From: Flavobacteriales bacterium | GTDB lineage: Bacteria > Bacteroidota > Bacteroidia > Flavobacteriales_D > Sanyastnellaceae | Direction: 5' to 3' | DNA: 64,000 nucleotides | Assembly (NCBI GenBank): GCA_015665315.1 | Contig: JADFAK010000058.1 | Location: 1-64,000 of the forward strand | Part shown: in pieces, positions 1 through 64,000 of the stretch | Layout: each line of letters begins with the position of its first letter | Position numbering within the stretch: position 1 is the first letter of the stretch | Made by a program: the position numbers and the translations under genes | Notes under the pieces: model-generated | What the model was told of the DNA's origin: nothing | What the model saw: only the letters and a program-made list of their open reading frames with translations | Database searches by the model: none

Positions 1-566
1 AAGATCCGGCCAAATATGGGGTTGTGCGCACGGGTCCAGAATTCAAGGGATTTGCCCAAAATGACTTGTACCACGAAGATCCAACTGGCGCCAATCACGA
101 GCTCTTTTCCGAGGGGTTGAAAGTGGCCCTTTACAATTATATGCACGACAACGGATTCGAGTTTCCACTGCAAGATTTTTTCGATTTCGACATTCCGCAC
201 AAGACCATTCCTTCGGGGCTCATCAAGAAATACATCAAGGCTCCGACTCCCGATTGGCCGCTTTCCAAAGGGTATCGATTGGGGTGGTTTCGCGTGGCTT
301 TTCATTCTTTAGCTAGCGCAAATGATCAAGAATCTACGTGCTTCGTCTCGTCGCAAGGACAGGAAGTTATTCATTTGCCTTGTGCGATATTCAATTTTTT
401 AAACTCCTACAAGGAACAAATGGATGTGCGTAGCTCGGAACCAATAGACTTTCACACAACCCTAGAACAATGGGCCGAGTTATTGAACAGCTCCCCTGAA
501 GCAATCGTACAGTCGGACTGGTGGAGGGCCCTGCGGAAGTCGATCTTGTGGGTAATACGATCCTAA
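1..566 (+). CDS. Hypothetical protein, 5'-truncated by window edge
   Basis: The reading frame is open from base 3 with no upstream stop, so the gene begins outside the window; the GTG at 24 is only an internal possibility. About 188 residues are visible, ending at a TAA at 564-566. The visible part is soluble-looking and rich in aromatic residues and Asp/Glu (for example DFFDFDIPHKTIP and QSDWWRALRK), with no membrane segment. I do not recognise the family. It converges with the next gene, whose stop codon overlaps this gene's last bases. Two copies of the dispersed GCAAATG motif lie inside it in opposite orientation (312-324 and 372-386). Confidence 0.6.
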   Translation, partial: DPAKYGVVRTGPEFKGFAQNDLYHEDPTGANHELFSEGLKVALYNYMHDNGFEFPLQDFFDFDIPHKTIPSGLIKKYIKAPTPDWPLSKGYRLGWFRVAFHSLASANDQESTCFVSSQGQEVIHLPCAIFNFLNSYKEQMDVRSSEPIDFHTTLEQWAELLNSSPEAIVQSDWWRALRKSILWVIRS

Positions 567-2113
567 AACATGAGCTTTCCGAAGCGGTAGGACTTTTTAA
601 ACTGACCGTAAATTACACCGTTTGAGCGATCCAATTGGTAGTATAAGCGCGGACGAAGAATGGTACCCGAATCTCGGTGTGAAAACAAGGCTGTACGTTT
701 CATGGCTCCCGCTCCATCGATCGAAACTACCGTCGCCACACTCCGTTTTGAATTCGAAAAGGACCTCAACTGGGCCGATGGCTCGTCGAGAAGAATCGTG
801 AGGTTGTCGCCGTGATCGTTGAACAAGAAGTGTAATTTGTCCGCGGATTCAAACAGGGCGTAAGAAGAATACACTCCTTTATCATCGGCCGTAGACTGGT
901 CCTTGGCGATCTTATTGGCCCACTCGATTTGCCCATCGGCCTTCACTTTCAAGACCAAAATATCCTGGTAATTGTAATAATAAGTCACCACGCGCATGCC
1001 CGTATTTGGGTCGGTCGTGATGCGCTCGGAAATATAGAATTGCTCGGCAATCATGTAGGCGCTGCCATCGGGTTTGATGACGAGATGGTCGAAGTAAAAG
1101 TCGGACAACTCATTTCCTCTTTCCGCATGTCGATCGCTCAGAAATTCGTTGAGCAAGGCTTTGTCGAAGGCCATGAGTCCGCTAGCCATCACTTCTCTCG
1201 ACTGACCGTTCATGGTAAAAAAGAAGGACCCTCCAATGGTGAAATGTTGGTCTTTCGAGTAGAACCCACCGATGCAGATATTCCCTTCTTTGGTAAGCGC
1301 ACACGTGGCTGAGATGATCCACTTGTCTTTGAGGTTGACGTTGAATTCTTTCAATTTATTTTCGGCCCAGCTATAGGTAAAGAGCACGTACTTTTTCTTG
1401 CGCGTTTTTTGTCGATTGGCATCGGCCTCTTCCTTTTCTGGCGACATACCTGATAGTAGAAGTACATTTCCGTTGTCGTCTAGCAAGTACTGATCAATTT
1501 CGAAAGAACCAGATGAGTAAGGGAGTTCGAGACGTTTGTTCCACAATAGATCCAGACTTAAACTGTATACATTGAAAGAAAAAGTATCATTGGCTTTCTT
1601 CTGGAAACGCATTTTGTGGTAGACCATGAACAGGCTGCTATCGGGCGAAAGCATCACATCGTATTCCCCGGGATTCCATCGTTTCGATTCAAAATCGTCG
1701 ACCAAGGTGGGCAAGTCTAGCCAATCGCCATTGGTACTCATGGGCGTGCAATAGGCCGATATAGTTTCGGTACTGCTGTTGTACACTGAAGTGAAAAGCA
1801 GGAATTGATTCTTGGTAAAAAGCAGCTTCTCAAAGCTCATGGCTGCACCGTTGACTTCGGGCAGGATCACCTCTTTCGAGAAGACCCTATTCAAGGAATC
1901 GACCGCGTATTTTTCGAGGATAAACTTGTCGGTACTGCCGTATAGATCTTTCGTTGTATAAAAGAACTTTGGGCCAGCACCTATAATTTCAAGATGTCGC
2001 TCATCTTTAGAAAGTTTGATGTCTTCTCCCCAGTTAACCCGCAACGAATCTTGTGCATTTGCCGAATGGCTAAATAAAAAAGACAGCAATATGAACACTG
2101 GTAAACGCATCAT
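563..2113 (-). CDS. Exported hypothetical protein, probable beta-propeller
   Basis: This is a 516-residue protein with an N-terminal signal peptide (about residues 1-20, ending SHSANAQ). The rest has short repeating strand-turn segments such as DDNGNVLLLSG, KEGNICIGGFYS and KPDGSAYMIAEQF, typical of the Bacteroidota exported proteins predicted to fold as beta-propellers. No catalytic motif and no T9SS sorting domain is visible. It therefore probably remains in the periplasm or is loosely attached to the outer membrane. It starts with two adjacent ATGs (2113 and 2110) and lies 28 bp downstream of the T9SS protein at 2142-4145, so the two may be co-transcribed. Function unknown. Confidence 0.8.
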   Translation of the reverse strand: MMRLPVFILLSFLFSHSANAQDSLRVNWGEDIKLSKDERHLEIIGAGPKFFYTTKDLYGSTDKFILEKYAVDSLNRVFSKEVILPEVNGAAMSFEKLLFTKNQFLLFTSVYNSSTETISAYCTPMSTNGDWLDLPTLVDDFESKRWNPGEYDVMLSPDSSLFMVYHKMRFQKKANDTFSFNVYSLSLDLLWNKRLELPYSSGSFEIDQYLLDDNGNVLLLSGMSPEKEEADANRQKTRKKKYVLFTYSWAENKLKEFNVNLKDKWIISATCALTKEGNICIGGFYSKDQHFTIGGSFFFTMNGQSREVMASGLMAFDKALLNEFLSDRHAERGNELSDFYFDHLVIKPDGSAYMIAEQFYISERITTDPNTGMRVVTYYYNYQDILVLKVKADGQIEWANKIAKDQSTADDKGVYSSYALFESADKLHFLFNDHGDNLTILLDEPSAQLRSFSNSKRSVATVVSIDGAGAMKRTALFSHRDSGTILRPRLYYQLDRSNGVIYGQFKKSYRFGKLMF

Positions 2114-2141
2114 TGAGCGGCACTGAATTTAGGAGTGAAAG

Positions 2142-4145
2142 TTAATCACCTGAAAACACGACCCGTTTCATGAGGGATTCGGTTTCGGTACTTATCTCGC
2201 AAATATAAACTCCCTGCGCCAAGTGAGGAGGAACTGGCGTCTTAATTTCATGCACTCCCTTATTCCTAATCGCATCGTGCACCGCCCACGCTTCACGGCC
2301 AAACTGGTCCTTCCAACTAATTTTCACGCGCGACCTCACTTCGATGGCACATGTAATATTGAACTCGCTTTTTACTGGGTTGGGATGAATAAAGGCGTTG
2401 AGCGCCAAGATTCTGCGGTTGGCGATTTGGGTAATAATGGTATCGACTGGAACGGTGTCGGTGATTAATGTGTCGATTTTAAGCGTGTCAATAATCAAGG
2501 TGTCGACCCCGATGGTGTCAATGGGAAGGGCAATAAATGTTGCCGTATCCTGCACAAAGTAATTGAGTTGGTTGGGTTGAATGTAGTCAAAAGTCTCAGC
2601 GGCTTGGCCTGGCCAATAAACGATGACCGAGTCGACCAAATCAACAGAACCTAGGCCCACGTGTACGATGCTCGAATTTTGAGAAGCGTAGCTCGAGCCA
2701 CAAGTTACCTCATGAGAAAAAACCCTGTTGCCGGCAAAAACTTTCACAAAAGCGCCAAAAGCATCGGCATTGCAGTTAACTCCTTTGAGCTGAAAGGCTA
2801 CATAATTTCCGACTTCCCCTTGATTCTGATACAGGGTGAAAGCATCGTTGGACGAACTTAAGAGGTTATACACGTTTACCACGCCAAAATCCAAGGCGCC
2901 GTCTTGGTTGAAATCTGCCACGGCGCATCCCCTCGACTTCATGTCGTTTTCTTCCAATTCAGACTCCGTGACATCTTCGAAGACGCCGCTTGCCGAGCCT
3001 CGGAAGAGTTGGTTCTTTTGGTAAGTCGAATTGGCCAACCAGGAAACGGCATCAATTTTTCCGTTGCTCACCAAGAGATCCAGGTAACTATCGTTGTCGT
3101 AATCAAACATACAAGCACCCCATCCTGCAGCTAGTCCGCCACCGAAAATCTCGCTTTCAACTTGGCAATAAGTCGTGCTATCGGCAAAGGCTTGTCCGCC
3201 CTGGTTATCCAGCAGCACGTTCCTCCCCAAATTGGTACAGTAATAATCGATGAATCCATCTTCATCGTAATCGCCATGGCCCCAACCCATGCCATAGAGC
3301 TGGACATCGGCACCGGTCTCTTCGCTCACGTCGGTCCAAGAAGAATCGGGATAGTTGTTCCTCAAGAGTGTATTTGGGATGACCCACGGACCAAAATCAT
3401 TGGCAAACATCAAGTCTTGATCACCGTCTCGATCAAAATCTGTCGCCAACAAGGCCAAGGTGCATCCGTCGTTTTGAATGCCGTACATCTCATTGGCCAG
3501 GGTAAAAGTCAAGTCCCCATTGTTGAGGTAAAGATCATCGGAGAAACACTCGTGTGAAAAGCCAATTGGATTGTTAGATGCATCGTAAATCACTCCTGCA
3601 TCTTCGATATAATTGCCGGTTACAATGTCCAGATATCCGTCCAAATTGACATCGACGAAGGTAGCCGACATGGTGAATTTTTGCTCTAGCAATCCGGCCG
3701 CAATGGTAATGTCGGTAAAGGACCCATCGCCATTATTCAAGTAGAGAAAGTTCTTTTTAAACGTGGGAGAGAGTCCTGAATTCCAGGTGGTTACAAAAAT
3801 TTCCCGGTAACCATCGTTGTTGATATCACCGGTTACTACACCTGTTGTATTTCGGTTGTCGGTCTCCCAAATTTCGGCTGAGAAACTTTTGTCGGTGAAA
3901 GTTCCGTCGCCGTTATTGCGATACAAGCGATCCATATCGTGACCACAGGTAATGTATACGTCCAAAAGAGAATCGTTGTTGTAGTCGAACCAAGCCAGTC
4001 CGCCCCCCATCAAATTGGTGGCTACGTAGCTGCATTCAATACCAACATCTTCTGCGACCTCGACAAATGACTGAGCAAACAGCCCTTGCGGAAACGCAAA
4101 GAACATTGCAAGACATATAGCCTTGCGAACAAGAGAGGAAAGCAT
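2142..4145 (-). CDS. CRTAC1-family FG-GAP/UnbV repeat protein, T9SS type A cargo
   Basis: This 667-residue secreted protein has a signal peptide (about 1-25), then FG-GAP/VCBS repeats to about residue 440 with many DxNxDGxxD calcium-binding-like loops (FDYNNDSLLD, DINNDGYREI, DFDRDGDQDL). An ASPIC/UnbV domain follows (about 450-535; VIVYWPGQ), then a Thr/Asp-rich linker (about 540-570) built on repeats of xDTLxI. The last ~90 residues form a T9SS type A sorting domain (PNPVKSEFNI, QGVYICEI). By family it is a cell-surface protein folding as an integrin-like propeller; its ligand is unknown. It is a tandem paralogue of the next upstream gene. Confidence 0.9.
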   Translation of the reverse strand: MLSSLVRKAICLAMFFAFPQGLFAQSFVEVAEDVGIECSYVATNLMGGGLAWFDYNNDSLLDVYITCGHDMDRLYRNNGDGTFTDKSFSAEIWETDNRNTTGVVTGDINNDGYREIFVTTWNSGLSPTFKKNFLYLNNGDGSFTDITIAAGLLEQKFTMSATFVDVNLDGYLDIVTGNYIEDAGVIYDASNNPIGFSHECFSDDLYLNNGDLTFTLANEMYGIQNDGCTLALLATDFDRDGDQDLMFANDFGPWVIPNTLLRNNYPDSSWTDVSEETGADVQLYGMGWGHGDYDEDGFIDYYCTNLGRNVLLDNQGGQAFADSTTYCQVESEIFGGGLAAGWGACMFDYDNDSYLDLLVSNGKIDAVSWLANSTYQKNQLFRGSASGVFEDVTESELEENDMKSRGCAVADFNQDGALDFGVVNVYNLLSSSNDAFTLYQNQGEVGNYVAFQLKGVNCNADAFGAFVKVFAGNRVFSHEVTCGSSYASQNSSIVHVGLGSVDLVDSVIVYWPGQAAETFDYIQPNQLNYFVQDTATFIALPIDTIGVDTLIIDTLKIDTLITDTVPVDTIITQIANRRILALNAFIHPNPVKSEFNITCAIEVRSRVKISWKDQFGREAWAVHDAIRNKGVHEIKTPVPPHLAQGVYICEISTETESLMKRVVFSGD
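2437..2529 (-). repeat. Short tandem repeat encoding a DT-rich linker
   Basis: Within the UnbV-type protein, about six imperfect units each encode (I/V)DT plus 1-3 hydrophobic residues (IDTIGVDTL, IDTLKIDTL). They separate the UnbV domain from the sorting domain. On the plus strand the unit appears as a recurring gtgtcgat/gtgtcaat. Such low-complexity stalks commonly space a surface domain from its anchor, and the unit number may vary between strains. The paralogue at 4274-6139 has no such linker. Confidence 0.7.
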
Positions 4146-4273
4146 GTTGTGTGTGATTACAACTTTCCAGAATAGCTAGTCAATCCCCGGTTTAAAAGGA
4201 TTTACGGTTTTAAGTGGTCGAAACAACAGATCTCTACCACAAAAGGTTTAAGGAAAGATACAACAAAGAATTT

Positions 4274-6139
4274 TTATTCTACAACAAGAAGTGTGCTTTT
4301 TTGAATACCTGCTTCACTTGAAAACTGCAGCGTGTACATTCCGCGAGCAAGGGTCCTAGGCAGTTGAATATCAGTCGAGTTCTTTCCCTGATGCCAAGCT
4401 TGCTCGTACACCAAACTGCCCTGCAAATCATATATAAAAATAGTCTTTGGAGCAGTTGAAAGGCTCGTGCGCACGGTAAAACTACCCTTGTTTGGCATCG
4501 GGTAAACGGTGAATAAATTGTCGGCATTCAAATGCAAAATACCACTTGAAAAACCTTGAACTAGATGGTGCTGCGTGTCGATTTCCTCCAATAAGAAGGT
4601 CTCCGGCACGCCTCCTGGCCAATGTACGACCAAGGAATCAACCTCTTCGAGTGTGCCCAAGCCAAAATGCAATCGACTTGATTCCTGCGACGCATGGCAA
4701 CCCCCTCCTCCGTTCAATTCACGCAGGAATATACGATCACCCACATAAAGCTCCACTTGCGTTCCAAAAGCATCTCGGTTGCAAAGAACTCCTTCCAAGG
4801 TTATGTCCAACCAATGATTTTCGGTTCCTTGATTTTCAAACAACTTTACCCGTAAGTTCTCGGGTACCCCGGGGTTTTGCAGATTGACAACAACAATGTC
4901 CAATTGTCCGTCCAAATTAAAGTCTCCATAGGCACAACCTCGCCCCATCTGGACATCGGCCAATCCATTGGCGGGAGCGACATTGGTAAACGTGCCGTCG
5001 CCATTGTTGTGGTAGTAGAGGTTGGGATCTTCCACGTGGTTGTCTATGAAATCAACCGTTGGAATATGTCCGTTGGTGACAAACAAGTCCAAGTAGGTAT
5101 CATTGTCCAAATCGGCGAAAAATGTTCCCCAACTCGTATGCAAGAGTCCATCCGATGAATCATTGATTACCCCCGTCTCAAGCGCTACGTCTTCAAACAC
5201 ACCGTCCGCCTGGTTCAATAGTACATTGGCGCCTAGATTCGTAATGTAGTAATCCAAATCTTGGTCCTCGTCGTAGTCGCCAATGGCCACGCCCATGCCG
5301 TACAGACCAATATTGGCACCCGTGACAGGTGCGACGTCGTCCATGGAGAAATCTGGATAATCGTTGTTGTACAGCCTGTTCGGAATGATAAACTCGCCAA
5401 AATCATTGGCTACCATGAGATCGCTATCTCCGTCTCGGTCGTAATCGGTCGCACTCATGGCGAGGGCACACCCGGCGTTGTTTATTCCCAAATCCTCAGC
5501 CATGTGGCTAAAAGTAAGGTCGCCGTTGTTGAGGTAGAAGAAATCCTCAAAGCATTCGTGATCAAAACCCATAATCACCCCGTCCTCCTCGATGAAACTA
5601 GGGTTCTCGACATAATTGCCCACGTATAGATCCAGAAAACCGTCTTGGTTGATGTCGATGAAACTGGCAGACAAGCTAAAAACAGAATCGGCTAGTCCAG
5701 CTTCAAGCGTAATATCGGTAAACGTCTCGTCGCCGTTATTGCGAAAAAGGTAATTGCTTGCATACCCCGGGGCTATCACCGCACGCCACGTGGTCACAAA
5801 AACATCGCGGTCGCCGTCGTTATCAATGTCGCCAGTTACAACTCCTGTGGTGTTTTTGTCGCCCGTAAGTAGCAATCCGGCCGATTCGGTGACGTTTTCA
5901 AATGAGTCGTTGCCCAAATTCTTGAACAAGGCATCTTCGTCCAAACAACCCGCGAAATAGATGTCTTCGAGTCCGTCGTTGTTGAAGTCAAACACGGCAA
6001 CACCACCTCCCATAAAACTGGAAGGGTGGGGCAGAAAATCTATTCCCGAGGACAGACTGACCTCCTCAAATGTTTGGCCGAAAGCTGTAACCTGGAGGAT
6101 GATTGCAATGCATAAAGCAAATAACCTTGTATTTCGCAT
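4274..6139 (-). CDS. CRTAC1-family FG-GAP/UnbV repeat protein, T9SS type A cargo (paralogue)
   Basis: This 621-residue secreted protein has a signal peptide (about 1-22, ending TAFGQ), FG-GAP/VCBS repeats to about residue 430 (FDFNNDGLEDIYF, DYDRDGDSDLMVAND), an ASPIC/UnbV domain (about 440-525; LVVHWPGG) and a T9SS type A domain in the last 80 residues (YPMPNKGSF, RGMYTLQFSS). It aligns along its length with the downstream gene 2142-4145, for example LMVANDFG versus LMFANDFG, so the pair arose by tandem duplication. The 128 bp between them has no visible terminator. Predicted cell-surface protein; ligand unknown. Confidence 0.9.
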   Translation of the reverse strand: MRNTRLFALCIAIILQVTAFGQTFEEVSLSSGIDFLPHPSSFMGGGVAVFDFNNDGLEDIYFAGCLDEDALFKNLGNDSFENVTESAGLLLTGDKNTTGVVTGDIDNDGDRDVFVTTWRAVIAPGYASNYLFRNNGDETFTDITLEAGLADSVFSLSASFIDINQDGFLDLYVGNYVENPSFIEEDGVIMGFDHECFEDFFYLNNGDLTFSHMAEDLGINNAGCALAMSATDYDRDGDSDLMVANDFGEFIIPNRLYNNDYPDFSMDDVAPVTGANIGLYGMGVAIGDYDEDQDLDYYITNLGANVLLNQADGVFEDVALETGVINDSSDGLLHTSWGTFFADLDNDTYLDLFVTNGHIPTVDFIDNHVEDPNLYYHNNGDGTFTNVAPANGLADVQMGRGCAYGDFNLDGQLDIVVVNLQNPGVPENLRVKLFENQGTENHWLDITLEGVLCNRDAFGTQVELYVGDRIFLRELNGGGGCHASQESSRLHFGLGTLEEVDSLVVHWPGGVPETFLLEEIDTQHHLVQGFSSGILHLNADNLFTVYPMPNKGSFTVRTSLSTAPKTIFIYDLQGSLVYEQAWHQGKNSTDIQLPRTLARGMYTLQFSSEAGIQKSTLLVVE

Positions 6140-6216
6140 AAATCAAAGGTAATCCACCCGATTCATTTGAAACAAGTAAAGCAATGCAATTCTAGGAATT
6201 CTTTGAAAAAATAGGT

Positions 6217-6744
6217 CTAGAAACCAAAAGCAAGTCCGCCGCGAGCTCCCGAAGCTGGGTATCCACTGTAAACTTCCGCGAATAGAGACATTTTCGGTTT
6301 GAAGTGCCATCTTCCACCTACCTCAACTTGAACGAAGGGACGTCCGTTTCCGTATTTCGATTTCGGCGTGTCGTAGTAGATGGCTGCTGGGCCATTGTAT
6401 GAAGAGGTAGATCTTACAATATACCATCCAGCGTGACCTCCTGCGTACACATCAAATTCTTTAGGAATTGGCAAAAGCTCATCGAAATAATAATCACCTT
6501 TAACTCCCAATCCTATGAAGGTATTGAACCAACGGTAATAGCCGATGGCGTTTCCGTTAAATTTAAGCATCACGATAGGTCCAACCGCAACATTGTCGAC
6601 AACATTAAAGTTTGCCGAACCCATTACGCCAAATCCATAGTTCGATGCCTCAAGTCCGACATGGATATTGTTATACTTTTCTTGAGCTTGAACGCTGCAG
6701 ACAGTAGCCAGTGCCAACGCGCATAATAAGATTTTAGTTTTCAT
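6217..6744 (-). CDS. Outer-membrane beta-barrel protein
   Basis: I start this 175-residue protein at the ATG at 6744 (MKTKILLCALALA), which gives a clean signal peptide ending VQAQ. A longer frame reaches 6894 but would put 50 uncharacteristic residues before the signal. The mature part alternates amphipathic strands (VDNVAVGPIVMLKF, RPFVQVEVGGRWHF, KMSLFAEVYSGY) and ends in Phe, as outer-membrane barrels do. No specific function can be assigned. A TTG-N16-TAATATTG arrangement upstream is a weak promoter candidate. Confidence 0.75.
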   Translation of the reverse strand: MKTKILLCALALATVCSVQAQEKYNNIHVGLEASNYGFGVMGSANFNVVDNVAVGPIVMLKFNGNAIGYYRWFNTFIGLGVKGDYYFDELLPIPKEFDVYAGGHAGWYIVRSTSSYNGPAAIYYDTPKSKYGNGRPFVQVEVGGRWHFKPKMSLFAEVYSGYPASGARGGLAFGF

Positions 6745-6894
6745 ATTGTAGCAATTCGTGTTTGATACTGCAATATTAAAAATTTCTTCTACGCAAGTAT
6801 ACAACAGTACATGGCTAACTATTAACACATTTTTGTTGACCTCGATGCCGCGATGTTTCGAAGAATAATCCCTCATTTCAACCAACGAATTCAA

Positions 6895-6998
6895 GAAAAA
6901 CCAGCAGGAATAATACCATTTGCGTATAGCACATCAAAAAACACAACCTATTCATAATTACCGCATTTTTTCTCCGCGACGAGCGCAAATGCTTCAAG
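6895..6998. other. Intergenic region with an inverted pair of GCAAATG motifs
   Basis: Between the FlgO-like gene and the barrel gene lie CATTTGCG (6917-6924) and CGCAAATG (6984-6991), perfect inverted copies 59 bp apart. The second belongs to a 16-base sequence (6976-6991) that differs at one base from the exact repeat at 24054, 45969 and 49925. No terminator is obvious. Confidence 0.5.
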
Positions 6999-7829
6999 CT
7001 ATTCCGAGCCTATCCAAGCCGTTTCGCATTGATTGGTCCAGAGCGTACCCCTACTTATTACTGCACCCGTAAGCGCATCTTTGATGGTATAGCGGACGAT
7101 TCCAGAGCTCACCATGTCGGATACCGTCTTGCTTCCTGGCTTTACAAAAAAGGTGGTGCCACGGTCGACGTGCGACTTGTTATCCTTGTTTACTTCGCAC
7201 ACCAATTCCCGGTGTGAGGTGTTGTGCAAACCTAAAAATGCTCCGTCGTGTAGCATGCAATCGCGACTTACAGGTAAAATCGTCGGTCCAGGCTCGATCA
7301 CCGAAGCTTTGTAGCCATAATATTCATCCCAGGCCGGAGTAGCACTGAACACACATTTGGAAGCCGCTACGATCCCCGCCGTTTCCGTGTCAATGGCTTT
7401 GAGGGTGAGTTTGTAGGAGTCATCCAAGCGCGTGATGGAACCTATGACCAAAGCCTCCACCGACTCCAGTTTTCCCCACTCGATAAGCGAGGCCTCGTTA
7501 ACCAGTCCGCCCATGGCCAACTTATGTTCTTCAAAGATCGACGCGAGGTGTCCGCGGTCCATCACTTCAAACCCAAATGCATGTTCGATAAGGGCATAGG
7601 TAAATTCCTCGGCCGCTATAATGCCCAATTCATTCTCCTCGCCCAAGTGATTCGTGAAATTCACAACGGCGACTTTTCCCAATAATTGGAGGTGTAGTTT
7701 TTCCGTAAGTTCCTTGGCCGCTTTATCGATGGCTGGTTCGAAGGACGATTGTCCCGCCATGCAGGAAACAGTAAAAAGTAAAAGAAGTGACAGGACGATT
7801 TTGGATAATCGGCGGCAGTGGATGCTCAT
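6999..7829 (-). CDS. FlgO/CsgG-like exported protein
   Basis: This 276-residue protein has a hydrophobic N-terminal export signal (LSLLLLFTVSC). The Cys after TVS is a poor lipobox, so lipidation is uncertain. Residues of about 45-155 resemble the FlgO/CsgG N-terminal fold: VAVVNFTN, a helix with FTYALIEHAFGFEVMDRGHL, and EALVIGSITRLDDSYKL. In other bacteria that fold serves outer-membrane lipoproteins. The C-terminal ~100 residues contain four Cys and match nothing I recognise. Bacteroidota have many stand-alone proteins of this type with no flagellar or curli link. Role unknown. Confidence 0.65.
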   Translation of the reverse strand: MSIHCRRLSKIVLSLLLLFTVSCMAGQSSFEPAIDKAAKELTEKLHLQLLGKVAVVNFTNHLGEENELGIIAAEEFTYALIEHAFGFEVMDRGHLASIFEEHKLAMGGLVNEASLIEWGKLESVEALVIGSITRLDDSYKLTLKAIDTETAGIVAASKCVFSATPAWDEYYGYKASVIEPGPTILPVSRDCMLHDGAFLGLHNTSHRELVCEVNKDNKSHVDRGTTFFVKPGSKTVSDMVSSGIVRYTIKDALTGAVISRGTLWTNQCETAWIGSE

Positions 7830-7901
7830 AATTCAACTAGTTATGAGATCAAGTACACCTAAGAACTGGAAACGTTCACCTGAAGGTCAAATGTGCCCGT
7901 T

Positions 7902-9413
7902 TCAGTCAAACGAATCATTGGCATCCAGTAAAATTCGGAAGGTAGTGCCTTTGTCGGGCTCGGACCACTTGACGAAAATCCGTCCGCCATGATAGGTTTC
8001 GATAATGCGCTTGGTAAGCGACAATCCCAGTCCCCAGCCGCGCTTTTTCGTGGTGAATCCCGGTTGGAAGACTGTGCGCTGACTATTCTTGGTAATTCCC
8101 TTTCCTGTATCGGTGATATCGATGGCCACTTGGCTTCCTTCGCGGCTCACTTTGGCGGTGAGTTTACCTTCACCTTCCATGGCATCGACAGCATTTTTCA
8201 CCAAATTTTCGAGTACCCATCCAAAAAGGGAGCGACTCATCATGGCTTGCAAGGAGTGATCGACCGACTCGATTTCAAATTCTACGCGCTTGGAGATACG
8301 TGTACGCAGGTAATCGAAGGCATTTTCCACGACCTCGGCAACATTCTCGCTTTCTAGATCGGGTTTCGACCCAATTTTCGAGAATCTATTGGTGATCATT
8401 TCCAGGCGCTTGACGTCCTTATTGATTTCAAACAGACTGGATTTATCGACTCCTTGCGACTCCAAAATATCCATCCAAGCCATGAGGCTAGATAGGGGTG
8501 TGCCCAATTGGTGAGCCGTTTCTTTGGCCATTCCCACCCACACTTGATTTTGCTCGGCTTTTCTGAATGTAGAGAAAATGAGGTAGGCAATAAAGAGAAA
8601 TACCCCGATGAGAATGAGTTGAACAGCCGGAAAATACTTCAGCTGAGTAAGGATCAAGGAGTCCTCATAAAACAGGAATTGTTTCCCTGTTTCGGGCAAG
8701 ATAATTTCGATGGGCTCATTTTCCGAGGCCATGCTATTTAGTCGGTCCTCCAATAATTCAGGCGTATTGATAAGCGCCGAGTCCAAGTTGTGCGATCGAT
8801 AGACCTGGGTTTTGGTACTGTCGGTCAAAATGAGGGGTACCGAAGCCGAATTAATCACTGTCTCCGAAATAAAGGACTTGATTAAATCCTGCATGGTATT
8901 CTGCAATTCCTGAAACAAGTAACTATCGTCGTAGTACACCCGATGGCCTATATCTGTAAAGACGATGGGCGCATTTTTGGCCTCCATCTCTGTCTTCAGT
9001 GAGTCGATGTAGCGTTCATCTTTGTCTTTGCCAGTCGGCAAATTTCTTGACCCCGTCATTTTATTCTGCTCGTTAAAAATCAGGAGCGGAATCGTTGTGT
9101 TCGAGAAAAGATAGTCGGTTACAAAGGTCAGATTCGAGTTATCGTTCGGGTCGGCAATGATCTCGTAGCCCTTGACGATAAGGTCGGCTTGGTTTCTTTC
9201 TTGGCTTCGGAGTTGCTCAAAAAGTCTCTCGGTGAATCCAACGAGTTGGGCGCGCTTTTTTACGGCGTCGCTCCACAGTTCTATTTGCTCGCGCTCGGCC
9301 AGTTCAATTTTGGAAGCGATATAATTGGAATACCACAAGGTGATACCCACGATGACTGTGGCCACTACCAATAGAAAAATCTTCCAATGCTGTTTCTTCG
9401 AGTATAAATTCAC
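7902..9413 (-). CDS. Membrane sensor histidine kinase
   Basis: This 503-residue kinase has two membrane segments (about 11-29 and 262-282) enclosing a periplasmic sensor of ~230 residues. The cytoplasmic kinase has an H-box AHQLGTPLSSL (phospho-accepting His near residue 303), an N-box ENLVKNAVDAM, G1 DTGKGI and G2 GWGLGLSL. All ATP-binding motifs are intact. The start is a GTG at 9413; no in-frame ATG lies near the N-terminus. No response regulator is adjacent, so it is an orphan kinase. The signal is unknown. Confidence 0.9.
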   Translation of the reverse strand: MNLYSKKQHWKIFLLVVATVIVGITLWYSNYIASKIELAEREQIELWSDAVKKRAQLVGFTERLFEQLRSQERNQADLIVKGYEIIADPNDNSNLTFVTDYLFSNTTIPLLIFNEQNKMTGSRNLPTGKDKDERYIDSLKTEMEAKNAPIVFTDIGHRVYYDDSYLFQELQNTMQDLIKSFISETVINSASVPLILTDSTKTQVYRSHNLDSALINTPELLEDRLNSMASENEPIEIILPETGKQFLFYEDSLILTQLKYFPAVQLILIGVFLFIAYLIFSTFRKAEQNQVWVGMAKETAHQLGTPLSSLMAWMDILESQGVDKSSLFEINKDVKRLEMITNRFSKIGSKPDLESENVAEVVENAFDYLRTRISKRVEFEIESVDHSLQAMMSRSLFGWVLENLVKNAVDAMEGEGKLTAKVSREGSQVAIDITDTGKGITKNSQRTVFQPGFTTKKRGWGLGLSLTKRIIETYHGGRIFVKWSEPDKGTTFRILLDANDSFD

Positions 9414-9470
9414 CGCTTCAAATATGGGGAAAAGGAATTAGTCTAACGCCGAAATTGATGCCTAAGTATA

Positions 9471-9983
9471 TCAATCCATGCAGCCATCACGTCGAATAGC
9501 ATAGATCAATTCATCGAGGACTTCATCATTCTTAATCAGTGTTTTTTTGAGTCGGCATTCCAGCTGGAAACCATTCTTCTCCAGCACTCGTTGGGATGCT
9601 AAATTCGTTTCAAATGGTCGTGCGAAAATTCTATCTACGGGAAAGGTATCAAATGCGTAGCTCAACATTTGCCGAATGGCTAAAGAAACCACACCCTTGC
9701 CCCAATGTTTTTCCGATAACCAGTAGCCCAATTCGGCATTCAATCGCCGAATATCACTTTCGGGATGCACACCTATGCCTCCCACTGCTCGTCCGTCCAC
9801 CTCGATGGCCATAATTTGAGTGGGTTTATGGGCCAAGGTCATCTCAATAAAGCCGCGCCCCTTCTCCTCGGAATACGGATGCGGAAATTGGTCGGTCATA
9901 AACTGGGCGATCTTCGGGTTGTTGGCATTCTCCACCAAATCTGGTAGGTCGCCCATCTTCCAAGGCCTCAATTTTACTTCCAT
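9471..9983 (-). CDS. GNAT-family N-acetyltransferase (RimJ/RimL type)
   Basis: I start at the ATG at 9983 (MEVKLRPWKMGDL), giving 170 residues; a longer frame to 10025 adds 14 atypical residues. Family hallmarks are RPW near the N-terminus, the strand AVGGIGVHPE, the acetyl-CoA loop YWLSEKHWGKGVVSLAIRQML and the C-terminal NLASQRVLEKNGF. By family it transfers acetyl from acetyl-CoA to an amino group of a protein N-terminus or small molecule; the substrate cannot be read from sequence. One copy of the 15-bp motif GCCATTCGGCAAATG (9666-9680) lies inside the gene. Confidence 0.88.
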   Translation of the reverse strand: MEVKLRPWKMGDLPDLVENANNPKIAQFMTDQFPHPYSEEKGRGFIEMTLAHKPTQIMAIEVDGRAVGGIGVHPESDIRRLNAELGYWLSEKHWGKGVVSLAIRQMLSYAFDTFPVDRIFARPFETNLASQRVLEKNGFQLECRLKKTLIKNDEVLDELIYAIRRDGCMD

Positions 9984-10035
9984 GTTATTCGTTTCAGACC
10001 AAGCTACGGAATTCTGGAAAAACACCTTACCTCAC

Positions 10036-10082
10036 AAGAAAAAGGCCGTCAAGCTCCATTTGGGATAGGAGCTCGACAGCCT
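10036..10082 (-). terminator. Rho-independent terminator of the three-repeat surface protein
   Basis: Arms 10043-10057 and 10068-10082 pair over 15 positions, the two mismatches being G-U in RNA, around a 10-base loop. On the minus strand the stem is followed by a T run (A-rich at 10039-10043 on the plus strand). It lies 25 bp past the stop of the gene at 10107. Confidence 0.85.
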
Positions 10083-10106
10083 GTTTCAGTTTAAGTGTTT
10101 AAGTAC

Positions 10107-13100
10107 TTATTGGATAATTAGTACCTCTTGGAATAGACTTTCCGAGGTGTTCACTACCAATATATAGCCACCACTAGCATAGTTCAGTGACACTTGATTT
10201 GTTCCTTTTGTTAAGGTATGCTCGCCGACAAGGGTGCCTTGCAACGAATAAACTTTTAGAATCGATTTTTCGGGCGATTGGAGTGCAATTGAACCGCTGG
10301 TTGGATTCGGATAAACCGACAGGCTAACCGCTTGATTTTCTTCTATTCCCGTGTCGAAATTCCATCCTTCAACATTGGTCCCAAGGGTACTGTTGATAGC
10401 CGTAAAGACCGCTCCTCCAATAGCATGGTTGTCGGTAAGGTCCAAGAAATAGCCGTCGACCGTACCACTCGCTTTTGAGAAGAAAGCCTCTTCACCGGCA
10501 ACACTTGAACGAATAATAATGGTCTCGCCTGAGTTACCTACCGCATCGAGTTCTTGAATTTCGATTGTTTCACCTGCTTCCAGCTGAACAGTTGATCCTG
10601 CGCTAATCATAAATAAGTCGATGGCGCTTGATCCCCACACAGCAGCTAGTCCGTCCAGCTCAAGTGCGGCATAATCCAATCCCGCACAATGGAAATTCCC
10701 GGTGCACAAAAAGCTGGTATTCTCAACGACTAGTGCACTAGCCATGTCACCTGGATTCCACTCGTCGACATCTACAGCCGAATCGGTTAAATCGATAGTG
10801 CCGACTAAATCTGAATCTATCGTTGCCGAGTTATCGATACTGATGGCATGTCCGTTTCCGTTAAAATCGCCGTTGAAGAAGATCAAATCACTCACGTGTA
10901 TATCTCCATTTAAGTTGTAAGCCCCCGCTCCTCCAATAGATAAGATGCAATTGTCGCCAAAAGAATTGTCGTTCGTAGTGATATTCGCAGCTACTGGCGA
11001 TTGGAGATTTACCTCATAAAAATCCAGGTAGATATCGTCATCAAGTGTGATGTTTCCAAAGACAGATAGAGACGAGTTGTTGTTTTGGATAATGGCATTG
11101 TCGCCCGCTACATCGGTCATGGTTAAGCTTGCGCAAATGGCGTCTACGTTGGATAAAGTTACCGTGTATCCTTCAACCCCAAACGAATTGGCGTCAAAAT
11201 AAACAGCATCCAAAACCGAAGGCACGACGGTATGAAATTCAGTACCTCCTGAGGTTGTGGCCCAATGGGACACATCGGTCCATTGGCCCGTGCCACCTAC
11301 CCAAAAGTAGTCTTGTGGTTGCGGTTCAACGATATTCCAACCTTCTACATTGTTAATCGACGTGCTCTGGTTGGCATTGAATGTAGCCCCACCTATGGCG
11401 TGATTATCTTCTAAATTGAGGTACCATGCCTCCACAGTTCCTGAACTCTTCGAAATGAATGCCTCGGTGCCTGGAATGGATGAGTACAGATAAATAGGCT
11501 GGTCTTGCGTTCCAACCAATGTGATGTTCTCAGCGGTAATCGTCGAACCTTGCTGGATGCTCACAGATGATCCTGGAGTAACTTCGAAAAACTCGGTTTG
11601 GAAAGGTGAAGATGTTGAGGCAAACTCATCGTCGAGTGTTACGCTATAATAATCCATCCAAGATCCGTAAAACGAACCGGTACAGATAAACGTTGCTCCA
11701 TCAACCGTGAAATTGGCTGCTCCATTTCCGGGTTGCCATAGGCGGACAGTCACCAAAGAATTCGAGAAATCGGCCATGCCGCTAAAAGTTCCTCCTGCTG
11801 ATATTTGGAAGGTAGAAGTTACTTGTTCGCCGTTCGAATTGAAATCACCGTTGTCAAACAAGATCGTACGCATATTGAGGCCTGAAAGCAGGTCATAAGT
11901 TCCTCCGCCGTTCACAAAAAACTCGGCACCATTTCCCAATAAGTTGTGGTGTGTATGAATGGTCTCGTTGCCCGAAGATAGAAGAAAGACGTCGTACAAA
12001 TTGTAGTGAGCATCGTCATCAAGTTCGAGCGATCCGTATAGGTTTAGATCTGAACTGTAGTCTTGCAAAATATTGATCCCGCTGCCCAATCCGTTCATGG
12101 TGAGGTTGTTGAGATTCATGACTGGGCTGTCCATCCACAAGGTGTCTTGTGCATCGTCGAATGAATTCATATCGACAAAAACATCATCGATGGCCGTAGG
12201 TGGGATATCGTGGAATTCACTTCCCCCCGAGCTAGTGGCCCAGTGACTAACATCGCCCCAGTGGCCTGAACCACCAACCCAGTAATAATCCTCGGGCACA
12301 GTCACTGAAATATTCCAGCCAGTGTTGTTTCCCAGATCGATGCTATCATCGGCGTTAAACGTTGCTCCACCAGTTGCATTGTTGTCGGAAATGATCATCC
12401 AAGTTCCATTCACTACACCCGAAGCTTGTGAAAGTGTCGTCTGCTCACCACCAACGCTCGAACTTAAAGTTATTGGCGTGTCTGGCGTCCCGTTCATAAT
12501 AAATTCATCGGCTGTCTGCGTCATCCCAGCTTCCATGTTCATGGTCGCTCCCGGGAGAACAACGAACTCATCAAATGTGCTACTTCCCGTGAGGTTTACT
12601 GTGCCTTCAAAAACCACTTTGTGGTAATGCCATCCCATGCCTTTGAAAGTCATGAAAATATTGTTGGGCGAACCGTAGTAAATGGTAGCTTCATCGGCGT
12701 CGATAAAGGTTCCCGATGAATTGGTCACATCCCACATATTGGTGTAGAAATTCGATGTACCCAGGTGAAGTTCTTGCTGGTTTGAGAACTGACAATACAG
12801 ACGGGAAAGCGCGTTCACTGGGTGGTTGTCGGTATAGAACTTCCCTTCAATCACATATAGATTACCCGTTGCAAGCGAATCGGTAATATGGTATTCCCCT
12901 AGTGGTCCTAAGGTTTGCAAAAAGCAACTTCCACCAAGCAAAACTCCGCCTGTTTCAATGGTTACCACGCCTTCACCGTATAACTCAACACCTTTGAGAT
13001 CACGATCCATCTCGGCCGGAATGATCAAGTCACCGTACACTTGTAAATCATCGTAGAAACCGACACCCTTGAGTTTCGGCTGATTGGTAACCCCCGTGCA

Positions 13101-13355
13101 AATGAGTGAACGGCACTGCGACAATTCCAAATCCATGGTCACCGTCTGAGCGCCCGTGTCAAACGAGTTGGCATCAAAATAAACATCGTTGGTTGGTCCT
13201 GGTAATTGGGTGTGGAAGGTTGATCCTCCTGAGGTCGTTGCCCAATGAGAAAGATCAGACCAATCTCCCGTGTTGCCAACCCAAAAATAGTCTTGAGCCG
13301 AAACAAAAGTTGTTGAGAGAACAACCGAAAATAATAGAGCGTATAGTTTTTTCAT
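10107..13355 (-). CDS. Three-repeat T9SS surface protein
   Basis: This 1082-residue protein starts at the ATG at 13355 (MKKLYALLFSVVL); the frame also contains a TTG at 13364. A signal peptide ends SAQ. Three tandem domains of ~330 residues follow, each opening with DY(F/Y)WVGG-G-W-D-SHWAT-SGG and closing with DNHAIGGATFNANxS...NVEGWN. Their inner strands suggest a parallel beta-helix. The C-terminus is a T9SS type A domain (VYPNPTSGSIAL, GGYILVVN). By family it is a surface protein; ligand unknown. A palindromic operator like the one upstream of the neighbouring two-component system lies 46-71 bp upstream, and a strong terminator follows. Confidence 0.88.
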   Translation of the reverse strand: MKKLYALLFSVVLSTTFVSAQDYFWVGNTGDWSDLSHWATTSGGSTFHTQLPGPTNDVYFDANSFDTGAQTVTMDLELSQCRSLICTGVTNQPKLKGVGFYDDLQVYGDLIIPAEMDRDLKGVELYGEGVVTIETGGVLLGGSCFLQTLGPLGEYHITDSLATGNLYVIEGKFYTDNHPVNALSRLYCQFSNQQELHLGTSNFYTNMWDVTNSSGTFIDADEATIYYGSPNNIFMTFKGMGWHYHKVVFEGTVNLTGSSTFDEFVVLPGATMNMEAGMTQTADEFIMNGTPDTPITLSSSVGGEQTTLSQASGVVNGTWMIISDNNATGGATFNADDSIDLGNNTGWNISVTVPEDYYWVGGSGHWGDVSHWATSSGGSEFHDIPPTAIDDVFVDMNSFDDAQDTLWMDSPVMNLNNLTMNGLGSGINILQDYSSDLNLYGSLELDDDAHYNLYDVFLLSSGNETIHTHHNLLGNGAEFFVNGGGTYDLLSGLNMRTILFDNGDFNSNGEQVTSTFQISAGGTFSGMADFSNSLVTVRLWQPGNGAANFTVDGATFICTGSFYGSWMDYYSVTLDDEFASTSSPFQTEFFEVTPGSSVSIQQGSTITAENITLVGTQDQPIYLYSSIPGTEAFISKSSGTVEAWYLNLEDNHAIGGATFNANQSTSINNVEGWNIVEPQPQDYFWVGGTGQWTDVSHWATTSGGTEFHTVVPSVLDAVYFDANSFGVEGYTVTLSNVDAICASLTMTDVAGDNAIIQNNNSSLSVFGNITLDDDIYLDFYEVNLQSPVAANITTNDNSFGDNCILSIGGAGAYNLNGDIHVSDLIFFNGDFNGNGHAISIDNSATIDSDLVGTIDLTDSAVDVDEWNPGDMASALVVENTSFLCTGNFHCAGLDYAALELDGLAAVWGSSAIDLFMISAGSTVQLEAGETIEIQELDAVGNSGETIIIRSSVAGEEAFFSKASGTVDGYFLDLTDNHAIGGAVFTAINSTLGTNVEGWNFDTGIEENQAVSLSVYPNPTSGSIALQSPEKSILKVYSLQGTLVGEHTLTKGTNQVSLNYASGGYILVVNTSESLFQEVLIIQ
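10350..13295 (-). repeat. Three coding repeats of about 980 bp
   Basis: Repeat units begin near 13295, 12296 and 11317 on the minus strand. Each codes for a ~330-residue domain with the same opening (WVGG..W.D.SHWAT) and closing (GGATFNA) signatures. The units have diverged at DNA level, so the duplication is old. Confidence 0.8.
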
Positions 13356-13400
13356 GACATTCAATTTGAAGACAAATTTGAGTCAACATTGAAGTCATGC

Positions 13401-13426
13401 TTTCACCCAGATGGGTGAAATTTCAC
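13401..13426. promoter_or_regulatory. Palindromic operator TTTCACCC-N4-GGGTGAAA with an extra half-site
   Basis: Perfect 8-bp arms at 13401-13408 and 13413-13420 flank AGAT. The right arm is part of a second perfect palindrome, GTGAAATTTCAC (13415-13426), giving three half-sites. It lies upstream of the surface protein (start 13355), close to the -33 position of a possible CAAATTTG -7 box, where no TTG is evident. That fits an activator site. The same half-site pattern precedes the kinase gene at 19328, so the response regulator encoded at 16798-17421 is the likely binder (inference). Confidence 0.7.
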
Positions 13427-13444
13427 TTTTCGGGTTTTTAACCT

Positions 13445-13858
13445 TTAGTGAGGGAGCTTATTGCGAAGCAGTCCGTACGTAAATGTTCCGATGAGAGCAC
13501 CTAAAAGCACGACGACCAAAGCCGGGTATCCTTGTCCGATCAAGACAAACATAGGCCCAGGACATGCCCCTACCATAGCCCAACCCAGTCCGAATATTGT
13601 GCCGCCAATAATATAACGGGCGTAGCTCACATTCTTCGGCGTGAAGCGAATGGGCTCACCGTATATATTCTTCATTTTAGTGCGCTTGATAATTTGTACG
13701 ACCACTATGCCGAGTACTACCGCCGAACCAATTATGCCATACATGTGAAATGCGTCGAATCGAAACATTTCGTAAATACGGTACCACGAAATGATTTCGG
13801 CTTTGGCCATGAGAATTCCGAAGAGGATTCCAGTAAGAAAGAACTTGATGTATTTCAT
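13445..13858 (-). CDS. YeeE/YedE-family permease subunit (DUF6691-type half)
   Basis: This 137-residue membrane protein has four hydrophobic segments and the signature GLGWAMVGACPGP (Cys99) followed by VLIGQGYP. It corresponds to the C-terminal half of YeeE/YedE permeases, whose better-studied members (TsuA) pass thiosulfate through a Cys-lined path. The other half is encoded at 15306-15866, and the two are separated by an OprD-like porin gene. It starts 7 bp after the porin stop, so all belong to one operon. Sulfur-compound uptake is inferred from the family; the exact substrate is unknown. Confidence 0.85.
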   Translation of the reverse strand: MKYIKFFLTGILFGILMAKAEIISWYRIYEMFRFDAFHMYGIIGSAVVLGIVVVQIIKRTKMKNIYGEPIRFTPKNVSYARYIIGGTIFGLGWAMVGACPGPMFVLIGQGYPALVVVLLGALIGTFTYGLLRNKLPH

Positions 13859-13864
13859 GGTATT

Positions 13865-15304
13865 TTAAATATGGATGTCCACCATCAAACTGACGTGGTG
13901 CAAATTCGTTTTATAAAATGTATCACTCGCCGATAAAGCGGCTGATTTTTCTGTGTATTTACCTATGTAGACCAGGCTCGCTTCTAGTCCTTCAAGACGT
14001 TTACCGAAATGATAGGTAGTCATGACAGTGGCTTGATAAAAAGAGGCAAGATTGTACTTATTCAACTCTAAATTTCCGAGGCCAGGTGTTTCCGTTCTAC
14101 TGAGTCGGGTGTCGACTACCAGTGCGTTTCCCCATTTGCCCTTGTGGCTTGTTTTTAAACGCATCATATAGATATCGCTGCCGCCAAAACCATCGACCCA
14201 GGAGCGTGGTTGTGAGGCGTAAAAATTCTCTCGACCGAGCTCGCGTGGATACAGAAAGCGGCCCGAATCGAAGCTGTGGAGGTAAATCGCCGAGACTTGC
14301 CAGGTGCCCGACTCATTCTTGTAGCCCAGTAAACCACTTAAAACTTGGCCTTTGTTTTCCGGTTGCACATACCTGTTTTCGTAGGCCAATTGCGCTTGGT
14401 AATCCAGTGTCTCTTGGTGGGCATACTGAAGGCCGGCCAATAGGTGTGTGCTTTTGTAATCGGCCTGAAGCCAGAGGAGATTGAACTGGCGGTCGAAATA
14501 GAAATTCCAGACGCTCAGCTCGAGATTTTTGATGTTGGAATTCTGATAGCCCACTGTTGCTATTCCACGGATATGCGATGTGGTGTTGTAATTTGCTTTG
14601 GATCCATCGGGTTGGATGCCGTTGCTGTTCATGCCAATAGCTTGATTCAGGCTATGCCACTCGGTAATGGGTCTGCCACCAACCCCATCGATCCATCCAA
14701 GGGTGAGTTTGTTTTTACTGAATTCATTCATCTCCAGCCATGCACCGCGGTACACAAAGGGCCGCATGCGACCATCTCGATTTAGGAAAAGCGGTCCTCG
14801 ATTGAGGTCCATTCTCCCTACCTGGACAAAGGACTTGCCGATAGTGAAGCGCGCAAATAGTTCGTCGAGTCGGGCCAAATCTTTCTTTTCATTGGGCCTA
14901 TTTGCATCGTAGAGTTCCTTTTCCCACTTGGCGCTTTTATTGACCAAGGAATCGAGCTCATTCAAGTCATTCGAGAAGGTGTTGAAGGAAAACGACGCGC
15001 TGGCGCCCAGTTGAAGTCCGTACCACTGGGCCGTTTGAAAGCCAACAATACCGCCAAAAGCATTGGTCCAATAGTCCTTAAGCTCTCCTTCATTGAAAGT
15101 AGCCATGGTGTGATTGCGCACCCGACCATAGGATTCTCCATGTGTAAAATAATCGGCTAAGTTGTGCAGGGCGGTGTCTTGGTGTAGCTTGAATTTTTCG
15201 CTTGGAGCCTCTCCTTTTTCTGCACCGGAAATTTGGGCATGGGTTGTAGAACCGCATGCGGTAAGAATGAAAATAGGCAGACCATATTTCAAGGTAGCCA
15301 TCAT
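13865..15304 (-). CDS. OprD-like outer-membrane porin
   Basis: This 479-residue protein has a signal peptide ending THAQ. The mature protein has a porin-like series of amphipathic strands and OprD-family features near the N-terminus: GRVRNHTMATFNEGELKDYWTNAFGG and FQTAQWYGLQLGASASF, then RFTIGKSFVQVGRMDLN. The last residues (HHVSLMVDIHI) are a terminal strand. It lies between the two halves of a YeeE/YedE permease with only 1 and 6 bp gaps, so it probably admits the same solute through the outer membrane (inference). OprD members elsewhere carry amino acids or small anions. Two adjacent ATGs begin the gene. Confidence 0.7.
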   Translation of the reverse strand: MMATLKYGLPIFILTACGSTTHAQISGAEKGEAPSEKFKLHQDTALHNLADYFTHGESYGRVRNHTMATFNEGELKDYWTNAFGGIVGFQTAQWYGLQLGASASFSFNTFSNDLNELDSLVNKSAKWEKELYDANRPNEKKDLARLDELFARFTIGKSFVQVGRMDLNRGPLFLNRDGRMRPFVYRGAWLEMNEFSKNKLTLGWIDGVGGRPITEWHSLNQAIGMNSNGIQPDGSKANYNTTSHIRGIATVGYQNSNIKNLELSVWNFYFDRQFNLLWLQADYKSTHLLAGLQYAHQETLDYQAQLAYENRYVQPENKGQVLSGLLGYKNESGTWQVSAIYLHSFDSGRFLYPRELGRENFYASQPRSWVDGFGGSDIYMMRLKTSHKGKWGNALVVDTRLSRTETPGLGNLELNKYNLASFYQATVMTTYHFGKRLEGLEASLVYIGKYTEKSAALSASDTFYKTNLHHVSLMVDIHI

Positions 15305-15305
15305 C

Positions 15306-15866
15306 TTAAAACAATAAAGGCAGGATGAAATAAGTCATGATCAATCCGCCTGCAAAAAAGCCAACCACGGCAATCAAGGAAGGAACTTGCAAGTCGCTTA
15401 ATCCGCTTATTGCGTGGCCTGAAGTACATCCTCCCGCATACCGCGCGCCGAAGCCGACGAGGAAACCACCTAGCAGCAAAATGGCCAATCCGGGGAGAGA
15501 CATCACTTTTTCCATGCTAAAAATCTCCTTGGGGAGAAAGGTGTCGCCTACATTTTCAAATCCCAATTCTTGCAGACTTTCGACCGTATCGGTGGCTAAA
15601 ACCATGGGTTCAGGATTTTGAAGAAACAGTGTCGTGATCAATCCGCCCAGCATGGCGCCCAACACAAAAACGATGTTCCACATCTGACCTTTCCAGTCAA
15701 AGGCGAAAAAATCAGAAGCTTTGTCGGCACCCGCCATCGTACACATCGTCCGCAAGTTGGCCGAAACACCGAAGTTCTTGGCGAAATAGAGGAGTAAAAA
15801 CATGGTGAGTGTAATGAGCGGACCGGCCACATACCAGGGCCAGGGTTGTTGTATGAATTCTATCAT
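15306..15866 (-). CDS. YeeE/YedE-family permease subunit (N-terminal half)
   Basis: This 186-residue inner-membrane protein has about four hydrophobic segments and the family signature GFGARYAGGCTSGHAISGL (Cys147). A second Cys (Cys42, RTMCTMAGA) is also characteristic. In the YeeE/TsuA family such cysteines line the thiosulfate path. It pairs with the separate half at 13445-13858. It starts 14 bp after the UspA-type gene and its stop lies 1 bp from the porin start, which indicates tight co-translation. Transport of thiosulfate or another reduced sulfur species is inferred from family. Confidence 0.87.
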   Translation of the reverse strand: MIEFIQQPWPWYVAGPLITLTMFLLLYFAKNFGVSANLRTMCTMAGADKASDFFAFDWKGQMWNIVFVLGAMLGGLITTLFLQNPEPMVLATDTVESLQELGFENVGDTFLPKEIFSMEKVMSLPGLAILLLGGFLVGFGARYAGGCTSGHAISGLSDLQVPSLIAVVGFFAGGLIMTYFILPLLF

Positions 15867-15880
15867 AATTATGTGTGGTA

Positions 15881-16693
15881 TCAGTAGGCCAAGATTGGCA
15901 CTAAGGTGTGGTTCAGAATATCCGAAGCGAGGTCGCCTTTCAGGATCTTTTTCATGCCTATGCGATTGATGTCTAGCAGAACTAGCAAGTTGATAGGATA
16001 CTCAAAAAGAAGCTCTTGGGTACTCTTCGCTTTGTTGTTGGACGGTAGAATTACTTTTTTGCAATTTTCCATCCCGTGGGACTCCATGAAGGTCTCCATT
16101 TTTTGATCTAGCATGGCCTCGGCGGCCGATGAATCACTAAAGCCGAACAAGGTAATATTGGCTGCTGATTTTTGGGCCAAATTCTTCACTATTTCCAAGT
16201 TGTAAGCGCTGGGATCGTTGAAATCGGATAGAATAGCTATGTCCTTGAGCTCATCGTTGATGCGCTCACATTTGAAGGCCAATACGGGCACATCCAACTC
16301 GTCGAAAATCGTTCCGGCTTTGGTCTTTTTGAAGAAGTCACGGAGCTCGTTTGTGGCCTCCGTATTCGTGAGAATCACATCGATTTCGTGCTTCTTCACA
16401 TAATCGGCAATAATGAGCAATCGACTTCCGATAACAGCATGCCTTTCACACACGCTACTCAAAGTCGTTTTCTTCATCCACGCTTCGTTCTCGCGCTTTT
16501 CATTGTAATACATACTGAGGTCAAACTCGGTACACATGTCAAGGACTTGGCCGTTCTTTTTGGTGGGAATATCTCCGTGTACGGGTATGATATTTAGTAG
16601 GCATACCGAATCTTGGGCCGACGATATTTTGGTGACGTAATCTGAAATATCGTCCAGATCAGTGGCATTGCGCACGAGTGCTAGGATTTTCAT
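15881..16693 (-). CDS. Tandem universal stress protein (UspA family)
   Basis: This 270-residue cytoplasmic protein consists of two Usp domains (about 1-145 and 150-270). The first opens with KILALVRNATDLDDISDYV, the second with DIAILSDFNDPSAYNLEIV. A classic GxxGxxGxxxx(S/T) ATP-binding motif is not obvious in either half, so it may be a non-ATP-binding member. It is the first gene of the operon Usp - permease half - porin - permease half. The promoter carries a Crp/Fnr-like palindrome, suggesting control by oxygen, nitrosative stress or another Crp-family signal (inference). Confidence 0.85.
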   Translation of the reverse strand: MKILALVRNATDLDDISDYVTKISSAQDSVCLLNIIPVHGDIPTKKNGQVLDMCTEFDLSMYYNEKRENEAWMKKTTLSSVCERHAVIGSRLLIIADYVKKHEIDVILTNTEATNELRDFFKKTKAGTIFDELDVPVLAFKCERINDELKDIAILSDFNDPSAYNLEIVKNLAQKSAANITLFGFSDSSAAEAMLDQKMETFMESHGMENCKKVILPSNNKAKSTQELLFEYPINLLVLLDINRIGMKKILKGDLASDILNHTLVPILAY

Positions 16694-16716
16694 AAGCTAG
16701 AGCTAGTAAATTCCTG

Positions 16717-16760
16717 CAAAGGTGTGCATGCCAATCCGAACCCCAAGTAACTTGTGTTAC
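16717..16760 (-). promoter_or_regulatory. Promoter with Crp/Fnr-like operator before the usp-permease operon
   Basis: On the minus strand a perfect palindrome GTAAC-N4-GTTAC (16747-16760) is followed directly by a -33 TTG (16744-16746), 19 bp, then CACCTTTG (16717-16724, one mismatch to TAnnTTTG). The palindrome centre is about 37 bp from the end of the -7 box, so near -42. That is the class II activator position for Crp/Fnr proteins. The 5-N4-5 geometry fits that family; the regulator itself is not in this window. Confidence 0.6.
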
Positions 16761-16797
16761 GTTGTCACATGATTTATAACACCCTTTTTTACTGGAC

Positions 16798-17421
16798 TCA
16801 GCGCGATAAGAGTTTATTGAGCTTGAACATTACCTCCGTCCTGTTTTTGACATCGAGTTTATCGTAGATCCGTACGAGGTGTGTTTTTATGGTGTTGACC
16901 GAAAGGAAGACACTCTCGCTTATTTCCTTGTTGGTTTTGCCTTGTCGCAGCAGGTTTAAAATTTCGAATTCCCTTTCCGACAGGGCGTTGGGAACATGTT
17001 GGTTGATGTTCTCGATGGTTAGTTCGGTTCCTCGCGGACGGTTATTCATGTGGTTGAACAGGGCAATTTCAAGTGAGGTGAGCAAGTCATTTTCGTCAAA
17101 AGGCTTGAGCAAGTATCCAGCTGGGCGCGTTTCCTTTACTCTTTCGATGGTACCACGATCGGAATGGGAGGTGAGAAAAACAAAGGGAATGGCGTACTTC
17201 GAATTGATCTCGTGCGCCACGGCGATACCGTCAATATCAGTTCCCAAGGTGATATCCAGGAGAACAGCGTCTGGTAGATTTGCTTTCAACATTTCCAGGG
17301 CCTGCTCACCATCATAAGCGATGCCTGTGACGGTAAAATCCATGGATGACAAGTGGCCTGCAATATCCTCGGCCACCAATGGCTCATCCTCAACGATTAG
17401 AATCTTTATCTTCTCTTTCAT
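16798..17421 (-). CDS. Response regulator, receiver plus LuxR-type HTH
   Basis: This 207-residue NarL/FixJ-type regulator has a receiver domain with acidic pocket E11/D12, phospho-acceptor D56 (VLLDITLG), T84 and K106 (YLLKPF). A LuxR-type helix-turn-helix follows (LSEREFEILNLLRQGKTNKEISESVFLSVNTIKTHLVRIYDKL). Its ATG overlaps the TGA of the upstream kinase gene as ATGA, so the pair is translationally coupled. It is the natural candidate to bind the TTCACCC-N4-GGGTGAA palindromes upstream of its own operon and of the surface-protein gene (inference). Confidence 0.93.
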   Translation of the reverse strand: MKEKIKILIVEDEPLVAEDIAGHLSSMDFTVTGIAYDGEQALEMLKANLPDAVLLDITLGTDIDGIAVAHEINSKYAIPFVFLTSHSDRGTIERVKETRPAGYLLKPFDENDLLTSLEIALFNHMNNRPRGTELTIENINQHVPNALSEREFEILNLLRQGKTNKEISESVFLSVNTIKTHLVRIYDKLDVKNRTEVMFKLNKLLSR

Positions 17422-19328
17422 GCAGCTTTGAATTTTTTAACCCGAAGTTTCGTCTGCGTTCCATGATCACTTTTCACTTCAAAAGTCGCGTCGAGTTTAT
17501 CGGAAAAAGCACGGATCATTTTAAGTCCGAAACTCGACTCATCGAGTGAATTAAAATCGATCCCAACGCCATCATCAATGACCTCCATTTCGAGTACGTC
17601 TTCTACTTTTTTCAACTTCACTTCCAAGCGGCCCGTTTCCTGTTCCTCGAATGCGTATTTCAAGGCATTGGAAATCAGTTCGTTTAAAATCAATCCCAGG
17701 GGAATTATGGTGTCCACATCAAGCGCAATGTCATCGATATCCGTCGTAAACGATATTTGATTCTCGTCGATTTTGTATGAATTAAACAGACTTTCAGACA
17801 GCTTGACGATGTAGGATTTGACATCAATATTCGTGAGGTTTTCTTCGCGGTACAAATCTTGGTGAATCAGAGCCATAGACTTGACGCGGTTGCGGCTTTC
17901 GTTGACGGCTTCAAGTGCTTTTTTGTCGACGATGCCACGGCTTTGAATGCTCAGCAAACTGGACACTACCTGCAGATTGTTTTTTACGCGGTGATGAATT
18001 TCCCGCAATAGAATTTCTTTTTCGGAGAGCGACTGTTCGATGATCTCTTTTTGCTTTCCAAGTACCCGGTTGCTCTTCACTTTCACCCAAACGGTATATG
18101 CAAGCGCGATGACCAAGATCAAACCAAAACCAATTCCCCATTGAAACAGGCGCTGCTGCCTTTCTTTGTCGGCCAATTTCAACTGCGAAATCTCAAGCTC
18201 CTTTTCACGCTCCTTGGCATTGTAGGCCTCCTGCATTTTTTCCATTTCCTCTACCCGCACGACTGAGGTTTGCTCCCTAGAAATTTCCTCGTGCTCACGG
18301 TAGTACTTGCTAGCTTCCTCGAAATTTTTCAAGGCATAATAGCTGTCGGCCAGAAGAATGGTGAGTCCGTTTAGGACCTCTTTTCGATCGGTTTGACGCA
18401 CAATTTGGGTCGACTCTAGCAAGAAAGGCAAGGCTTCCCGCGGTTTTCCAAGCTCCAACTTCACACGACCCATGTACGATAGAAACTCGGGTCTTTCCGT
18501 TGTTTCGTGCATGAGTTCTTTCTTTTCCAAGGCGGCCAATAATAATTTTTCAGCCTCCGGCAAATGACCCAACTTGTAATGTGCAACACCCAGTGAGGCT
18601 TGGCAGCTTACCACTTCTGATTCCAGTCCCAATTTGGTATTTAAATCGAGTGCTTTTTGAATGTACAAAACACTGTTGTGCTCGTCTTCTAAATAGGAAT
18701 AGGCCAATCCCATATTGTGGTAGATCTTTGCCAAACCCAATTCGTCGCCGAGCTCAAGTTTTATCACCTCTGATTTCTTGTATATATCGATGGCCTCTTG
18801 GTACCTCGACTGCATGCGGTATATCACCCCGATATTATTGATCGTCTTCGAGGCAGAATAAGAATCACCAACTTTTTCCCAGTGATCCATCACATCCAAG
18901 TACCATTTTAGGGCCGAATTGGCATCTCCGGCGAAATAGTAGGACACCCCTATGGAATTCATGGTATTGCCAATCCATATCTCGTCATTTTCCTCGCGAA
19001 ACATTTCCAGGGCAATCAACTGTTGCTGGACGCATGAATCGGCTTTTCCGGCCAAGTCGAGGGCAATTCCCAGCACGTAGTGGGCTCTTGCTTTTCCATG
19101 ATGATGATTCAAACGCTCGGCCAAATCAACTGTCTGCCGGCCCACTTCAATTCCCCTGGAGTCGCCAGCCTGGTTGTAGCTCGCCGCAAGTGTATGGAGG
19201 TTCCACATCTGGACTGTGTCGGCCTTTCCTTCGGCAATTACTTGAACCAGACTGTCCAAATCCTGACCTGTCCCGAGACTCGGGATAAGAAAAAACAAAC
19301 AAGCGATATAGAAATTTCGTTGCAGCAT
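17418..19328 (-). CDS. TPR-containing sensor histidine kinase (HisKA_2 family)
   Basis: This 636-residue kinase has a signal peptide (about 1-21), a periplasmic array of TPR repeats (about 30-370; for example SKTINNIGVIYRMQSRYQEAIDIYKKSE and AKIYHNMGLAYSYL), one membrane segment near 394-416, then a HisKA_2 dimerisation domain with REIHHRVKNNLQVVSSLLSIQS. The ATPase domain has LNELISNALKYAFEE and DDGVGI. It is a class known to pair with LuxR-type regulators; its partner overlaps it by 4 bp. The TPR region probably senses a protein or peptide in the periplasm (inference). Confidence 0.92.
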   Translation of the reverse strand: MLQRNFYIACLFFLIPSLGTGQDLDSLVQVIAEGKADTVQMWNLHTLAASYNQAGDSRGIEVGRQTVDLAERLNHHHGKARAHYVLGIALDLAGKADSCVQQQLIALEMFREENDEIWIGNTMNSIGVSYYFAGDANSALKWYLDVMDHWEKVGDSYSASKTINNIGVIYRMQSRYQEAIDIYKKSEVIKLELGDELGLAKIYHNMGLAYSYLEDEHNSVLYIQKALDLNTKLGLESEVVSCQASLGVAHYKLGHLPEAEKLLLAALEKKELMHETTERPEFLSYMGRVKLELGKPREALPFLLESTQIVRQTDRKEVLNGLTILLADSYYALKNFEEASKYYREHEEISREQTSVVRVEEMEKMQEAYNAKEREKELEISQLKLADKERQQRLFQWGIGFGLILVIALAYTVWVKVKSNRVLGKQKEIIEQSLSEKEILLREIHHRVKNNLQVVSSLLSIQSRGIVDKKALEAVNESRNRVKSMALIHQDLYREENLTNIDVKSYIVKLSESLFNSYKIDENQISFTTDIDDIALDVDTIIPLGLILNELISNALKYAFEEQETGRLEVKLKKVEDVLEMEVIDDGVGIDFNSLDESSFGLKMIRAFSDKLDATFEVKSDHGTQTKLRVKKFKAA

Positions 19329-19724
19329 AACTCCAAGGTGACAATATGGGGTGAAATTAGCAACTATAGTTCACCCATTCGGGTGAAATTGCATTTGCCG
19401 AATGGCGGAGAATCAAAAGCCTGCTTGCGAGAACTCAACTGCGTTTACCGAACGATGACAACTGATTCAATTATATGGTTCACTTCATTTGAAAATTCAA
19501 GATGATAAGTTCCTACGGGGAATTTTGAAAGGTCGATCTAATTGCAGTGTCCTACACCACTAGTGGAAGTACTCCTACGCCGATTATTAATTCGATTCAA
19601 CAAATTAGCCCTCTGTACCCTTTCCCTTGTTGAAAAAAGATACAGATGCATGTATTAGTACAAAAAAATGTAACCAATTTGGTTTGTCTCGTATACACGA
19701 ACAACTTATAACTATTCACCACAA
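19329..19724. other. Divergent intergenic region, kinase / giant adhesin
   Basis: These 396 bp hold the TTCACCC palindrome (19370-19387), an exact copy of GCCATTCGGCAAATG on the minus strand (19392-19406) and a small perfect palindrome CCACTAGTGG (19557-19566). I find no convincing -33/-7 pair for the adhesin and no small gene. Confidence 0.5.
19349..19387. promoter_or_regulatory. Palindromic operator TTCACCC-N4-GGGTGAA upstream of the two-component operon
   Basis: Perfect 7-bp arms at 19370-19376 and 19381-19387 flank ATTC. A third half-site, GGGTGAAA, lies at 19349-19356, 32 bp (three helical turns) from the matching right arm. A TATAGTTG -7-like box on the minus strand lies just past the palindrome. 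Half-sites, spacer length and three-site layout match 13401-13426. The site also sits about 340 bp upstream of the adhesin gene on the other strand. Confidence 0.7.
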
Positions 19725-22700
19725 GTGAGTAAACTCGTTAGTATGGTATCTGCCCTTATCCATTATTCACGAAAAGCCTTTGCTATTGCGCTTTTCGGAC
19801 TTTTCTGTTTTGCCTCATCTGCTCAATTCGACACTGAGTTTTGGATGCCCCCCATTTGGAATTCTCAAAACAATCTGCAAAACAATCCTTCGGAATTATT
19901 CATCTCGACGCCCTATCCTACTTCGGTTGATGTCCATATAGAAACTCCTGATGGAGTGACTTTTGTTTTGGACACAACGGTTATTTCAGGTGCCCCTTTG
20001 CAAGTTGTCTTGACGCCAAGTCTTGGGCAAACTACCCTATACAACACAGCTATTACGGACAATGGTTTCATTGTCACGTCGAGTAAACCCATTCAATGCG
20101 TCCATAAAGTTTCAGGTCAAAACAACCAGACCTTGGTTACCTTGAAAGGTCCGAATGGTTTGGGACAAGATTTTTATTGCGGTAGCCAAGTGCGAAACCA
20201 AAATGCTACCTATGGCCCAGAAGAGCATCACTTTATTTCGGTGATGGCAAGTGCCAACAATACGACAGTTACTATTGAAAGTCCGTTCAACCTGTACAAT
20301 GGAGGAGGCACATTACCCAACCCCTATACCTTTACTCTCGATAAACATGAATGCTACTTAGTACGCGGAAACGGACCTATGCAACACGTTGCAGGTGCCC
20401 ATGTGACTTCCGATAAGGATATTACGGTAATCTCTGGTTCGACTCACACACGTATTGCAGGTGGTGGAGCAGCCGATGGAGGTACCGATGAGCTTGTTCC
20501 TGTGGAACTAATGGGTACTCAATTTGTCATTCAAAAAGGAGACAATGGCACACCCTTCGATTACACAATCATCGTCGCTACCGAAGATGACACAGATATT
20601 TTCGTGGACGGAAATGCCACTCCCGTAGCCAATATTGACGCTGGAGAATACTACGACCATACGACCACCGGTTCATTCGGAGATGCCCATTCTTTTCAAA
20701 CGAGCAAAGTAAGCTATTGCTACCATGTCACGGGAGCTTCCCAAGACGATGAGGTAGGTATGTCGGCCATTCCACAAATAAACTGCACCGGAAGTCGATA
20801 CATCGAATTTTCAAAATTCACGACCAATACACAGTTCCAAATGATGAATGTCATTTGTCCGCCAGATGCCGAATCAACCATGGAACTGAACAACTTGCCT
20901 TATCAATCGGTTACAGACGTGATCTACGGCCCCGTTCCAGGATTGCCAGGTTGGGTAGCCATTACTTTTCCGGAAACCTCTTTGGCGGCCAATAACATTG
21001 TGACTTCAGAAGGCTTCTTCCATGCCGGATTTTTAACCGGCGCTGGTTCTACCGGAACCTACGGCTTCCTTTCTGGATTTAATGACGCTTTTGAGTTTAT
21101 TGACCCGAATAACGGTCTGCCCACTACAGTTTACATTGCCGACACCTTGTGCAATGGAGAAACCATCGATCATTGTTTGCAAGTGTATTCCTGTGGAGGA
21201 GACCACAATATTATCGACTTCGAAGGCAATGATGGAACGGTTGTCATAACACCACCAACTTCTCCCTTTGACACCTGCTTTTCGTATACAGCTCCCTTTA
21301 ATTATGCCGGTCTGGACACCATCACCTTCACTGTCGACAATTCCTTCGGCTTCATGGGCACCATCGATGTGGTCTTCATGGTTGAAAATGTGAATACACC
21401 TATCGACGCTGGACCCATTCAAGAACTTTGCTCCGAGACTACCGCAACTTTGGAAGCTATCAACCCCGATCCTTGGGTAGATGGGTATTGGACAGTACTG
21501 GCAGGTGGTGCGACGGTCACCCCCCTAGACTCCCCAATCGCCAACGTCACCAACCTCTCACTGGGAACCAATACATTCCTGTGGACCCAAGAATACAGTT
21601 GTGGAACCAACCTTGACATTACCCAAATTATCGTGTACGACGGTACGGCGCCTCCAGCAAATGCTGGTCCAGACATCGATCTCTGCTCAAACGATAATAC
21701 CTACAACATGCAAGCCAACGATCCCCAGTTCACCGCAACAGGTACCTGGGAAATTGAATTTGGTAATGCTACTATTTGGAATATCAACGACCCCAATGCA
21801 CTTGTTACCAATATTGGTATCGGAGAAAATTTATTCGTGTGGAATATTGACAACGGACCATGCGCTGGAGCCGCTTCGGCCGATTCCATGTATATATATG
21901 TATTCGACCAGTTCCATCCGACTCCGAATGTCGGACTAGACCAAGAATTTTGTTCAGACGCATTCACTTCAACGACTGTTTCGGTGAGCCCCGCCATTGC
22001 ACCTGCTGTCGGACAATGGGTTGTCGTTTCTGGTACGGCAACAATAAGCGACCCATTCGCAACCAACCCAACGATATCGGGCTGCCCTGTGGGTGTACAC
22101 GAAATTGCATGGGTGATCGACAACGGACCATGCGGTGAGCTGTCCGACGCTTTAACTATTACGATCTACGACAGCGGAATAGCTGCTCCAAATGCTGGGC
22201 CAAATGCCGAGTACTGTACGCCAAATACAAGTCATACCATGGCGGCGGTAGAGCCTGGCGGACCAGGAATAGGAACGTGGACTTTGGTCTCTGGGGCAGG
22301 TGTTATCGTCTCTCCAAACAACCCGCTTTCTCAAATCAACAACCTGGGACTAGGTGAAAACGTATTTCATTGGACCATCGACAACGGTCCTTGTGATGAC
22401 ACAGGCGAGTTTGATGCTGTTTCGATCTTTGTTTACGATGGCAGTCAGCCTCTCGCTGATGCCGGCGAACCGCAAGAATTTTGTGCCAATGGTTTTACCA
22501 ACGCACAACTTTCGGGAAGCGCAATCATCTTCCCGGGAAGTGGAACGTGGACTGTCGTCTCTGGAACAGGAAGCTTCTCCGATATAAACGATCCCAATGC
22601 GACCGTTTCCGGACTGTCAGTTGGCTCAAATATCCTGCAGTGGACCGTCGGAAACGGCCCCTGTAATTTCCCCACTTTCGACACGGTTGAAATTGTCCTT

Positions 22701-25700
22701 TTCGACGATGCTCAAGCTCCCGCAGATGCTGGTCCCGATGTGTCATTCTGTACGCCAATTTCAACCTATACCATGCAAGCCAGTTCACCTACCGCACCAT
22801 CGGAAGGAGAGTGGTCTGTAATTACTGGCCTAGCCACGATAAGCGATATCAACGACCCCAATGCCAATATCTCAGGATTGGGAGTCGGAGAAAATACATT
22901 TAGGTGGACCTACGTCAACGGACCTTGCCCAGGCAGTGCCAACTTCGATGAGGTGTCGATTTTCATTTTTGACGAAAATGCACCCGTGGCAAATGCTGGT
23001 CCCGACCAAGAGTTTTGTTCCGATCCAGCTATTCCCGTCAACGTTTTCCTCGACGCCAACGATGCCATATTCCCAGGCGCTGGAACATGGGTTCAAATAC
23101 AAGGTACAGGTGTAATTGTCGACGCCAACGATCCCAACACTGAAGTACTCGTGCTCGGAGAAGGGGAGAATATTTTCGAATGGACGATCGACAATGGTCC
23201 GTGCCCTCCAGGAGTTTCTACCGATACGGTTTCAATCTTTGTTTATCCATGGAACCAAGCCGTGGCCAACGCAGGCCCCGATCAAGAAGTTTGTTCCGAT
23301 GATCCCTCGGCCATCCTTGCCGCCAATACAGTGGTTTTCCCAGGATCAGGATCGTGGTCGGTTATTACAGGTAGCGGAAGCTTCCTAGATGCGTCCGATC
23401 CTAATACGACCGTTTCAGGTTTATCGGTTGGAATCAACGTCCTCCAATGGACTGTCGACAACGGTGCTTGCGACCCTCAGTTCACGAATGATCAAGTAAC
23501 TATTCTTGTTTTCGATGCCAGTCTGGCCTTTGCCGATGCCGGAGAAGACCAAATAATTTGCTCAAGCCTCGGAAGCGTCGACATGGATGCCAATACACCC
23601 GTATTCCCTGCCGAAGGAGTGTGGACAGTGACCGCAGGATCTGGTGATTTTAGCGATGACTCCAACCCCAATGCAGAAGTTTCTAACCTGTCTGTTGGTA
23701 CCAATACGTTTACCTGGACAGTGAACAACGGCCCATGTTCTGGCTTCACAACCGATGAGGTCACTGTCATTGTTTACGACGAAAACTCACCCGCTGCCAA
23801 CGCAGGTCCGAATCAACAGATTTGTACGCCTACAACTTCCGTCAACTTGGCAGCCAACTCGGCCATAGCGCCAGGAACAGGAACGTGGACGCTTTTCTCA
23901 GGAACAGGAAATATTTCAAATGCCAACGATCCAAATACCTTGGTAACTGGCTTGGGAATTGGTGAAAACGTGTTCCAGTGGACAATCAATAACTCCCCTT
24001 GCTCACCAGCCGTGACTATCGATTTTGTATCCATCTTCGTTTTTGATGGCTCAGCGACAAGCGCAAATGCGGGGGCAGATCAAGAATTCTGTACTCCTAC
24101 TGCTTCAACAACACTCAATGGAAATGCAGCCGTATTCCCAGCAACGGGATCGTGGACGCTTATCAGTGGGGCGGGGACAATTGTTTCGCCCAACTCGGCA
24201 TCTTCTCAAGTGACTGGATTGCAAGTTGGAGAAAACGTGTTTCAGTGGACTTTGAATTCAGCTCCTTGTGTTGAGTCTACAAGCTCCGATCAAGTCTCGA
24301 TCTTCATCTACGATTCTATGCAAATGGATGCGGATGCTGGACCAGATCAAGAATTTTGCTCGGATGTGACAACGGCCACCATGGCTGGAAATAGTGTCAC
24401 CTTCCCAGCAGTTGGAACGTGGACTTTGGTTTCTGGATCTGGGACAATTACATCGCCCAACGATCCAAACACGGGAATTACCGATTTGACGATTGGAACG
24501 CATGTATTCGCCTGGACGATCGACAACGGTCCGTGCAGCGCGCCGACAACATCCGAAGTCACCATTCTTATTTACAACGAAACAGCACCCGACGCAAGCG
24601 CTGGAGCCGATCAAGAAATTTGTACTCCTTCAACGTCCGTGACGATGGCGGCAAGTGCTCCTGAATCACCCGGAATTGGAACCTGGTCGCTTGTCAGTGG
24701 CTCCGGAACTATTGCCAGCGTCAACAACCCGAATACAACCATCAACGGCTTGGGCGTGGGCGAAAACATCTTCCATTGGACCATCAACAATGGTTCGTGC
24801 TCCGGAGGTGAAACCTTTGACGAGGTAAGCATTTTTGTTTACTTCAACGGACAAGCAAATGCCAATGCCGGCCCAGATCAAAACTTGTGTACACCGCAAC
24901 TTTCCACTTTCCTTGCGGCCAACTCTGTGACTTTCCCTGCAACGGGAACATGGACCTTATCAAGTGGTTCTGGAACAATAACCGACCCAAATGACCCGAA
25001 TTCAGAGGTGACTGGTTTGGCCATTGGCGAAAACATTTTTGAGTGGACTATTCTCAACGGACCATGCGCAAATGCTGTCACTTCCGACTTTGTTTCAATA
25101 TTCGTATTCGACGGCGGAGCACCACAAGCCAATGCAGGTGTCGACCAAGAATTATGTTCGCCCACAACAACAACTTTCATGGCTGCCGACGGACCAGTCC
25201 CTCCAGGTGAAGGAACATGGACGCTCGTAAGTGGTTCTGGTTCGATAACCGATCCGAATGACCCCGCAACGGAGATTACCAATTTGGCCATTGGAGTCAA
25301 TACCTTCCTATGGACTTTGGATTATTCGACATGTGGCACACAGGCCGACGAGGTGAATATCATTGTTTATGATAGTACTGTTCCCGCTGCATTTGCTGGC
25401 GATGACCAAGAGCTTTGTGCTCCGATAAATTCAACCAGCATGAATGCCGATGCAGTTGCGAGTCCCGGCTATGGAACGTGGCAACTCGTAAGTGGAAGCG
25501 GTACTTTTATCGACGCCAACGACCCGAATACGGTCGTAGAGAACCTCACTGTTGGAGAAAATATATTCACGTGGACAGTTTACAACGGACCTTGTCTGTT
25601 GGATCCCGAAACAGTTGATACAGTTAGTATATTCATTTTTGATGATGGTCAGCTTCCAGCAAATGCCGGGGCAGATCAAGAGATTTGTACGCCTACTACC

Positions 25701-28700
25701 TCAACTTTCTTGCAGGGAAGTCCAGTCATATTCCCAGCCGAAGGTGAGTGGATTCTTGTTTCAGGAGTCGGTACCATCGTCGATGCCAATGATCCTCTGA
25801 CTGAAGTAACTGGCCTTGGAGTTGGTGAAAACGTCTTTCAATGGTCTGTTACCAATGGTTCGTGCGCCAGCCCTGACACCTCTGATTTGGTGAGCATCTT
25901 TGTATTCGACCAAACCCAGGCAGTGGCCAATGCAGGTCCTGACCAAGAATTGTGTACGCCGGTCAATTCGATTGTACTCGCTGGTAATGCCATTACCTTC
26001 CCAGCAGTGGGTGTGTGGACGCTCATTTCTGGTGCCGGTACTATCCTTGACCCCAACAATCCGAACGCAACAGTGAACGCTTTGGCAGTAGGAGAAAATG
26101 TGTTCCAATGGACAGTAGACAACGGACCGTGTGGCCAGCCTACTTCGGACCAAGTTTCAATCTTCATTTACAATCAGTTCAACGAAGATGCCGATGCCGG
26201 TGCCGATCAAGAATTGTGTTCTCCTGAAGATGTTACCAATCTGCAAGGTAACCTGCCAATTTTTCCTTCATTCGGAGAATGGACCCTTTTCCAAGGTACA
26301 GGAGTCATTCAAGATATCAACGATCCAAATACAGAAGTATCTGGGTTGACAATCGGAGAAAACATCTTCGTTTGGTCGGTTGACAACGGACCATGTGCCA
26401 ACGGCCTCTCGACCGATACTGTTTCTGTATTCGTGTTCGACGAAGATGCGGCCCTCGCCTTTGCAGGTGATGACCAAGAATTCTGCAGTCCGACCGACAA
26501 TGCCTTCCTCAATGCGACGGCACCCATATTCCCGTCATCTGGCTCTTGGGTAGTCATTTCTGGTACGGGAACGGTTGTAGATCCAAGCGACCCGAATTCT
26601 GAAATAACTGGACTAAGCCTTGGAAATAACGTGGTGCAGTGGACAGTTTACAATGGACCATGTAGCTCAAGCAATTCTTCTGACTCGGTTTCCATCTTCA
26701 TTTTCGATGAAACCCAGGCAGATGCGAATGCTGGTGTAGATCAGGAACTTTGCACACCGCAAACAACCACCTTGCTCAATGGAAATGCAGCTGTATTCCC
26801 AGCGACTGGTGAGTGGACTTTGGCCTCTGGAACTGCAACGATACTCAACCCTGCCAATCCAAATACGCAAGTGTTGGATCTAGGGATAGGAGACAACGTT
26901 TTCGTCTGGACAATACTAAACGGACCTTGTCTCAACGGTATGACTTCCGACACCGTAATCGTGTCTGTATTCGACCAAGATTTGATCGATGCCGATGCCG
27001 GTCCTGATCAAGAGTGGTGTTTACCAAATAACTTTGCGACCCTCCAAGGAAACGACTTGGTAGTTCCTGCAACAGGAATGTGGACGCAAACACAAGGTAC
27101 AGGAAGTATCCTCGATCCGACTAGCTCGATTACGGCGGTAGTCGGACTAGGAGTCGGAGAAAACATATTCGAATGGGCAGTGAACAACGGACCTTGTGGT
27201 TCAAGTACGGATGAAATATCAATCTTCATCTACGACCCAACTGCACCAGTTGCCGATGCAGGTCCAGACCAGGAGTTCTGTACTCCGATAAGTACCACAA
27301 CGATGGCTGCAAATACTCCTGGAGATCCAGGCGTTGGAACATGGACGCTTGTAACCGGCAACGGAACGATCAATTCACCTAACAATCCACAAACCGCGAT
27401 TTCTGGTTTGACTATCGGTGAGAATATTTTCAGTTGGACGATTTACAATGGGCCATGCGCCGAACCAACATTTGACCTCGTGTCTATATTTATTTTTGAT
27501 GAAAATGCACCAGAAGCTGATGCAGGCGACGACATGGAAATATGCCTCCCGCTTGAAAGTGTAAATATGGATGCCAGTGCGGCTATATTCCCAGCTCAAG
27601 GCACATGGACAACCATCGCAGGAACTGGAACCGTCGATGACGTGAACGACGAAAACACCTTGATTTCAGGTTTGAGTTTGGGTACAAATACCTTTGTGTG
27701 GTCAATCGACAACCAACCTTGTCCTGACGGAATTACAGCTGATACTGTCAATGTACTTGTATTCGAAGAAGACATCGCACCAATCAACGCTGGACCAGAT
27801 CAATTCTTCTGTACTCCTTTGACAACCGTTGTCATGGCTGCAGATCCACTGAGCGATCCAAATACTGGATTCTGGACCGTGGCCGATGGTACAGGCGTGT
27901 TTGGCGATGCTACTGACCCAGGAACTATTGTAAGCGGACTTACCGTCGGAATCAATCAGTATGTATGGAACGTGTACAACGGACCGTGCAATATGGGGAT
28001 GTACACCGATACAATTGACGTCTACATTTACGACGAAGCACATCCTCCAGCCTCAGCTGGTTTGGACCAAGAGCTTTGTTTGCCAACCAATAGCACCGAC
28101 CTAGATGGAAACTTACCAATTGTTCCTGCAATCGGAACATGGACCATCATTGAAGGAAGCGCGACCATCGCTGATGTGAACGATCCTGACACCGATATTA
28201 CTGATCTGGAGCTCGGTATAAACACATTCGTATGGACAATTGACAATGGTCCATGTGAGAATACGATGACGGCCGATACGGTATCTGTCATTGTCTTCGA
28301 AGAGGATGCTTTGCTCGCCTTTGCGGGTGACGACATAGAAATCTGCACACCAGAATCGTGTGTAACTCTCGATGCTACCCCTCCTTCGGTTCCAACGACT
28401 GGAACGTGGACATGGGTTTCAGGAAGTGGAACGATAAGCGATGTGAATGATCCAAATGCGCAAGTTTGTGCCCTACCTGTTGGTCAACACATCCTGCAGT
28501 GGAGCATCTACAACGGACCATGTAACAACAACAACTCTTTTGATTTTGTAGAAATTGAGGTGTTCGATGGAACTGCTCCCCCCGCTTTCGCTGGCGACGA
28601 TCAAGAACTTTGTTGGCCTACAGACGCTACAGTCTTGACTGCCGATGTTCCAGTCTTCCCTGCTTTTGGAACGTGGGATTTATTGGACGGTTCGGGATCG

Positions 28701-29933
28701 ATTTCAGATTTGAATGATCCAAACGCAGATTTCACTGAGCTTTCAATCGGTACCAGCACCCTTACATGGTCGGTTTACAACGGACCTTGTAACGAGCTTA
28801 CGGTAGATACGGTAATCGTTGAGGTTTTCAACCCCGATTCACCGGATGCTGATGCTGGCGAAGACCAATGGTTCTGTACTCCTTTTGGAGGTACAACGCT
28901 CGACGGAAATGCTCCTGTGCCTCCTTCGATTGGAGAATGGACTTTGATTAGTGGTGCTGGCGATATTTCAGACCCTTCAGTCAATAATACGTCGGTCGGA
29001 AATCTTGGCCTAGGCGAGAATATATTCGTCTGGTCGGTCTACAACGGCGCTTGTCCAAATTCACAAACGTCGGATACCGTAAGTGTTTTTGTAAACGACT
29101 TATCCGTGTCACAAGCCGATGCCGGTGCCGATACCTTCTTCTGTGGTGTTCTCGACTCCTTGATGATGGACGGTAGCGAGACAATTGGAAACACGGCCTT
29201 TGGAGTTTGGTCGACGATCCAAGGAGGTGGTGATTTTGCCAACCTTGGCAACGAGCACACGATGGTTTATGACATTCCTTTGGGAGTAAATGAATTCGTC
29301 TGGACTGTTGACAACGGCGCTTGTGGCATTTCACAAGACACCGTACAAGTTGTTATTTACGATCCAAACCTGGCACTTGCTTTCGCAGGGTATGACGAGG
29401 AAATCTGCCAAGATGAATTCATTGAGTTCAACTTAGAAGCCAATCCAGTCGACTGGCCAGCAACGGCCTCGTGGGAAATACTGGAAGGTGATATTGAAAT
29501 CAGCGATCTCTTAGATCCGAACGCTACCGTGCTTGAACTAGGTGAAATCCTGGAACCGCTGACAACCATAACGAACATGCTCGTTTGGACAGTGGACAAC
29601 GGTATTTGCGGTACAACTTCAGATACCTTGATCTATATTCTTGAGGACTGTTTAACAATCGAAGTACCGGATGCATTCTCACCAAACGGTGATGGAATAA
29701 ACGATGTATTCGAGATCCCGAATTTGTTCAAGTATCCTGAAAATTCAATAAAAATCTTCAATCGCTGGGGAATGCAGGTGTACGAAGCTGCGCCGTATTT
29801 AGAGAATTGGGATGGAAGATCAACCCACGGCTCAACTATCGGAGAGGAACTTCCGGTATCTACTTATTACTATATCCTCGATTTGGGTGATGGTTCGGAG
29901 CCATTGGCCGGTTTCATTTACCTAAAACGATAG
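19725..29933 (+). CDS. Giant SprB-like surface adhesin with 31 repeats, T9SS type B cargo
   Basis: This protein of 3402 residues starts at a GTG at 19725; an ATG at 19743 (MVSALIHYSRKAF) is equally possible and gives a more typical signal peptide, cleaved near SSAQ. Residues ~35-470 resemble the IgGFc-binding N-terminal domain (SKPIQCVHK, VISGSTHTRIAGG). One cadherin/Ig-like domain follows (~475-557). Residues ~558-3305 are 31 Ig-like repeats of ~88 residues, consensus A(D/N)AG-DQE-C(S/T) ... GTWTLVSG-GTI-DPNDPNT-V-GL-(V/I)GEN-F-WT-DNGPC ... V-IF(V/I)(F/Y)D, most with two Cys. The last ~90 residues are a gliding-motility-associated type B domain (AFSPNGDGINDVFEIPN, IFNRWGMQVYE). The genes downstream are its likely secretion partners. 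Probable role: surface adhesion or gliding. Confidence 0.9.
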   Translation: MSKLVSMVSALIHYSRKAFAIALFGLFCFASSAQFDTEFWMPPIWNSQNNLQNNPSELFISTPYPTSVDVHIETPDGVTFVLDTTVISGAPLQVVLTPSLGQTTLYNTAITDNGFIVTSSKPIQCVHKVSGQNNQTLVTLKGPNGLGQDFYCGSQVRNQNATYGPEEHHFISVMASANNTTVTIESPFNLYNGGGTLPNPYTFTLDKHECYLVRGNGPMQHVAGAHVTSDKDITVISGSTHTRIAGGGAADGGTDELVPVELMGTQFVIQKGDNGTPFDYTIIVATEDDTDIFVDGNATPVANIDAGEYYDHTTTGSFGDAHSFQTSKVSYCYHVTGASQDDEVGMSAIPQINCTGSRYIEFSKFTTNTQFQMMNVICPPDAESTMELNNLPYQSVTDVIYGPVPGLPGWVAITFPETSLAANNIVTSEGFFHAGFLTGAGSTGTYGFLSGFNDAFEFIDPNNGLPTTVYIADTLCNGETIDHCLQVYSCGGDHNIIDFEGNDGTVVITPPTSPFDTCFSYTAPFNYAGLDTITFTVDNSFGFMGTIDVVFMVENVNTPIDAGPIQELCSETTATLEAINPDPWVDGYWTVLAGGATVTPLDSPIANVTNLSLGTNTFLWTQEYSCGTNLDITQIIVYDGTAPPANAGPDIDLCSNDNTYNMQANDPQFTATGTWEIEFGNATIWNINDPNALVTNIGIGENLFVWNIDNGPCAGAASADSMYIYVFDQFHPTPNVGLDQEFCSDAFTSTTVSVSPAIAPAVGQWVVVSGTATISDPFATNPTISGCPVGVHEIAWVIDNGPCGELSDALTITIYDSGIAAPNAGPNAEYCTPNTSHTMAAVEPGGPGIGTWTLVSGAGVIVSPNNPLSQINNLGLGENVFHWTIDNGPCDDTGEFDAVSIFVYDGSQPLADAGEPQEFCANGFTNAQLSGSAIIFPGSGTWTVVSGTGSFSDINDPNATVSGLSVGSNILQWTVGNGPCNFPTFDTVEIVLFDDAQAPADAGPDVSFCTPISTYTMQASSPTAPSEGEWSVITGLATISDINDPNANISGLGVGENTFRWTYVNGPCPGSANFDEVSIFIFDENAPVANAGPDQEFCSDPAIPVNVFLDANDAIFPGAGTWVQIQGTGVIVDANDPNTEVLVLGEGENIFEWTIDNGPCPPGVSTDTVSIFVYPWNQAVANAGPDQEVCSDDPSAILAANTVVFPGSGSWSVITGSGSFLDASDPNTTVSGLSVGINVLQWTVDNGACDPQFTNDQVTILVFDASLAFADAGEDQIICSSLGSVDMDANTPVFPAEGVWTVTAGSGDFSDDSNPNAEVSNLSVGTNTFTWTVNNGPCSGFTTDEVTVIVYDENSPAANAGPNQQICTPTTSVNLAANSAIAPGTGTWTLFSGTGNISNANDPNTLVTGLGIGENVFQWTINNSPCSPAVTIDFVSIFVFDGSATSANAGADQEFCTPTASTTLNGNAAVFPATGSWTLISGAGTIVSPNSASSQVTGLQVGENVFQWTLNSAPCVESTSSDQVSIFIYDSMQMDADAGPDQEFCSDVTTATMAGNSVTFPAVGTWTLVSGSGTITSPNDPNTGITDLTIGTHVFAWTIDNGPCSAPTTSEVTILIYNETAPDASAGADQEICTPSTSVTMAASAPESPGIGTWSLVSGSGTIASVNNPNTTINGLGVGENIFHWTINNGSCSGGETFDEVSIFVYFNGQANANAGPDQNLCTPQLSTFLAANSVTFPATGTWTLSSGSGTITDPNDPNSEVTGLAIGENIFEWTILNGPCANAVTSDFVSIFVFDGGAPQANAGVDQELCSPTTTTFMAADGPVPPGEGTWTLVSGSGSITDPNDPATEITNLAIGVNTFLWTLDYSTCGTQADEVNIIVYDSTVPAAFAGDDQELCAPINSTSMNADAVASPGYGTWQLVSGSGTFIDANDPNTVVENLTVGENIFTWTVYNGPCLLDPETVDTVSIFIFDDGQLPANAGADQEICTPTTSTFLQGSPVIFPAEGEWILVSGVGTIVDANDPLTEVTGLGVGENVFQWSVTNGSCASPDTSDLVSIFVFDQTQAVANAGPDQELCTPVNSIVLAGNAITFPAVGVWTLISGAGTILDPNNPNATVNALAVGENVFQWTVDNGPCGQPTSDQVSIFIYNQFNEDADAGADQELCSPEDVTNLQGNLPIFPSFGEWTLFQGTGVIQDINDPNTEVSGLTIGENIFVWSVDNGPCANGLSTDTVSVFVFDEDAALAFAGDDQEFCSPTDNAFLNATAPIFPSSGSWVVISGTGTVVDPSDPNSEITGLSLGNNVVQWTVYNGPCSSSNSSDSVSIFIFDETQADANAGVDQELCTPQTTTLLNGNAAVFPATGEWTLASGTATILNPANPNTQVLDLGIGDNVFVWTILNGPCLNGMTSDTVIVSVFDQDLIDADAGPDQEWCLPNNFATLQGNDLVVPATGMWTQTQGTGSILDPTSSITAVVGLGVGENIFEWAVNNGPCGSSTDEISIFIYDPTAPVADAGPDQEFCTPISTTTMAANTPGDPGVGTWTLVTGNGTINSPNNPQTAISGLTIGENIFSWTIYNGPCAEPTFDLVSIFIFDENAPEADAGDDMEICLPLESVNMDASAAIFPAQGTWTTIAGTGTVDDVNDENTLISGLSLGTNTFVWSIDNQPCPDGITADTVNVLVFEEDIAPINAGPDQFFCTPLTTVVMAADPLSDPNTGFWTVADGTGVFGDATDPGTIVSGLTVGINQYVWNVYNGPCNMGMYTDTIDVYIYDEAHPPASAGLDQELCLPTNSTDLDGNLPIVPAIGTWTIIEGSATIADVNDPDTDITDLELGINTFVWTIDNGPCENTMTADTVSVIVFEEDALLAFAGDDIEICTPESCVTLDATPPSVPTTGTWTWVSGSGTISDVNDPNAQVCALPVGQHILQWSIYNGPCNNNNSFDFVEIEVFDGTAPPAFAGDDQELCWPTDATVLTADVPVFPAFGTWDLLDGSGSISDLNDPNADFTELSIGTSTLTWSVYNGPCNELTVDTVIVEVFNPDSPDADAGEDQWFCTPFGGTTLDGNAPVPPSIGEWTLISGAGDISDPSVNNTSVGNLGLGENIFVWSVYNGACPNSQTSDTVSVFVNDLSVSQADAGADTFFCGVLDSLMMDGSETIGNTAFGVWSTIQGGGDFANLGNEHTMVYDIPLGVNEFVWTVDNGACGISQDTVQVVIYDPNLALAFAGYDEEICQDEFIEFNLEANPVDWPATASWEILEGDIEISDLLDPNATVLELGEILEPLTTITNMLVWTVDNGICGTTSDTLIYILEDCLTIEVPDAFSPNGDGINDVFEIPNLFKYPENSIKIFNRWGMQVYEAAPYLENWDGRSTHGSTIGEELPVSTYYYILDLGDGSEPLAGFIYLKR
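21402..29660 (+). repeat. 31 tandem Ig-like coding repeats, about 265 bp each
   Basis: I counted 31 units in the adhesin, each starting near AxAG and ending in an acidic (F/Y)D strand. Most have one Cys near the start and one in NGPC, likely a disulfide within each unit. Units are similar in protein but diverged in DNA. Some are close pairs: units 11 and 21 share NGNAAVFPATG with nearly the same codons. Unit 31 is the most degenerate and leads into the sorting domain. Confidence 0.9.
24054..24069 (+). repeat. Exact 16-bp dispersed repeat, copy 1
   Basis: GCGACAAGCGCAAATG inside the adhesin gene, read as part of ATSANAG. Identical copies are at 45969 and 49925. Confidence 0.8.
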
Positions 29934-29952
29934 TCTGACTTAACACTTGATT

Positions 29953-30882
29953 ATGATGAAAAAAGTCAAAATAATATGTTTGCTATTCCTTGTTCTGGCA
30001 TCCGCCAAATGGGGTTACGCACAACAGGACCCCATGTTCAGCCAGTATATGTTCAACACCTTGAGCATCAATCCTGCCTACGCTGGAAGTGCCGACTTAC
30101 TCACGGTGAACGCTATTTACCGACACCAATGGGTGAAGTTTGATGGTGCTCCAGTGACGCAGACCATTACGGCGCACATGCCATTGAAAAAGGAAAGTTT
30201 GAGCTTTGGCGGTTCTATCATCAACGATAGCCACGGAGCGGTAAAACAAACTGGTATTTATGGCGACTTGTCCTACCGTATTTTTATGGACAAAAGCCGA
30301 CTAGCCTTTGGACTAAAAGGTGGCTTGAACTTGTTCTCCGCCAACTTGCAAGACCTCAACCCGGTTGAAGACGATGATCCTACTTTTCAGGCCAACGTTA
30401 AAAACAAGGCTTTGCCAAATTTCGGTGCCGGAATTCTGTGGTATAGTCAAAAGTACTATCTCGGACTTTCCACACCAAAACTGCTCACGAATAAGCTCAT
30501 CAACGGAGACCTTCCCGACTTGTCGCAAAACAAAGAAAGAAGACACTTTTTCCTAATTGGTGGTCTGGTGATTGACGTCAACAACTATTTGAAATTCAAG
30601 CCTACTTTCCTCGTGAAAGCAGTAAGTGGTGCTCCCATATCCTTTGACGTGACAGCCAACTTCCTTTTGTACGAGAAGTTCTGGGTTGGAGCCATGTACC
30701 GATTCCAAGACGCAGCCGGACTTCTGCTACAATACGAAGTGAACAACAAGATCAAAGTGGGCTATGCCTACGATTATACTTTATCAGATATTGGTCAGTA
30801 CAGCAACGGCTCGCATGAAATCATGCTTGGAGTTGATTTTGGCCGCAAAGTTGGAGGTGATATTTCTCCGCGTTACTTTTAA
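29953..30882 (+). CDS. PorP/SprF family type IX secretion membrane protein
   Basis: This 309-residue protein starts at the ATG at 29953 or 29956, 20 bp after the adhesin stop. Signal peptide ends GYAQ. The mature part opens with the family signature QDPMFSQYMFNTLSINPAYAGSAD and continues as an outer-membrane barrel (IYRHQWVKFDGAP, SLSFGGSIINDSHG, WVGAMYRFQDAAGLLLQYE, YAYDYTLSDIGQYSNGSHEIMLG). PorP/SprF proteins work with T9SS to bring a specific type B cargo such as SprB to the surface. Position directly after such a cargo makes the adhesin its likely client. Confidence 0.95.
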   Translation: MMKKVKIICLLFLVLASAKWGYAQQDPMFSQYMFNTLSINPAYAGSADLLTVNAIYRHQWVKFDGAPVTQTITAHMPLKKESLSFGGSIINDSHGAVKQTGIYGDLSYRIFMDKSRLAFGLKGGLNLFSANLQDLNPVEDDDPTFQANVKNKALPNFGAGILWYSQKYYLGLSTPKLLTNKLINGDLPDLSQNKERRHFFLIGGLVIDVNNYLKFKPTFLVKAVSGAPISFDVTANFLLYEKFWVGAMYRFQDAAGLLLQYEVNNKIKVGYAYDYTLSDIGQYSNGSHEIMLGVDFGRKVGGDISPRYF

Positions 30883-30902
30883 TCACCGCTAATCAAGATG
30901 TT

Positions 30903-33077
30903 ATGACACGATCCACCCTCAACTATACTCGACTAATTTTAGCGGCTGTCATGCTTGTTGTGAGCGGTTGCAATACGCCGAAGAGCAAGTTTAAATTGGC
31001 CGATAGGTATTTCAACGAATTCGAATTCACCAAGGCGGCTGAGATTTATGAAGATGTCTTGGAAAAGTATCCAGAAGATCCTCATGCTCTGCGACAAGCT
31101 GCCGAAGCCAGGGAAAATCTCGGAGACTACAAAAAAGCCGAAGAACATCTTGCTGTCTTGGCCAAAACGGAGGCTGTCAACGCCGCCGACTTATTGGAGT
31201 ACGCCGAAGTGCTCAAGATGAATGGCAAGTACGACAAGGCAACGAATGTCTATAGAACTTATGCCGAGCTTAAACCAGAAGACACCTCAGTAAGGTCCTA
31301 CATCGATACTCCCGACTGGTTGCATATCATGACCCGCGACTCATCGAATTATACCATCACAAATTCAGCGGTAAATACGGCTGGTTCCGACTTCGCTCCT
31401 ACTTTCATCGGGAATGAGATTATTTTCTCCTCTTCGCGGGCCGAAGGAAAAGGAAAACGAAATATATACGCGTGGAATGATCAGTCTTACCTGAATCTAT
31501 ACAGCGCACAACTGGGTCCGGATAGCACCTTGGATTCACCTACTGTATTGAAGAACAAGGCCAATAGTCGATTCCATGAAGGTACAGCGACTTATGACGC
31601 CATTAACAAGCGACTTTATTTCACAAGGAATTATTTCGACAAAGGCAAACAGCAAAAAAGCGACGACGGTAAACTGAACTTGGCCATCTTTTATGCCTCA
31701 TACGAAAATGGCGAAGTGGGCAAAATCAAAGAATTCAAATACAACAACGCCGAGCACTCTGTGGGTCACCCGACTTTGAGTGCCGACGGCAATACGATGT
31801 ATTATGTATCTGACAACCCAAAGGGAAAAGGAGGAGCGGATATCTACAAGGTCGTTCGAGAGACTACAGGCTGGTCTAAACCAGAATTACTCGGAGACGA
31901 AATCAATACTCTCGGAAATGAAATGTTCCCCTTTCTCGTCAACGACTCGACTTTGCTTTTTTCGAGTGATCGACTACCTGGTATGGGCGGACTAGACATT
32001 TTCGAGGCCGATCTATCTAGCGATCCTATTCAAGTTCGAAACTTGGGCTATCCGATAAATTCACACTACGACGATTTTGGGGTTTCGATGTACGGGCACC
32101 GCATGAGTGGTTACCTTTCAAGTAACCGACCACAAGGAAAAGGTGACGACGATATTTACCACTTCAGTGTCACGCGTCCTTCGACGGTGATTATTAGCGG
32201 TGATGTGGTCGATGTAAATACGTTAAAACCTCTACCATTTGTAACCATCGCCTTGAAGAACCCAGATGGGACTACCCTTGAAGTTGCCAAAACAGATGAG
32301 CAAGGGCATTACGAATTCGAGACAGACCACATGGAGGTTATTTCTCTGCGTGCTACCAAAGAGGGTTACTTTCCTGTAAATATGGACGTGCATACCAATG
32401 AATATTCAAAATTCGTGGATGAAGCCGATATCGTTATGGTGCCTTACGACCACTTGGCCGAAGGAACCGTTCTTTATGCTGAAAACGACCTCCCCGCCGA
32501 AGATGCGCGAATCACGCTCCTCGATAGTGAAGAGAAAATTCGAGATCAGGTTGTTACTGGCCAAGATGGCAAATATGCCTTCGGACTTATGTCTGATGAA
32601 GAGTATACTATTGAATGCTCAAAATTTGGATTTCCTGATCAAGAAGTAAACATCAACACAGGTGAAATTACCGATTCCTTGATTTATGCCGACTTCCGAC
32701 TGTTTAAACTAGAAACGGGTGCGATTGTCCGGCTGGATAATATCTACTACGATTACAATAGCGCCGATATTCGACCCGATGCCGCTCGTGAATTGGACAA
32801 GCTGCTTAAAATCATGGAAGATAATCCGACCATGAAGATCGAATTAGGGTCACACACCGACTCAAGAGGACCGGGCGGATATAACCTTACACTCTCGCAG
32901 AAAAGGGCCAAATCGGCCGCAAACTACCTCATTGGGAAAGGAATTGCAGAAAGCCGTGTCAAGAACAAAGGATACGGTGAGAAGAAGATCTTGAACAAAT
33001 GTCGCGACGGAGTTGAATGCAGCGAAGCCGAACATCAATTGAACCGACGGACTGAATTCAAAATTCTGGATATTTAG
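30903..33077 (+). CDS. OmpA-family lipoprotein with TPR and PD40 propeller (PorE-like architecture)
   Basis: This 724-residue lipoprotein has a lipobox VSGC with Cys23 as lipidation site. Domains in order: TPR repeats (~30-125), a WD40-like PD40 propeller (~150-430; PTLSADGNTMYYVSD, LLFSSDRLPGMGGLDIFEA, GYLSSNRPQGKGDDDIY), a carboxypeptidase-regulatory-like domain (~432-520; ISGDVVDVNTLKPLPFV), a second such fold (~522-600), and a C-terminal OmpA domain (~610-724; NIYYDYNSADIRPDA, HTDSRGPGGYNLTLSQKRAKSAANYL). That order matches T9SS PorE-type proteins, which anchor the machine to peptidoglycan. It closes the adhesin-PorP operon, 20 bp after porP. Confidence 0.93.
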   Translation: MTRSTLNYTRLILAAVMLVVSGCNTPKSKFKLADRYFNEFEFTKAAEIYEDVLEKYPEDPHALRQAAEARENLGDYKKAEEHLAVLAKTEAVNAADLLEYAEVLKMNGKYDKATNVYRTYAELKPEDTSVRSYIDTPDWLHIMTRDSSNYTITNSAVNTAGSDFAPTFIGNEIIFSSSRAEGKGKRNIYAWNDQSYLNLYSAQLGPDSTLDSPTVLKNKANSRFHEGTATYDAINKRLYFTRNYFDKGKQQKSDDGKLNLAIFYASYENGEVGKIKEFKYNNAEHSVGHPTLSADGNTMYYVSDNPKGKGGADIYKVVRETTGWSKPELLGDEINTLGNEMFPFLVNDSTLLFSSDRLPGMGGLDIFEADLSSDPIQVRNLGYPINSHYDDFGVSMYGHRMSGYLSSNRPQGKGDDDIYHFSVTRPSTVIISGDVVDVNTLKPLPFVTIALKNPDGTTLEVAKTDEQGHYEFETDHMEVISLRATKEGYFPVNMDVHTNEYSKFVDEADIVMVPYDHLAEGTVLYAENDLPAEDARITLLDSEEKIRDQVVTGQDGKYAFGLMSDEEYTIECSKFGFPDQEVNINTGEITDSLIYADFRLFKLETGAIVRLDNIYYDYNSADIRPDAARELDKLLKIMEDNPTMKIELGSHTDSRGPGGYNLTLSQKRAKSAANYLIGKGIAESRVKNKGYGEKKILNKCRDGVECSEAEHQLNRRTEFKILDI

Positions 33078-33106
33078 AAAACATTGTATTGGGAGAATAG
33101 AGCTGG

Positions 33107-33129
33107 CGATGACTCGTTAAAAGTCATCG
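33107..33129. terminator. Stem-loop between convergent genes
   Basis: Perfect 8-bp arms CGATGACT (33107-33114) and AGTCATCG (33122-33129) enclose a 7-base loop between the OmpA-lipoprotein stop and the end of the AsmA-family gene, whose stop codon falls in the loop. There is no T run, so it is a weak terminator candidate at best. Confidence 0.4.
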
Positions 33130-35780
33130 TCCTCTATAACAATCTTGACTTCTTCTTCCTTCTCATTGGATTTGAAGCGATCTTTGAATGACTTCTTAGG
33201 TCCTTCCTTCTTTGGTTCCTTCTCGGTTTTTTCGCCATCCATTGTCACAGTGATGACGGTTCCTTCACTCTGGCCCGAAAGCGCATTTGCCGAAGGCTGA
33301 TCCTTATTATCTTTCTTACCAAAGCCAAATTCCTCCTTGAGAATTCCCTTGACATTCTGAGCTTCTTTCTGGCGATCTTCCTTACGCTTTTCTTTGTGCG
33401 CCAGTCGGTCATACCCGAATGTCGGATCCTCCGCAGGGCCTCGCATGGATAGGAAAAACGAATTGCTCAAGCCATCATCCTCAACGATGCCATATTCAGT
33501 AACGTTGCTCTTAGATAACACATCTCGAAGTTTAAACCCAACCGTGTAGTCGATATCGTTCGAGAACTTATGCGTGCCCTCAGCGGTGATATCCATGGCG
33601 GTCGAACTGATCGTCATCTTGGGGATGTAAATCGTCTCATTGCGAATTTCAATCCGATTGCTCAATTCGTTGAACTTGATGTGAGCCAATTTTTGGTCCA
33701 GCGCTTCCTCATTGGCCAAGGGTGCCAAAAGCACATTCGACGCAACGTAACCACTAATGTTTTGTAGCGAACTCAAATTGATCAACTCTCCGTTCAAAAT
33801 CCTGATGTCCACTAGGCTTTCAATCGATTTTGAATCAAACTCCAAAGCACCGTCAAACTTTGCCTTGAAATCAACGTGGGCATTGGCTGTTCCCTTCAAA
33901 TGCTGGGCAGTAAGGTAGTCCTGACCGAAGTTCTCAAAGCCCAAGAAGAGCTGGTCCAACTGGATATCCTCCAAATCGGAGTTGCACGTAAAATCAAATT
34001 GACCTGGCACTCTCCCATCCATGCTCGCCGTTGCCTGAAAATGTCCGTCGGCCGTGTGAAGAGAAAGCGGACTAAGCGTAAGAACTTGGTTTTTGAGCAC
34101 TGCTTTTCCGCGAATATTGCTCGCTTCGAACTCTCTAAATTTTAGTTCGTATACCGCCAAGTCGACCTTAAAATCCACGTCTTGGGGAAAGGCCATGTGG
34201 TAGGTCGATCCATCAGTATCATCCGCGTCGCTAGAGGCCAAAATCGAGTTGAAATCCAATTTCGATGATGTAACAGCCGCATCGATATGCAACATCTCAT
34301 CGGAAATAAGCAAATAGGGAAGGAAGTTTCTGAAATAACCTGTCAGCGAAAAATCCGACTCTTCCATATTCCCGCTAAATTCTTCGATCTGTGCGTCGAG
34401 ATTGTCCAATTTGAACTTGCCTGTGAGTTGATCGAAATGGTGATCGCCGTTCTTGACCCGGAAGGACGCATTTTCAAAATTCATCCGTCCGCTTGTCTTC
34501 GAGTTTTTGAGGATATAAGAAGAAATCGCCCAGTTTTCGCCAAGCTTTCCTTCGAAGTCGGCATGAATTCCAAACCGACCCGTAAGCTCTGCTAGTTGGT
34601 CCAGCTCGGCAAACTCGCGCAGGTCGTTGAGGTCGAAGTTTCCGTCAACATTGATATCGATCCAAGGCCTAGAGAATTCGGCTATCACTCCTTGGAGGCC
34701 GAAAGTACCGTCGGCAAACTGGGCTTTCAACCAATCAATCTGCAGTTTTTCTTCCTTGCGATCGAGTTTTTCAAATGTACCCGACGAGGCAATATTGGCA
34801 AAGGCTACTCCCGATGCTTCATGGATAAACTCTCCTTCACTTATGGCAAAAGTTGAGGTGATATCCGGCTGTGATTCACTTCCAGCCAGTCCTGAAATTA
34901 ATCCATCGATAGAGATATGTCCCGACGCATGATAGCCCTGCATGGCTTGTAAATAAGCCTCCGGCAAATCCTGAATCAAGCCGGCAATCGACACGTTGTT
35001 TCCCTTGACATGCAAGTCATACAAGATCCCATCAGGCATGTCCATAACCGAACCTTCTATGCCTATAGGTACGCCAGCAATCGTGATTAAACTTTTGTCG
35101 ATGTAATACGCGTTGTCACCATTGTTGATTTCAATATTCAAGTCGGTGATAATATGCTTGTCGGTCACAAATCGCTCACCACCAATCGAAATCTCATGCA
35201 TCGCAAAGGAAGCATCCCCTTCCAATCGGATCTTCATTTCATCGAGCAAGGCCGCAATTTCAAAATCCCCTCCGTCCAGACGCAAGTAAAACTCCGACTT
35301 GTCATCGGCAATAAGTGCTCGCGCATTCTCTAGGTTGACCTGTTCAAGTTCAAATAAAAACTCACTCGATTCTGATTCATCACTTGTCCAAAAATGGAAA
35401 TTATCGGTGCCGTCTTCGAGACGCTTAATGTTCACCAAGGCATCCGAAATGGTGATTTCATCGACTACATAGTTGCCCGTGGCAAAACTCCACACGTCAA
35501 ATTCCAAAAATACTTGATCGGCATAAAGAAGCGTGTCCTTGGCCTCAAAGGTTTCATCAATAAGTACTTTCGAAAGCTTGATCGACGCTTTGGGAAAGGA
35601 CTCCCACAAAGTGAGGTCAACCGCATCAACATTGACATTGGTGGCCAAGCTCGCCTTGATTTTTACCAAAGCATAGTCGGTCACCTCATCCTCGTACATA
35701 TGAACAAGAACAGCGGCGGCACCTACTAAAATTACAAGCACTCCAAGCAAGTAGAGCAGAATTCGCTTCAGTTTTTTCAT
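33117..35780 (-). CDS. AsmA-family protein
   Basis: I start at the ATG at 35780 (MKKLKRILLYLLGVL), giving 887 residues; the frame extends to 35816. One N-terminal membrane anchor (about 7-27) is followed by a long periplasmic region of beta-strand repeats. The AsmA signature appears early (LATNVNVDAVDLTLWESFPKASIKLSKV) and the C-terminal AsmA_2-type part is near 590-790. The tail is highly charged (KKEGPKKSFKDRFKSNEKEEE). AsmA-like proteins are thought to bridge the periplasm and carry phospholipids to the outer membrane; that role is inferred from family. Confidence 0.85.
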   Translation of the reverse strand: MKKLKRILLYLLGVLVILVGAAAVLVHMYEDEVTDYALVKIKASLATNVNVDAVDLTLWESFPKASIKLSKVLIDETFEAKDTLLYADQVFLEFDVWSFATGNYVVDEITISDALVNIKRLEDGTDNFHFWTSDESESSEFLFELEQVNLENARALIADDKSEFYLRLDGGDFEIAALLDEMKIRLEGDASFAMHEISIGGERFVTDKHIITDLNIEINNGDNAYYIDKSLITIAGVPIGIEGSVMDMPDGILYDLHVKGNNVSIAGLIQDLPEAYLQAMQGYHASGHISIDGLISGLAGSESQPDITSTFAISEGEFIHEASGVAFANIASSGTFEKLDRKEEKLQIDWLKAQFADGTFGLQGVIAEFSRPWIDINVDGNFDLNDLREFAELDQLAELTGRFGIHADFEGKLGENWAISSYILKNSKTSGRMNFENASFRVKNGDHHFDQLTGKFKLDNLDAQIEEFSGNMEESDFSLTGYFRNFLPYLLISDEMLHIDAAVTSSKLDFNSILASSDADDTDGSTYHMAFPQDVDFKVDLAVYELKFREFEASNIRGKAVLKNQVLTLSPLSLHTADGHFQATASMDGRVPGQFDFTCNSDLEDIQLDQLFLGFENFGQDYLTAQHLKGTANAHVDFKAKFDGALEFDSKSIESLVDIRILNGELINLSSLQNISGYVASNVLLAPLANEEALDQKLAHIKFNELSNRIEIRNETIYIPKMTISSTAMDITAEGTHKFSNDIDYTVGFKLRDVLSKSNVTEYGIVEDDGLSNSFFLSMRGPAEDPTFGYDRLAHKEKRKEDRQKEAQNVKGILKEEFGFGKKDNKDQPSANALSGQSEGTVITVTMDGEKTEKEPKKEGPKKSFKDRFKSNEKEEEVKIVIEDDDF

Positions 35781-36001
35781 GGCGATAAAAAGAACTTTGA
35801 AGTTATGGGAATACACCCTGTACGATATTCAACTCGAGACAATTAGCCAACAACCGACTGTTCATCTAGAATGGCAACGTGGAATAGCCTGTGTTTATTC
35901 TAGTAAGAGGCTTGAGAATTACTTTCTGATTTTCTACTCTTCGATTTTAACTTTCTGCCGATTCATTAGGCACATGATCGCACGAAATCTGCCAGAATAC
36001 C

Positions 36002-36009
36002 TATATTTG
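36002..36009 (+). promoter_or_regulatory. -7 box TATATTTG upstream of sod
   Basis: A perfect TAnnTTTG box lies 20 bp before the sod ATG. No TTG is present at the usual -33 distance, so the promoter may be weak or activator-dependent. Confidence 0.45.
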
Positions 36010-36029
36010 AAGGACACAATCCCATCGAC

Positions 36030-36785
36030 ATGAAAAAGCGAGATTTCCTCAAACTATCTGGTATGGCTTCGGCCGGCATTATGATCAATCCATTAATTGG
36101 CTGCAATAGCAAGCCTTCGGCAAATGAGGAAACTGGTGTGGAAGATGCAACGAAAGTTGTGGCGGGCACAGCTAGCGTCTTTACGCTTCCAGAACTGGGA
36201 TATGCTACGAACGCCCTCGAACCAGCTATCGATCAAATGACGATGGAAATACACCATGGCAAGCATCACGCGGGTTATGTGAAGAAACTTAACATTGCTT
36301 TGGCCGATAGTCCTGCCTACTTCGATATGGACATCAACCAAATCTTGGCCTCCGTGAAAGAAGATGATTTGGGCGTGCGCAATAACGGTGGCGGTCACTA
36401 CAACCACTCTATGTACTGGAAAGTGATGGCTCCTGGCGGTGGAAATGCTCCTACTGGAGAGTTGGCCGAAGCAATCAACGCCAGCTTTGGATCAGTGGAG
36501 GCATTTCATGAGCAGTTTTTCAATGCGGCAAAAACACGCTTTGGATCGGGTTGGGCATGGCTGTGCATGGGTGCCGATCGCAAATTATTCATCACCTCTA
36601 CACCCAATCAAGACAATCCATTGATGACCAACATAGATGTTGAGCATGGTACTCCGGTTTTAGGAATTGACGTATGGGAACATGCCTATTACCTCAACTA
36701 CCAAAACAAGCGTGGGGATTATATCAAGGCATTCACGTCGATGATCAATTGGGATCAAGTAGCGCAGAATTACGCAGGAGTTTAA
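36030..36785 (+). CDS. Mn-type superoxide dismutase, exported lipoprotein
   Basis: This 251-residue protein converts superoxide to oxygen and hydrogen peroxide. It carries an export signal (MKKRDFLKLSG..., similar to Tat leaders but with KR in place of RR) and a canonical lipobox PLIGC (Cys25), so it is probably anchored to a membrane outside the cytoplasm. The catalytic domain begins near residue 51 (FTLPELGYATNALEP). Metal ligands are H75, H126, D214 and H218 (DVWEHAYY). Gly122 in GGHYNH and Gln194 in STPNQDNP are the arrangement of Mn enzymes, not Fe. Export of this fold as a lipoprotein is unusual. Confidence 0.93.
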   Translation: MKKRDFLKLSGMASAGIMINPLIGCNSKPSANEETGVEDATKVVAGTASVFTLPELGYATNALEPAIDQMTMEIHHGKHHAGYVKKLNIALADSPAYFDMDINQILASVKEDDLGVRNNGGGHYNHSMYWKVMAPGGGNAPTGELAEAINASFGSVEAFHEQFFNAAKTRFGSGWAWLCMGADRKLFITSTPNQDNPLMTNIDVEHGTPVLGIDVWEHAYYLNYQNKRGDYIKAFTSMINWDQVAQNYAGV

Positions 36786-36822
36786 CGCGCTTCCCTTTCA
36801 CTGAACTAATTTTATGTCGATC

Positions 36823-36850
36823 TAAATCTATTAATTAAATAATAGATTTA
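36823..36850. promoter_or_regulatory. AT-rich inverted repeat, 10-bp arms
   Basis: Perfect arms TAAATCTATT (36823-36832) and AATAGATTTA (36841-36850) enclose 8 bp. It lies 38 bp past the sod stop and 49 bp before the next ATG. It lacks GC and a clear T run, so an operator for the barrel gene is more likely than a terminator. Confidence 0.45.
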
Positions 36851-36899
36851 CATTGCACCTGATATCATCTTTTTGATATCCGAATCTAACTATCGGTTC

Positions 36900-37508
36900 A
36901 TGAAAAACTTTGCCTTATCCTTTTTGTGCATTGTGCTGACCTATTCTGGCTCCCTTGAAGCCCAAGTAAGTGTGCAAGCCAACTACATCAAACCTAGTGG
37001 AGTATTGGGTCGTGTGTTCAAGCCGACAATTGGCCTAGAGATTGGTTACGAACTTTCCGATCAGGAATCGCAATTTAAACTTGCTGTTGCTATAGGCATC
37101 TTCCGTTTTGTCACTGTTGAAGATACGCTGTCTAGCTATGCAATAGAGCACAGCGGCACGACCACTCTTTTACCTGGTTATGAGGTATATGAAAATTACT
37201 TTTCTATCCCAATTGGGGTGTTGATCGAATATCAATTTTTGGATAAAAAACTGAGTCCAGTCATTGCGACCGATTTATACGCTCATATCAATTCATACAC
37301 CCATTACTATCACGTAGATACCTTCATAAGTAGTCAAGAAACAACGGGAGATTTGGGTCTGGGATTTTGCCCACGAGTTGGCTTGAGATTTAAACTCAGT
37401 GAAGACATTCATATCTCCACTGGACTAGCGAAAAACATCTCTTTGGTTATTGGATCTGGAATCCAATCTTATTGGAAAGTCTCCTTAGGGGCTAAATATT
37501 ATTTCTAA
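36900..37508 (+). CDS. Outer-membrane beta-barrel protein, hypothetical
   Basis: This 202-residue protein starts at the ATG at 36900 (MKNFALSFLCIVLTYSG), with a signal peptide ending LEAQ. The mature part has alternating strands (VSVQANYIKPSG, TIGLEIGYELSD, VGLRFKLSEDIHISTGLAKNISLVIG) and ends KYYF, typical of small outer-membrane barrels. No specific function is recognisable. The next gene begins 21 bp downstream, so it is probably co-transcribed with that lipoprotein. Confidence 0.7.
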   Translation: MKNFALSFLCIVLTYSGSLEAQVSVQANYIKPSGVLGRVFKPTIGLEIGYELSDQESQFKLAVAIGIFRFVTVEDTLSSYAIEHSGTTTLLPGYEVYENYFSIPIGVLIEYQFLDKKLSPVIATDLYAHINSYTHYYHVDTFISSQETTGDLGLGFCPRVGLRFKLSEDIHISTGLAKNISLVIGSGIQSYWKVSLGAKYYF

Positions 37509-37529
37509 GCATAATAATCTTTTCTGGAT

Positions 37530-38333
37530 ATGAGAACTTTGATTCAACACCTACTGTTCGCGATGGCGAAGATTGTTCCCTTCGTATTAGTGTCCATGTT
37601 GTGCAGTTGTGAAATGGACTTGTTCAAAAAGTATGAAACTGGCGATCCAACGCTGGAGATTTCTTCGATTACCAGCAACGATGGTATCGTGACTATTGTC
37701 GGAAAAGTTTCTAATACCGGAATCTATGATCTTGAGTATACTGGATTCTGTTTTAACCAATCCGGAAACCCACATATAACAGAAAATCAAATCTTGCTTG
37801 GTGGTTCACTCGAATTCAGTGCGACCATTTATGACCTAGAATCAGAAGGTCAATATTATTTCAAAGCCTTTGCAGCCAATGGTTTTGGCCTGAGTGAATC
37901 TGAGATTGTCGCTTTCACAGTTCCATATATAGGCCCTCCTGTGGTTCCTTGTACTATAACCCCTGAAACAATAAATAACGGTGGGGTTACATATTCGATC
38001 TCCTCGGCAAATGCCAGCCAATTTCTTGCCGAAGTAGGAAATTACGGGATCGACGCCAGTTGTTTCAGTACTGGTGGACCTACTGTCCACATTAATTTTC
38101 ATACAACACCTTCGAATGGAATTTATACGACTAGCACATACAGTAGTTTTGACAACAGTCAAAACTACGTCTATGTTCAAGTTCATTTGGCCGGCCAAAT
38201 ATTTCCAGTGCAGAGTGGTGGTTTTGTTTATGTCTCAAATGAAAACAATGAAGTCGTTGTTTCGTTCTGTGACTTGATGTATACTGCTTTCTCCTCCGAA
38301 TGGGTCATGAAAGGCAATGTGGTAATTGATTAA
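37530..38333 (+). CDS. Lipoprotein with fibronectin-III-like domain, hypothetical
   Basis: This 267-residue protein has a lipobox LCSC (Cys27). A start at an internal Met (37563) would also give a valid signal. Residues ~38-130 look like a fibronectin-III/Ig-like module (ISSITSNDGIVTIVGKVSNTGIYDLEYTGFC, YYFKAFAANGFGLSES). After a Pro-rich joint a second domain follows (~145-267) that I do not recognise. Similar modules occur in surface lipoproteins of Bacteroidota. It converges with the next gene, their stops only 1 bp apart. Confidence 0.7.
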   Translation: MRTLIQHLLFAMAKIVPFVLVSMLCSCEMDLFKKYETGDPTLEISSITSNDGIVTIVGKVSNTGIYDLEYTGFCFNQSGNPHITENQILLGGSLEFSATIYDLESEGQYYFKAFAANGFGLSESEIVAFTVPYIGPPVVPCTITPETINNGGVTYSISSANASQFLAEVGNYGIDASCFSTGGPTVHINFHTTPSNGIYTTSTYSSFDNSQNYVYVQVHLAGQIFPVQSGGFVYVSNENNEVVVSFCDLMYTAFSSEWVMKGNVVID

Positions 38334-38334
38334 C

Positions 38335-38844
38335 CTACTTTCTCGTCCACGGGTCCATTTCCTCTAAGAACGAAGCTTTTTCCAGTTTCTCGAATTCCTC
38401 TGCTGTAGGATCAACCGTATAACCAGTTAAACTGCCCTCGTCGTCATATATGGGTGTTGCCTTTGTAATGGACTCCAATTCAAGGGCTTGCTCTTCTGTT
38501 TCGATTTGAAAGCTCCAGGCCCGGAGGACATCGCCTTCACGCTCTGCTATGATTACCATCCAAGCTCCTCGCTCGCCCACATTGAAGTAATAGCGCCCAT
38601 TTTGCGACTTGACAATATAGTCTTGGTTGATTTTAAGCACTGTTTCGGGAGTCGTAATCTCTTCTTTGCCGATTATAATTTCCTCCCCCTCATTGTCTAT
38701 CCACGTTCCCAATAAAGATTCATCAACGACCTTCATTGTTTTTACTCCAACGGGTTGTGGATTCACAAACTCCAACGACGAGCAAGAACTCAACATGATA
38801 CAAATAGCTGCCAAAGCAAGTACTGATGCAATAGTATTCTTCAT
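38335..38844 (-). CDS. Small lipoprotein, hypothetical
   Basis: I use the ATG at 38844 (MKNTIASVLALAAICIML), giving 169 residues with lipobox LSSC (Cys21); the frame runs open to 38937. The mature protein reads like a small folded domain (ESLLGTWIDNEGEEIIIGKEEI, NGRYYFNVGERGAWMVIIAEREGDVLRAWSF) and has a charged C-terminus. LLGTW plus later strands resembles lipocalin-like lipoproteins of Bacteroidota, but I cannot assign it firmly. Confidence 0.7.
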   Translation of the reverse strand: MKNTIASVLALAAICIMLSSCSSLEFVNPQPVGVKTMKVVDESLLGTWIDNEGEEIIIGKEEITTPETVLKINQDYIVKSQNGRYYFNVGERGAWMVIIAEREGDVLRAWSFQIETEEQALELESITKATPIYDDEGSLTGYTVDPTAEEFEKLEKASFLEEMDPWTRK

Positions 38845-38952
38845 GGTTCGGTTTTTACATGGAAACGGGTTATTCCGTACTACTAAGTTAAACCGAAAGT
38901 TCGAAATAATATTTGCCCGCATGGGCCCTCTTAACAAAAATTGAAGCTACTC

Positions 38953-39756
38953 TCAAAGGGTCAATCCTGCGACTATAGAGATAACACCGACAATCAGACA
39001 GTACAAAGCGAAATAGCTGAGTTTACTTTGTTTAACAATCTTCACCATCCAATTGCAAGCGATTACACCTGCGACAAAGGCAGCAATGAATCCTGCGATT
39101 AAAGGGACTGGGTCGACGGTTGAAATGCTTGAACCCCCTTCCATGAAGTCTAGGACTTTGAGCAAAGCCGCGCCCAAAATTGGAGGCAATACCATCAAAA
39201 ATGAAAATCTCGCAGCGCGTTCCCGGCTTACTCCCAGCAAAAGCGAAGTGGCTATTGTAGCGCCTGATCGACTTATTCCCGGCAATATGGCAATGGCCTG
39301 AGCCACACCTATGATTCCAGCTTTCTTGCCGTCTATCTTGCCTTCCCCATGAGCTGCTCGATGGGTGAAGTATAAAAGTGCGGCCGTTAGAAGCAACATA
39401 CACCCCACCAACAAGATTTTTCCATCAAACAAGGCTGAGACCTCTTTCTCAAAAAACAAACCCACGAAAAGCACAGGAATCATCGAAATGACTATGAAGC
39501 TGGCATACTTCATCTCGTCGTTCCACTTGAATTTCAATACACCTTGAATCAAGTGCAGAATGTCTTTTCGGTATACAACGACCGTGCTCAATGCCGTCGC
39601 CGCGTGGACCATCACCGTGAAAAGTAAACTTTCTTCTGGTATTTGATCACCACCAAAAAGTGCCTTTCCAAGTTCTAAATGACCACTGCTGCTTACAGGT
39701 AGGAACTCGGTGAGACCTTGAATAATACCAAGAATGATTGCTTCGAGAAGACTCAT
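38953..39756 (-). CDS. uppP: Undecaprenyl-diphosphatase
   Basis: This 267-residue integral membrane enzyme recycles undecaprenyl diphosphate to the monophosphate lipid carrier for peptidoglycan and other glycans. Both family motifs are present: LTEFLPVSSSGHLELG near the N-terminus and LPGISRSGATIATSLLLG near residue 160. Length and ~8 hydrophobic segments are normal. It follows the DUF3098 gene (72 bp) and ftsX, an order common in Bacteroidota, where truB often comes next; here a small lipoprotein gene lies on the far side. Confidence 0.96.
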   Translation of the reverse strand: MSLLEAIILGIIQGLTEFLPVSSSGHLELGKALFGGDQIPEESLLFTVMVHAATALSTVVVYRKDILHLIQGVLKFKWNDEMKYASFIVISMIPVLFVGLFFEKEVSALFDGKILLVGCMLLLTAALLYFTHRAAHGEGKIDGKKAGIIGVAQAIAILPGISRSGATIATSLLLGVSRERAARFSFLMVLPPILGAALLKVLDFMEGGSSISTVDPVPLIAGFIAAFVAGVIACNWMVKIVKQSKLSYFALYCLIVGVISIVAGLTL

Positions 39757-39827
39757 GATAGAAGATAGAGTTGGGCGCCAAAGTTACTACTCAAACCACC
39801 TCTTTTTGTAGGAGACGAACTGATAGA

Positions 39828-40289
39828 CTATTTGGCAAGCTCCTCTTCTCGGCGAGGCTTCCACATGATGGCGTAAAAGATAAAGCCATAACCCAATAGA
39901 GCCACTATCGGTGCAAGTGTAATGCGCGTAGAGCTGAACATGTCGGCATGGATCTTTGTAGCCGAGCGCAGACCGTAATAATTGTGGTCGAAAGCCGCTT
40001 CGCCAATTTTTTCTCGTGCCGCTGCTGCAAGCTCATCTTCGCCTGCAAAAACTACATTTCGCAATGGCTCAAGTTTGGCCACAACTTCGGGGTTCATGTG
40101 AAACTGACCAGCCATTTGTTCAAAGGACTCATCGTTCAATTCGTAGTCTCCTTTGAACACATTTGGATCATCGCTACCGCCTCCACTCATCAGAGTAAAG
40201 CCTAAGATAACAATGACTATTCCTATAAGAAGTAAGATGTAATTGCGCTTTTGAAAGGCAAATTCCAATTTAACTGGTTGATCGCTCAT
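39828..40289 (-). CDS. DUF3098 membrane protein with a large insertion
   Basis: I start at the ATG at 40289 (MSDQPVKLEFAFQKRNYILLLIG), giving 153 residues. DUF3098 proteins are normally ~75-90 residues: membrane helix, short loop, second helix. Here both helices are typical (YILLLIGIVIVILGFTLMSGGGSDDPNVF and STRITLAPIVALLGYGFIFYAIMWKP), but ~65-70 extra residues, acidic and probably helical, lie between them (~45-115). The frame is intact. The neighbours ftsX and uppP support the assignment. Function of the family is unknown; a cell-envelope role is inferred. Confidence 0.85.
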   Translation of the reverse strand: MSDQPVKLEFAFQKRNYILLLIGIVIVILGFTLMSGGGSDDPNVFKGDYELNDESFEQMAGQFHMNPEVVAKLEPLRNVVFAGEDELAAAAREKIGEAAFDHNYYGLRSATKIHADMFSSTRITLAPIVALLGYGFIFYAIMWKPRREEELAK

Positions 40290-40348
40290 GGGTTTGGTCT
40301 TGAATGGCAAATATAGAAAGCTGCATCGTTAAAATATGTAAGCATATC

Positions 40349-41218
40349 TTAATAAAGCTGATCTTGCTTTCTTCGGATGAATCGCGTGACGGCCAAATGC
40401 GTGCTAATCCACGAAATAAGGATTCCCATTATAAAAATCAATCCGATCAATATGAGGTAGGATCCATCGGCCATCAAAACCTCTGGAACCTCGGGGAAAT
40501 CAGTGCGCATGGCATACAACAACCCCGAAATCAATCCAGTAGTAATTGCTGCCGAAACAATTCCCAACCACACCATCTGGCGTATGAACGGGCGGCGAAT
40601 AAACGAATGCGTGGCTCCTACCAATTGCATTGATTTAATGATCAATCGCTTGGAGAAAACTGTCAATCGGATGGTATTGTTGATCAATGCTACGGCTATA
40701 AAGAGCAAGAGAATCATTAAAATTCCCAAACCCAGACTAATCTTGCCCATGTTCTCGTTCACTTTGGCAAACTTGACGGGATGGTAAATGACTTGATCCA
40801 CTCCCTCCATGGATTGCATTTCGCTTGCTATCCACTCAACACTGTCGGGACGCGTATATTCTGGTAAAACACGAATGTCAAAAGAAGCGGGAAAAGGTAT
40901 CTCATCTAGAATATTCATGAAGTCCTCACCCAATCGCTCGGTTTCCATGCGAAGGGCCTCCTCTTTGGAGATATAATTGACTTGGCTGGTATACTTTTTG
41001 GCATCCAATGACTTCCGAATGAACTGCGCCTCAGCATCGGCCAATCCATCTTCCAGCATCACTTGCACCACAAGTCCTTCTTTGAAATCGCGACCAATAC
41101 CCTCTGCCAACAGGAATACCATGGCCATGAGTCCGACCGTAGTAAGCACAAGCGTGATCCCCACAATTGTGCTAATATTCATGATTGCGTTGCCTTTCGA
41201 CTTAGATGTTTTCCCCAT
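40349..41218 (-). CDS. ftsX: Cell-division permease-like protein FtsX
   Basis: This 289-residue protein has the FtsX layout: cytoplasmic N-terminus, a first membrane helix (ISTIVGITLVLTTVGLMAMVF), an extracytoplasmic loop of ~110 residues, then three helices (ISLGLGILMILLLFIAVALINNTIRLTVFS..., GATHSFIRRPFIRQMVWLGIVSAAITTGLISGLLY, YLILIGLIFIMGILISW). With the ATPase FtsE it controls cell-wall hydrolases at the septum; ftsE is not in this window, as is usual in Bacteroidota. The DUF3098 gene begins 59 bp downstream. Confidence 0.93.
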   Translation of the reverse strand: MGKTSKSKGNAIMNISTIVGITLVLTTVGLMAMVFLLAEGIGRDFKEGLVVQVMLEDGLADAEAQFIRKSLDAKKYTSQVNYISKEEALRMETERLGEDFMNILDEIPFPASFDIRVLPEYTRPDSVEWIASEMQSMEGVDQVIYHPVKFAKVNENMGKISLGLGILMILLLFIAVALINNTIRLTVFSKRLIIKSMQLVGATHSFIRRPFIRQMVWLGIVSAAITTGLISGLLYAMRTDFPEVPEVLMADGSYLILIGLIFIMGILISWISTHLAVTRFIRRKQDQLY

Positions 41219-41343
41219 AATTATGGAATCGAATTTCGGAAATAACGCGAAAGTACCACGCTTCGTACATTGAAGTGGTGAACGTGGGTGTGTTGAAATG
41301 TGTCAAAGCCAATTTATCCGTGCATTAGCACGATGTCAAGTGG

Positions 41344-42183
41344 CTATTCTATGATGACTGTCGTTTTTCTTGTGACTCCGGCCGCTCCAAAATACCCAAG
41401 AGCTCCATTGCTAATGTTGGTATTGACATTTGCCGGAGGCGCATCAAATAAACCCCCATTGAACGCCGTCTCGTTAAGAATACCCACGAACACATCGTAG
41501 GCCTCGTAGCCAATATTCCATTGAATGACTTCAACCGTATCGCCTATCGTGGCCTCTGTGTCAATCTCGAGTGAGTGAATTTCAACATCAGGAACATAAA
41601 TGCCATCGTATAAATCATCGTTTACGAAGGAGAGTTCAGACAAGGTATCTCGCACGGATACACTATTCACATTCATGGTCCACATGTAGCTGTCTCCTTG
41701 TCCCGGAAGTTCCTGGGTCCAAATTCTGACACTGTAATAGGGGTCTGCAGGAAAACCAAACTCCTCCATAGGGTCTAGAACGCGAACGTTCAAACTGTCC
41801 AAAGGAGCAGTAGGCCTCATATAACTCGTCGCTTTGAATTCTTCCCCTTCGTGATTGATTGTCAGGGTATACCATTTTTCCGTTTGCGGAGTGATAACCG
41901 GCGTGCGGTATTTTCCTGGTTCTTTTTCATCCAAATTCCAGGTGTCGTCACCGTCCGAAATGGTTACTGTCGCCCCACTCACTCTTGGAGCCGCTTCGTC
42001 AAAAAAGTAACTCGTAGTAAGCGTCAATTCAATTTCGTGCTGCTTGGTCTCGTCGGTAATCCAACCTTCAACAACCACTCGCTGAGAATCCTCGTCATTG
42101 AGCTCCAAGTCAATTCTTTCAGTGCACGACTGCAGTGCGGCCAGTACAACAATTCCTGCTAATATATATCTAGACTTTCTCAT
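41344..42183 (-). CDS. DUF4249 lipoprotein, TonB receptor partner
   Basis: Starting at the ATG at 42183 the protein has 279 residues, with lipobox LQSC (Cys20). The start codon overlaps the stop of the TonB receptor gene as TAATG, so translation is coupled. The sequence fits DUF4249: QRVVVEGWITDETKQHEIELTLTTSYFFDEAAPRVSGATVTISDG, then KWYTLTINHEGEEFKATSYMRPTAPLDSL. Such lipoproteins routinely sit beside TonB receptors and are presumed to be surface-exposed helpers in nutrient capture. The substrate is unknown. Confidence 0.92.
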   Translation of the reverse strand: MRKSRYILAGIVVLAALQSCTERIDLELNDEDSQRVVVEGWITDETKQHEIELTLTTSYFFDEAAPRVSGATVTISDGDDTWNLDEKEPGKYRTPVITPQTEKWYTLTINHEGEEFKATSYMRPTAPLDSLNVRVLDPMEEFGFPADPYYSVRIWTQELPGQGDSYMWTMNVNSVSVRDTLSELSFVNDDLYDGIYVPDVEIHSLEIDTEATIGDTVEVIQWNIGYEAYDVFVGILNETAFNGGLFDAPPANVNTNISNGALGYFGAAGVTRKTTVIIE

Positions 42184-44510
42184 TATTTGCAAATTTTGAA
42201 GTTGTACGTAATCGCAGGAAGAATAGGCAAGAGATAGGTCATCTCGGCATAGGTCTTGTTCGGATCTTCCTGATCTTGCACGAAGTTGATTGAGTATGGG
42301 TTTTTGCGGTAGTAAACATTATAAACCGACAAGACCAATTCGCCTTCCCACTTTCTATTCGCTACTTTTTTCGACGCCCAACTCACGGAGATATCTCCTC
42401 GGTGGTAGGCTGGCATTCGCTGTCCGTTTCGATCTGAATAACTTGGCACCAACTCTCCCATATACTCAAATCGTCCTGTAGGCATAGTCACAGCCGCTCC
42501 AGTTGAATACACCCAATTGGCTCCCACACTTAGACGATCTGTAATGGCATACGAAAGCAAGATGGAGATATCGTGTGTCTTGTCATATTTCGTTGGATAC
42601 CACGCTTCTTGAACATCAGGAATCCTACGCTCCGTTCGGGCCAGCGTGTAACTCACCATTCCCGAAAGACGCCCTTCTTGCTTTCGCATCATGAATTCCA
42701 TTCCGTAAGATCGCGCATCACCAAACCTCAACTCTCCTTCCAAATGCTTGTTGAGCAACAACTCGGCGTGGTTTTTAAAGTCGATGGCATTGTTCATCTT
42801 CTTGTAGTAAAGTTCCAATGAACCCTCCAACTTGTTGTCGAAGAAATTTTGGAAGTAACCCACTGCCACCTGATCGGCCAATTGGGGCTTTACATTCGGA
42901 CTAGCCGGAAACCAGATGTCCAGTGGCGACGATGAAGTCGAATTCGAAGCCAACTGAATGTATTGCGAGGTTCTATTGTAACTGGCTTTTACCGATTTGC
43001 CTTTGCCTACGCGTAAATTCAAACCTACTCTCGGCTCCCAATTCGTAAACGTGTTGTAAATATCCCATGCCCCATAATTCACGGAGTCGGTTGGATTGTA
43101 ATCCTCGTCATAGCTCCATTGGGTTCCTCCCATGTTGGAGAAGGTTGAAAATCGCAGACCGTAAACAGCAGTCAAGGCGTCGGTTATACTGTGTTCGTTC
43201 GACACATATACTCCTGTTTCCAAGGCGTTGCTCACCGGCAACTCGATGGGGTTAATCAAGGCCTCTTCGCCCGTACTTCTTGCAAATCCCGGATCTACCC
43301 GCCGCTTCGTGGCGATCACTCCAAATTCCAATGTGTTGTTCGGGTTTAGATAATACGTGAAATCATACTTCAGTGAAAGGTCCTGAATATCCGAATCCCA
43401 TCTAAATCCAAACTGCTCATCTTCTTGAGCAAGCACGTAGTCAAACTTGGAATAAATAAAGGTCAGATTCGAGAACAACTTGTTGCTGAAAATGTGATTC
43501 CATCTGGCTGTTCCCGTCGCATTTCCCCACTCAATTCTGAATAGATCGGCAAATCCCGAAACATCTCGTCCGAAATAGCCAGACAAGAACACACGATCAT
43601 TTTCTCCTATGTTGTAGTTGGCCTTGGCGTTCAAGTCGTAGAAATACAACTTGGTATCGCGCAGTGCTTGTTCTTTCGACAACTTCAAAAATACATCGGC
43701 ATAGGTTCGACGACCCGAAATAAGGAATGCTCCTTTGTCCTTTACAATAGGCCCCGTAAGCGTAAGTCGCGAGGAAACGGTACCAATTCCACCTTCAGCA
43801 CAATAGGTTTTGCTATTTCCTTCGCGCATTCGGATGTCCAAAACCGATGACAGTCGTCCGCCATATCGAGCTGGAATTCCTCCCTTGTAAAGTTGTACGT
43901 CTTTGATGGCGTCAGAATTGAAAACCGAGAAGAAACCCAAGAGATGGGAAGCGTTGTACACCGCCGACTCATCGAGAAGAATCAGGTTTTGATCTACTGC
44001 GCCCCCTCGCACATAAAAGCCGCTGTTACCTTCACCGACTGTCTGAACACCTGGCAACATTTGAATAGCCTTGATCACGTCAACCTCTCCCATAAAGGCA
44101 GGGATCTTTTTGATCGCGTCCATGTTCATTTTAACCTTGCTCATTTCGACGCCTTCGACATTTTCAACCGCGTCATTTGTTCCTTCAATAACGGCTGTTC
44201 CAATTTCGATACTCGAGGGTTGAAGCTCGAAATCCATCTTCACGTCTTTTGTCAAGTCCACTTCTTGCACTAGGTTCTTGAAGCCGATATACGAAACGGT
44301 AATGCTGTATTTGCCGGATGGCACGCTCAAAGAATAGAATCCATATACATTGGTGGTTGTTCCTGTGGCAGAAGTTACATCGTAAACTGTCGCACCAATA
44401 AGCTCCTCTCCAGTAGAAGAATCTTTCACCACGCCGCTCAAGGTATGTTTTTCCTGAGCCATCCCTACCATGCTGATCAGCATTAGAGCGGCGATAAATA
44501 AGTTTTTCAT
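42183..44510 (-). CDS. TonB-dependent receptor with carboxypeptidase-like N-terminal domain
   Basis: I start at the ATG at 44510 (MKNLFIAALMLISMVGMAQ), giving 775 residues. After the signal peptide come a carboxypeptidase-regulatory-like domain (~22-105; LSGVVKDSSTGEELIGATVYD), a plug (~120-230; IPAFMGEVDVIKAIQMLPGVQTVGEGNSGFYVRGGAVDQNLILLDE) and a 22-strand-type barrel to the C-terminus. It imports a ligand across the outer membrane using TonB energy. The DUF4249 partner follows; no SusD gene is present. An inverted repeat overlaps its upstream region. Confidence 0.95.
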   Translation of the reverse strand: MKNLFIAALMLISMVGMAQEKHTLSGVVKDSSTGEELIGATVYDVTSATGTTTNVYGFYSLSVPSGKYSITVSYIGFKNLVQEVDLTKDVKMDFELQPSSIEIGTAVIEGTNDAVENVEGVEMSKVKMNMDAIKKIPAFMGEVDVIKAIQMLPGVQTVGEGNSGFYVRGGAVDQNLILLDESAVYNASHLLGFFSVFNSDAIKDVQLYKGGIPARYGGRLSSVLDIRMREGNSKTYCAEGGIGTVSSRLTLTGPIVKDKGAFLISGRRTYADVFLKLSKEQALRDTKLYFYDLNAKANYNIGENDRVFLSGYFGRDVSGFADLFRIEWGNATGTARWNHIFSNKLFSNLTFIYSKFDYVLAQEDEQFGFRWDSDIQDLSLKYDFTYYLNPNNTLEFGVIATKRRVDPGFARSTGEEALINPIELPVSNALETGVYVSNEHSITDALTAVYGLRFSTFSNMGGTQWSYDEDYNPTDSVNYGAWDIYNTFTNWEPRVGLNLRVGKGKSVKASYNRTSQYIQLASNSTSSSPLDIWFPASPNVKPQLADQVAVGYFQNFFDNKLEGSLELYYKKMNNAIDFKNHAELLLNKHLEGELRFGDARSYGMEFMMRKQEGRLSGMVSYTLARTERRIPDVQEAWYPTKYDKTHDISILLSYAITDRLSVGANWVYSTGAAVTMPTGRFEYMGELVPSYSDRNGQRMPAYHRGDISVSWASKKVANRKWEGELVLSVYNVYYRKNPYSINFVQDQEDPNKTYAEMTYLLPILPAITYNFKICK

Positions 44511-44539
44511 AAATGTTCCGTTGTGGTTAAATAGGTATA

Positions 44540-44570
44540 CAACCAATGACACGAAAAAGTCAATTGGTTG
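44540..44570. promoter_or_regulatory. Inverted repeat upstream of the TonB receptor, candidate operator
   Basis: Perfect arms CAACCAAT (44540-44547) and ATTGGTTG (44563-44570), extended inside by GAC/GTC, centre 45 bp upstream of the receptor ATG. On the minus strand a TTGACT-N18-TATACC arrangement overlaps it, so a protein binding here could block transcription (inference). Confidence 0.5.
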
Positions 44571-44660
44571 CATGGTACTTGTCCAAGACCCTTAACTAGC
44601 TGAAAAGTTACAGGCCGTCGACCATTTCTGTTTATTCGAACGCAAAACAATATATTTCAT

Positions 44661-44683
44661 TGCGAAGGGCAAAACCCTTTGCA
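44661..44683 (-). terminator. Stem-loop after the slyD-like gene
   Basis: Arms TGCGAAGGG (44661-44669) and CCCTTTGCA (44675-44683) pair over nine positions with one G-U around a 5-base loop, 36 bp past the gene end. The following T stretch is interrupted, so termination may be partial. Confidence 0.5.
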
Positions 44684-44718
44684 CAGATTAACACTAGGTG
44701 CCAATCCAACAATAACTT

Positions 44719-45165
44719 CTAACGCTTAACGTCTAGTATTTTAATATCAAAATACAAGTCCTCATCGGCAAATGGATGGTTGCAATCAACCACTACCGTC
44801 TTTAAATCGTATTCAACAATAACCCCAAAAATGTCTTCGCCTTCGATCTGAAAAGACACCAATTCGCCTTCCATAAAATCCTCGTCATCTGCGCCTTCTT
44901 CCAAGGTCACAGCATCTTTCGGTAATTCGAAAATCGCGTCTTTATCTTCGGGTCCATAGGCATCGTCACATGCAATAAACAACTGGAAGCTGCTCCCTTT
45001 TTCTTGACCAACTAAAGATTTCTCAAACTTCTCGAGCACTTCTCCATCTCCCACCGTGATCGTCATCGGATCGTCATTCGGAATCTCTTCCCATACCTCT
45101 CCATCGAAACCCTCTACGCGCAAGGCATAGGTCAGTGTCACTTGATCGCCAATTTCAATTTTCAT
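44719..45165 (-). CDS. FKBP-type peptidyl-prolyl isomerase, SlyD-like
   Basis: This 148-residue cytoplasmic protein has the FKBP core (IEIGDQVTLTYALRVEGFDGEVWEE, GDGEVLEKFEKSLVGQEKGSSFQLFIACDDAYGPEDKDAIFELPKD) with the insert-in-flap region of SlyD proteins (EGELVSFQIEGEDIFGVIVEYDLKTVVVDCNHPFADEDLYFDIKIL). It should speed proline isomerisation and act as a chaperone. There is no His-rich metal-binding tail as in E. coli SlyD. It is very acidic. It is divergent from the DUF3667 gene (45 bp between starts). Confidence 0.9.
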   Translation of the reverse strand: MKIEIGDQVTLTYALRVEGFDGEVWEEIPNDDPMTITVGDGEVLEKFEKSLVGQEKGSSFQLFIACDDAYGPEDKDAIFELPKDAVTLEEGADDEDFMEGELVSFQIEGEDIFGVIVEYDLKTVVVDCNHPFADEDLYFDIKILDVKR

Positions 45166-45210
45166 ATTTGACTTTTTTGGTATAACATTCTATTCACCTA
45201 ATTTGTCCCC

Positions 45211-45969
45211 ATGGGAGATACTTGCTCTAATTGCAATCAACAACTGGGTGGAGACTTTTGTTCTTTCTGCGGACAAAGGAACAACACAAAGCGCATTTCA
45301 ACGAAACAAATTGCAACAGATATCTTCAACAACCTGTTCAATGTCGATTCTCCTATTTGGGCTACCCTTCGTATGACGATCGTAAACCCTGGTCTGCTCA
45401 GTAGAAACTATATCAGCGGCAAGCGCAAATGTTACTTTCACCCTGTTCGCTATTTCGTCATTGCTATGGCACTGTACTACCTATTTGTATGGCTGTTTGA
45501 CTACAATCCAGTGAATGTGTCGATATCAGGTGTGGAAGAGGGTGACGGCTTCCAACAAAATGCCCACGAATTGGGCCTACGGGTCTCCAATATTATCCGG
45601 AAAAACATCAACATCCTTATGTTTGTGTGGATAGTCATGATATCCGTTCTTGACCGACTGTTCTACAGAAAACATGACTTGAACATCGCTGAAAGAAGCA
45701 TACACTATTTCTACACCCTCGGAACCTACACCATCCTGTTTTCACCCTTCATAGCCTTCGATTCATTGGGTTTCTCGCCCGATTATATCCGCATTGCATG
45801 TTTGCTCATCTACCTGCCCTATTCCATTATGAGCTTTCACCAAAAGCGCAGTATTCTTCACTATTTAAAGGCGATTCTATTGGTAATTATTAGCTTCATG
45901 TTATACGTGGTGGCCATAAGCGCCCTAGTCGTTGCTGGTATTTTTATCTCCAACGGTTTCCATTTCTAG
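45211..45969 (+). CDS. DUF3667 membrane protein with zinc ribbon
   Basis: This 252-residue protein has an N-terminal zinc ribbon (C5, C8, C17, C20: CSNC...CSFC) followed by the DUF3667 signature (NLFNVDSPIWATLRMTIVNPGLLSRNYISGKRKCYFHPVRYFVIAMALYYLF) and about five membrane segments. The function of this Bacteroidota family is unknown. The stop codon overlaps an exact copy of the 16-bp motif GCGACAAGCGCAAATG, and a terminator shared with the convergent gene follows. Confidence 0.88.
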   Translation: MGDTCSNCNQQLGGDFCSFCGQRNNTKRISTKQIATDIFNNLFNVDSPIWATLRMTIVNPGLLSRNYISGKRKCYFHPVRYFVIAMALYYLFVWLFDYNPVNVSISGVEEGDGFQQNAHELGLRVSNIIRKNINILMFVWIVMISVLDRLFYRKHDLNIAERSIHYFYTLGTYTILFSPFIAFDSLGFSPDYIRIACLLIYLPYSIMSFHQKRSILHYLKAILLVIISFMLYVVAISALVVAGIFISNGFHF

Positions 45970-45984
45970 CGACAAGCGCAAATG
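45969..45984 (+). repeat. Exact 16-bp dispersed repeat, copy 2
   Basis: GCGACAAGCGCAAATG starting on the last base of the DUF3667 stop codon, otherwise noncoding, directly before the shared terminator. A one-mismatch copy lies inside the same gene at 45416-45431. Confidence 0.8.
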
Positions 45985-46010
45985 AAAAAAGGCGGACCAA
46001 AGCCCGCCTT
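45985..46010 (-). terminator. Rho-independent terminator between convergent genes
   Basis: Arms AAGGCGG (45989-45995) and CCGCCTT (46004-46010) flank an 8-base loop. Read on the minus strand the stem ends in a run of six T (A run at 45985-45990), so it terminates the GEVED-protein gene that ends at 46033. It may also slow plus-strand transcription. Confidence 0.85.
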
Positions 46011-46032
46011 CTCTCCATATATAAGTCAATTT

Positions 46033-48933
46033 CTATCGTGCAATAATGACTTTCTTCGTCTGTCGGAAGATGTCTGAAGTAACAACGACCAAATAAGTTC
46101 CCTGCACCAAGGTATGTGTGTCCATGCGCTCAGTGTGATCACCATTGGCGACAAACTGAGAAGAACGAATCAAGCGGCCAGTTGCGTCAATCAGTCTGAC
46201 ACGGTACATTCCGTCAAATCCTGAAACCTTGATTTGCAACTCGCTTGCATCACTGTTTTGTGTGACATTCAAGGCAAACATGTCGTCGATTCGCGCAATG
46301 TTGTCTGGAAGCGGCTCAACAACGTTCACCATGTAGTCCTCAGTCTCTCCCCACTCCTGATCGGCACATGGATCAAGTGAACCATCGTCATCGTAGGTAG
46401 TTCTCACACGCATTCTGTGCATTCCCAATGGCATGTCGAGTGGAAATGTTACACTCTCAGTTCCCGGTGATCCAGCAGTGGCACAAGACATGGCATCGAC
46501 AAATTTCTCATCGGCCGAAAAACCAAAGCTGTCGTCCAAATCAATCCACATGGTCACAAAGTGATCATCGTATCCAACGATGGAAGACAAGGTGTACGTA
46601 CCTCCCTGGGCTATGTCAGTCGACATGCTGGTATAATCTGCATACGACCCATCGCTGCAACCACTGTCATTGTCAATGGTGTTCAACGTTACATTTAAAA
46701 TAGCATCGTTGTAATCAGCACAATTCGACTCGCCGGCACAATATACGGGGGTCAAATTCTCTACCATCGCTGCGTATGGATCGTTTGTCGCATCTCCATC
46801 ATCGGTCAACGACGTGTAGAAGTAGAAATCATATTCTCCAACTTCTTCCATGTCAACGGTAGCCGTGAATGTGTAAGTAATCGACTCTTGGGAATTAACT
46901 GTTCCGGTCACTGTTTCTTGAATGGGTGCTCCACCGTTGAACTCCATCGTAATCGGAAAGTTCGATGCTGGATTGGATCCAAAGTTCATGATCTCAACCG
47001 TTACAGTCTCGGCAGCTGTGCTTTGAGATTGTGTGATTGGGGCTACAAGATTCACTACACCTACGTCTTGTAAGAAATAATGGATCACCGTTTTTGTAAC
47101 GTCGTCATTTGGCTCCCAGCCATCACCGTCAATGGATGTATATGCTAGGATCTCGTACGGACCAAAAGCCGACATATCTGCAGTGGTAGAAAACGTGTAA
47201 TCTGCTTCTTCTCCTACCTCCAATGTTCCAGGGTAGGTTTCAGTAACTACAGCTCCTCCATCAATTTGGTAGCTCACGTCAAAATTGGATTGGTCTTCTA
47301 AGCCGAAATTGCGAACGGTAATTGTAATCTCCTCTGTAGCAGTTAAATCACCACTATTTGGCTCAACAATCGCCAATGCTCCTAAGTCGATAGCGGCCGG
47401 GGTCTGCAACTGCCATGCGGCGATCTTGGTTCCCCAAGATCCTCCGGTATTACGAGTATACTCTCCTGAAAACCAGAAAGTAAATCCATCAACTGGATCT
47501 ACAGTCATTTGCGCGTAGTCGCCCCATCTATTTCCATTCTGAGTTCCAACACCGTCTTCGATAACACATTCGGCCAAAGTCATATCGCCTAGTGGATCAG
47601 AAGCATACCGTCCTGTGAATCTCAATGAAGGATAAATAGTCGTACTCGATACGGAATAAGCGATCGAAATATTTCCGGCGGCATCGATTCCAATAGATCC
47701 CATCCATCGACTCGCGTCATCCGAACCGGGTGCATAGGTGCCTGTCTGATAAACATTCCATCCCGAACCTTCATCTCGTAGCTCGTACCATCTTACACCA
47801 GCTCTACCATTGGCATCTACTTGAACCGAGTGGCATACTACCAAACTCTGGTGTGAACCAAAATCGCGGAACTTCGCTGGAAACATCAAACCGTCTCCAA
47901 TCGCATCAAGTGAATTTTCTGATCCCGGTTGATCAATATTGTTGAATCCAAATCCCGGAAAAACCGCATCAAAATCTTCAACATCTAGAGTAATAAGCTC
48001 CTCAAGTGTGCTGTTTCCCGGCGTGTCCCAGTCCACATCAAACTCCCAAATTCTCAAGTGATCACCTGTTTGTGATCCCCAGCCATCGTCGTTGCAATTG
48101 ATAATCATTGCCGGTCTGTTCGGATCCTCTGTTCCTTCCAAATCAACTGGCAAGGCAGTTCTAAATCCTGATGATCCTTGATTCGGTGTTTGCAACAAAA
48201 CAGCTTGTGCTGACGCGTCACCTGCCAACATTTTCTCCCGCTCGAATACGGCCGAGTTGGTACCTCCCATGTTCGAACTTACATAGTATCCATCCGACCA
48301 AACACTGTACTTTGGGTAGTCAGGGAAACTTGGGAATTGATACGAATACCAGTACCAAGCTCCTGTTGGATCTGGCGTTTGGCTTATTCCTACACGAATA
48401 GTATTGTCAAACTGAAATTGCGAAATGAACCATCTGTCGGCCGCTTCATCGTAAAGAACGATTGGGTCTCCAGCGTTATTGGCATTCGGAAAAATCTGTG
48501 ATAACACAGTCGGACCCCAAAGCGAATTTCCCTCTAGGTCGTAAATCTCCATCGCTACGTTTACCATTTGAACATAGTGATTGGGTCCTACAGCACCACT
48601 CACATCTGGTGGAGTATACCCGCCTGCCTCATTGTCCTGAATACCGTTGAAGTTTTGGATAATGTCAGCCGCCGCGCGATATGGAGCTGCTGTTTGAACA
48701 GCACGATCGGCTTCGAACTCTTTTTGCTCGTGCGTCATGGCACGTCGCTGACGAATCGGATTGATCTCCTTGTTTGCATCTCCCACACCAGTTCCAGCTA
48801 CTGCTTCGATGTCGATCAAAGATTCGGTTATTACAAATTCACTGCAGGGTACAGTGAACACTTTTGTTTCGCCGTCTTGGGCAAAAGTACTGCCGGCCGC
48901 AAAAAGCAGTCCGATCAATAATTTATATCTCAT
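46033..48933 (-). CDS. GEVED-domain surface protein, T9SS type A cargo
   Basis: This 966-residue secreted protein has a signal peptide ending TFAQ. A ~430-residue N-terminal part (~90-520) repeats propeller-like strands (PPDVSGAVGPNHYVQMVNVAMEIYDLEGN, DPIVLYDEAADRWFISQFQF). Two Ig-like/CARDB-type modules follow (~530-730; DLGALAIVEPNSGDLTATEEITITVRNFG). A GEVED domain (~735-870; YCAGESNC, MWIDLDDSFGFSADE, GETEDYMVNV) comes next, then a T9SS type A domain (TGRLIRSSQFVANGDH, QGTYLVVVTSD). GEVED modules are common in secreted Bacteroidota proteins. No catalytic site is visible in the N-terminal part. Confidence 0.88.
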   Translation of the reverse strand: MRYKLLIGLLFAAGSTFAQDGETKVFTVPCSEFVITESLIDIEAVAGTGVGDANKEINPIRQRRAMTHEQKEFEADRAVQTAAPYRAAADIIQNFNGIQDNEAGGYTPPDVSGAVGPNHYVQMVNVAMEIYDLEGNSLWGPTVLSQIFPNANNAGDPIVLYDEAADRWFISQFQFDNTIRVGISQTPDPTGAWYWYSYQFPSFPDYPKYSVWSDGYYVSSNMGGTNSAVFEREKMLAGDASAQAVLLQTPNQGSSGFRTALPVDLEGTEDPNRPAMIINCNDDGWGSQTGDHLRIWEFDVDWDTPGNSTLEELITLDVEDFDAVFPGFGFNNIDQPGSENSLDAIGDGLMFPAKFRDFGSHQSLVVCHSVQVDANGRAGVRWYELRDEGSGWNVYQTGTYAPGSDDASRWMGSIGIDAAGNISIAYSVSSTTIYPSLRFTGRYASDPLGDMTLAECVIEDGVGTQNGNRWGDYAQMTVDPVDGFTFWFSGEYTRNTGGSWGTKIAAWQLQTPAAIDLGALAIVEPNSGDLTATEEITITVRNFGLEDQSNFDVSYQIDGGAVVTETYPGTLEVGEEADYTFSTTADMSAFGPYEILAYTSIDGDGWEPNDDVTKTVIHYFLQDVGVVNLVAPITQSQSTAAETVTVEIMNFGSNPASNFPITMEFNGGAPIQETVTGTVNSQESITYTFTATVDMEEVGEYDFYFYTSLTDDGDATNDPYAAMVENLTPVYCAGESNCADYNDAILNVTLNTIDNDSGCSDGSYADYTSMSTDIAQGGTYTLSSIVGYDDHFVTMWIDLDDSFGFSADEKFVDAMSCATAGSPGTESVTFPLDMPLGMHRMRVRTTYDDDGSLDPCADQEWGETEDYMVNVVEPLPDNIARIDDMFALNVTQNSDASELQIKVSGFDGMYRVRLIDATGRLIRSSQFVANGDHTERMDTHTLVQGTYLVVVTSDIFRQTKKVIIAR

Positions 48934-48963
48934 GATTACAGGTTTTCGGTTTTGCGTTATTCA

Positions 48964-48971
48964 CAAATCTA
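48964..48971 (-). promoter_or_regulatory. -7 box TAGATTTG upstream of the GEVED protein
   Basis: A perfect TAnnTTTG box on the minus strand lies about 30 bp before the ATG at 48933. At the -33 distance there is CTG, not TTG. Confidence 0.45.
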
Positions 48972-49082
48972 TCCCAACTACACGAACTCTCAGCCTTACT
49001 CTAGACTATGATTTGAACACTTTATCGTGTGAATTGTATCCCTATTCACTCCTAGCATCCAATGTATACTCGTTTTATCGCC

Positions 49083-49112
49083 TTGTTTCCCGCCATATTT
49101 TCGGCATATTTG
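49083..49112 (+). promoter_or_regulatory. Promoter candidate of the M1 peptidase gene
   Basis: A TTG (49083-49085) and CATATTTG (49105-49112, one mismatch to TAnnTTTG) are separated by 19 bp. This predicts a transcript starting roughly 15 bp before the ATG at 49134 and supports that start over the longer frame. Confidence 0.45.
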
Positions 49113-49133
49113 TCTGCAAATAAGTCCACTAGA

Positions 49134-51581
49134 ATGAAAAATATCAGCCTGCTCCTTGCCTTTATTACTATTTCGCTCTGCTCTTTCGCTCAACCTGAGT
49201 ATTTTGGTTGCCACTACTTCAAAAATCTAAATCCTAAGCCGAAAGCACTAACGGATGCAGAAAAAGCATTGCTCGATGCCAGTATCTTCCGCAGCGACAC
49301 ATTCGACATTATCCATTACGACATTACAATTGATGTGACCGATGAAAGCGCTGGTGCAATTACCGCAGCAACGACAATTACCTACATGCCCAAATTCGAT
49401 AATCTGGGCTCTATAATTCTAGATCTTTTTGAATTGCAGGTCGACTCCGTTGTGGATGAAAACGGACTGATGACTTACAACTATGACGACGAGTTTCTGC
49501 AAGTGTATTTTGCCGATTCGCCTCCAGCCGATGAAGAAGTTGAAATGACCGTTTATTACCATGGCGAACCGCATGCCGATCCATATTGGGGTGGTTTTTA
49601 TTTCACACTCAACTATATCTACAACCTTGGAATCGGACTTACCACCGTTCCGCCCAACCATGGAAAAGTATGGTACCCTTGCTTCGACACTTTCATTGAA
49701 CGAGCAACCTACGCCTACCACGTTAAAAGTGCTGATGGAAAGATTGCTATGTGCCAAGGAGATTTGGTCGGAGAAGAGATTTTGGGCGGCGACACCATCA
49801 TTCGCCATTTCGATTTCCCCTACACAATCCCCACCTACCTATCGGCCATCGCGGTTTCCGATTACGAATCATATGAATACACGCACACAGGAGCCAATGG
49901 TGATATCCCGGTTCAGTTGGTAGCGCGACAAGCGCAAATGGCTGGAATGCAAAATGTATTTCAAGAGTTAGGCTATGCCATTGACGCACTTGAGTATTGG
50001 TACGGTCCCTACGCTTGGCCTCGTATTGGTTACATCCTCACAACACAAGGAGCACTTGAAATTCCCACGAACATTGCCTACCCTTCATTCATGACAGGTG
50101 AGGGGCTCGCTAGCAATGGCGGATTGTTTTCACACGAGTTGGGTCACCATTGGTGGGGCGATGTTGTTACCCTCAAAACACACAACGACATGTGGATCAA
50201 GGAAGGTCCGGCCGAATACAGTGGTCACCTTTTCATTGAGTGGAAAGACGGACAAGAAGCATTTGAAGATGAGGTGTTGGACAACCAATTGTTCGTGTTA
50301 AATCAAGCCCACGTCGACGATAATGGATTTTGGGCCCTTTCGCCCATGCCCGATGAAGAAATATATGGCCGTCACACCTATTACAAAGGCGCATCGGTGA
50401 TTCACAACCTTCGCGGTTACTTGGGAGACGATCTGTTTCGTGAGACCATGCACACCGTCCAGGACGAATATGCCTACCAGTCATTCAGTGCCGAAGAACT
50501 TCGCGATATCCTCACCGACATTTCAGGCTACGATTTGACCTCCTTTTTTGATGATCAAATTTTCAAACCTGGCTTTTCAGTATTCGTAGAAGACTCAACA
50601 TTCACCAATGAAGTTGATGGGGAGTTTATTACCACCGTTCATATCAGACAGCTCCTTCGCGAGTGCCCAAGCTATTACGAAAACGTGCCTTTGGATGTCA
50701 CACTGGTCGATGCCGACTGGAATGAGCACCATACGGTGGTCATGGCTAGTGGTGAAACAACCACCGTCGAGGTTTCTAGCGACTTTGATCCATTGATGGT
50801 ATTCCTCAATGGAAAAAACCGATTGAACCAAGCGCGCATGGACAACAGCCGAATTTTATATCCTAGTCAGGATTTCTTCTGGAATCTAGAACATGTTGAA
50901 TTCCGCCTGGATCAAAACAGCATGGCCGACTCGGCGCTGATACGCATTGAGCACATTTGGGCCGGCCCAGATGGGTCAAATCTCGGACCGGGGATTTACG
51001 AAATAGCCCAACGTCATTATTGGACAGTCGATGGAATCTTCCCCGACGAGTATGACATGGAAGCACGTATCAATTACAAAGGAGTCGATCCTTTAGATTT
51101 AGACTTTGACCTAGTGAGTGAGACTGAGGTCGACTTAGTGATGGTATATCGTGAAAATGGAACGCACCCGTGGACTGTTTATCCTGATCAAACCTTGGTC
51201 GAAGGAAACCCAACGACAGGAACTGGTAGCTTGAAAATAGATGTTCTAATACCGGGAGAATACGCTCTTGCAAACGGAAATATTGATGTCGCAGTCGCTG
51301 AAAGAGAGAAAAACTCAGAGGGCATTTTGGGTGTTTTTCCAAATCCGGCCATGACCTTCCTTCAGCTACAAGCCACCTTCAATAATTACAGCGGAAAAAT
51401 AGGCATTGAACTCTACGATACCTTCGGGCGACTTGCGATGGAAACAAGTGGTACCGCTGTTCAAGGAGAATTCTCTGAAAAAATCGACATTGCCGATCTT
51501 GCACGTGGACTGTACGTGGTGAAACTGAAAGATAAAAACGGAGATGTAATCGATACTACGACCTTCACTGCGGTCATGTAA
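49134..51581 (+). CDS. M1-family metallopeptidase, T9SS type A cargo
   Basis: Started at the ATG at 49134 (MKNISLLLAFITISLCSFAQ), the protein has 815 residues. An N-terminal beta-saddle precedes the zinc site HELGHHWWG (from residue 334), with the third ligand 18 residues on, in WIKEGPAEY. The substrate-binding GAMEN motif of M1 aminopeptidases is changed to GALEI, losing the Met and the Asn. The last ~80 residues form a T9SS type A domain (FPNPAMTFLQLQ, ARGLYVVKLKDKNGD). It is likely a cell-surface peptidase with altered N-terminal recognition. An exact 16-bp GCGACAAGCGCAAATG copy lies at 49925-49940. Confidence 0.9.
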   Translation: MKNISLLLAFITISLCSFAQPEYFGCHYFKNLNPKPKALTDAEKALLDASIFRSDTFDIIHYDITIDVTDESAGAITAATTITYMPKFDNLGSIILDLFELQVDSVVDENGLMTYNYDDEFLQVYFADSPPADEEVEMTVYYHGEPHADPYWGGFYFTLNYIYNLGIGLTTVPPNHGKVWYPCFDTFIERATYAYHVKSADGKIAMCQGDLVGEEILGGDTIIRHFDFPYTIPTYLSAIAVSDYESYEYTHTGANGDIPVQLVARQAQMAGMQNVFQELGYAIDALEYWYGPYAWPRIGYILTTQGALEIPTNIAYPSFMTGEGLASNGGLFSHELGHHWWGDVVTLKTHNDMWIKEGPAEYSGHLFIEWKDGQEAFEDEVLDNQLFVLNQAHVDDNGFWALSPMPDEEIYGRHTYYKGASVIHNLRGYLGDDLFRETMHTVQDEYAYQSFSAEELRDILTDISGYDLTSFFDDQIFKPGFSVFVEDSTFTNEVDGEFITTVHIRQLLRECPSYYENVPLDVTLVDADWNEHHTVVMASGETTTVEVSSDFDPLMVFLNGKNRLNQARMDNSRILYPSQDFFWNLEHVEFRLDQNSMADSALIRIEHIWAGPDGSNLGPGIYEIAQRHYWTVDGIFPDEYDMEARINYKGVDPLDLDFDLVSETEVDLVMVYRENGTHPWTVYPDQTLVEGNPTTGTGSLKIDVLIPGEYALANGNIDVAVAEREKNSEGILGVFPNPAMTFLQLQATFNNYSGKIGIELYDTFGRLAMETSGTAVQGEFSEKIDIADLARGLYVVKLKDKNGDVIDTTTFTAVM
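49925..49940 (+). repeat. Exact 16-bp dispersed repeat, copy 3
   Basis: GCGACAAGCGCAAATG inside the M1 peptidase gene, read in another frame as RQAQM. Confidence 0.8.
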
Positions 51582-51586
51582 TGAAA

Positions 51587-52612
51587 TCACTCTTCGTCTG
51601 CCCCTAGCGGGTGCGCCGAACGCGCAATGGCCTCAACGGCGCGCATGTGATCTCGCTTGTCTTCGTGGGGAGCAAATACATAACCCTCAACGGTAACAAC
51701 ATTGTAATTGCTAGCGTCTAGGAATGAGTAACTAATGAATGGTCCGCCTAAGAACGCACCTTGAATTTTCCATAGGCCTTTTACTCTTGCGGTGAACCGA
51801 CCACCAACATCGATCGTATCCAAAATAGGCTCATAGTAATGTTCGGTTACCATGTCTGTGGTTGGATTGGACCCATGAATATACTCACCCAATATGCGAT
51901 CTCGATTTTCAATGATCGAGTAAATGCTAAAAGCTGTGTCGGAGATATAGGGGTAGCTATAGACAACTATTGCCTTTTCCAATTCAGGATTACGTTCATC
52001 CCAATTCTTCTTGAACCACGAAAATGTGGAGTCTCCCACGATCTCTGTGAAAGATGGTGGTAAGTCCATTGCTATGCCAAATTTGGCCTCAAGAATCGAA
52101 GCTCCAAGTGGATTGACTTTCCCTTTGTTGATGTTTGAAGCACGAGCCACTTCGGCATCGTGGAATTTTTCTACGATCAGGGCCGATTTCGTTTGAAACT
52201 CGGTAAGGAAATCACTGGTGCTCTTTGCGCGTACTTCAATCGTGCGCTGACCTTTCGAAAATTGTTCGTTTATCTCGCGCGTGCTGGCCACTTGGTTATC
52301 GATGTGATCCTCGATGAGCACTTTAAGCACATTGCGATGCTCCCTAAAAAACTGACCGTAAGTTGAAAAATCTTGGTGCTTGAGATCAAAGCAGGGTTCA
52401 TGTTGTGGCAATAAGTCATATGAGGCGTAAAAAGCATCTCGAATAGCTTGGCCGGCAAGGCTGTTCCATTGTTGATCGGTCATAACCACAATGACTTCAC
52501 CTATTCGACCCGATGCCCCTGGGAGCATGTCATAAGTCGATTTAGGCTTGGAGTCACATGAGGTGATACAAATAGAAGAAAAGACGATGATGTAGAGTAG
52601 GAAGTTTCTCAT
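51587..52612 (-). CDS. DUF4837 lipoprotein
   Basis: This 341-residue protein has lipobox ITSC (Cys19). The N-terminal core carries the family signature (MLPGASGRIGEVIVVMTDQQWNSLAGQAIRDAF) and ends with FISYSFLDASNYNVVTVEGYVFAPHEDKRDHMRAVEAIARSA. Function unknown. Its ATG overlaps the TGA of the transglycosylase gene (ATGA), so the two are translated together and probably act in the same periplasmic process (inference). Confidence 0.9.
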   Translation of the reverse strand: MRNFLLYIIVFSSICITSCDSKPKSTYDMLPGASGRIGEVIVVMTDQQWNSLAGQAIRDAFYASYDLLPQHEPCFDLKHQDFSTYGQFFREHRNVLKVLIEDHIDNQVASTREINEQFSKGQRTIEVRAKSTSDFLTEFQTKSALIVEKFHDAEVARASNINKGKVNPLGASILEAKFGIAMDLPPSFTEIVGDSTFSWFKKNWDERNPELEKAIVVYSYPYISDTAFSIYSIIENRDRILGEYIHGSNPTTDMVTEHYYEPILDTIDVGGRFTARVKGLWKIQGAFLGGPFISYSFLDASNYNVVTVEGYVFAPHEDKRDHMRAVEAIARSAHPLGADEE

Positions 52613-54069
52613 CCAACTTTCTGAATTTTAATTTTTTGTCCGAGTTTCAATCGGTTAACGTTGATGCCTCTGTTTAATTGCTCGATTTGAGACACCGACA
52701 CCCCTTCGTACATCTTGGCAATATCCCACAAAGTATCACCCGATTGGACAATATGGTATTGGAACTGTCCATCGGCCAATGTTGTTGCGGGTTGCGATGC
52801 TTCTTTCACCTCTTTTTTGGGAGCCTTTTTCGATGAATAGACCAGCAATTTCTGTCCTGGATGAATGGTGTTGGACCTGAGATTATTCCATTCTTTGAGC
52901 GATGAAACACTCACATGGTGGTCTTGCGCAATCTTGCCCAATACTTCTCCTCGTCGAACAATGTGAATCTCTTCTTCACCTGGAGACTCATATTTTTGCT
53001 CGGTGGTTGGGTGAAAAGCGAAGAGGCTATCTTCATTGCTTAAGTATTTTCCAATGTATTCAATTGGCAGACAAAGTACGTTGTTCCGATTGTCGCCTGG
53101 AATTACATTGCGTTTGTACTTCGGATTTAAGTATTCAAGGTCCTGCATACCCACACCGGTGAAGGCACACACCTGATCGAAACGAAGCTCTCTATTCACG
53201 ATAATGGTGTCGCATTCATAAAAACTATAGGCCGGAGCTACGGGAAATATATTGTGGTCTTCGGTATGGTTCATGACGTAGTTGACTGCGATAAATGCCG
53301 GGACATATCCCCTAGTCTCACGAGGTAAAAAAGGTCGAATCGCCCAGTAATCTTTCACACCTCCTGCGCGACGAATGGCTTTGTTGACATTGCCTGGCCC
53401 TGAATTGTAGGCCGCCAAAGCCAAGCTCCAGTCACCGTATATACCGTGAAGTTTTTGAAGGTACTTGCACGCAGCGTCCGTACTTAGGTAGGGATCCATT
53501 CGCTCATCGATGAAAGAATTGCTGTTTAAGCCATACATTTTACCTGTGGCGTGCATGAATTGCCAAAGTCCCACGGCCCCTGCTCTGCTCCGAGCTTTAG
53601 GGTTCAAAGCCGATTCAATAATTGGTAAGTATTTGAGCGCCTGAGGCATGTCATACTCGTCTAGTTTAGCCTCGAATATCGGAAAATACAACTCAGCCAT
53701 TCCGAGCGCTCGTCCTGTAAGTTGTCGGCGCCTTTCGGCATATAGAGCGATAAATTTCTCGACATCTGTATTCCAGATCAAATCAAATTCCGATTCAGCA
53801 TCGAGGATTGCTAGTCGGCGTTCAAGTTCTTCGGAGCTAACATGCGGAATAGAGTCTTCAGCGAAGCCATAAACATTGAGAAAAGCCGTATCGGCCGTGA
53901 AACAGAAATGATTGGCGTATGTAGCGACGAGCAAGCTGTCAAAAGCTGCAATTTCCGGATCGTCATGGAAAACGACGATCGTGTCTTTTTGATAAACGAC
54001 GGTATCCTTCTGACCGAAACCAGTCTGAACACCCAATAAAAACAGTATACAAATGAATATCCCTCTCAT
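52609..54069 (-). CDS. MltD-like lytic transglycosylase with two LysM domains
   Basis: This 486-residue protein has a signal peptide ending GFGQ. The transglycosylase SLT domain (~140-280) carries the catalytic Glu in LPIIESALNPKARSRAGAVGLWQFM and the downstream NSGPGNVNKAIRRAGG. Two LysM modules (~362-405 IVRRGEVLGKIAQDHHVS; ~432-480 IVQSGDTLWDIAKMYEG) bind peptidoglycan. It cleaves the glycan strand to give anhydro-muropeptides, probably at the cell wall or outer membrane. Coupled to the DUF4837 gene by ATGA overlap. Confidence 0.95.
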   Translation of the reverse strand: MRGIFICILFLLGVQTGFGQKDTVVYQKDTIVVFHDDPEIAAFDSLLVATYANHFCFTADTAFLNVYGFAEDSIPHVSSEELERRLAILDAESEFDLIWNTDVEKFIALYAERRRQLTGRALGMAELYFPIFEAKLDEYDMPQALKYLPIIESALNPKARSRAGAVGLWQFMHATGKMYGLNSNSFIDERMDPYLSTDAACKYLQKLHGIYGDWSLALAAYNSGPGNVNKAIRRAGGVKDYWAIRPFLPRETRGYVPAFIAVNYVMNHTEDHNIFPVAPAYSFYECDTIIVNRELRFDQVCAFTGVGMQDLEYLNPKYKRNVIPGDNRNNVLCLPIEYIGKYLSNEDSLFAFHPTTEQKYESPGEEEIHIVRRGEVLGKIAQDHHVSVSSLKEWNNLRSNTIHPGQKLLVYSSKKAPKKEVKEASQPATTLADGQFQYHIVQSGDTLWDIAKMYEGVSVSQIEQLNRGINVNRLKLGQKIKIQKVG

Positions 54070-54281
54070 CCTTCATCAATTACATCGTCATGGAAAACCC
54101 ACGAGAGCGAATTTAATTAAACTACGTAAAAATGGGGGAATTGTTATGAATAGACCAGTGTGAAATTGTTTTAGCCTTCGGCAAATGATGACCAACAATC
54201 TCACAGATACGGGCTCAGGGGCAGGTTGAAAGGCATGAAGTTATGCATTTGCCCTTGTGGCTAAAAAAAGAAAACGGGGAA
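54070..54281. other. Intergenic region with inverted GCAAATG motifs
   Basis: Between tatA and the transglycosylase gene, an exact GCCTTCGGCAAATG (54174-54187, plus) faces GCCACAAGGGCAAATG on the minus strand (54246-54261). GGCAAATG and CATTTGCC are perfect inverted arms 58 bp apart. A T-rich stretch just after tatA (minus strand) has no stem. Confidence 0.5.
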
Positions 54282-54473
54282 TTACTCAGACTTGTCTTTA
54301 AGCTTATCTTGTTCCGAGTCGTCTTTGGTTGCATCCTTGAACTCCTTGATACCTTTTCCGAAACCTTTCATCAATTCAGGAATTTTACGGCCACCAAAAA
54401 GCAATACTACCACACCGAGAATGACTAGCATCTCTGGTCCGAGGAAATTGAAAAGTAAAACTGAAGCAATCAT
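54282..54473 (-). CDS. tatA: Twin-arginine translocase subunit TatA/TatE
   Basis: This 63-residue protein has an N-terminal membrane helix followed by the hinge [21 protein letters not shown] and a short charged tail, the complete TatA layout ([19 protein letters not shown]). TatA oligomers form the pore that exports folded proteins. tatC is not in this window. The KRDFLK leader of the superoxide dismutase is a possible, non-canonical client. The gene lies 22 bp past the end of panC on the same strand. Confidence 0.95.
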
Positions 54474-54495
54474 GATCTATGTTTGAGAAGCAAAG

Positions 54496-55386
54496 TTAAC
54501 CAATTTGATCTTGCAGACGCCCAGTGTCCGTGTTGAATTTATATAAAGGAGCTAATCTGTGGTTATCAATAAGTCGCACGGTGCCACAATAGGCGGCAAT
54601 TAAGGCTACTCCGTCGTCGTCCCACGATTGGAGCTCTTCGAAATTATTGGCGTGTACAAGTTCGAAATACTCCAGAACGAGGGAGCTTTCATTTTGAAAA
54701 TGCGTATAAACCCAGCTTTTCACTTCTTGCGGACTCATTTTCTCGCTTAATTCGCCCAGACTTGTTAAGACCCTACTTATTATAAGAGCCTCTTTTTTTT
54801 GTGCTTCAGTGAGTAAGGCATTTCTAGAACTCAAGGCTAGTCCTTCCTCGCTCCGGATAATGGGACAGGGAACGATTTCAATTTCCGGATATTTTTCTGA
54901 ACTAAAAGCTTGGACGATGGCCAACTGCTGAAAATCTTTTTCGCCAAAATAAGCCTTGTGCGGTTTGACTAGCGAAAAGAGGATATCGACGATTTGCACC
55001 ACCCCTTCAAAGTGACCTGGTCTGAATGATCCCTCTAAAACGGTATTGAGCGTGCCAAAGTCGAGTATTGGTTTGGCCACTTCATTCGGATAAATCTCCT
55101 TCACTTCCGGCATAAACAGGTAGTCGCAGCCACAATTTCGCAGCAAATCACTATCTGATTCGGGCATTCTTGGATATTTTACGAGGTCGGAGGACTGATT
55201 AAATTGGGATGGGTTTACAAAAATGCAACACACCACATAATCACATTCTTCTTTGGCTTTTTGAATGAGGGAAACGTGCCCTGCATGTAGCGCTCCCATT
55301 GTGGGAATAAAGCCAATTGTTCTGGATAAATCATCAACAGAATCGCGCCAATTAAGCAAACTAGAAATGTGGTGAAAGATCTTCAA
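54496..55386 (-). CDS. panC: Pantothenate synthetase (pantoate-beta-alanine ligase)
   Basis: This enzyme joins pantoate and beta-alanine using ATP to make pantothenate. The motifs IGFIPTMGALHAGHVSLI (HxGH nucleotide-binding), FVNPSQF, GEKDFQQLAIV and LSSRNALL are all present. I place the start at a TTG at 55386 (MKIFHHISSLL, 296 residues). The longer frame starts at a TTG at 55419 that overlaps the predicted -7 box and adds 11 atypical residues. The gene is divergent from the half glycogen synthase; this arrangement is common in Bacteroidota. Confidence 0.93.
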   Translation of the reverse strand: MKIFHHISSLLNWRDSVDDLSRTIGFIPTMGALHAGHVSLIQKAKEECDYVVCCIFVNPSQFNQSSDLVKYPRMPESDSDLLRNCGCDYLFMPEVKEIYPNEVAKPILDFGTLNTVLEGSFRPGHFEGVVQIVDILFSLVKPHKAYFGEKDFQQLAIVQAFSSEKYPEIEIVPCPIIRSEEGLALSSRNALLTEAQKKEALIISRVLTSLGELSEKMSPQEVKSWVYTHFQNESSLVLEYFELVHANNFEELQSWDDDGVALIAAYCGTVRLIDNHRLAPLYKFNTDTGRLQDQIG

Positions 55387-55416
55387 AACTGGTAATTTGA
55401 GAACAGGGCAAGCGGC

Positions 55417-55450
55417 CAAAGCTATATGATATATTTGAATAAACGGACAA
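55417..55450 (-). promoter_or_regulatory. Promoter of panC
   Basis: On the minus strand, TTG (55448-55450) and a perfect -7 box TAGCTTTG (55417-55424) are 23 bp apart. The predicted transcript begins near 55411, which leaves only the TTG at 55386 as the near start. Confidence 0.6.
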
Positions 55451-55465
55451 AAATGCGTACTTTTG
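55435..55465 (+). promoter_or_regulatory. Promoter of the half glycogen synthase operon
   Basis: TTG (55435-55437) and a perfect -7 box TACTTTTG (55458-55465) are 20 bp apart, 33 bp before the ATG at 55499. It interleaves with the panC promoter on the other strand, so the two genes may compete for polymerase. Confidence 0.65.
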
Positions 55466-55498
55466 TGTCTGGAATAGACTGAAAATTTGTAGGACTGT

Positions 55499-56326
55499 AT
55501 GGAGAAAGCACGCGTATTATTTGTATCTCAAGAAATTACACCTTTTTTACCGGAAACTCCGATTTCACATGTGAGTCGTCATTTGCCGCAAGGAATCCAT
55601 GATAAAGGGAAAGAAATTAGGGTATTCACTCCAAGATTTGGAAAAATTAACGAACGCCGTCATCAACTTCATGAAGTTATCCGTCTATCGGGTATGAACA
55701 TGATCATCAACGACAGCGATCACCCTTTGATTATTAAGGTGGCATCAATACCTACTGCTCGCATGCAGGTATATTTTATCGACAACGAAGAATTTTTCCA
55801 TAGAAAGTCCGTTTTCACAGACGAGAATGGAAAGTTCCATGGAGATAACGACGAGCGAGCCATCTTTTTTGTGAGAGGTGTCTTGGAAACTGTTAAGAAG
55901 TTAGGCTGGGCACCTGATATTATTCACTGCCACGGCTGGATGACAGCTTTGATGCCTATGTATGTTCGTAAGATGTACCATGACGATCCTCATTTTGCCG
56001 ATACGAAGTTGGTTTATTCGACTTTTGAGCAGAAGATGCAGACCTTGGATAAGGGCTTGATTGACAAAGTGGTATTGGACGGAATAGATAGATCAGAGGT
56101 AGAAGCTTTAGAAACTCCAAACTTGGAAGGAATGGACAAGATTGCGATTCAGTATGCTGACGCAGTGGTTCAAGGATCTCCGACAATGGATGCTACTACG
56201 GCCGACTATATCTCTTCATTGAACAAACCGTTTCTCGCGCATTCAGACAATGACAGCATTGTAAACCAAATCGATCAATTTTATGATGAGGTTTTGCTGG
56301 GAAAGTCGGTGCTGGTTGAAGAATAA
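55499..56326 (+). CDS. Orphan N-terminal half of a glycogen/starch synthase (GT5-like)
   Basis: These 275 residues match only the N-terminal Rossmann-like half of GT5 glycogen synthases (ARVLFVSQEITPFLPETPISHVSRHLPQGIHDKGKEIRVFTPRFGKI..., WAPDIIHCHGWMTALMPMYVRKMY). The KxGG nucleotide-sugar loop expected near residue 15-20 is replaced (PFLPETPISHV), and the C-terminal half with the second catalytic face is absent; the gene ends normally. Proteins of this length recur in Bacteroidota beside panC and DUF4270, so it is a stable family and not a fragment. Enzyme activity is doubtful; a scaffolding or regulatory role is possible (inference). Confidence 0.85.
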   Translation: MEKARVLFVSQEITPFLPETPISHVSRHLPQGIHDKGKEIRVFTPRFGKINERRHQLHEVIRLSGMNMIINDSDHPLIIKVASIPTARMQVYFIDNEEFFHRKSVFTDENGKFHGDNDERAIFFVRGVLETVKKLGWAPDIIHCHGWMTALMPMYVRKMYHDDPHFADTKLVYSTFEQKMQTLDKGLIDKVVLDGIDRSEVEALETPNLEGMDKIAIQYADAVVQGSPTMDATTADYISSLNKPFLAHSDNDSIVNQIDQFYDEVLLGKSVLVEE

Positions 56327-56338
56327 GAGACTCCGAAC

Positions 56339-57664
56339 ATGATAAAAACTTCACGGCGGCTTGGTGCCGCCGCTTTTCTTTTGCTCGCTTTAGCGGTAGC
56401 TATTGTTGGATGTAAAAAACCAGAGCAGAACATTGGATTAGGAATACAGCCTGAAGAGGATATTCTGAACGCCATTTACACAGACACCGTTTCTATTGTT
56501 GCTTACACGCTAGCGGAAGACTCGCTCCGCATGGACGATTTCTCACGTAGCCTGCTAGGCAATCAACTAGATCCTGTTTTTGGGAAGTCTTCGGCCAGCA
56601 TTTACACTCAATTTAGACTTACAAGTAGCAACGTTGATTTTGGGGACCTTGATCTCATTGAAGTTGATTCGATCGTTCTATCCATTGCGTATGGCGATGA
56701 TATCTACGGACCACGACACGCTCAATATTTTTCGATTCACGAAATACAGGAACAATTGTTCTTGGACAGTGTGTATTACTCGAACACCACTCTTCCTTAT
56801 GATCCAGAAAACCTCGTTGCCAATACATTTGACCCAACGATTATAGACCCTTCGGCCTATTCTGTTATTGGAAGTGATAGTGTTCAAGGATTATTACGAA
56901 TTCCACTGAAGACTAGTCTTGGTGAAAAAATGCTTGCAGAATCGGGTACTGACTCACTTTCTAACAACGTTATTTTTCCTGAGTTCTTCAATGGTCTGTA
57001 TATCAAGTCACATACACCTGATGGTGCAATATTGCAGCTAGACCTTATCAATGCTCTGTCAAATATGACCATGTATTATCGCCGGACTGGAGCCTCAGCT
57101 GACACGTTGAAATACGTTTTTGATCTCAACGCCAATTGTGCTCGATTCACCAGTTGGCAGCATGACTATTCGCAAAATCTAAGCCCACTTCAATCGTCTG
57201 ACACCTTATGGTCTGACCCATTCACCTATGTGCGTGCCGGAGCGAATACGAAGACAGGAATTCGTTTCCCTCATATTTTGGATTTTTCATCTGACAGCAC
57301 TTTGATCGTCAACAAGGCCGAGTTAATCGTCCCTGCTTCGGTTCTTGATGGTGATAGGTTTCCAAATCAGTCTTTTCTATTCACCCGAACACTTGATGCC
57401 GACGGTGAAACAGTGGAGCTCCCAGATGCGGCAACTTTTAGTTTCAACCAAGGTGGCAGCTACGATGAACTCAATCAAGAATACAGTTTCATTATAACGA
57501 GATATATTCAGGAAATCATACAAGGTGAGCGTCCAGATCGCGGAATGACCTTGATTTCTAACAACGGTGCTGTGTCGGCCCGACGGGTTATTTTGCACGG
57601 ACCCTCGGTATCCGCAGACGATTCCTCGGAAAACATGAGACTAATTCTGACATATTCAGAGTAA
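56339..57664 (+). CDS. DUF4270 lipoprotein
   Basis: This 441-residue protein has lipobox AIVGC (Cys25). It opens with KKPEQNIGLGIQPEEDILNAIYTDTVSIVAYTLAEDSLRMDDFSRSLLGNQLDPVFGKSSASIYTQFRL, typical of DUF4270, and continues as beta-rich modules. Function unknown; probably outer-membrane associated. It starts 12 bp after the half glycogen synthase and precedes glmS, a neighbourhood repeated across Flavobacteriia, which hints at a shared envelope-sugar role (inference). Confidence 0.9.
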   Translation: MIKTSRRLGAAAFLLLALAVAIVGCKKPEQNIGLGIQPEEDILNAIYTDTVSIVAYTLAEDSLRMDDFSRSLLGNQLDPVFGKSSASIYTQFRLTSSNVDFGDLDLIEVDSIVLSIAYGDDIYGPRHAQYFSIHEIQEQLFLDSVYYSNTTLPYDPENLVANTFDPTIIDPSAYSVIGSDSVQGLLRIPLKTSLGEKMLAESGTDSLSNNVIFPEFFNGLYIKSHTPDGAILQLDLINALSNMTMYYRRTGASADTLKYVFDLNANCARFTSWQHDYSQNLSPLQSSDTLWSDPFTYVRAGANTKTGIRFPHILDFSSDSTLIVNKAELIVPASVLDGDRFPNQSFLFTRTLDADGETVELPDAATFSFNQGGSYDELNQEYSFIITRYIQEIIQGERPDRGMTLISNNGAVSARRVILHGPSVSADDSSENMRLILTYSE

Positions 57665-57746
57665 AGCTTGAATTATTTTTACCTTCGTCGAGCTGCAGCA
57701 TAAAGCTCAGCATTAAGTAATTCGATCACCATAACCCCTATTATTC

Positions 57747-59591
57747 ATGTGTGGAATTGTTGGCTATTTAGGAACCGAACAAGCGTATCCCATTCTCATT
57801 AAAGGCCTAAAAAGGCTAGAATATCGCGGATATGACAGTTCAGGTGTGGCATTATTAAATGAGGGTGAAATAGAAATCTCTAAATGCAGAGGTAAAGTTT
57901 CTGATCTCGAGGATCACTTGGCTGGAAAAGTTCCAGAAGGAGTTGTTGGCATTGGCCACACGCGCTGGGCCACCCATGGACCACCAAACGATATCAATGC
58001 GCATCCGCACGCCTCAGGAGACGGAACTCTGGCCTTGATTCACAATGGTATTATAGAGAATTATGCTACCATCAAGGAAGAGCTCATCAATCGTGGACAT
58101 GTCTTCAAAAGCGACACAGATACAGAGGTATTAACACATCTCATAGAAGATATTCGCACAAAGACAGGTGTGGATCTCTTCGAAGCAATTCGATTGGCTT
58201 TGTCTGAAGTACATGGTGCATACGCGATTGTTGTTATCGATAAGAAGAACCCTGACATGATGATCGCGGCTAAAAAGAGTAGCCCATTGGTCATTGGAAT
58301 AGGCGGAAATGGTGAGTTTTACGTAGGATCAGACGCAACACCGATTGTCGAGTATACCAAGAACGTTGTGTATTTGGAAGACGAGGAAGTTGCCCTCATG
58401 GACCGAAAAAGCGGTTTGAAAATCGTTACCATCCAGAATAAAGAGAAAGTACCCTATATCCAGGAGTTAGAAATAAAACTGGAAACGCTGGAGAAAGGTG
58501 GGTATGATTACTTCATGCTCAAGGAGATTTATGAGCAACCACGCTCTATCATAGATTGCTTTCGTGGCCGTATGAACCTACAAAAAGGTGAAATACGCAT
58601 GAGTGGTATTGACGACAACGAGGAAAAATGGATCAATGCCAAGCGAGTTATAATCGTTGCTTGTGGTACCTCTTGGCATGCAGGATTGGTAGCAGAGTAT
58701 TTATTCGAGGATATTGCTAGGCTTTCAGTTGAAGTGGAGTACGCTTCGGAGTTTAGATATAGAAACCCGATCATCAACAAAGATGATATCGTGGTGGCCA
58801 TCTCCCAAAGTGGTGAGACAGCTGATACACTGGCCGCTATCGAAATGGCCAAAAAGCAAGGGGCTCACATTTTCGGCGTATGCAACGTGGTTGGATCAAC
58901 CATCTCTAGAACGACGGATAGTGGTGCTTATACCCATGCTGGTCCAGAAATCGGTGTGGCATCGACAAAAGCCTTTACAGCCCAAGTTACTGTGCTTACA
59001 CTCATGGCGCTGACAGTTGCTCAAAAAAGAGGAACAATTACCGACGCTAGGTTGCACAGACTTATTGCTGAATTGAATTCTATTCCTGACAAGGTTACTG
59101 AAGTATTAAAAACCAACGATCAAGTAGAGTACATTTCTGACATTTATAAGAACGCGACCAATGCGCTCTATTTGGGCAGAGGTTCAAGTTTTCCTGTAGC
59201 CCTTGAAGGCGCTTTGAAGTTGAAAGAAATTTCATACATCCATGCCGAAGGATATCCAGCAGCCGAGATGAAGCACGGACCCATCGCCTTAATTGACGAG
59301 GAAATGCCGGTATTTGTCATTGCTACACATGGTCAGAGCTACGAAAAAGTAGTGAGCAACATCCAAGAAGTAAAAGCCAGAAAAGGAAAAATAATTGCCA
59401 TTGTTACAGCTGGAGATACCGCAGTCAAAGGCATGGCCGATCATGTCATTGAGATACCCAAAACAGATGAGACACTTGTTCCTTTAGTTTCGGTTATCCC
59501 ATTTCAGTTATTGTCCTATCATATTGCTGTGATGCGAGGCTGCAATGTTGACCAGCCCAGAAATCTGGCCAAATCTGTTACCGTAGAATAG
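57747..59591 (+). CDS. glmS: Glutamine-fructose-6-phosphate aminotransferase (isomerizing)
   Basis: This 614-residue enzyme makes glucosamine-6-phosphate from fructose-6-phosphate and glutamine, the first step to UDP-GlcNAc for peptidoglycan and LPS. The glutaminase domain (1-~220) has the N-terminal nucleophile Cys2 (MCGIVGYLG) and GHTRWATHG. The SIS domains (~290-420, 460-600) carry ACGTSWHAGLVAEY, SQSGETADTLAAI and GRGSSFPVALEGALKLKEISYIHAEGYPAAEMKHGPIALI. The C-terminus PRNLAKSVTVE is intact. No riboswitch or ribozyme is evident in the 82 bp upstream. Confidence 0.98.
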   Translation: MCGIVGYLGTEQAYPILIKGLKRLEYRGYDSSGVALLNEGEIEISKCRGKVSDLEDHLAGKVPEGVVGIGHTRWATHGPPNDINAHPHASGDGTLALIHNGIIENYATIKEELINRGHVFKSDTDTEVLTHLIEDIRTKTGVDLFEAIRLALSEVHGAYAIVVIDKKNPDMMIAAKKSSPLVIGIGGNGEFYVGSDATPIVEYTKNVVYLEDEEVALMDRKSGLKIVTIQNKEKVPYIQELEIKLETLEKGGYDYFMLKEIYEQPRSIIDCFRGRMNLQKGEIRMSGIDDNEEKWINAKRVIIVACGTSWHAGLVAEYLFEDIARLSVEVEYASEFRYRNPIINKDDIVVAISQSGETADTLAAIEMAKKQGAHIFGVCNVVGSTISRTTDSGAYTHAGPEIGVASTKAFTAQVTVLTLMALTVAQKRGTITDARLHRLIAELNSIPDKVTEVLKTNDQVEYISDIYKNATNALYLGRGSSFPVALEGALKLKEISYIHAEGYPAAEMKHGPIALIDEEMPVFVIATHGQSYEKVVSNIQEVKARKGKIIAIVTAGDTAVKGMADHVIEIPKTDETLVPLVSVIPFQLLSYHIAVMRGCNVDQPRNLAKSVTVE

Positions 59592-59892
59592 GCCCTTATT
59601 CTTCTTGGTGGACTCCATTATTCATCGATTATGGGCGGTATCTGCGCCCTATTCTCGCGTGTATCTGAATTCACTATAGCTTGTAAGTCAGACATATACC
59701 GAGAACTCCTGCCCTATTTTCACCGGAAAATGGTCCTCCTTGGTTCTTAGATCAAAGGAATTCGTTTAATTTGCTTTCCAATGCGTAATAACGATGGAAG
59801 TGTTAATAACCTGTGTACAGCAAAATTTGACGTCGGGATATAATTTATTAATTGCGCACATTGGAATAGAATTCTAACTAAATTCAATCAAC
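59592..59892. other. Intergenic region after glmS
   Basis: These 301 bp contain a small stem GGGCG / CGCCC (59633-59649, 7-base loop) without a T run, a poor terminator candidate. Nearer the next gene a TTG (59828) lies 19 bp before TAATTG, a weak promoter candidate. I see no small ORF, tRNA or repeat. Confidence 0.4.
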
Positions 59893-60699
59893 ATGAAAAA
59901 ACTTTTGGTACTTGCGGCACTAGCTGCATTAACAGCTGCTCCGATGAGCATGGACGCCCAGAAACAAATTGGCGGCGACAAGATCATTGAAGCAAACTTC
60001 ACTCCTTTCTCTGCAGGTCAGCCTGTAATTAGCATTAGTGGTTTGAAATTCAGAATGTTTACAAGTGAGACTATGGCTATCCGCCTTAACTTCTTCTTGG
60101 GAACTTCTAAAGTAACATCTGTAAACACTCAGCCGGGTGCCGATCCAGAAGCACAAGGTGCTCCTGATGCTCAATTGAATCCTGCGATGTACACATATGA
60201 CAAGACATTTGATTTCGGCATCCAGCCAGGTATCGAATTTCATATGGAAGGAACTGACAGACTTTCACCTTATGTAGGTGCTGTTCTTGATATCGCTTTA
60301 GGAAGCAACTCAACTGAAGTTGAAGATTGGGGTCCGTTGACAATTGCAGATCACGATGCTGCTACTCAGTCTAAATACGGTAAGTTTTCTAGAACAGATA
60401 AGAACGGATATTTCCGTTTTGGTATCTTCGGAGTACTTGGTGTTGACTATTATTTCGCAGATAATATTTATCTTGGTGCTGAAGTCGGTATTGGCTTCTC
60501 TAATACAAACACTAAAGATTCAAAGATCACTTATTCGAATGAGCTTGCTTACCAAGTGAATCAAACTCCAGTTGGACAGCCTATTGGAACTGAGTCTAAC
60601 TTGGTAGAGTTGGAAGATCCAACTATCAATGGAGGAATGAATAACTTCGGTCCTATTGCCAACGCAGCAATTCGTTTAGGTTGGATCATAGCTCAATAA
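59893..60699 (+). CDS. Outer-membrane beta-barrel protein
   Basis: This 268-residue protein has a signal peptide (MKKLLVLAALAALTAAPMSMDAQ). The mature part alternates amphipathic strands with long polar loops (ISISGLKFRMFTSETMAIRLNFFLGTS, DFGIQPGIEFHMEG, LSPYVGAVLDIALGS, FRFGIFGVLGVDYYFADNIYLGAEVGIGFS), matching the OMP_b-brl group. Specific function unknown. A lipoprotein gene begins 5 bp downstream, so the two are co-transcribed and may form a pair at the outer membrane. Confidence 0.85.
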   Translation: MKKLLVLAALAALTAAPMSMDAQKQIGGDKIIEANFTPFSAGQPVISISGLKFRMFTSETMAIRLNFFLGTSKVTSVNTQPGADPEAQGAPDAQLNPAMYTYDKTFDFGIQPGIEFHMEGTDRLSPYVGAVLDIALGSNSTEVEDWGPLTIADHDAATQSKYGKFSRTDKNGYFRFGIFGVLGVDYYFADNIYLGAEVGIGFSNTNTKDSKITYSNELAYQVNQTPVGQPIGTESNLVELEDPTINGGMNNFGPIANAAIRLGWIIAQ

Positions 60700-60704
60700 A
60701 AGCC

Positions 60705-61589
60705 ATGAAAACAACAGGAAAAATATTTCGTATTTGTGCAATTGCCCTTATCGGCACTGCTATGTTCACTGGATGTCAAAAAGAAGACAAGTTTGGAGCT
60801 AATCCTCACCAGTCTGTACGACCAGTAGAACGCTTAAGCGCAGAGCAAGAAGAGCTTGTACAATCAATGATCAAGAATGTCTCAGAAGTCGTTATTTACG
60901 ACGAAGAGCGTTCGCGCGCCTATAGTTTCAACACAGAGACAAGAGATTTCTCTTTTGCTGACGCTGGCGAGGATGGTTGGAATTTTTCCGAAGAAGAAGA
61001 AGTGCAATGGTTTGCCAATGAAAATGGCGGTGGTGTGCTCGTAATAGGTCTTAGTGCCTTTGGAGCCAATTCATCATCAGGATCGGGCAACGTGCTTGCA
61101 GGAACTTCATTGCTAAGCATAGATTATACTTTTTGTTTTTCTGCTTCTGACGAAGCACTTGGGTTAGATCTTTTCGATTACGGCGCAACACTTGATGGAA
61201 TATCAATGGTGCTCGGAATTGATGGAGATTTTGAAGCGTTAATGGATGGTGATGTTGAAGAAGATGCTGAATTTACAGACTTCTTCCACGGATTTGCCAT
61301 GTTCTACGTATTCGATGATGAAGCCCAAGGATCTTATGATATCCTAGACTGGTTTGAGAACTACGATGGTACTCCTGAAGACCTTTCAGACAATGGATTC
61401 TCTTATGTGTTAGACTTTATCAATTTCAGCATCTACTTCTCGTACGATGGCGAAATCGATGTCACTGGAGGCCAAATGTCTTTTGAAGGCGAGTACTTTG
61501 GAATTCTTGACCTACTCACTTCTATTGAAAATTACGAAGACATTCAATTCGCAATTGTCGATGGTTGGGGAGATATGGGTTGCAATTAG
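60705..61589 (+). CDS. Acidic lipoprotein, hypothetical
   Basis: I start at the ATG at 60705 (MKTTGKIFRICAIALIGTAMFTGC), giving 294 residues with lipidation at Cys24; the frame also extends upstream over the previous gene's end. The mature protein is strongly acidic, with many Asp/Glu-Gly turns (DGEIDVTGGQMSFEGEYFGILDLL). I recognise no family. It follows the barrel gene by 5 bp and is closed by a strong terminator. Confidence 0.75.
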   Translation: MKTTGKIFRICAIALIGTAMFTGCQKEDKFGANPHQSVRPVERLSAEQEELVQSMIKNVSEVVIYDEERSRAYSFNTETRDFSFADAGEDGWNFSEEEEVQWFANENGGGVLVIGLSAFGANSSSGSGNVLAGTSLLSIDYTFCFSASDEALGLDLFDYGATLDGISMVLGIDGDFEALMDGDVEEDAEFTDFFHGFAMFYVFDDEAQGSYDILDWFENYDGTPEDLSDNGFSYVLDFINFSIYFSYDGEIDVTGGQMSFEGEYFGILDLLTSIENYEDIQFAIVDGWGDMGCN

Positions 61590-61614
61590 ATAAACCATCT
61601 TTTCTAAAGATATG

Positions 61615-61646
61615 AAAGACCAGTCTGCAAGGCTGGTCTTTTTTTT
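61615..61646 (+). terminator. Rho-independent terminator of the barrel-lipoprotein operon
   Basis: Perfect 9-bp arms AAAGACCAG (61615-61623) and CTGGTCTTT (61633-61641) with a 9-base loop, running into eight T. It lies 25 bp past the lipoprotein stop and ends just before the stop of the convergent transporter gene. Confidence 0.9.
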
Positions 61647-61652
61647 GTGCTC

Positions 61653-62552
61653 TTAATTTCGATCAATCGCCTGCTTTCCTCGCTGCCACTTCTTGAGCCA
61701 AGCATTTAACGCAATAGCCGAAACTATCACCACACTTCCCAAATAGAACCCCCAACTCATCTTCTCTTCTTCTCCAAAGATCAACAGAGCTAAGAGGATG
61801 CTATAAACTGGTTCTAGATTAACTGTAATTGCCACCGTAAAAGGTGAAATCACCCTCATCACCTCCACCGAGACAACAAAGGCAAACGACGTAGCCAACA
61901 CGGCGAGCATGGCTATCCACATCCATTCAAGGCCTGGTAACTCGGTATATTCGGCAAACCGAAAATCCTTGGTGTTCAGATATAGAACGACTATCATCGC
62001 TCCAAATATCATTTCCCACAGGCTAATCTTATAAGCATCGACCTGTTGGATTAAAGCTGCATTGCCCAAGGTGAAAATGGCTGCCAACGCTGAACTGAGC
62101 AGTGCTAGAAGAATGCCTAACCAGTAATCTTGAGCAAAGCCAAAAATCAAGGCAATTCCCAAAATAACCAGTACACCTAGCCACAATTCGTACCACTTGA
62201 ATGAACCTTTGCCGAAGGCTGGTGAAAAAACAGCCACAAACAAGGTTGTAGAGGCCATTGTGGACAGGGTAACTGATACGTTGGACTGGTTTATCGCTTC
62301 AAAAAAGGTAATCCAGTGAATGGCTATGACTCCGCCTAAAGCTAAGATCTTGCCAATATATTTGCGCGGAAGCGCTAATCTCTTTCCAATAAGGAGCATG
62401 TATGCGCCCAGAACAACTGCCGCGATTGACATTCTCGCCAATACCAAAGGCCCCGAATCCAGAGATATAAGTTTCCCCCAAATTCCAGTGAATCCAAAAA
62501 TTAAAACAATGAGATGCAGCAGTAATAAGCTACTTAGCCTGTTCGTTTTCAT
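61653..62552 (-). CDS. EamA/DMT-family transporter
   Basis: Started at the ATG at 62552 (MKTNRLSSLLLLHLIVLIFGFTGIWGKLI), the protein has 299 residues; ATGs at 62561 and further up overlap the preceding gene more. About ten hydrophobic segments in two EamA repeats are present (for example GPLVLARMSIAAVVLGAYMLLIGK and FTVAITVNLEPVYSILLALLIFGEEEKMSWGFYLGSVVIVSAI). The family exports or imports metabolites such as amino acids; the substrate is not predictable. The gene overlaps the end of the DUF502 gene by 23 bp, in another frame. Confidence 0.9.
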   Translation of the reverse strand: MKTNRLSSLLLLHLIVLIFGFTGIWGKLISLDSGPLVLARMSIAAVVLGAYMLLIGKRLALPRKYIGKILALGGVIAIHWITFFEAINQSNVSVTLSTMASTTLFVAVFSPAFGKGSFKWYELWLGVLVILGIALIFGFAQDYWLGILLALLSSALAAIFTLGNAALIQQVDAYKISLWEMIFGAMIVVLYLNTKDFRFAEYTELPGLEWMWIAMLAVLATSFAFVVSVEVMRVISPFTVAITVNLEPVYSILLALLIFGEEEKMSWGFYLGSVVIVSAIALNAWLKKWQRGKQAIDRN

Positions 62553-63150
62553 CTTCGTCATCGCTGTCAAGATCTGAAACTCCACCAGAAACGATGTATT
62601 TCATTACATCCGAGGGTTTCTGATCGATAAGCGTAATGTTCTCTTTAGGGACGATATACAAATTGCCAGAAAAAGCATAGGAATGCGGAAAATATACGGC
62701 AACTTTTCCCTCAATTTCTCCTAGTTTATCTAGGTTCTCATCGGTAATAAATCCAAGTTTATGGACATCAGTTCCTTTCGAAAGGCGCACCATTACAGGT
62801 TGATTGAATCTCTTTTTTTGTCCGACGAAGGCCGATAAGAGGTCGTTAATCGCATCGTAAAGTGTTTTTACCAATGGTGCTCGATCAAGCAAGCGTTTAA
62901 GCCAATTTCGAATGGGCTGTGCAATGAAGGTGTTGGCAAGAAAACCCATCAATGTGAACAAACCAATAAGGATCACAAATCCAAGTCCGCGGATTTTACG
63001 CTCTCCCTTCAAGCCAAATACCTCTTCTAGAAGCGGACTAATAATATCGTCCAAGGAGATAAACAAGTTGTAGAAAATATACCCAATGATAATTATGGGT
63101 AGCGAAACAAGGGCGCCATTGAGGAAATATTGAAAAAATTTGCGCGTCAT
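62530..63150 (-). CDS. DUF502 membrane protein
   Basis: This 206-residue protein has two N-terminal membrane helices (GALVSLPIIIIGYIFYNLFISL, GLGFVILIGLFTLMGFLANTFI) followed by the DUF502 cytoplasmic signature (PLVKTLYDAINDLLSAFVGQKKRFNQPVMVRLSKGTDVHKLGFITDENL, GKVAVYFPHSYAFSGNLYIVPKENI) and an acidic tail. Family function is unknown; the fold may act as a membrane-associated regulator. The transporter gene overlaps its 3' end. Confidence 0.9.
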   Translation of the reverse strand: MTRKFFQYFLNGALVSLPIIIIGYIFYNLFISLDDIISPLLEEVFGLKGERKIRGLGFVILIGLFTLMGFLANTFIAQPIRNWLKRLLDRAPLVKTLYDAINDLLSAFVGQKKRFNQPVMVRLSKGTDVHKLGFITDENLDKLGEIEGKVAVYFPHSYAFSGNLYIVPKENITLIDQKPSDVMKYIVSGGVSDLDSDDEDENEQAK

Positions 63151-63178
63151 GCGGTTTGCTTCTTAGGTATAATCAAAT

Positions 63179-63194
63179 GTGCTAACTTGAGCAC
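63179..63194. promoter_or_regulatory. Small inverted repeat in a divergent promoter region
   Basis: GTGCT and AGCAC enclose 6 bp, in the 68 bp between the DUF502 gene (minus) and the membrane protein (plus). The short arms make this a low-confidence operator candidate. Confidence 0.3.
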
Positions 63195-63218
63195 AAATTA
63201 ACTACATTCTACACAGCA

Positions 63219-64000
63219 ATGACTAGCATTCATTCCTTCCGAAGTGATTTTTCTTCAGGACTCTTCTCAATTACAGGCCAAGTGTGGTGGAAGTATGCCT
63301 TGGTATACGGTATCCAATACACCATTATAATCGTGATTATGATCGTGATCATGGCTTCTATGCTCAACTACGACTTCATTTCTCAGATTTTCGAAGACCC
63401 CGAGTCTTTTGGACAAATGGTAGAGCAAGACCCTGCACAGGTGCTCAATATTTTTAGTGACGGGGAAGTCGATTGGTTGAAAATAGGACTTGTCCTTTTT
63501 GTTCTAATGCTGGTCGGACTGGTATTAATGGCTTGGATGCAAAATGTCTATTTGAAACTCAACGACAGCCAAATTAGACACGGCAATAGCTCATTGAGCG
63601 ATGTGTTGAAGAACTCCTTCGATGGTAAAATGTGGTTGCTCTTGGCTGTCACCTTGGTTATGATCGTCGCTTTTCTTGGAATGTACGCGCTTTGTTTCGC
63701 GGCTGCCATGGCGCACTGGTCCTTGGCTGTATTGGCTTTCATCGGGATGTTCTTAGTTGGACTCAAATTTATTCTGGCACCGGCAGCCATCGTTCATGGC
63801 GACTATACAGTTGGAGGAAGTATTCAGTACAGTTTTGAGAAAATTACTTGGAAACGATCGTTTCTATTGCTCCTGCTTTGTTTGGTAGCCGCCGTTATGA
63901 TAGGCATTGCAGCTCTGATTGTTTTTGCCGTTTTAGGCTTTTTCTTGTTGATCCCTCTTTTGGGCATGCTCATCTATTTTGCGGGAAGCGTTTTGTTTTA
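63219..64000 (+). CDS. Multi-pass membrane protein, 3'-truncated by window edge
   Basis: The ATG at 63219 opens a frame with no stop before the window ends (about 260 residues visible). At least five long hydrophobic segments are present (YTIIIVIMIVIMASML, IGLVLFVLMLVGLVLMAW, MWLLLAVTLVMIVAFLGMYALCFAA, FLLLLLCLVAAVMIGIAALIVF), with hydrophilic stretches between (QIFEDPESFGQMVEQDPAQVLN, KLNDSQIRHGNSSLSDVLKNSFDG). The pattern fits DUF4013-like or ABC-unrelated bundle proteins, but I cannot name the family. Divergent from the DUF502 gene. Confidence 0.75.
   Translation, partial: MTSIHSFRSDFSSGLFSITGQVWWKYALVYGIQYTIIIVIMIVIMASMLNYDFISQIFEDPESFGQMVEQDPAQVLNIFSDGEVDWLKIGLVLFVLMLVGLVLMAWMQNVYLKLNDSQIRHGNSSLSDVLKNSFDGKMWLLLAVTLVMIVAFLGMYALCFAAAMAHWSLAVLAFIGMFLVGLKFILAPAAIVHGDYTVGGSIQYSFEKITWKRSFLLLLLCLVAAVMIGIAALIVFAVLGFFLLIPLLGMLIYFAGSVLF

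Follow-up and report, generated by a model that had tools for sequence, protein, structure and literature searches.

A probably static T9SS type B fibre, likely of fixed length, built from 31 PKD-type units in two orders of Bacteroidia

The 64,000-nucleotide stretch of DNA analysed here, referred to as the window, contains a gene for a 3402-residue protein in which a head is followed by 31 similar repeats. The locus raises the question of what kind of fibre this protein forms, how the fibre is held at the cell, and why its repeats should number 31. The original prediction, made from the letters of the window, described an adhesin with an IgGFc-binding-like head, 31 Ig-like repeats and a type B sorting domain, and pointed to SprB of gliding flavobacteria as a protein of comparable design. 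Our results suggest that the gene probably encodes a T9SS type B fibre whose length is fixed, a rod of PKD-type units that is anchored statically by a PorP carrier together with a PorE-like protein. The fibre gene and the two genes that follow it are organized as listed.

19725..29933, + strand: fibre gene, 3402 aa; GTG start, the ATG at 19743 being likelier
19743..19820, + strand: signal-peptide-like stretch (Sec), judged by eye from the sequence
20157..20897, + strand: IgGFc_binding (PF17517) portion of the head, aa 145-391; Pfam E 1.3e-30, 107.1 bits against a cut-off of 25.6
21117..21395, + strand: pre-repeat domain, about aa 465-557, common to the IgGFc-headed and the headless relatives in the same family
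21396..29657, + strand: 31 tandem PKD-type units, aa 558-3311, located with an array-derived profile, Pfam and the structural model
29658..29930, + strand: T9SS type B sorting domain, aa 3312-3402 (PF13585 and TIGR04131)
29947..30882, + strand: PorP/SprF-family outer-membrane carrier (TIGR03519, E 2e-86), mature part without Cys
30903..33077, + strand: PorE-like protein with TPR, PD40 propeller, CarboxypepD_reg and OmpA domain, a putative peptidoglycan anchor

The open frame runs from a GTG without an internal stop. Read by eye, the in-frame ATG at 19743 is the likelier true start, since the orthologue from the same genus has its ATG at the aligned position and the signal-peptide-like stretch comes directly after it. 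Pfam, NCBIfam and the array profile bear out the predicted architecture of one reading frame with an IgGFc-binding-like head, 31 repeats and a type B sorting domain. The head match lies above the Pfam cut-off, and IgGFc_binding is here a Pfam label that does not imply binding of IgG. The sorting domain is matched by PF13585 (CHU_C; E 2e-25) and by TIGR04131 (E 1.9e-15, 56.8 bits against a cut-off of 35); together with the adjoining PorP/SprF gene and the presence of SprA in the genome, where it is split over two contigs, it identifies the protein as a T9SS type B substrate. Of the extended surface fibre described originally, the fibre with a type B T9SS signal stands, and we infer its exposure at the surface from the sorting domain and the operon. 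The list of open reading frames holds none of more than 140 aa on the opposite strand inside the fibre gene.

A TPR/HisKA_2 histidine kinase and a LuxR-type response regulator lie directly upstream in divergent orientation (16798-19328, - strand). Both adjoin the fibre gene in G028 also (55% and 77% identity; genomes are given by G numbers, the window genome being G000), and in G044 a homologue of the regulator lies upstream of the fibre and a weaker kinase match downstream. The pair was not seen at the remaining fibre loci, within the limited flanks available there. Farther upstream, a 186-aa frame at 15306-15866 (- strand) has a partial match to the sulphur-transport family PF04143 and could be a fragment or a half-size member.

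The repeat units are about 89 aa long. Located with the profile derived from the array, units 1-16 start at residues 558, 643, 732, 820, 909, 998, 1087, 1179, 1268, 1356, 1445, 1534, 1622, 1711, 1800 and 1887, and units 17-31 at residues 1977, 2066, 2154, 2243, 2332, 2421, 2508, 2596, 2685, 2774, 2863, 2952, 3040, 3129 and 3217; the spacing of 85-92 aa agrees with the regular boundaries noted originally. The count of 31 was obtained at five score cut-offs and also with a second profile made from the units of another family. K319L-like PKD (PF22352) matches across the array in 10 stretches with an E value of 1.5e-80 (265.7 bits against a cut-off of 27). A Cys pair had been described as kept by most units; the pair is indeed conserved, but "most" was wrong, as it is present in 31 of 31. 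Both Cys columns are invariant over 28 aligned units (units 1, 2 and 31 left out), an invariance which suggests one disulfide per unit. Many units in G030 and G027 (L050 and L051) have 4 or 6 Cys rather than 2, and judging by these sequences extra disulfides may have evolved in that lineage. The units of the window array are about 45% identical among themselves and the longest exact DNA repeat in the array is 19 nt, which together indicate that the array is old and has undergone no recent amplification. Across the array (21396-29657) the similarity between units at lag 3 is slightly raised, as it also is in several 31-unit relatives in the same family (z up to 3.6).

The fold was examined by modelling six tandem units, 14-19 (window 24855-26450), with AF2 on an alignment whose 99 rows are segments of this array and of its orthologues. 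Every unit is all-beta in this model (mean pLDDT 96.1, pTM 0.66), and the units are predicted to be beta sandwiches of the K319L-like PKD kind. Such a structure prediction had been proposed as a check on the Ig-like assignment, which it supports and refines to PKD-type. The top Foldseek match of the model, among 572 PDB matches at E values up to 0.001, is the base of GhpA (E 1.3e-26). By VIA, GhpA aligns over 485 residues with a Z of 16.5 and an rmsd of 11.4, the runner-up being a single PKD domain with a Z of 11.6 over 90 residues. At the sequence level, GhpA 4758-5716 contains 11 stretches that match the unit profile (whole-chain E 1.2e-113), and the last units of the window protein together with its sorting domain align with GhpA 5575-5898. 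In our own reading the latter alignment leaves room for a further unit, so that the GhpA shaft probably has a twelfth unit and about 12 in total. The closest relative by both sequence and fold is GhpA, a protein that was absent from the original prediction.

GhpA of Aureispira sp. CCB-QB1 (PDB 9flp, 9fly and others) resembles the present fibre in its C-terminal shaft, which consists of such PKD-type units, and in its type B sorting domain, which is homologous. It differs in its length of 5898 aa and in the other Ig-like domains ahead of the shaft. GhpA is a heptamer according to PMC13319060. For the head, a phmmer search against PDB chains, GhpA among them, gave no match (best E 0.32). A model of the head has a pLDDT of 87.3 and a beta-rich pre-repeat domain, and its fold matches fall mainly in the pre-repeat domain and unit 1. 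Since the fold matches listed cover model residues 424-611 almost only, we conclude nothing on the fold of the IgGFc part.

This relationship could be taken to mean that the fibre is a grappling hook in the strict sense, a heptamer that catches prey for T6SS killing. The homology of shaft and sorting domain to GhpA would favor such a function, and so would the T6SS sheath gene in the window genome, a TssC-like gene at G000:C54:14919-16184 (PF17541, E 4.6e-70). However, only G000 and G029 among the 15 fibre carriers have a T6SS sheath gene, the head lacks a sequence match to GhpA as to any other PDB chain, and the GhpA shaft has about 12 units where the window fibre has 31. We therefore do not claim predation as a general function, PF17541 being found in 2 of 15 carriers, and we regard the strict hook as improbable. 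A fibre that shares its shaft with GhpA and is statically anchored is the reading we prefer, and the anchoring would depend on the genes downstream.

SprB of Flavobacterium johnsoniae, like the window fibre, is a very long T9SS type B adhesin encoded beside a PorP/SprF-family carrier, and the original prediction had used it as a comparison. If it were also a guide to behavior, the fibre would be a gliding adhesin, linked by PorP to the GldJ/K/N track and moving along the cell. The type B sorting domain and the adjoining PorP/SprF gene are as in SprB, and the genome has a GldJ-like gene as well as SprA. In F. johnsoniae, however, the Cys-X-Cys C-tail of SprF is required for attachment to the track (PMC12635249), and static type B proteins are encoded with a PorE homologue while mobile ones are encoded without it (PMC12618676). 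SprB differs from the window locus in being mobile, in the Cys-X-Cys C-tail of its SprF and in an operon without a PorE-like gene. The sole Cys of the window PorP sits in the signal region. The PorP C-tail is without Cys in 14 of 14 relatives in the same family and in 12 of 14 from the other order described below; one of the remaining two has a Cys 42 residues from the end and the frame of the other is broken there. The Pfam matches to the window protein include no SprB-repeat family.

Homologues of both PorP and the PorE-like protein were present at all 14 loci examined in the same family and all 14 examined in the other order, so that the operon holds a PorE-like protein (TPR, propeller, OmpA) at 28 of 28 loci. 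Type B, PorP-like and PorE-like proteins are likewise found together in PorE-PorP-PG1035 of Porphyromonas gingivalis and in Fjoh_3952-3951-3950, for which static cell-wall anchoring has been proposed; the general proposal is that PorP-PorE anchors non-mobile type B proteins to the cell wall (PMC9143113). The fibres of these sets are not known as 31-unit PKD rods. The PorE-like protein of the window matches the PorE and CHU_0125 models (NF052230 and NF053607) strongly yet under the cut-offs of these two specific NCBIfam models, with 439.8 of 620 bits and 377 of 600, a point of difference from both sets.

We also read 18 PorP/SprF paralogues of the window genome, two of which (C6 and C181) may be open frames other than the PorP frame. 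Two paralogues have two Cys in the C-tail and the rest have one or none. The first of the two, G000:C78 (L063), lies beside a GldJ-like gene, and both it and the second, G000:C17:18934 (L062), are candidate carriers of mobile adhesins. The same genome has 55 type B sorting-domain matches, among them four tandem ORFs about 2 kb apart at G000:C105:4986-11179, three of which are 631-646 aa long. The tail Cys pair thus belongs to other paralogues rather than to the PorP of the fibre. Because this PorP has no tail Cys and a PorE-like gene sits in the operon, the fibre is best read as static. On the same two grounds we rejected SprB-like mobility, which we hold to be very unlikely, and SprB is not supported as a guide to how the fibre behaves.

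A comparison of repeat number between strains had been suggested as a check, and we carried it out across species. The pre-repeat domain was found at 44% identity or more in 16 genomes of the same family (114 searched), and 9 of the 15 countable proteins have exactly 31 units. An IgGFc head 62-78% identical to that of the window accompanies the 31 units in G028, G046, G047, G048, G044 and G016, as in the window itself; G030 and G027 have 31 units without it. The other counts are 41 (G038, G040 and G082), 51 (G039), 61 (G029, as 24 + 37 units on two contigs that share a 25-nt end and are assumed to adjoin) and 17 (G001), the last being the single exception to steps of ten. G004 was uncountable, with at least 14 units before a contig end. 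That G046 (one contig) and G047 (two contigs) both have 31 units is evidence against assembly collapse. Between the window and G028, which belongs to the same genus, unit i is the best match of unit i in 31 of 31 cases, and among the 31-unit relatives farther removed, the match on the diagonal is the best one for 8 to 20 of the 31 units. This conservation of unit number between species is a new point that the original prediction missed. The genus of G038-G040 has a second IgGFc-headed protein, with open frames of 2513, 2237 and 2781 aa.

A class-wide search of 395 genomes with the unit profile gave one further group with equally strong matches, a single genus (family f21) of another order. In a first set, 14 of 14 genomes have exactly 31 units. 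The number was then predicted in writing for a second set of 19 genomes, in which every one of the 18 intact arrays has 31; the remaining array, that of G779, has a broken frame, and its main frame holds 29 units. Two proteins of this set were suspected of truncation, and their ORFs are cut within the head only and have 31 units. In total, 31 units are found in 32 of 32 intact f21 arrays, from 33 of the 45 genomes of the family; the other 12 were left out because their matches were short, cut, weak or absent. Among the first 14, a score cut-off of 0 admits a 32nd match twice, one profile giving it in G604 and the other in G406, and at cut-offs of 5 and above all have 31. The f21 head is unrelated to that of the window, since blastp at E 1e-3 returns heads of the window's own family only. 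Unit-by-unit orthology across the two orders was not found, the diagonal identity between the window and G604 being 0.446 and the off-diagonal identity 0.434. The f21 PorP is 54-59% identical to the window PorP, compared with at most 49% for the paralogues in the window genome, and the f21 sorting domains are 53-67% identical to that of the window, compared with at most 51% for others in the window genome. These identities mark the f21 locus as the same operon, fitted with a different head.

In other families, where most related arrays have units of about 83 aa, the number varies; complete ORFs have, for example, 11, 28, 29, 43 and 48 units, and several further arrays are cut by contig ends. 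These numbers, the approximately 12 units of GhpA and the 17 of G001 show that T9SS arrays do not generally follow steps of ten. In family f15, four genomes have a different array of about 83-aa units (L117, L118, L120 and L130), in which 18 units are detected before a step of 280-677 aa and 3 after it, perhaps another conserved number. In L119 (G541), a protein of 4604 aa, 48 units of the related type follow one another without a gap. Periscope proteins (Aap, SasG and Pls) resemble the window fibre in that a rod of repeats fixes how far an adhesin head stands from the cell, but their repeat number is described as variable, the opposite of what we observe, and their secretion and anchoring are different. 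We found no published report of a fixed unit number, although the paper on ixotrophy may already treat the relatives of GhpA.

How the number changes can be seen in the lineages that depart from 31. On the PorP tree the counts require at least 5 changes, one leading to the 17 of G001 and the others yielding 41, 51 and 61. Duplications of five-unit blocks are visible in two lineages: in G039, units 16-19 match units 21-24 (66-86% identity) and units 26-27 match units 31-32 (75-77%), and in G029 most of units 9-24 are 61-72% identical at lag 5. None of 2000 shuffles reaches the observed lag-5 identity in either G029 contig or in G039, G038 and G040, and the five-unit period is absent within the window array (0.447 at lag 5 compared with a shuffled mean of 0.451). 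The two five-unit steps in G039 imply that a 46-unit intermediate probably existed, which favors five over ten as the size of the basic step. Under step sizes distributed uniformly modulo 10, the probability that all four steps fall on multiples of ten would be 1 in 10,000; this is a post hoc estimate, the count of G029 is uncertain, and the changes may have a common ancestry. Gene conversion was considered as a cause of the fading identity between units and is not separable from saturation.

A simple alternate explanation for the constancy of 31 is that it is a neutral relic, an ancestral number inherited after the units diverged long ago and recombination between them all but ended, the fibre being otherwise as described. 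Units diverged at the DNA level should have their recombination suppressed, and the best match of a unit to another in the same protein averages a nucleotide identity of 0.58 in the window and of 0.61-0.72 in the other arrays compared. The absence of any exact direct repeat longer than 19 nt in the window and the unit-for-unit match of the same-genus orthologues in 31 of 31 positions are also what a relic would predict. We give this explanation serious weight, somewhat short of an even chance. It has difficulty with some f21 arrays in which exact repeats of 25-32 nt survive (G450 has 11 pairs of at least 25 nt) and the unit count is still 31. In addition, relatives in the window's own family did alter the number, so change is possible, and apart from G001 the counted arrays of the group depart from 31 by tens only. 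That selection acts on the unit number has, in our view, somewhat better than an even chance. A stronger form, which we offer tentatively as a minority possibility, is that the array is a protein ruler, kept by selection at exactly 31 units whatever the head and able to lengthen only by blocks of five or ten that preserve its phase (31, 41, 51, 61).

For the statically anchored PKD rod that we favor, the chain would be exported by the SprA translocon, its sorting domain would be held at the outer membrane by PorP, and PorP in turn would be tied to peptidoglycan by the PorE-like protein. If one unit is about 4 nm long, a disulfide-locked rod would keep the head at a set distance of about 120 nm, where it could adhere to a surface, matrix or other cell. 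The fibre would work like the shaft of the GhpA grappling hook, anchored statically and without gliding. Lineages that lengthen it would add blocks of five or ten units. Less certainly, the unit number itself may be selected, with the rod serving as a spacer of set length.

These results place GhpA, from which ixotrophic predators build their grappling hooks, within a larger group of fibres anchored by PorP/PorE. Length variation is standard for the repeat rods of bacterial adhesins, and one number maintained across two orders of Bacteroidia under unrelated heads would show selection on fibre length; the prediction for each new genome is 31 units, or 31 plus tens. If the array is indeed a ruler, a structural period of 5 or 10 domains would be expected in the assembled, possibly heptameric, shaft, and the fibre would be a bacterial counterpart of the super-repeats of titin.
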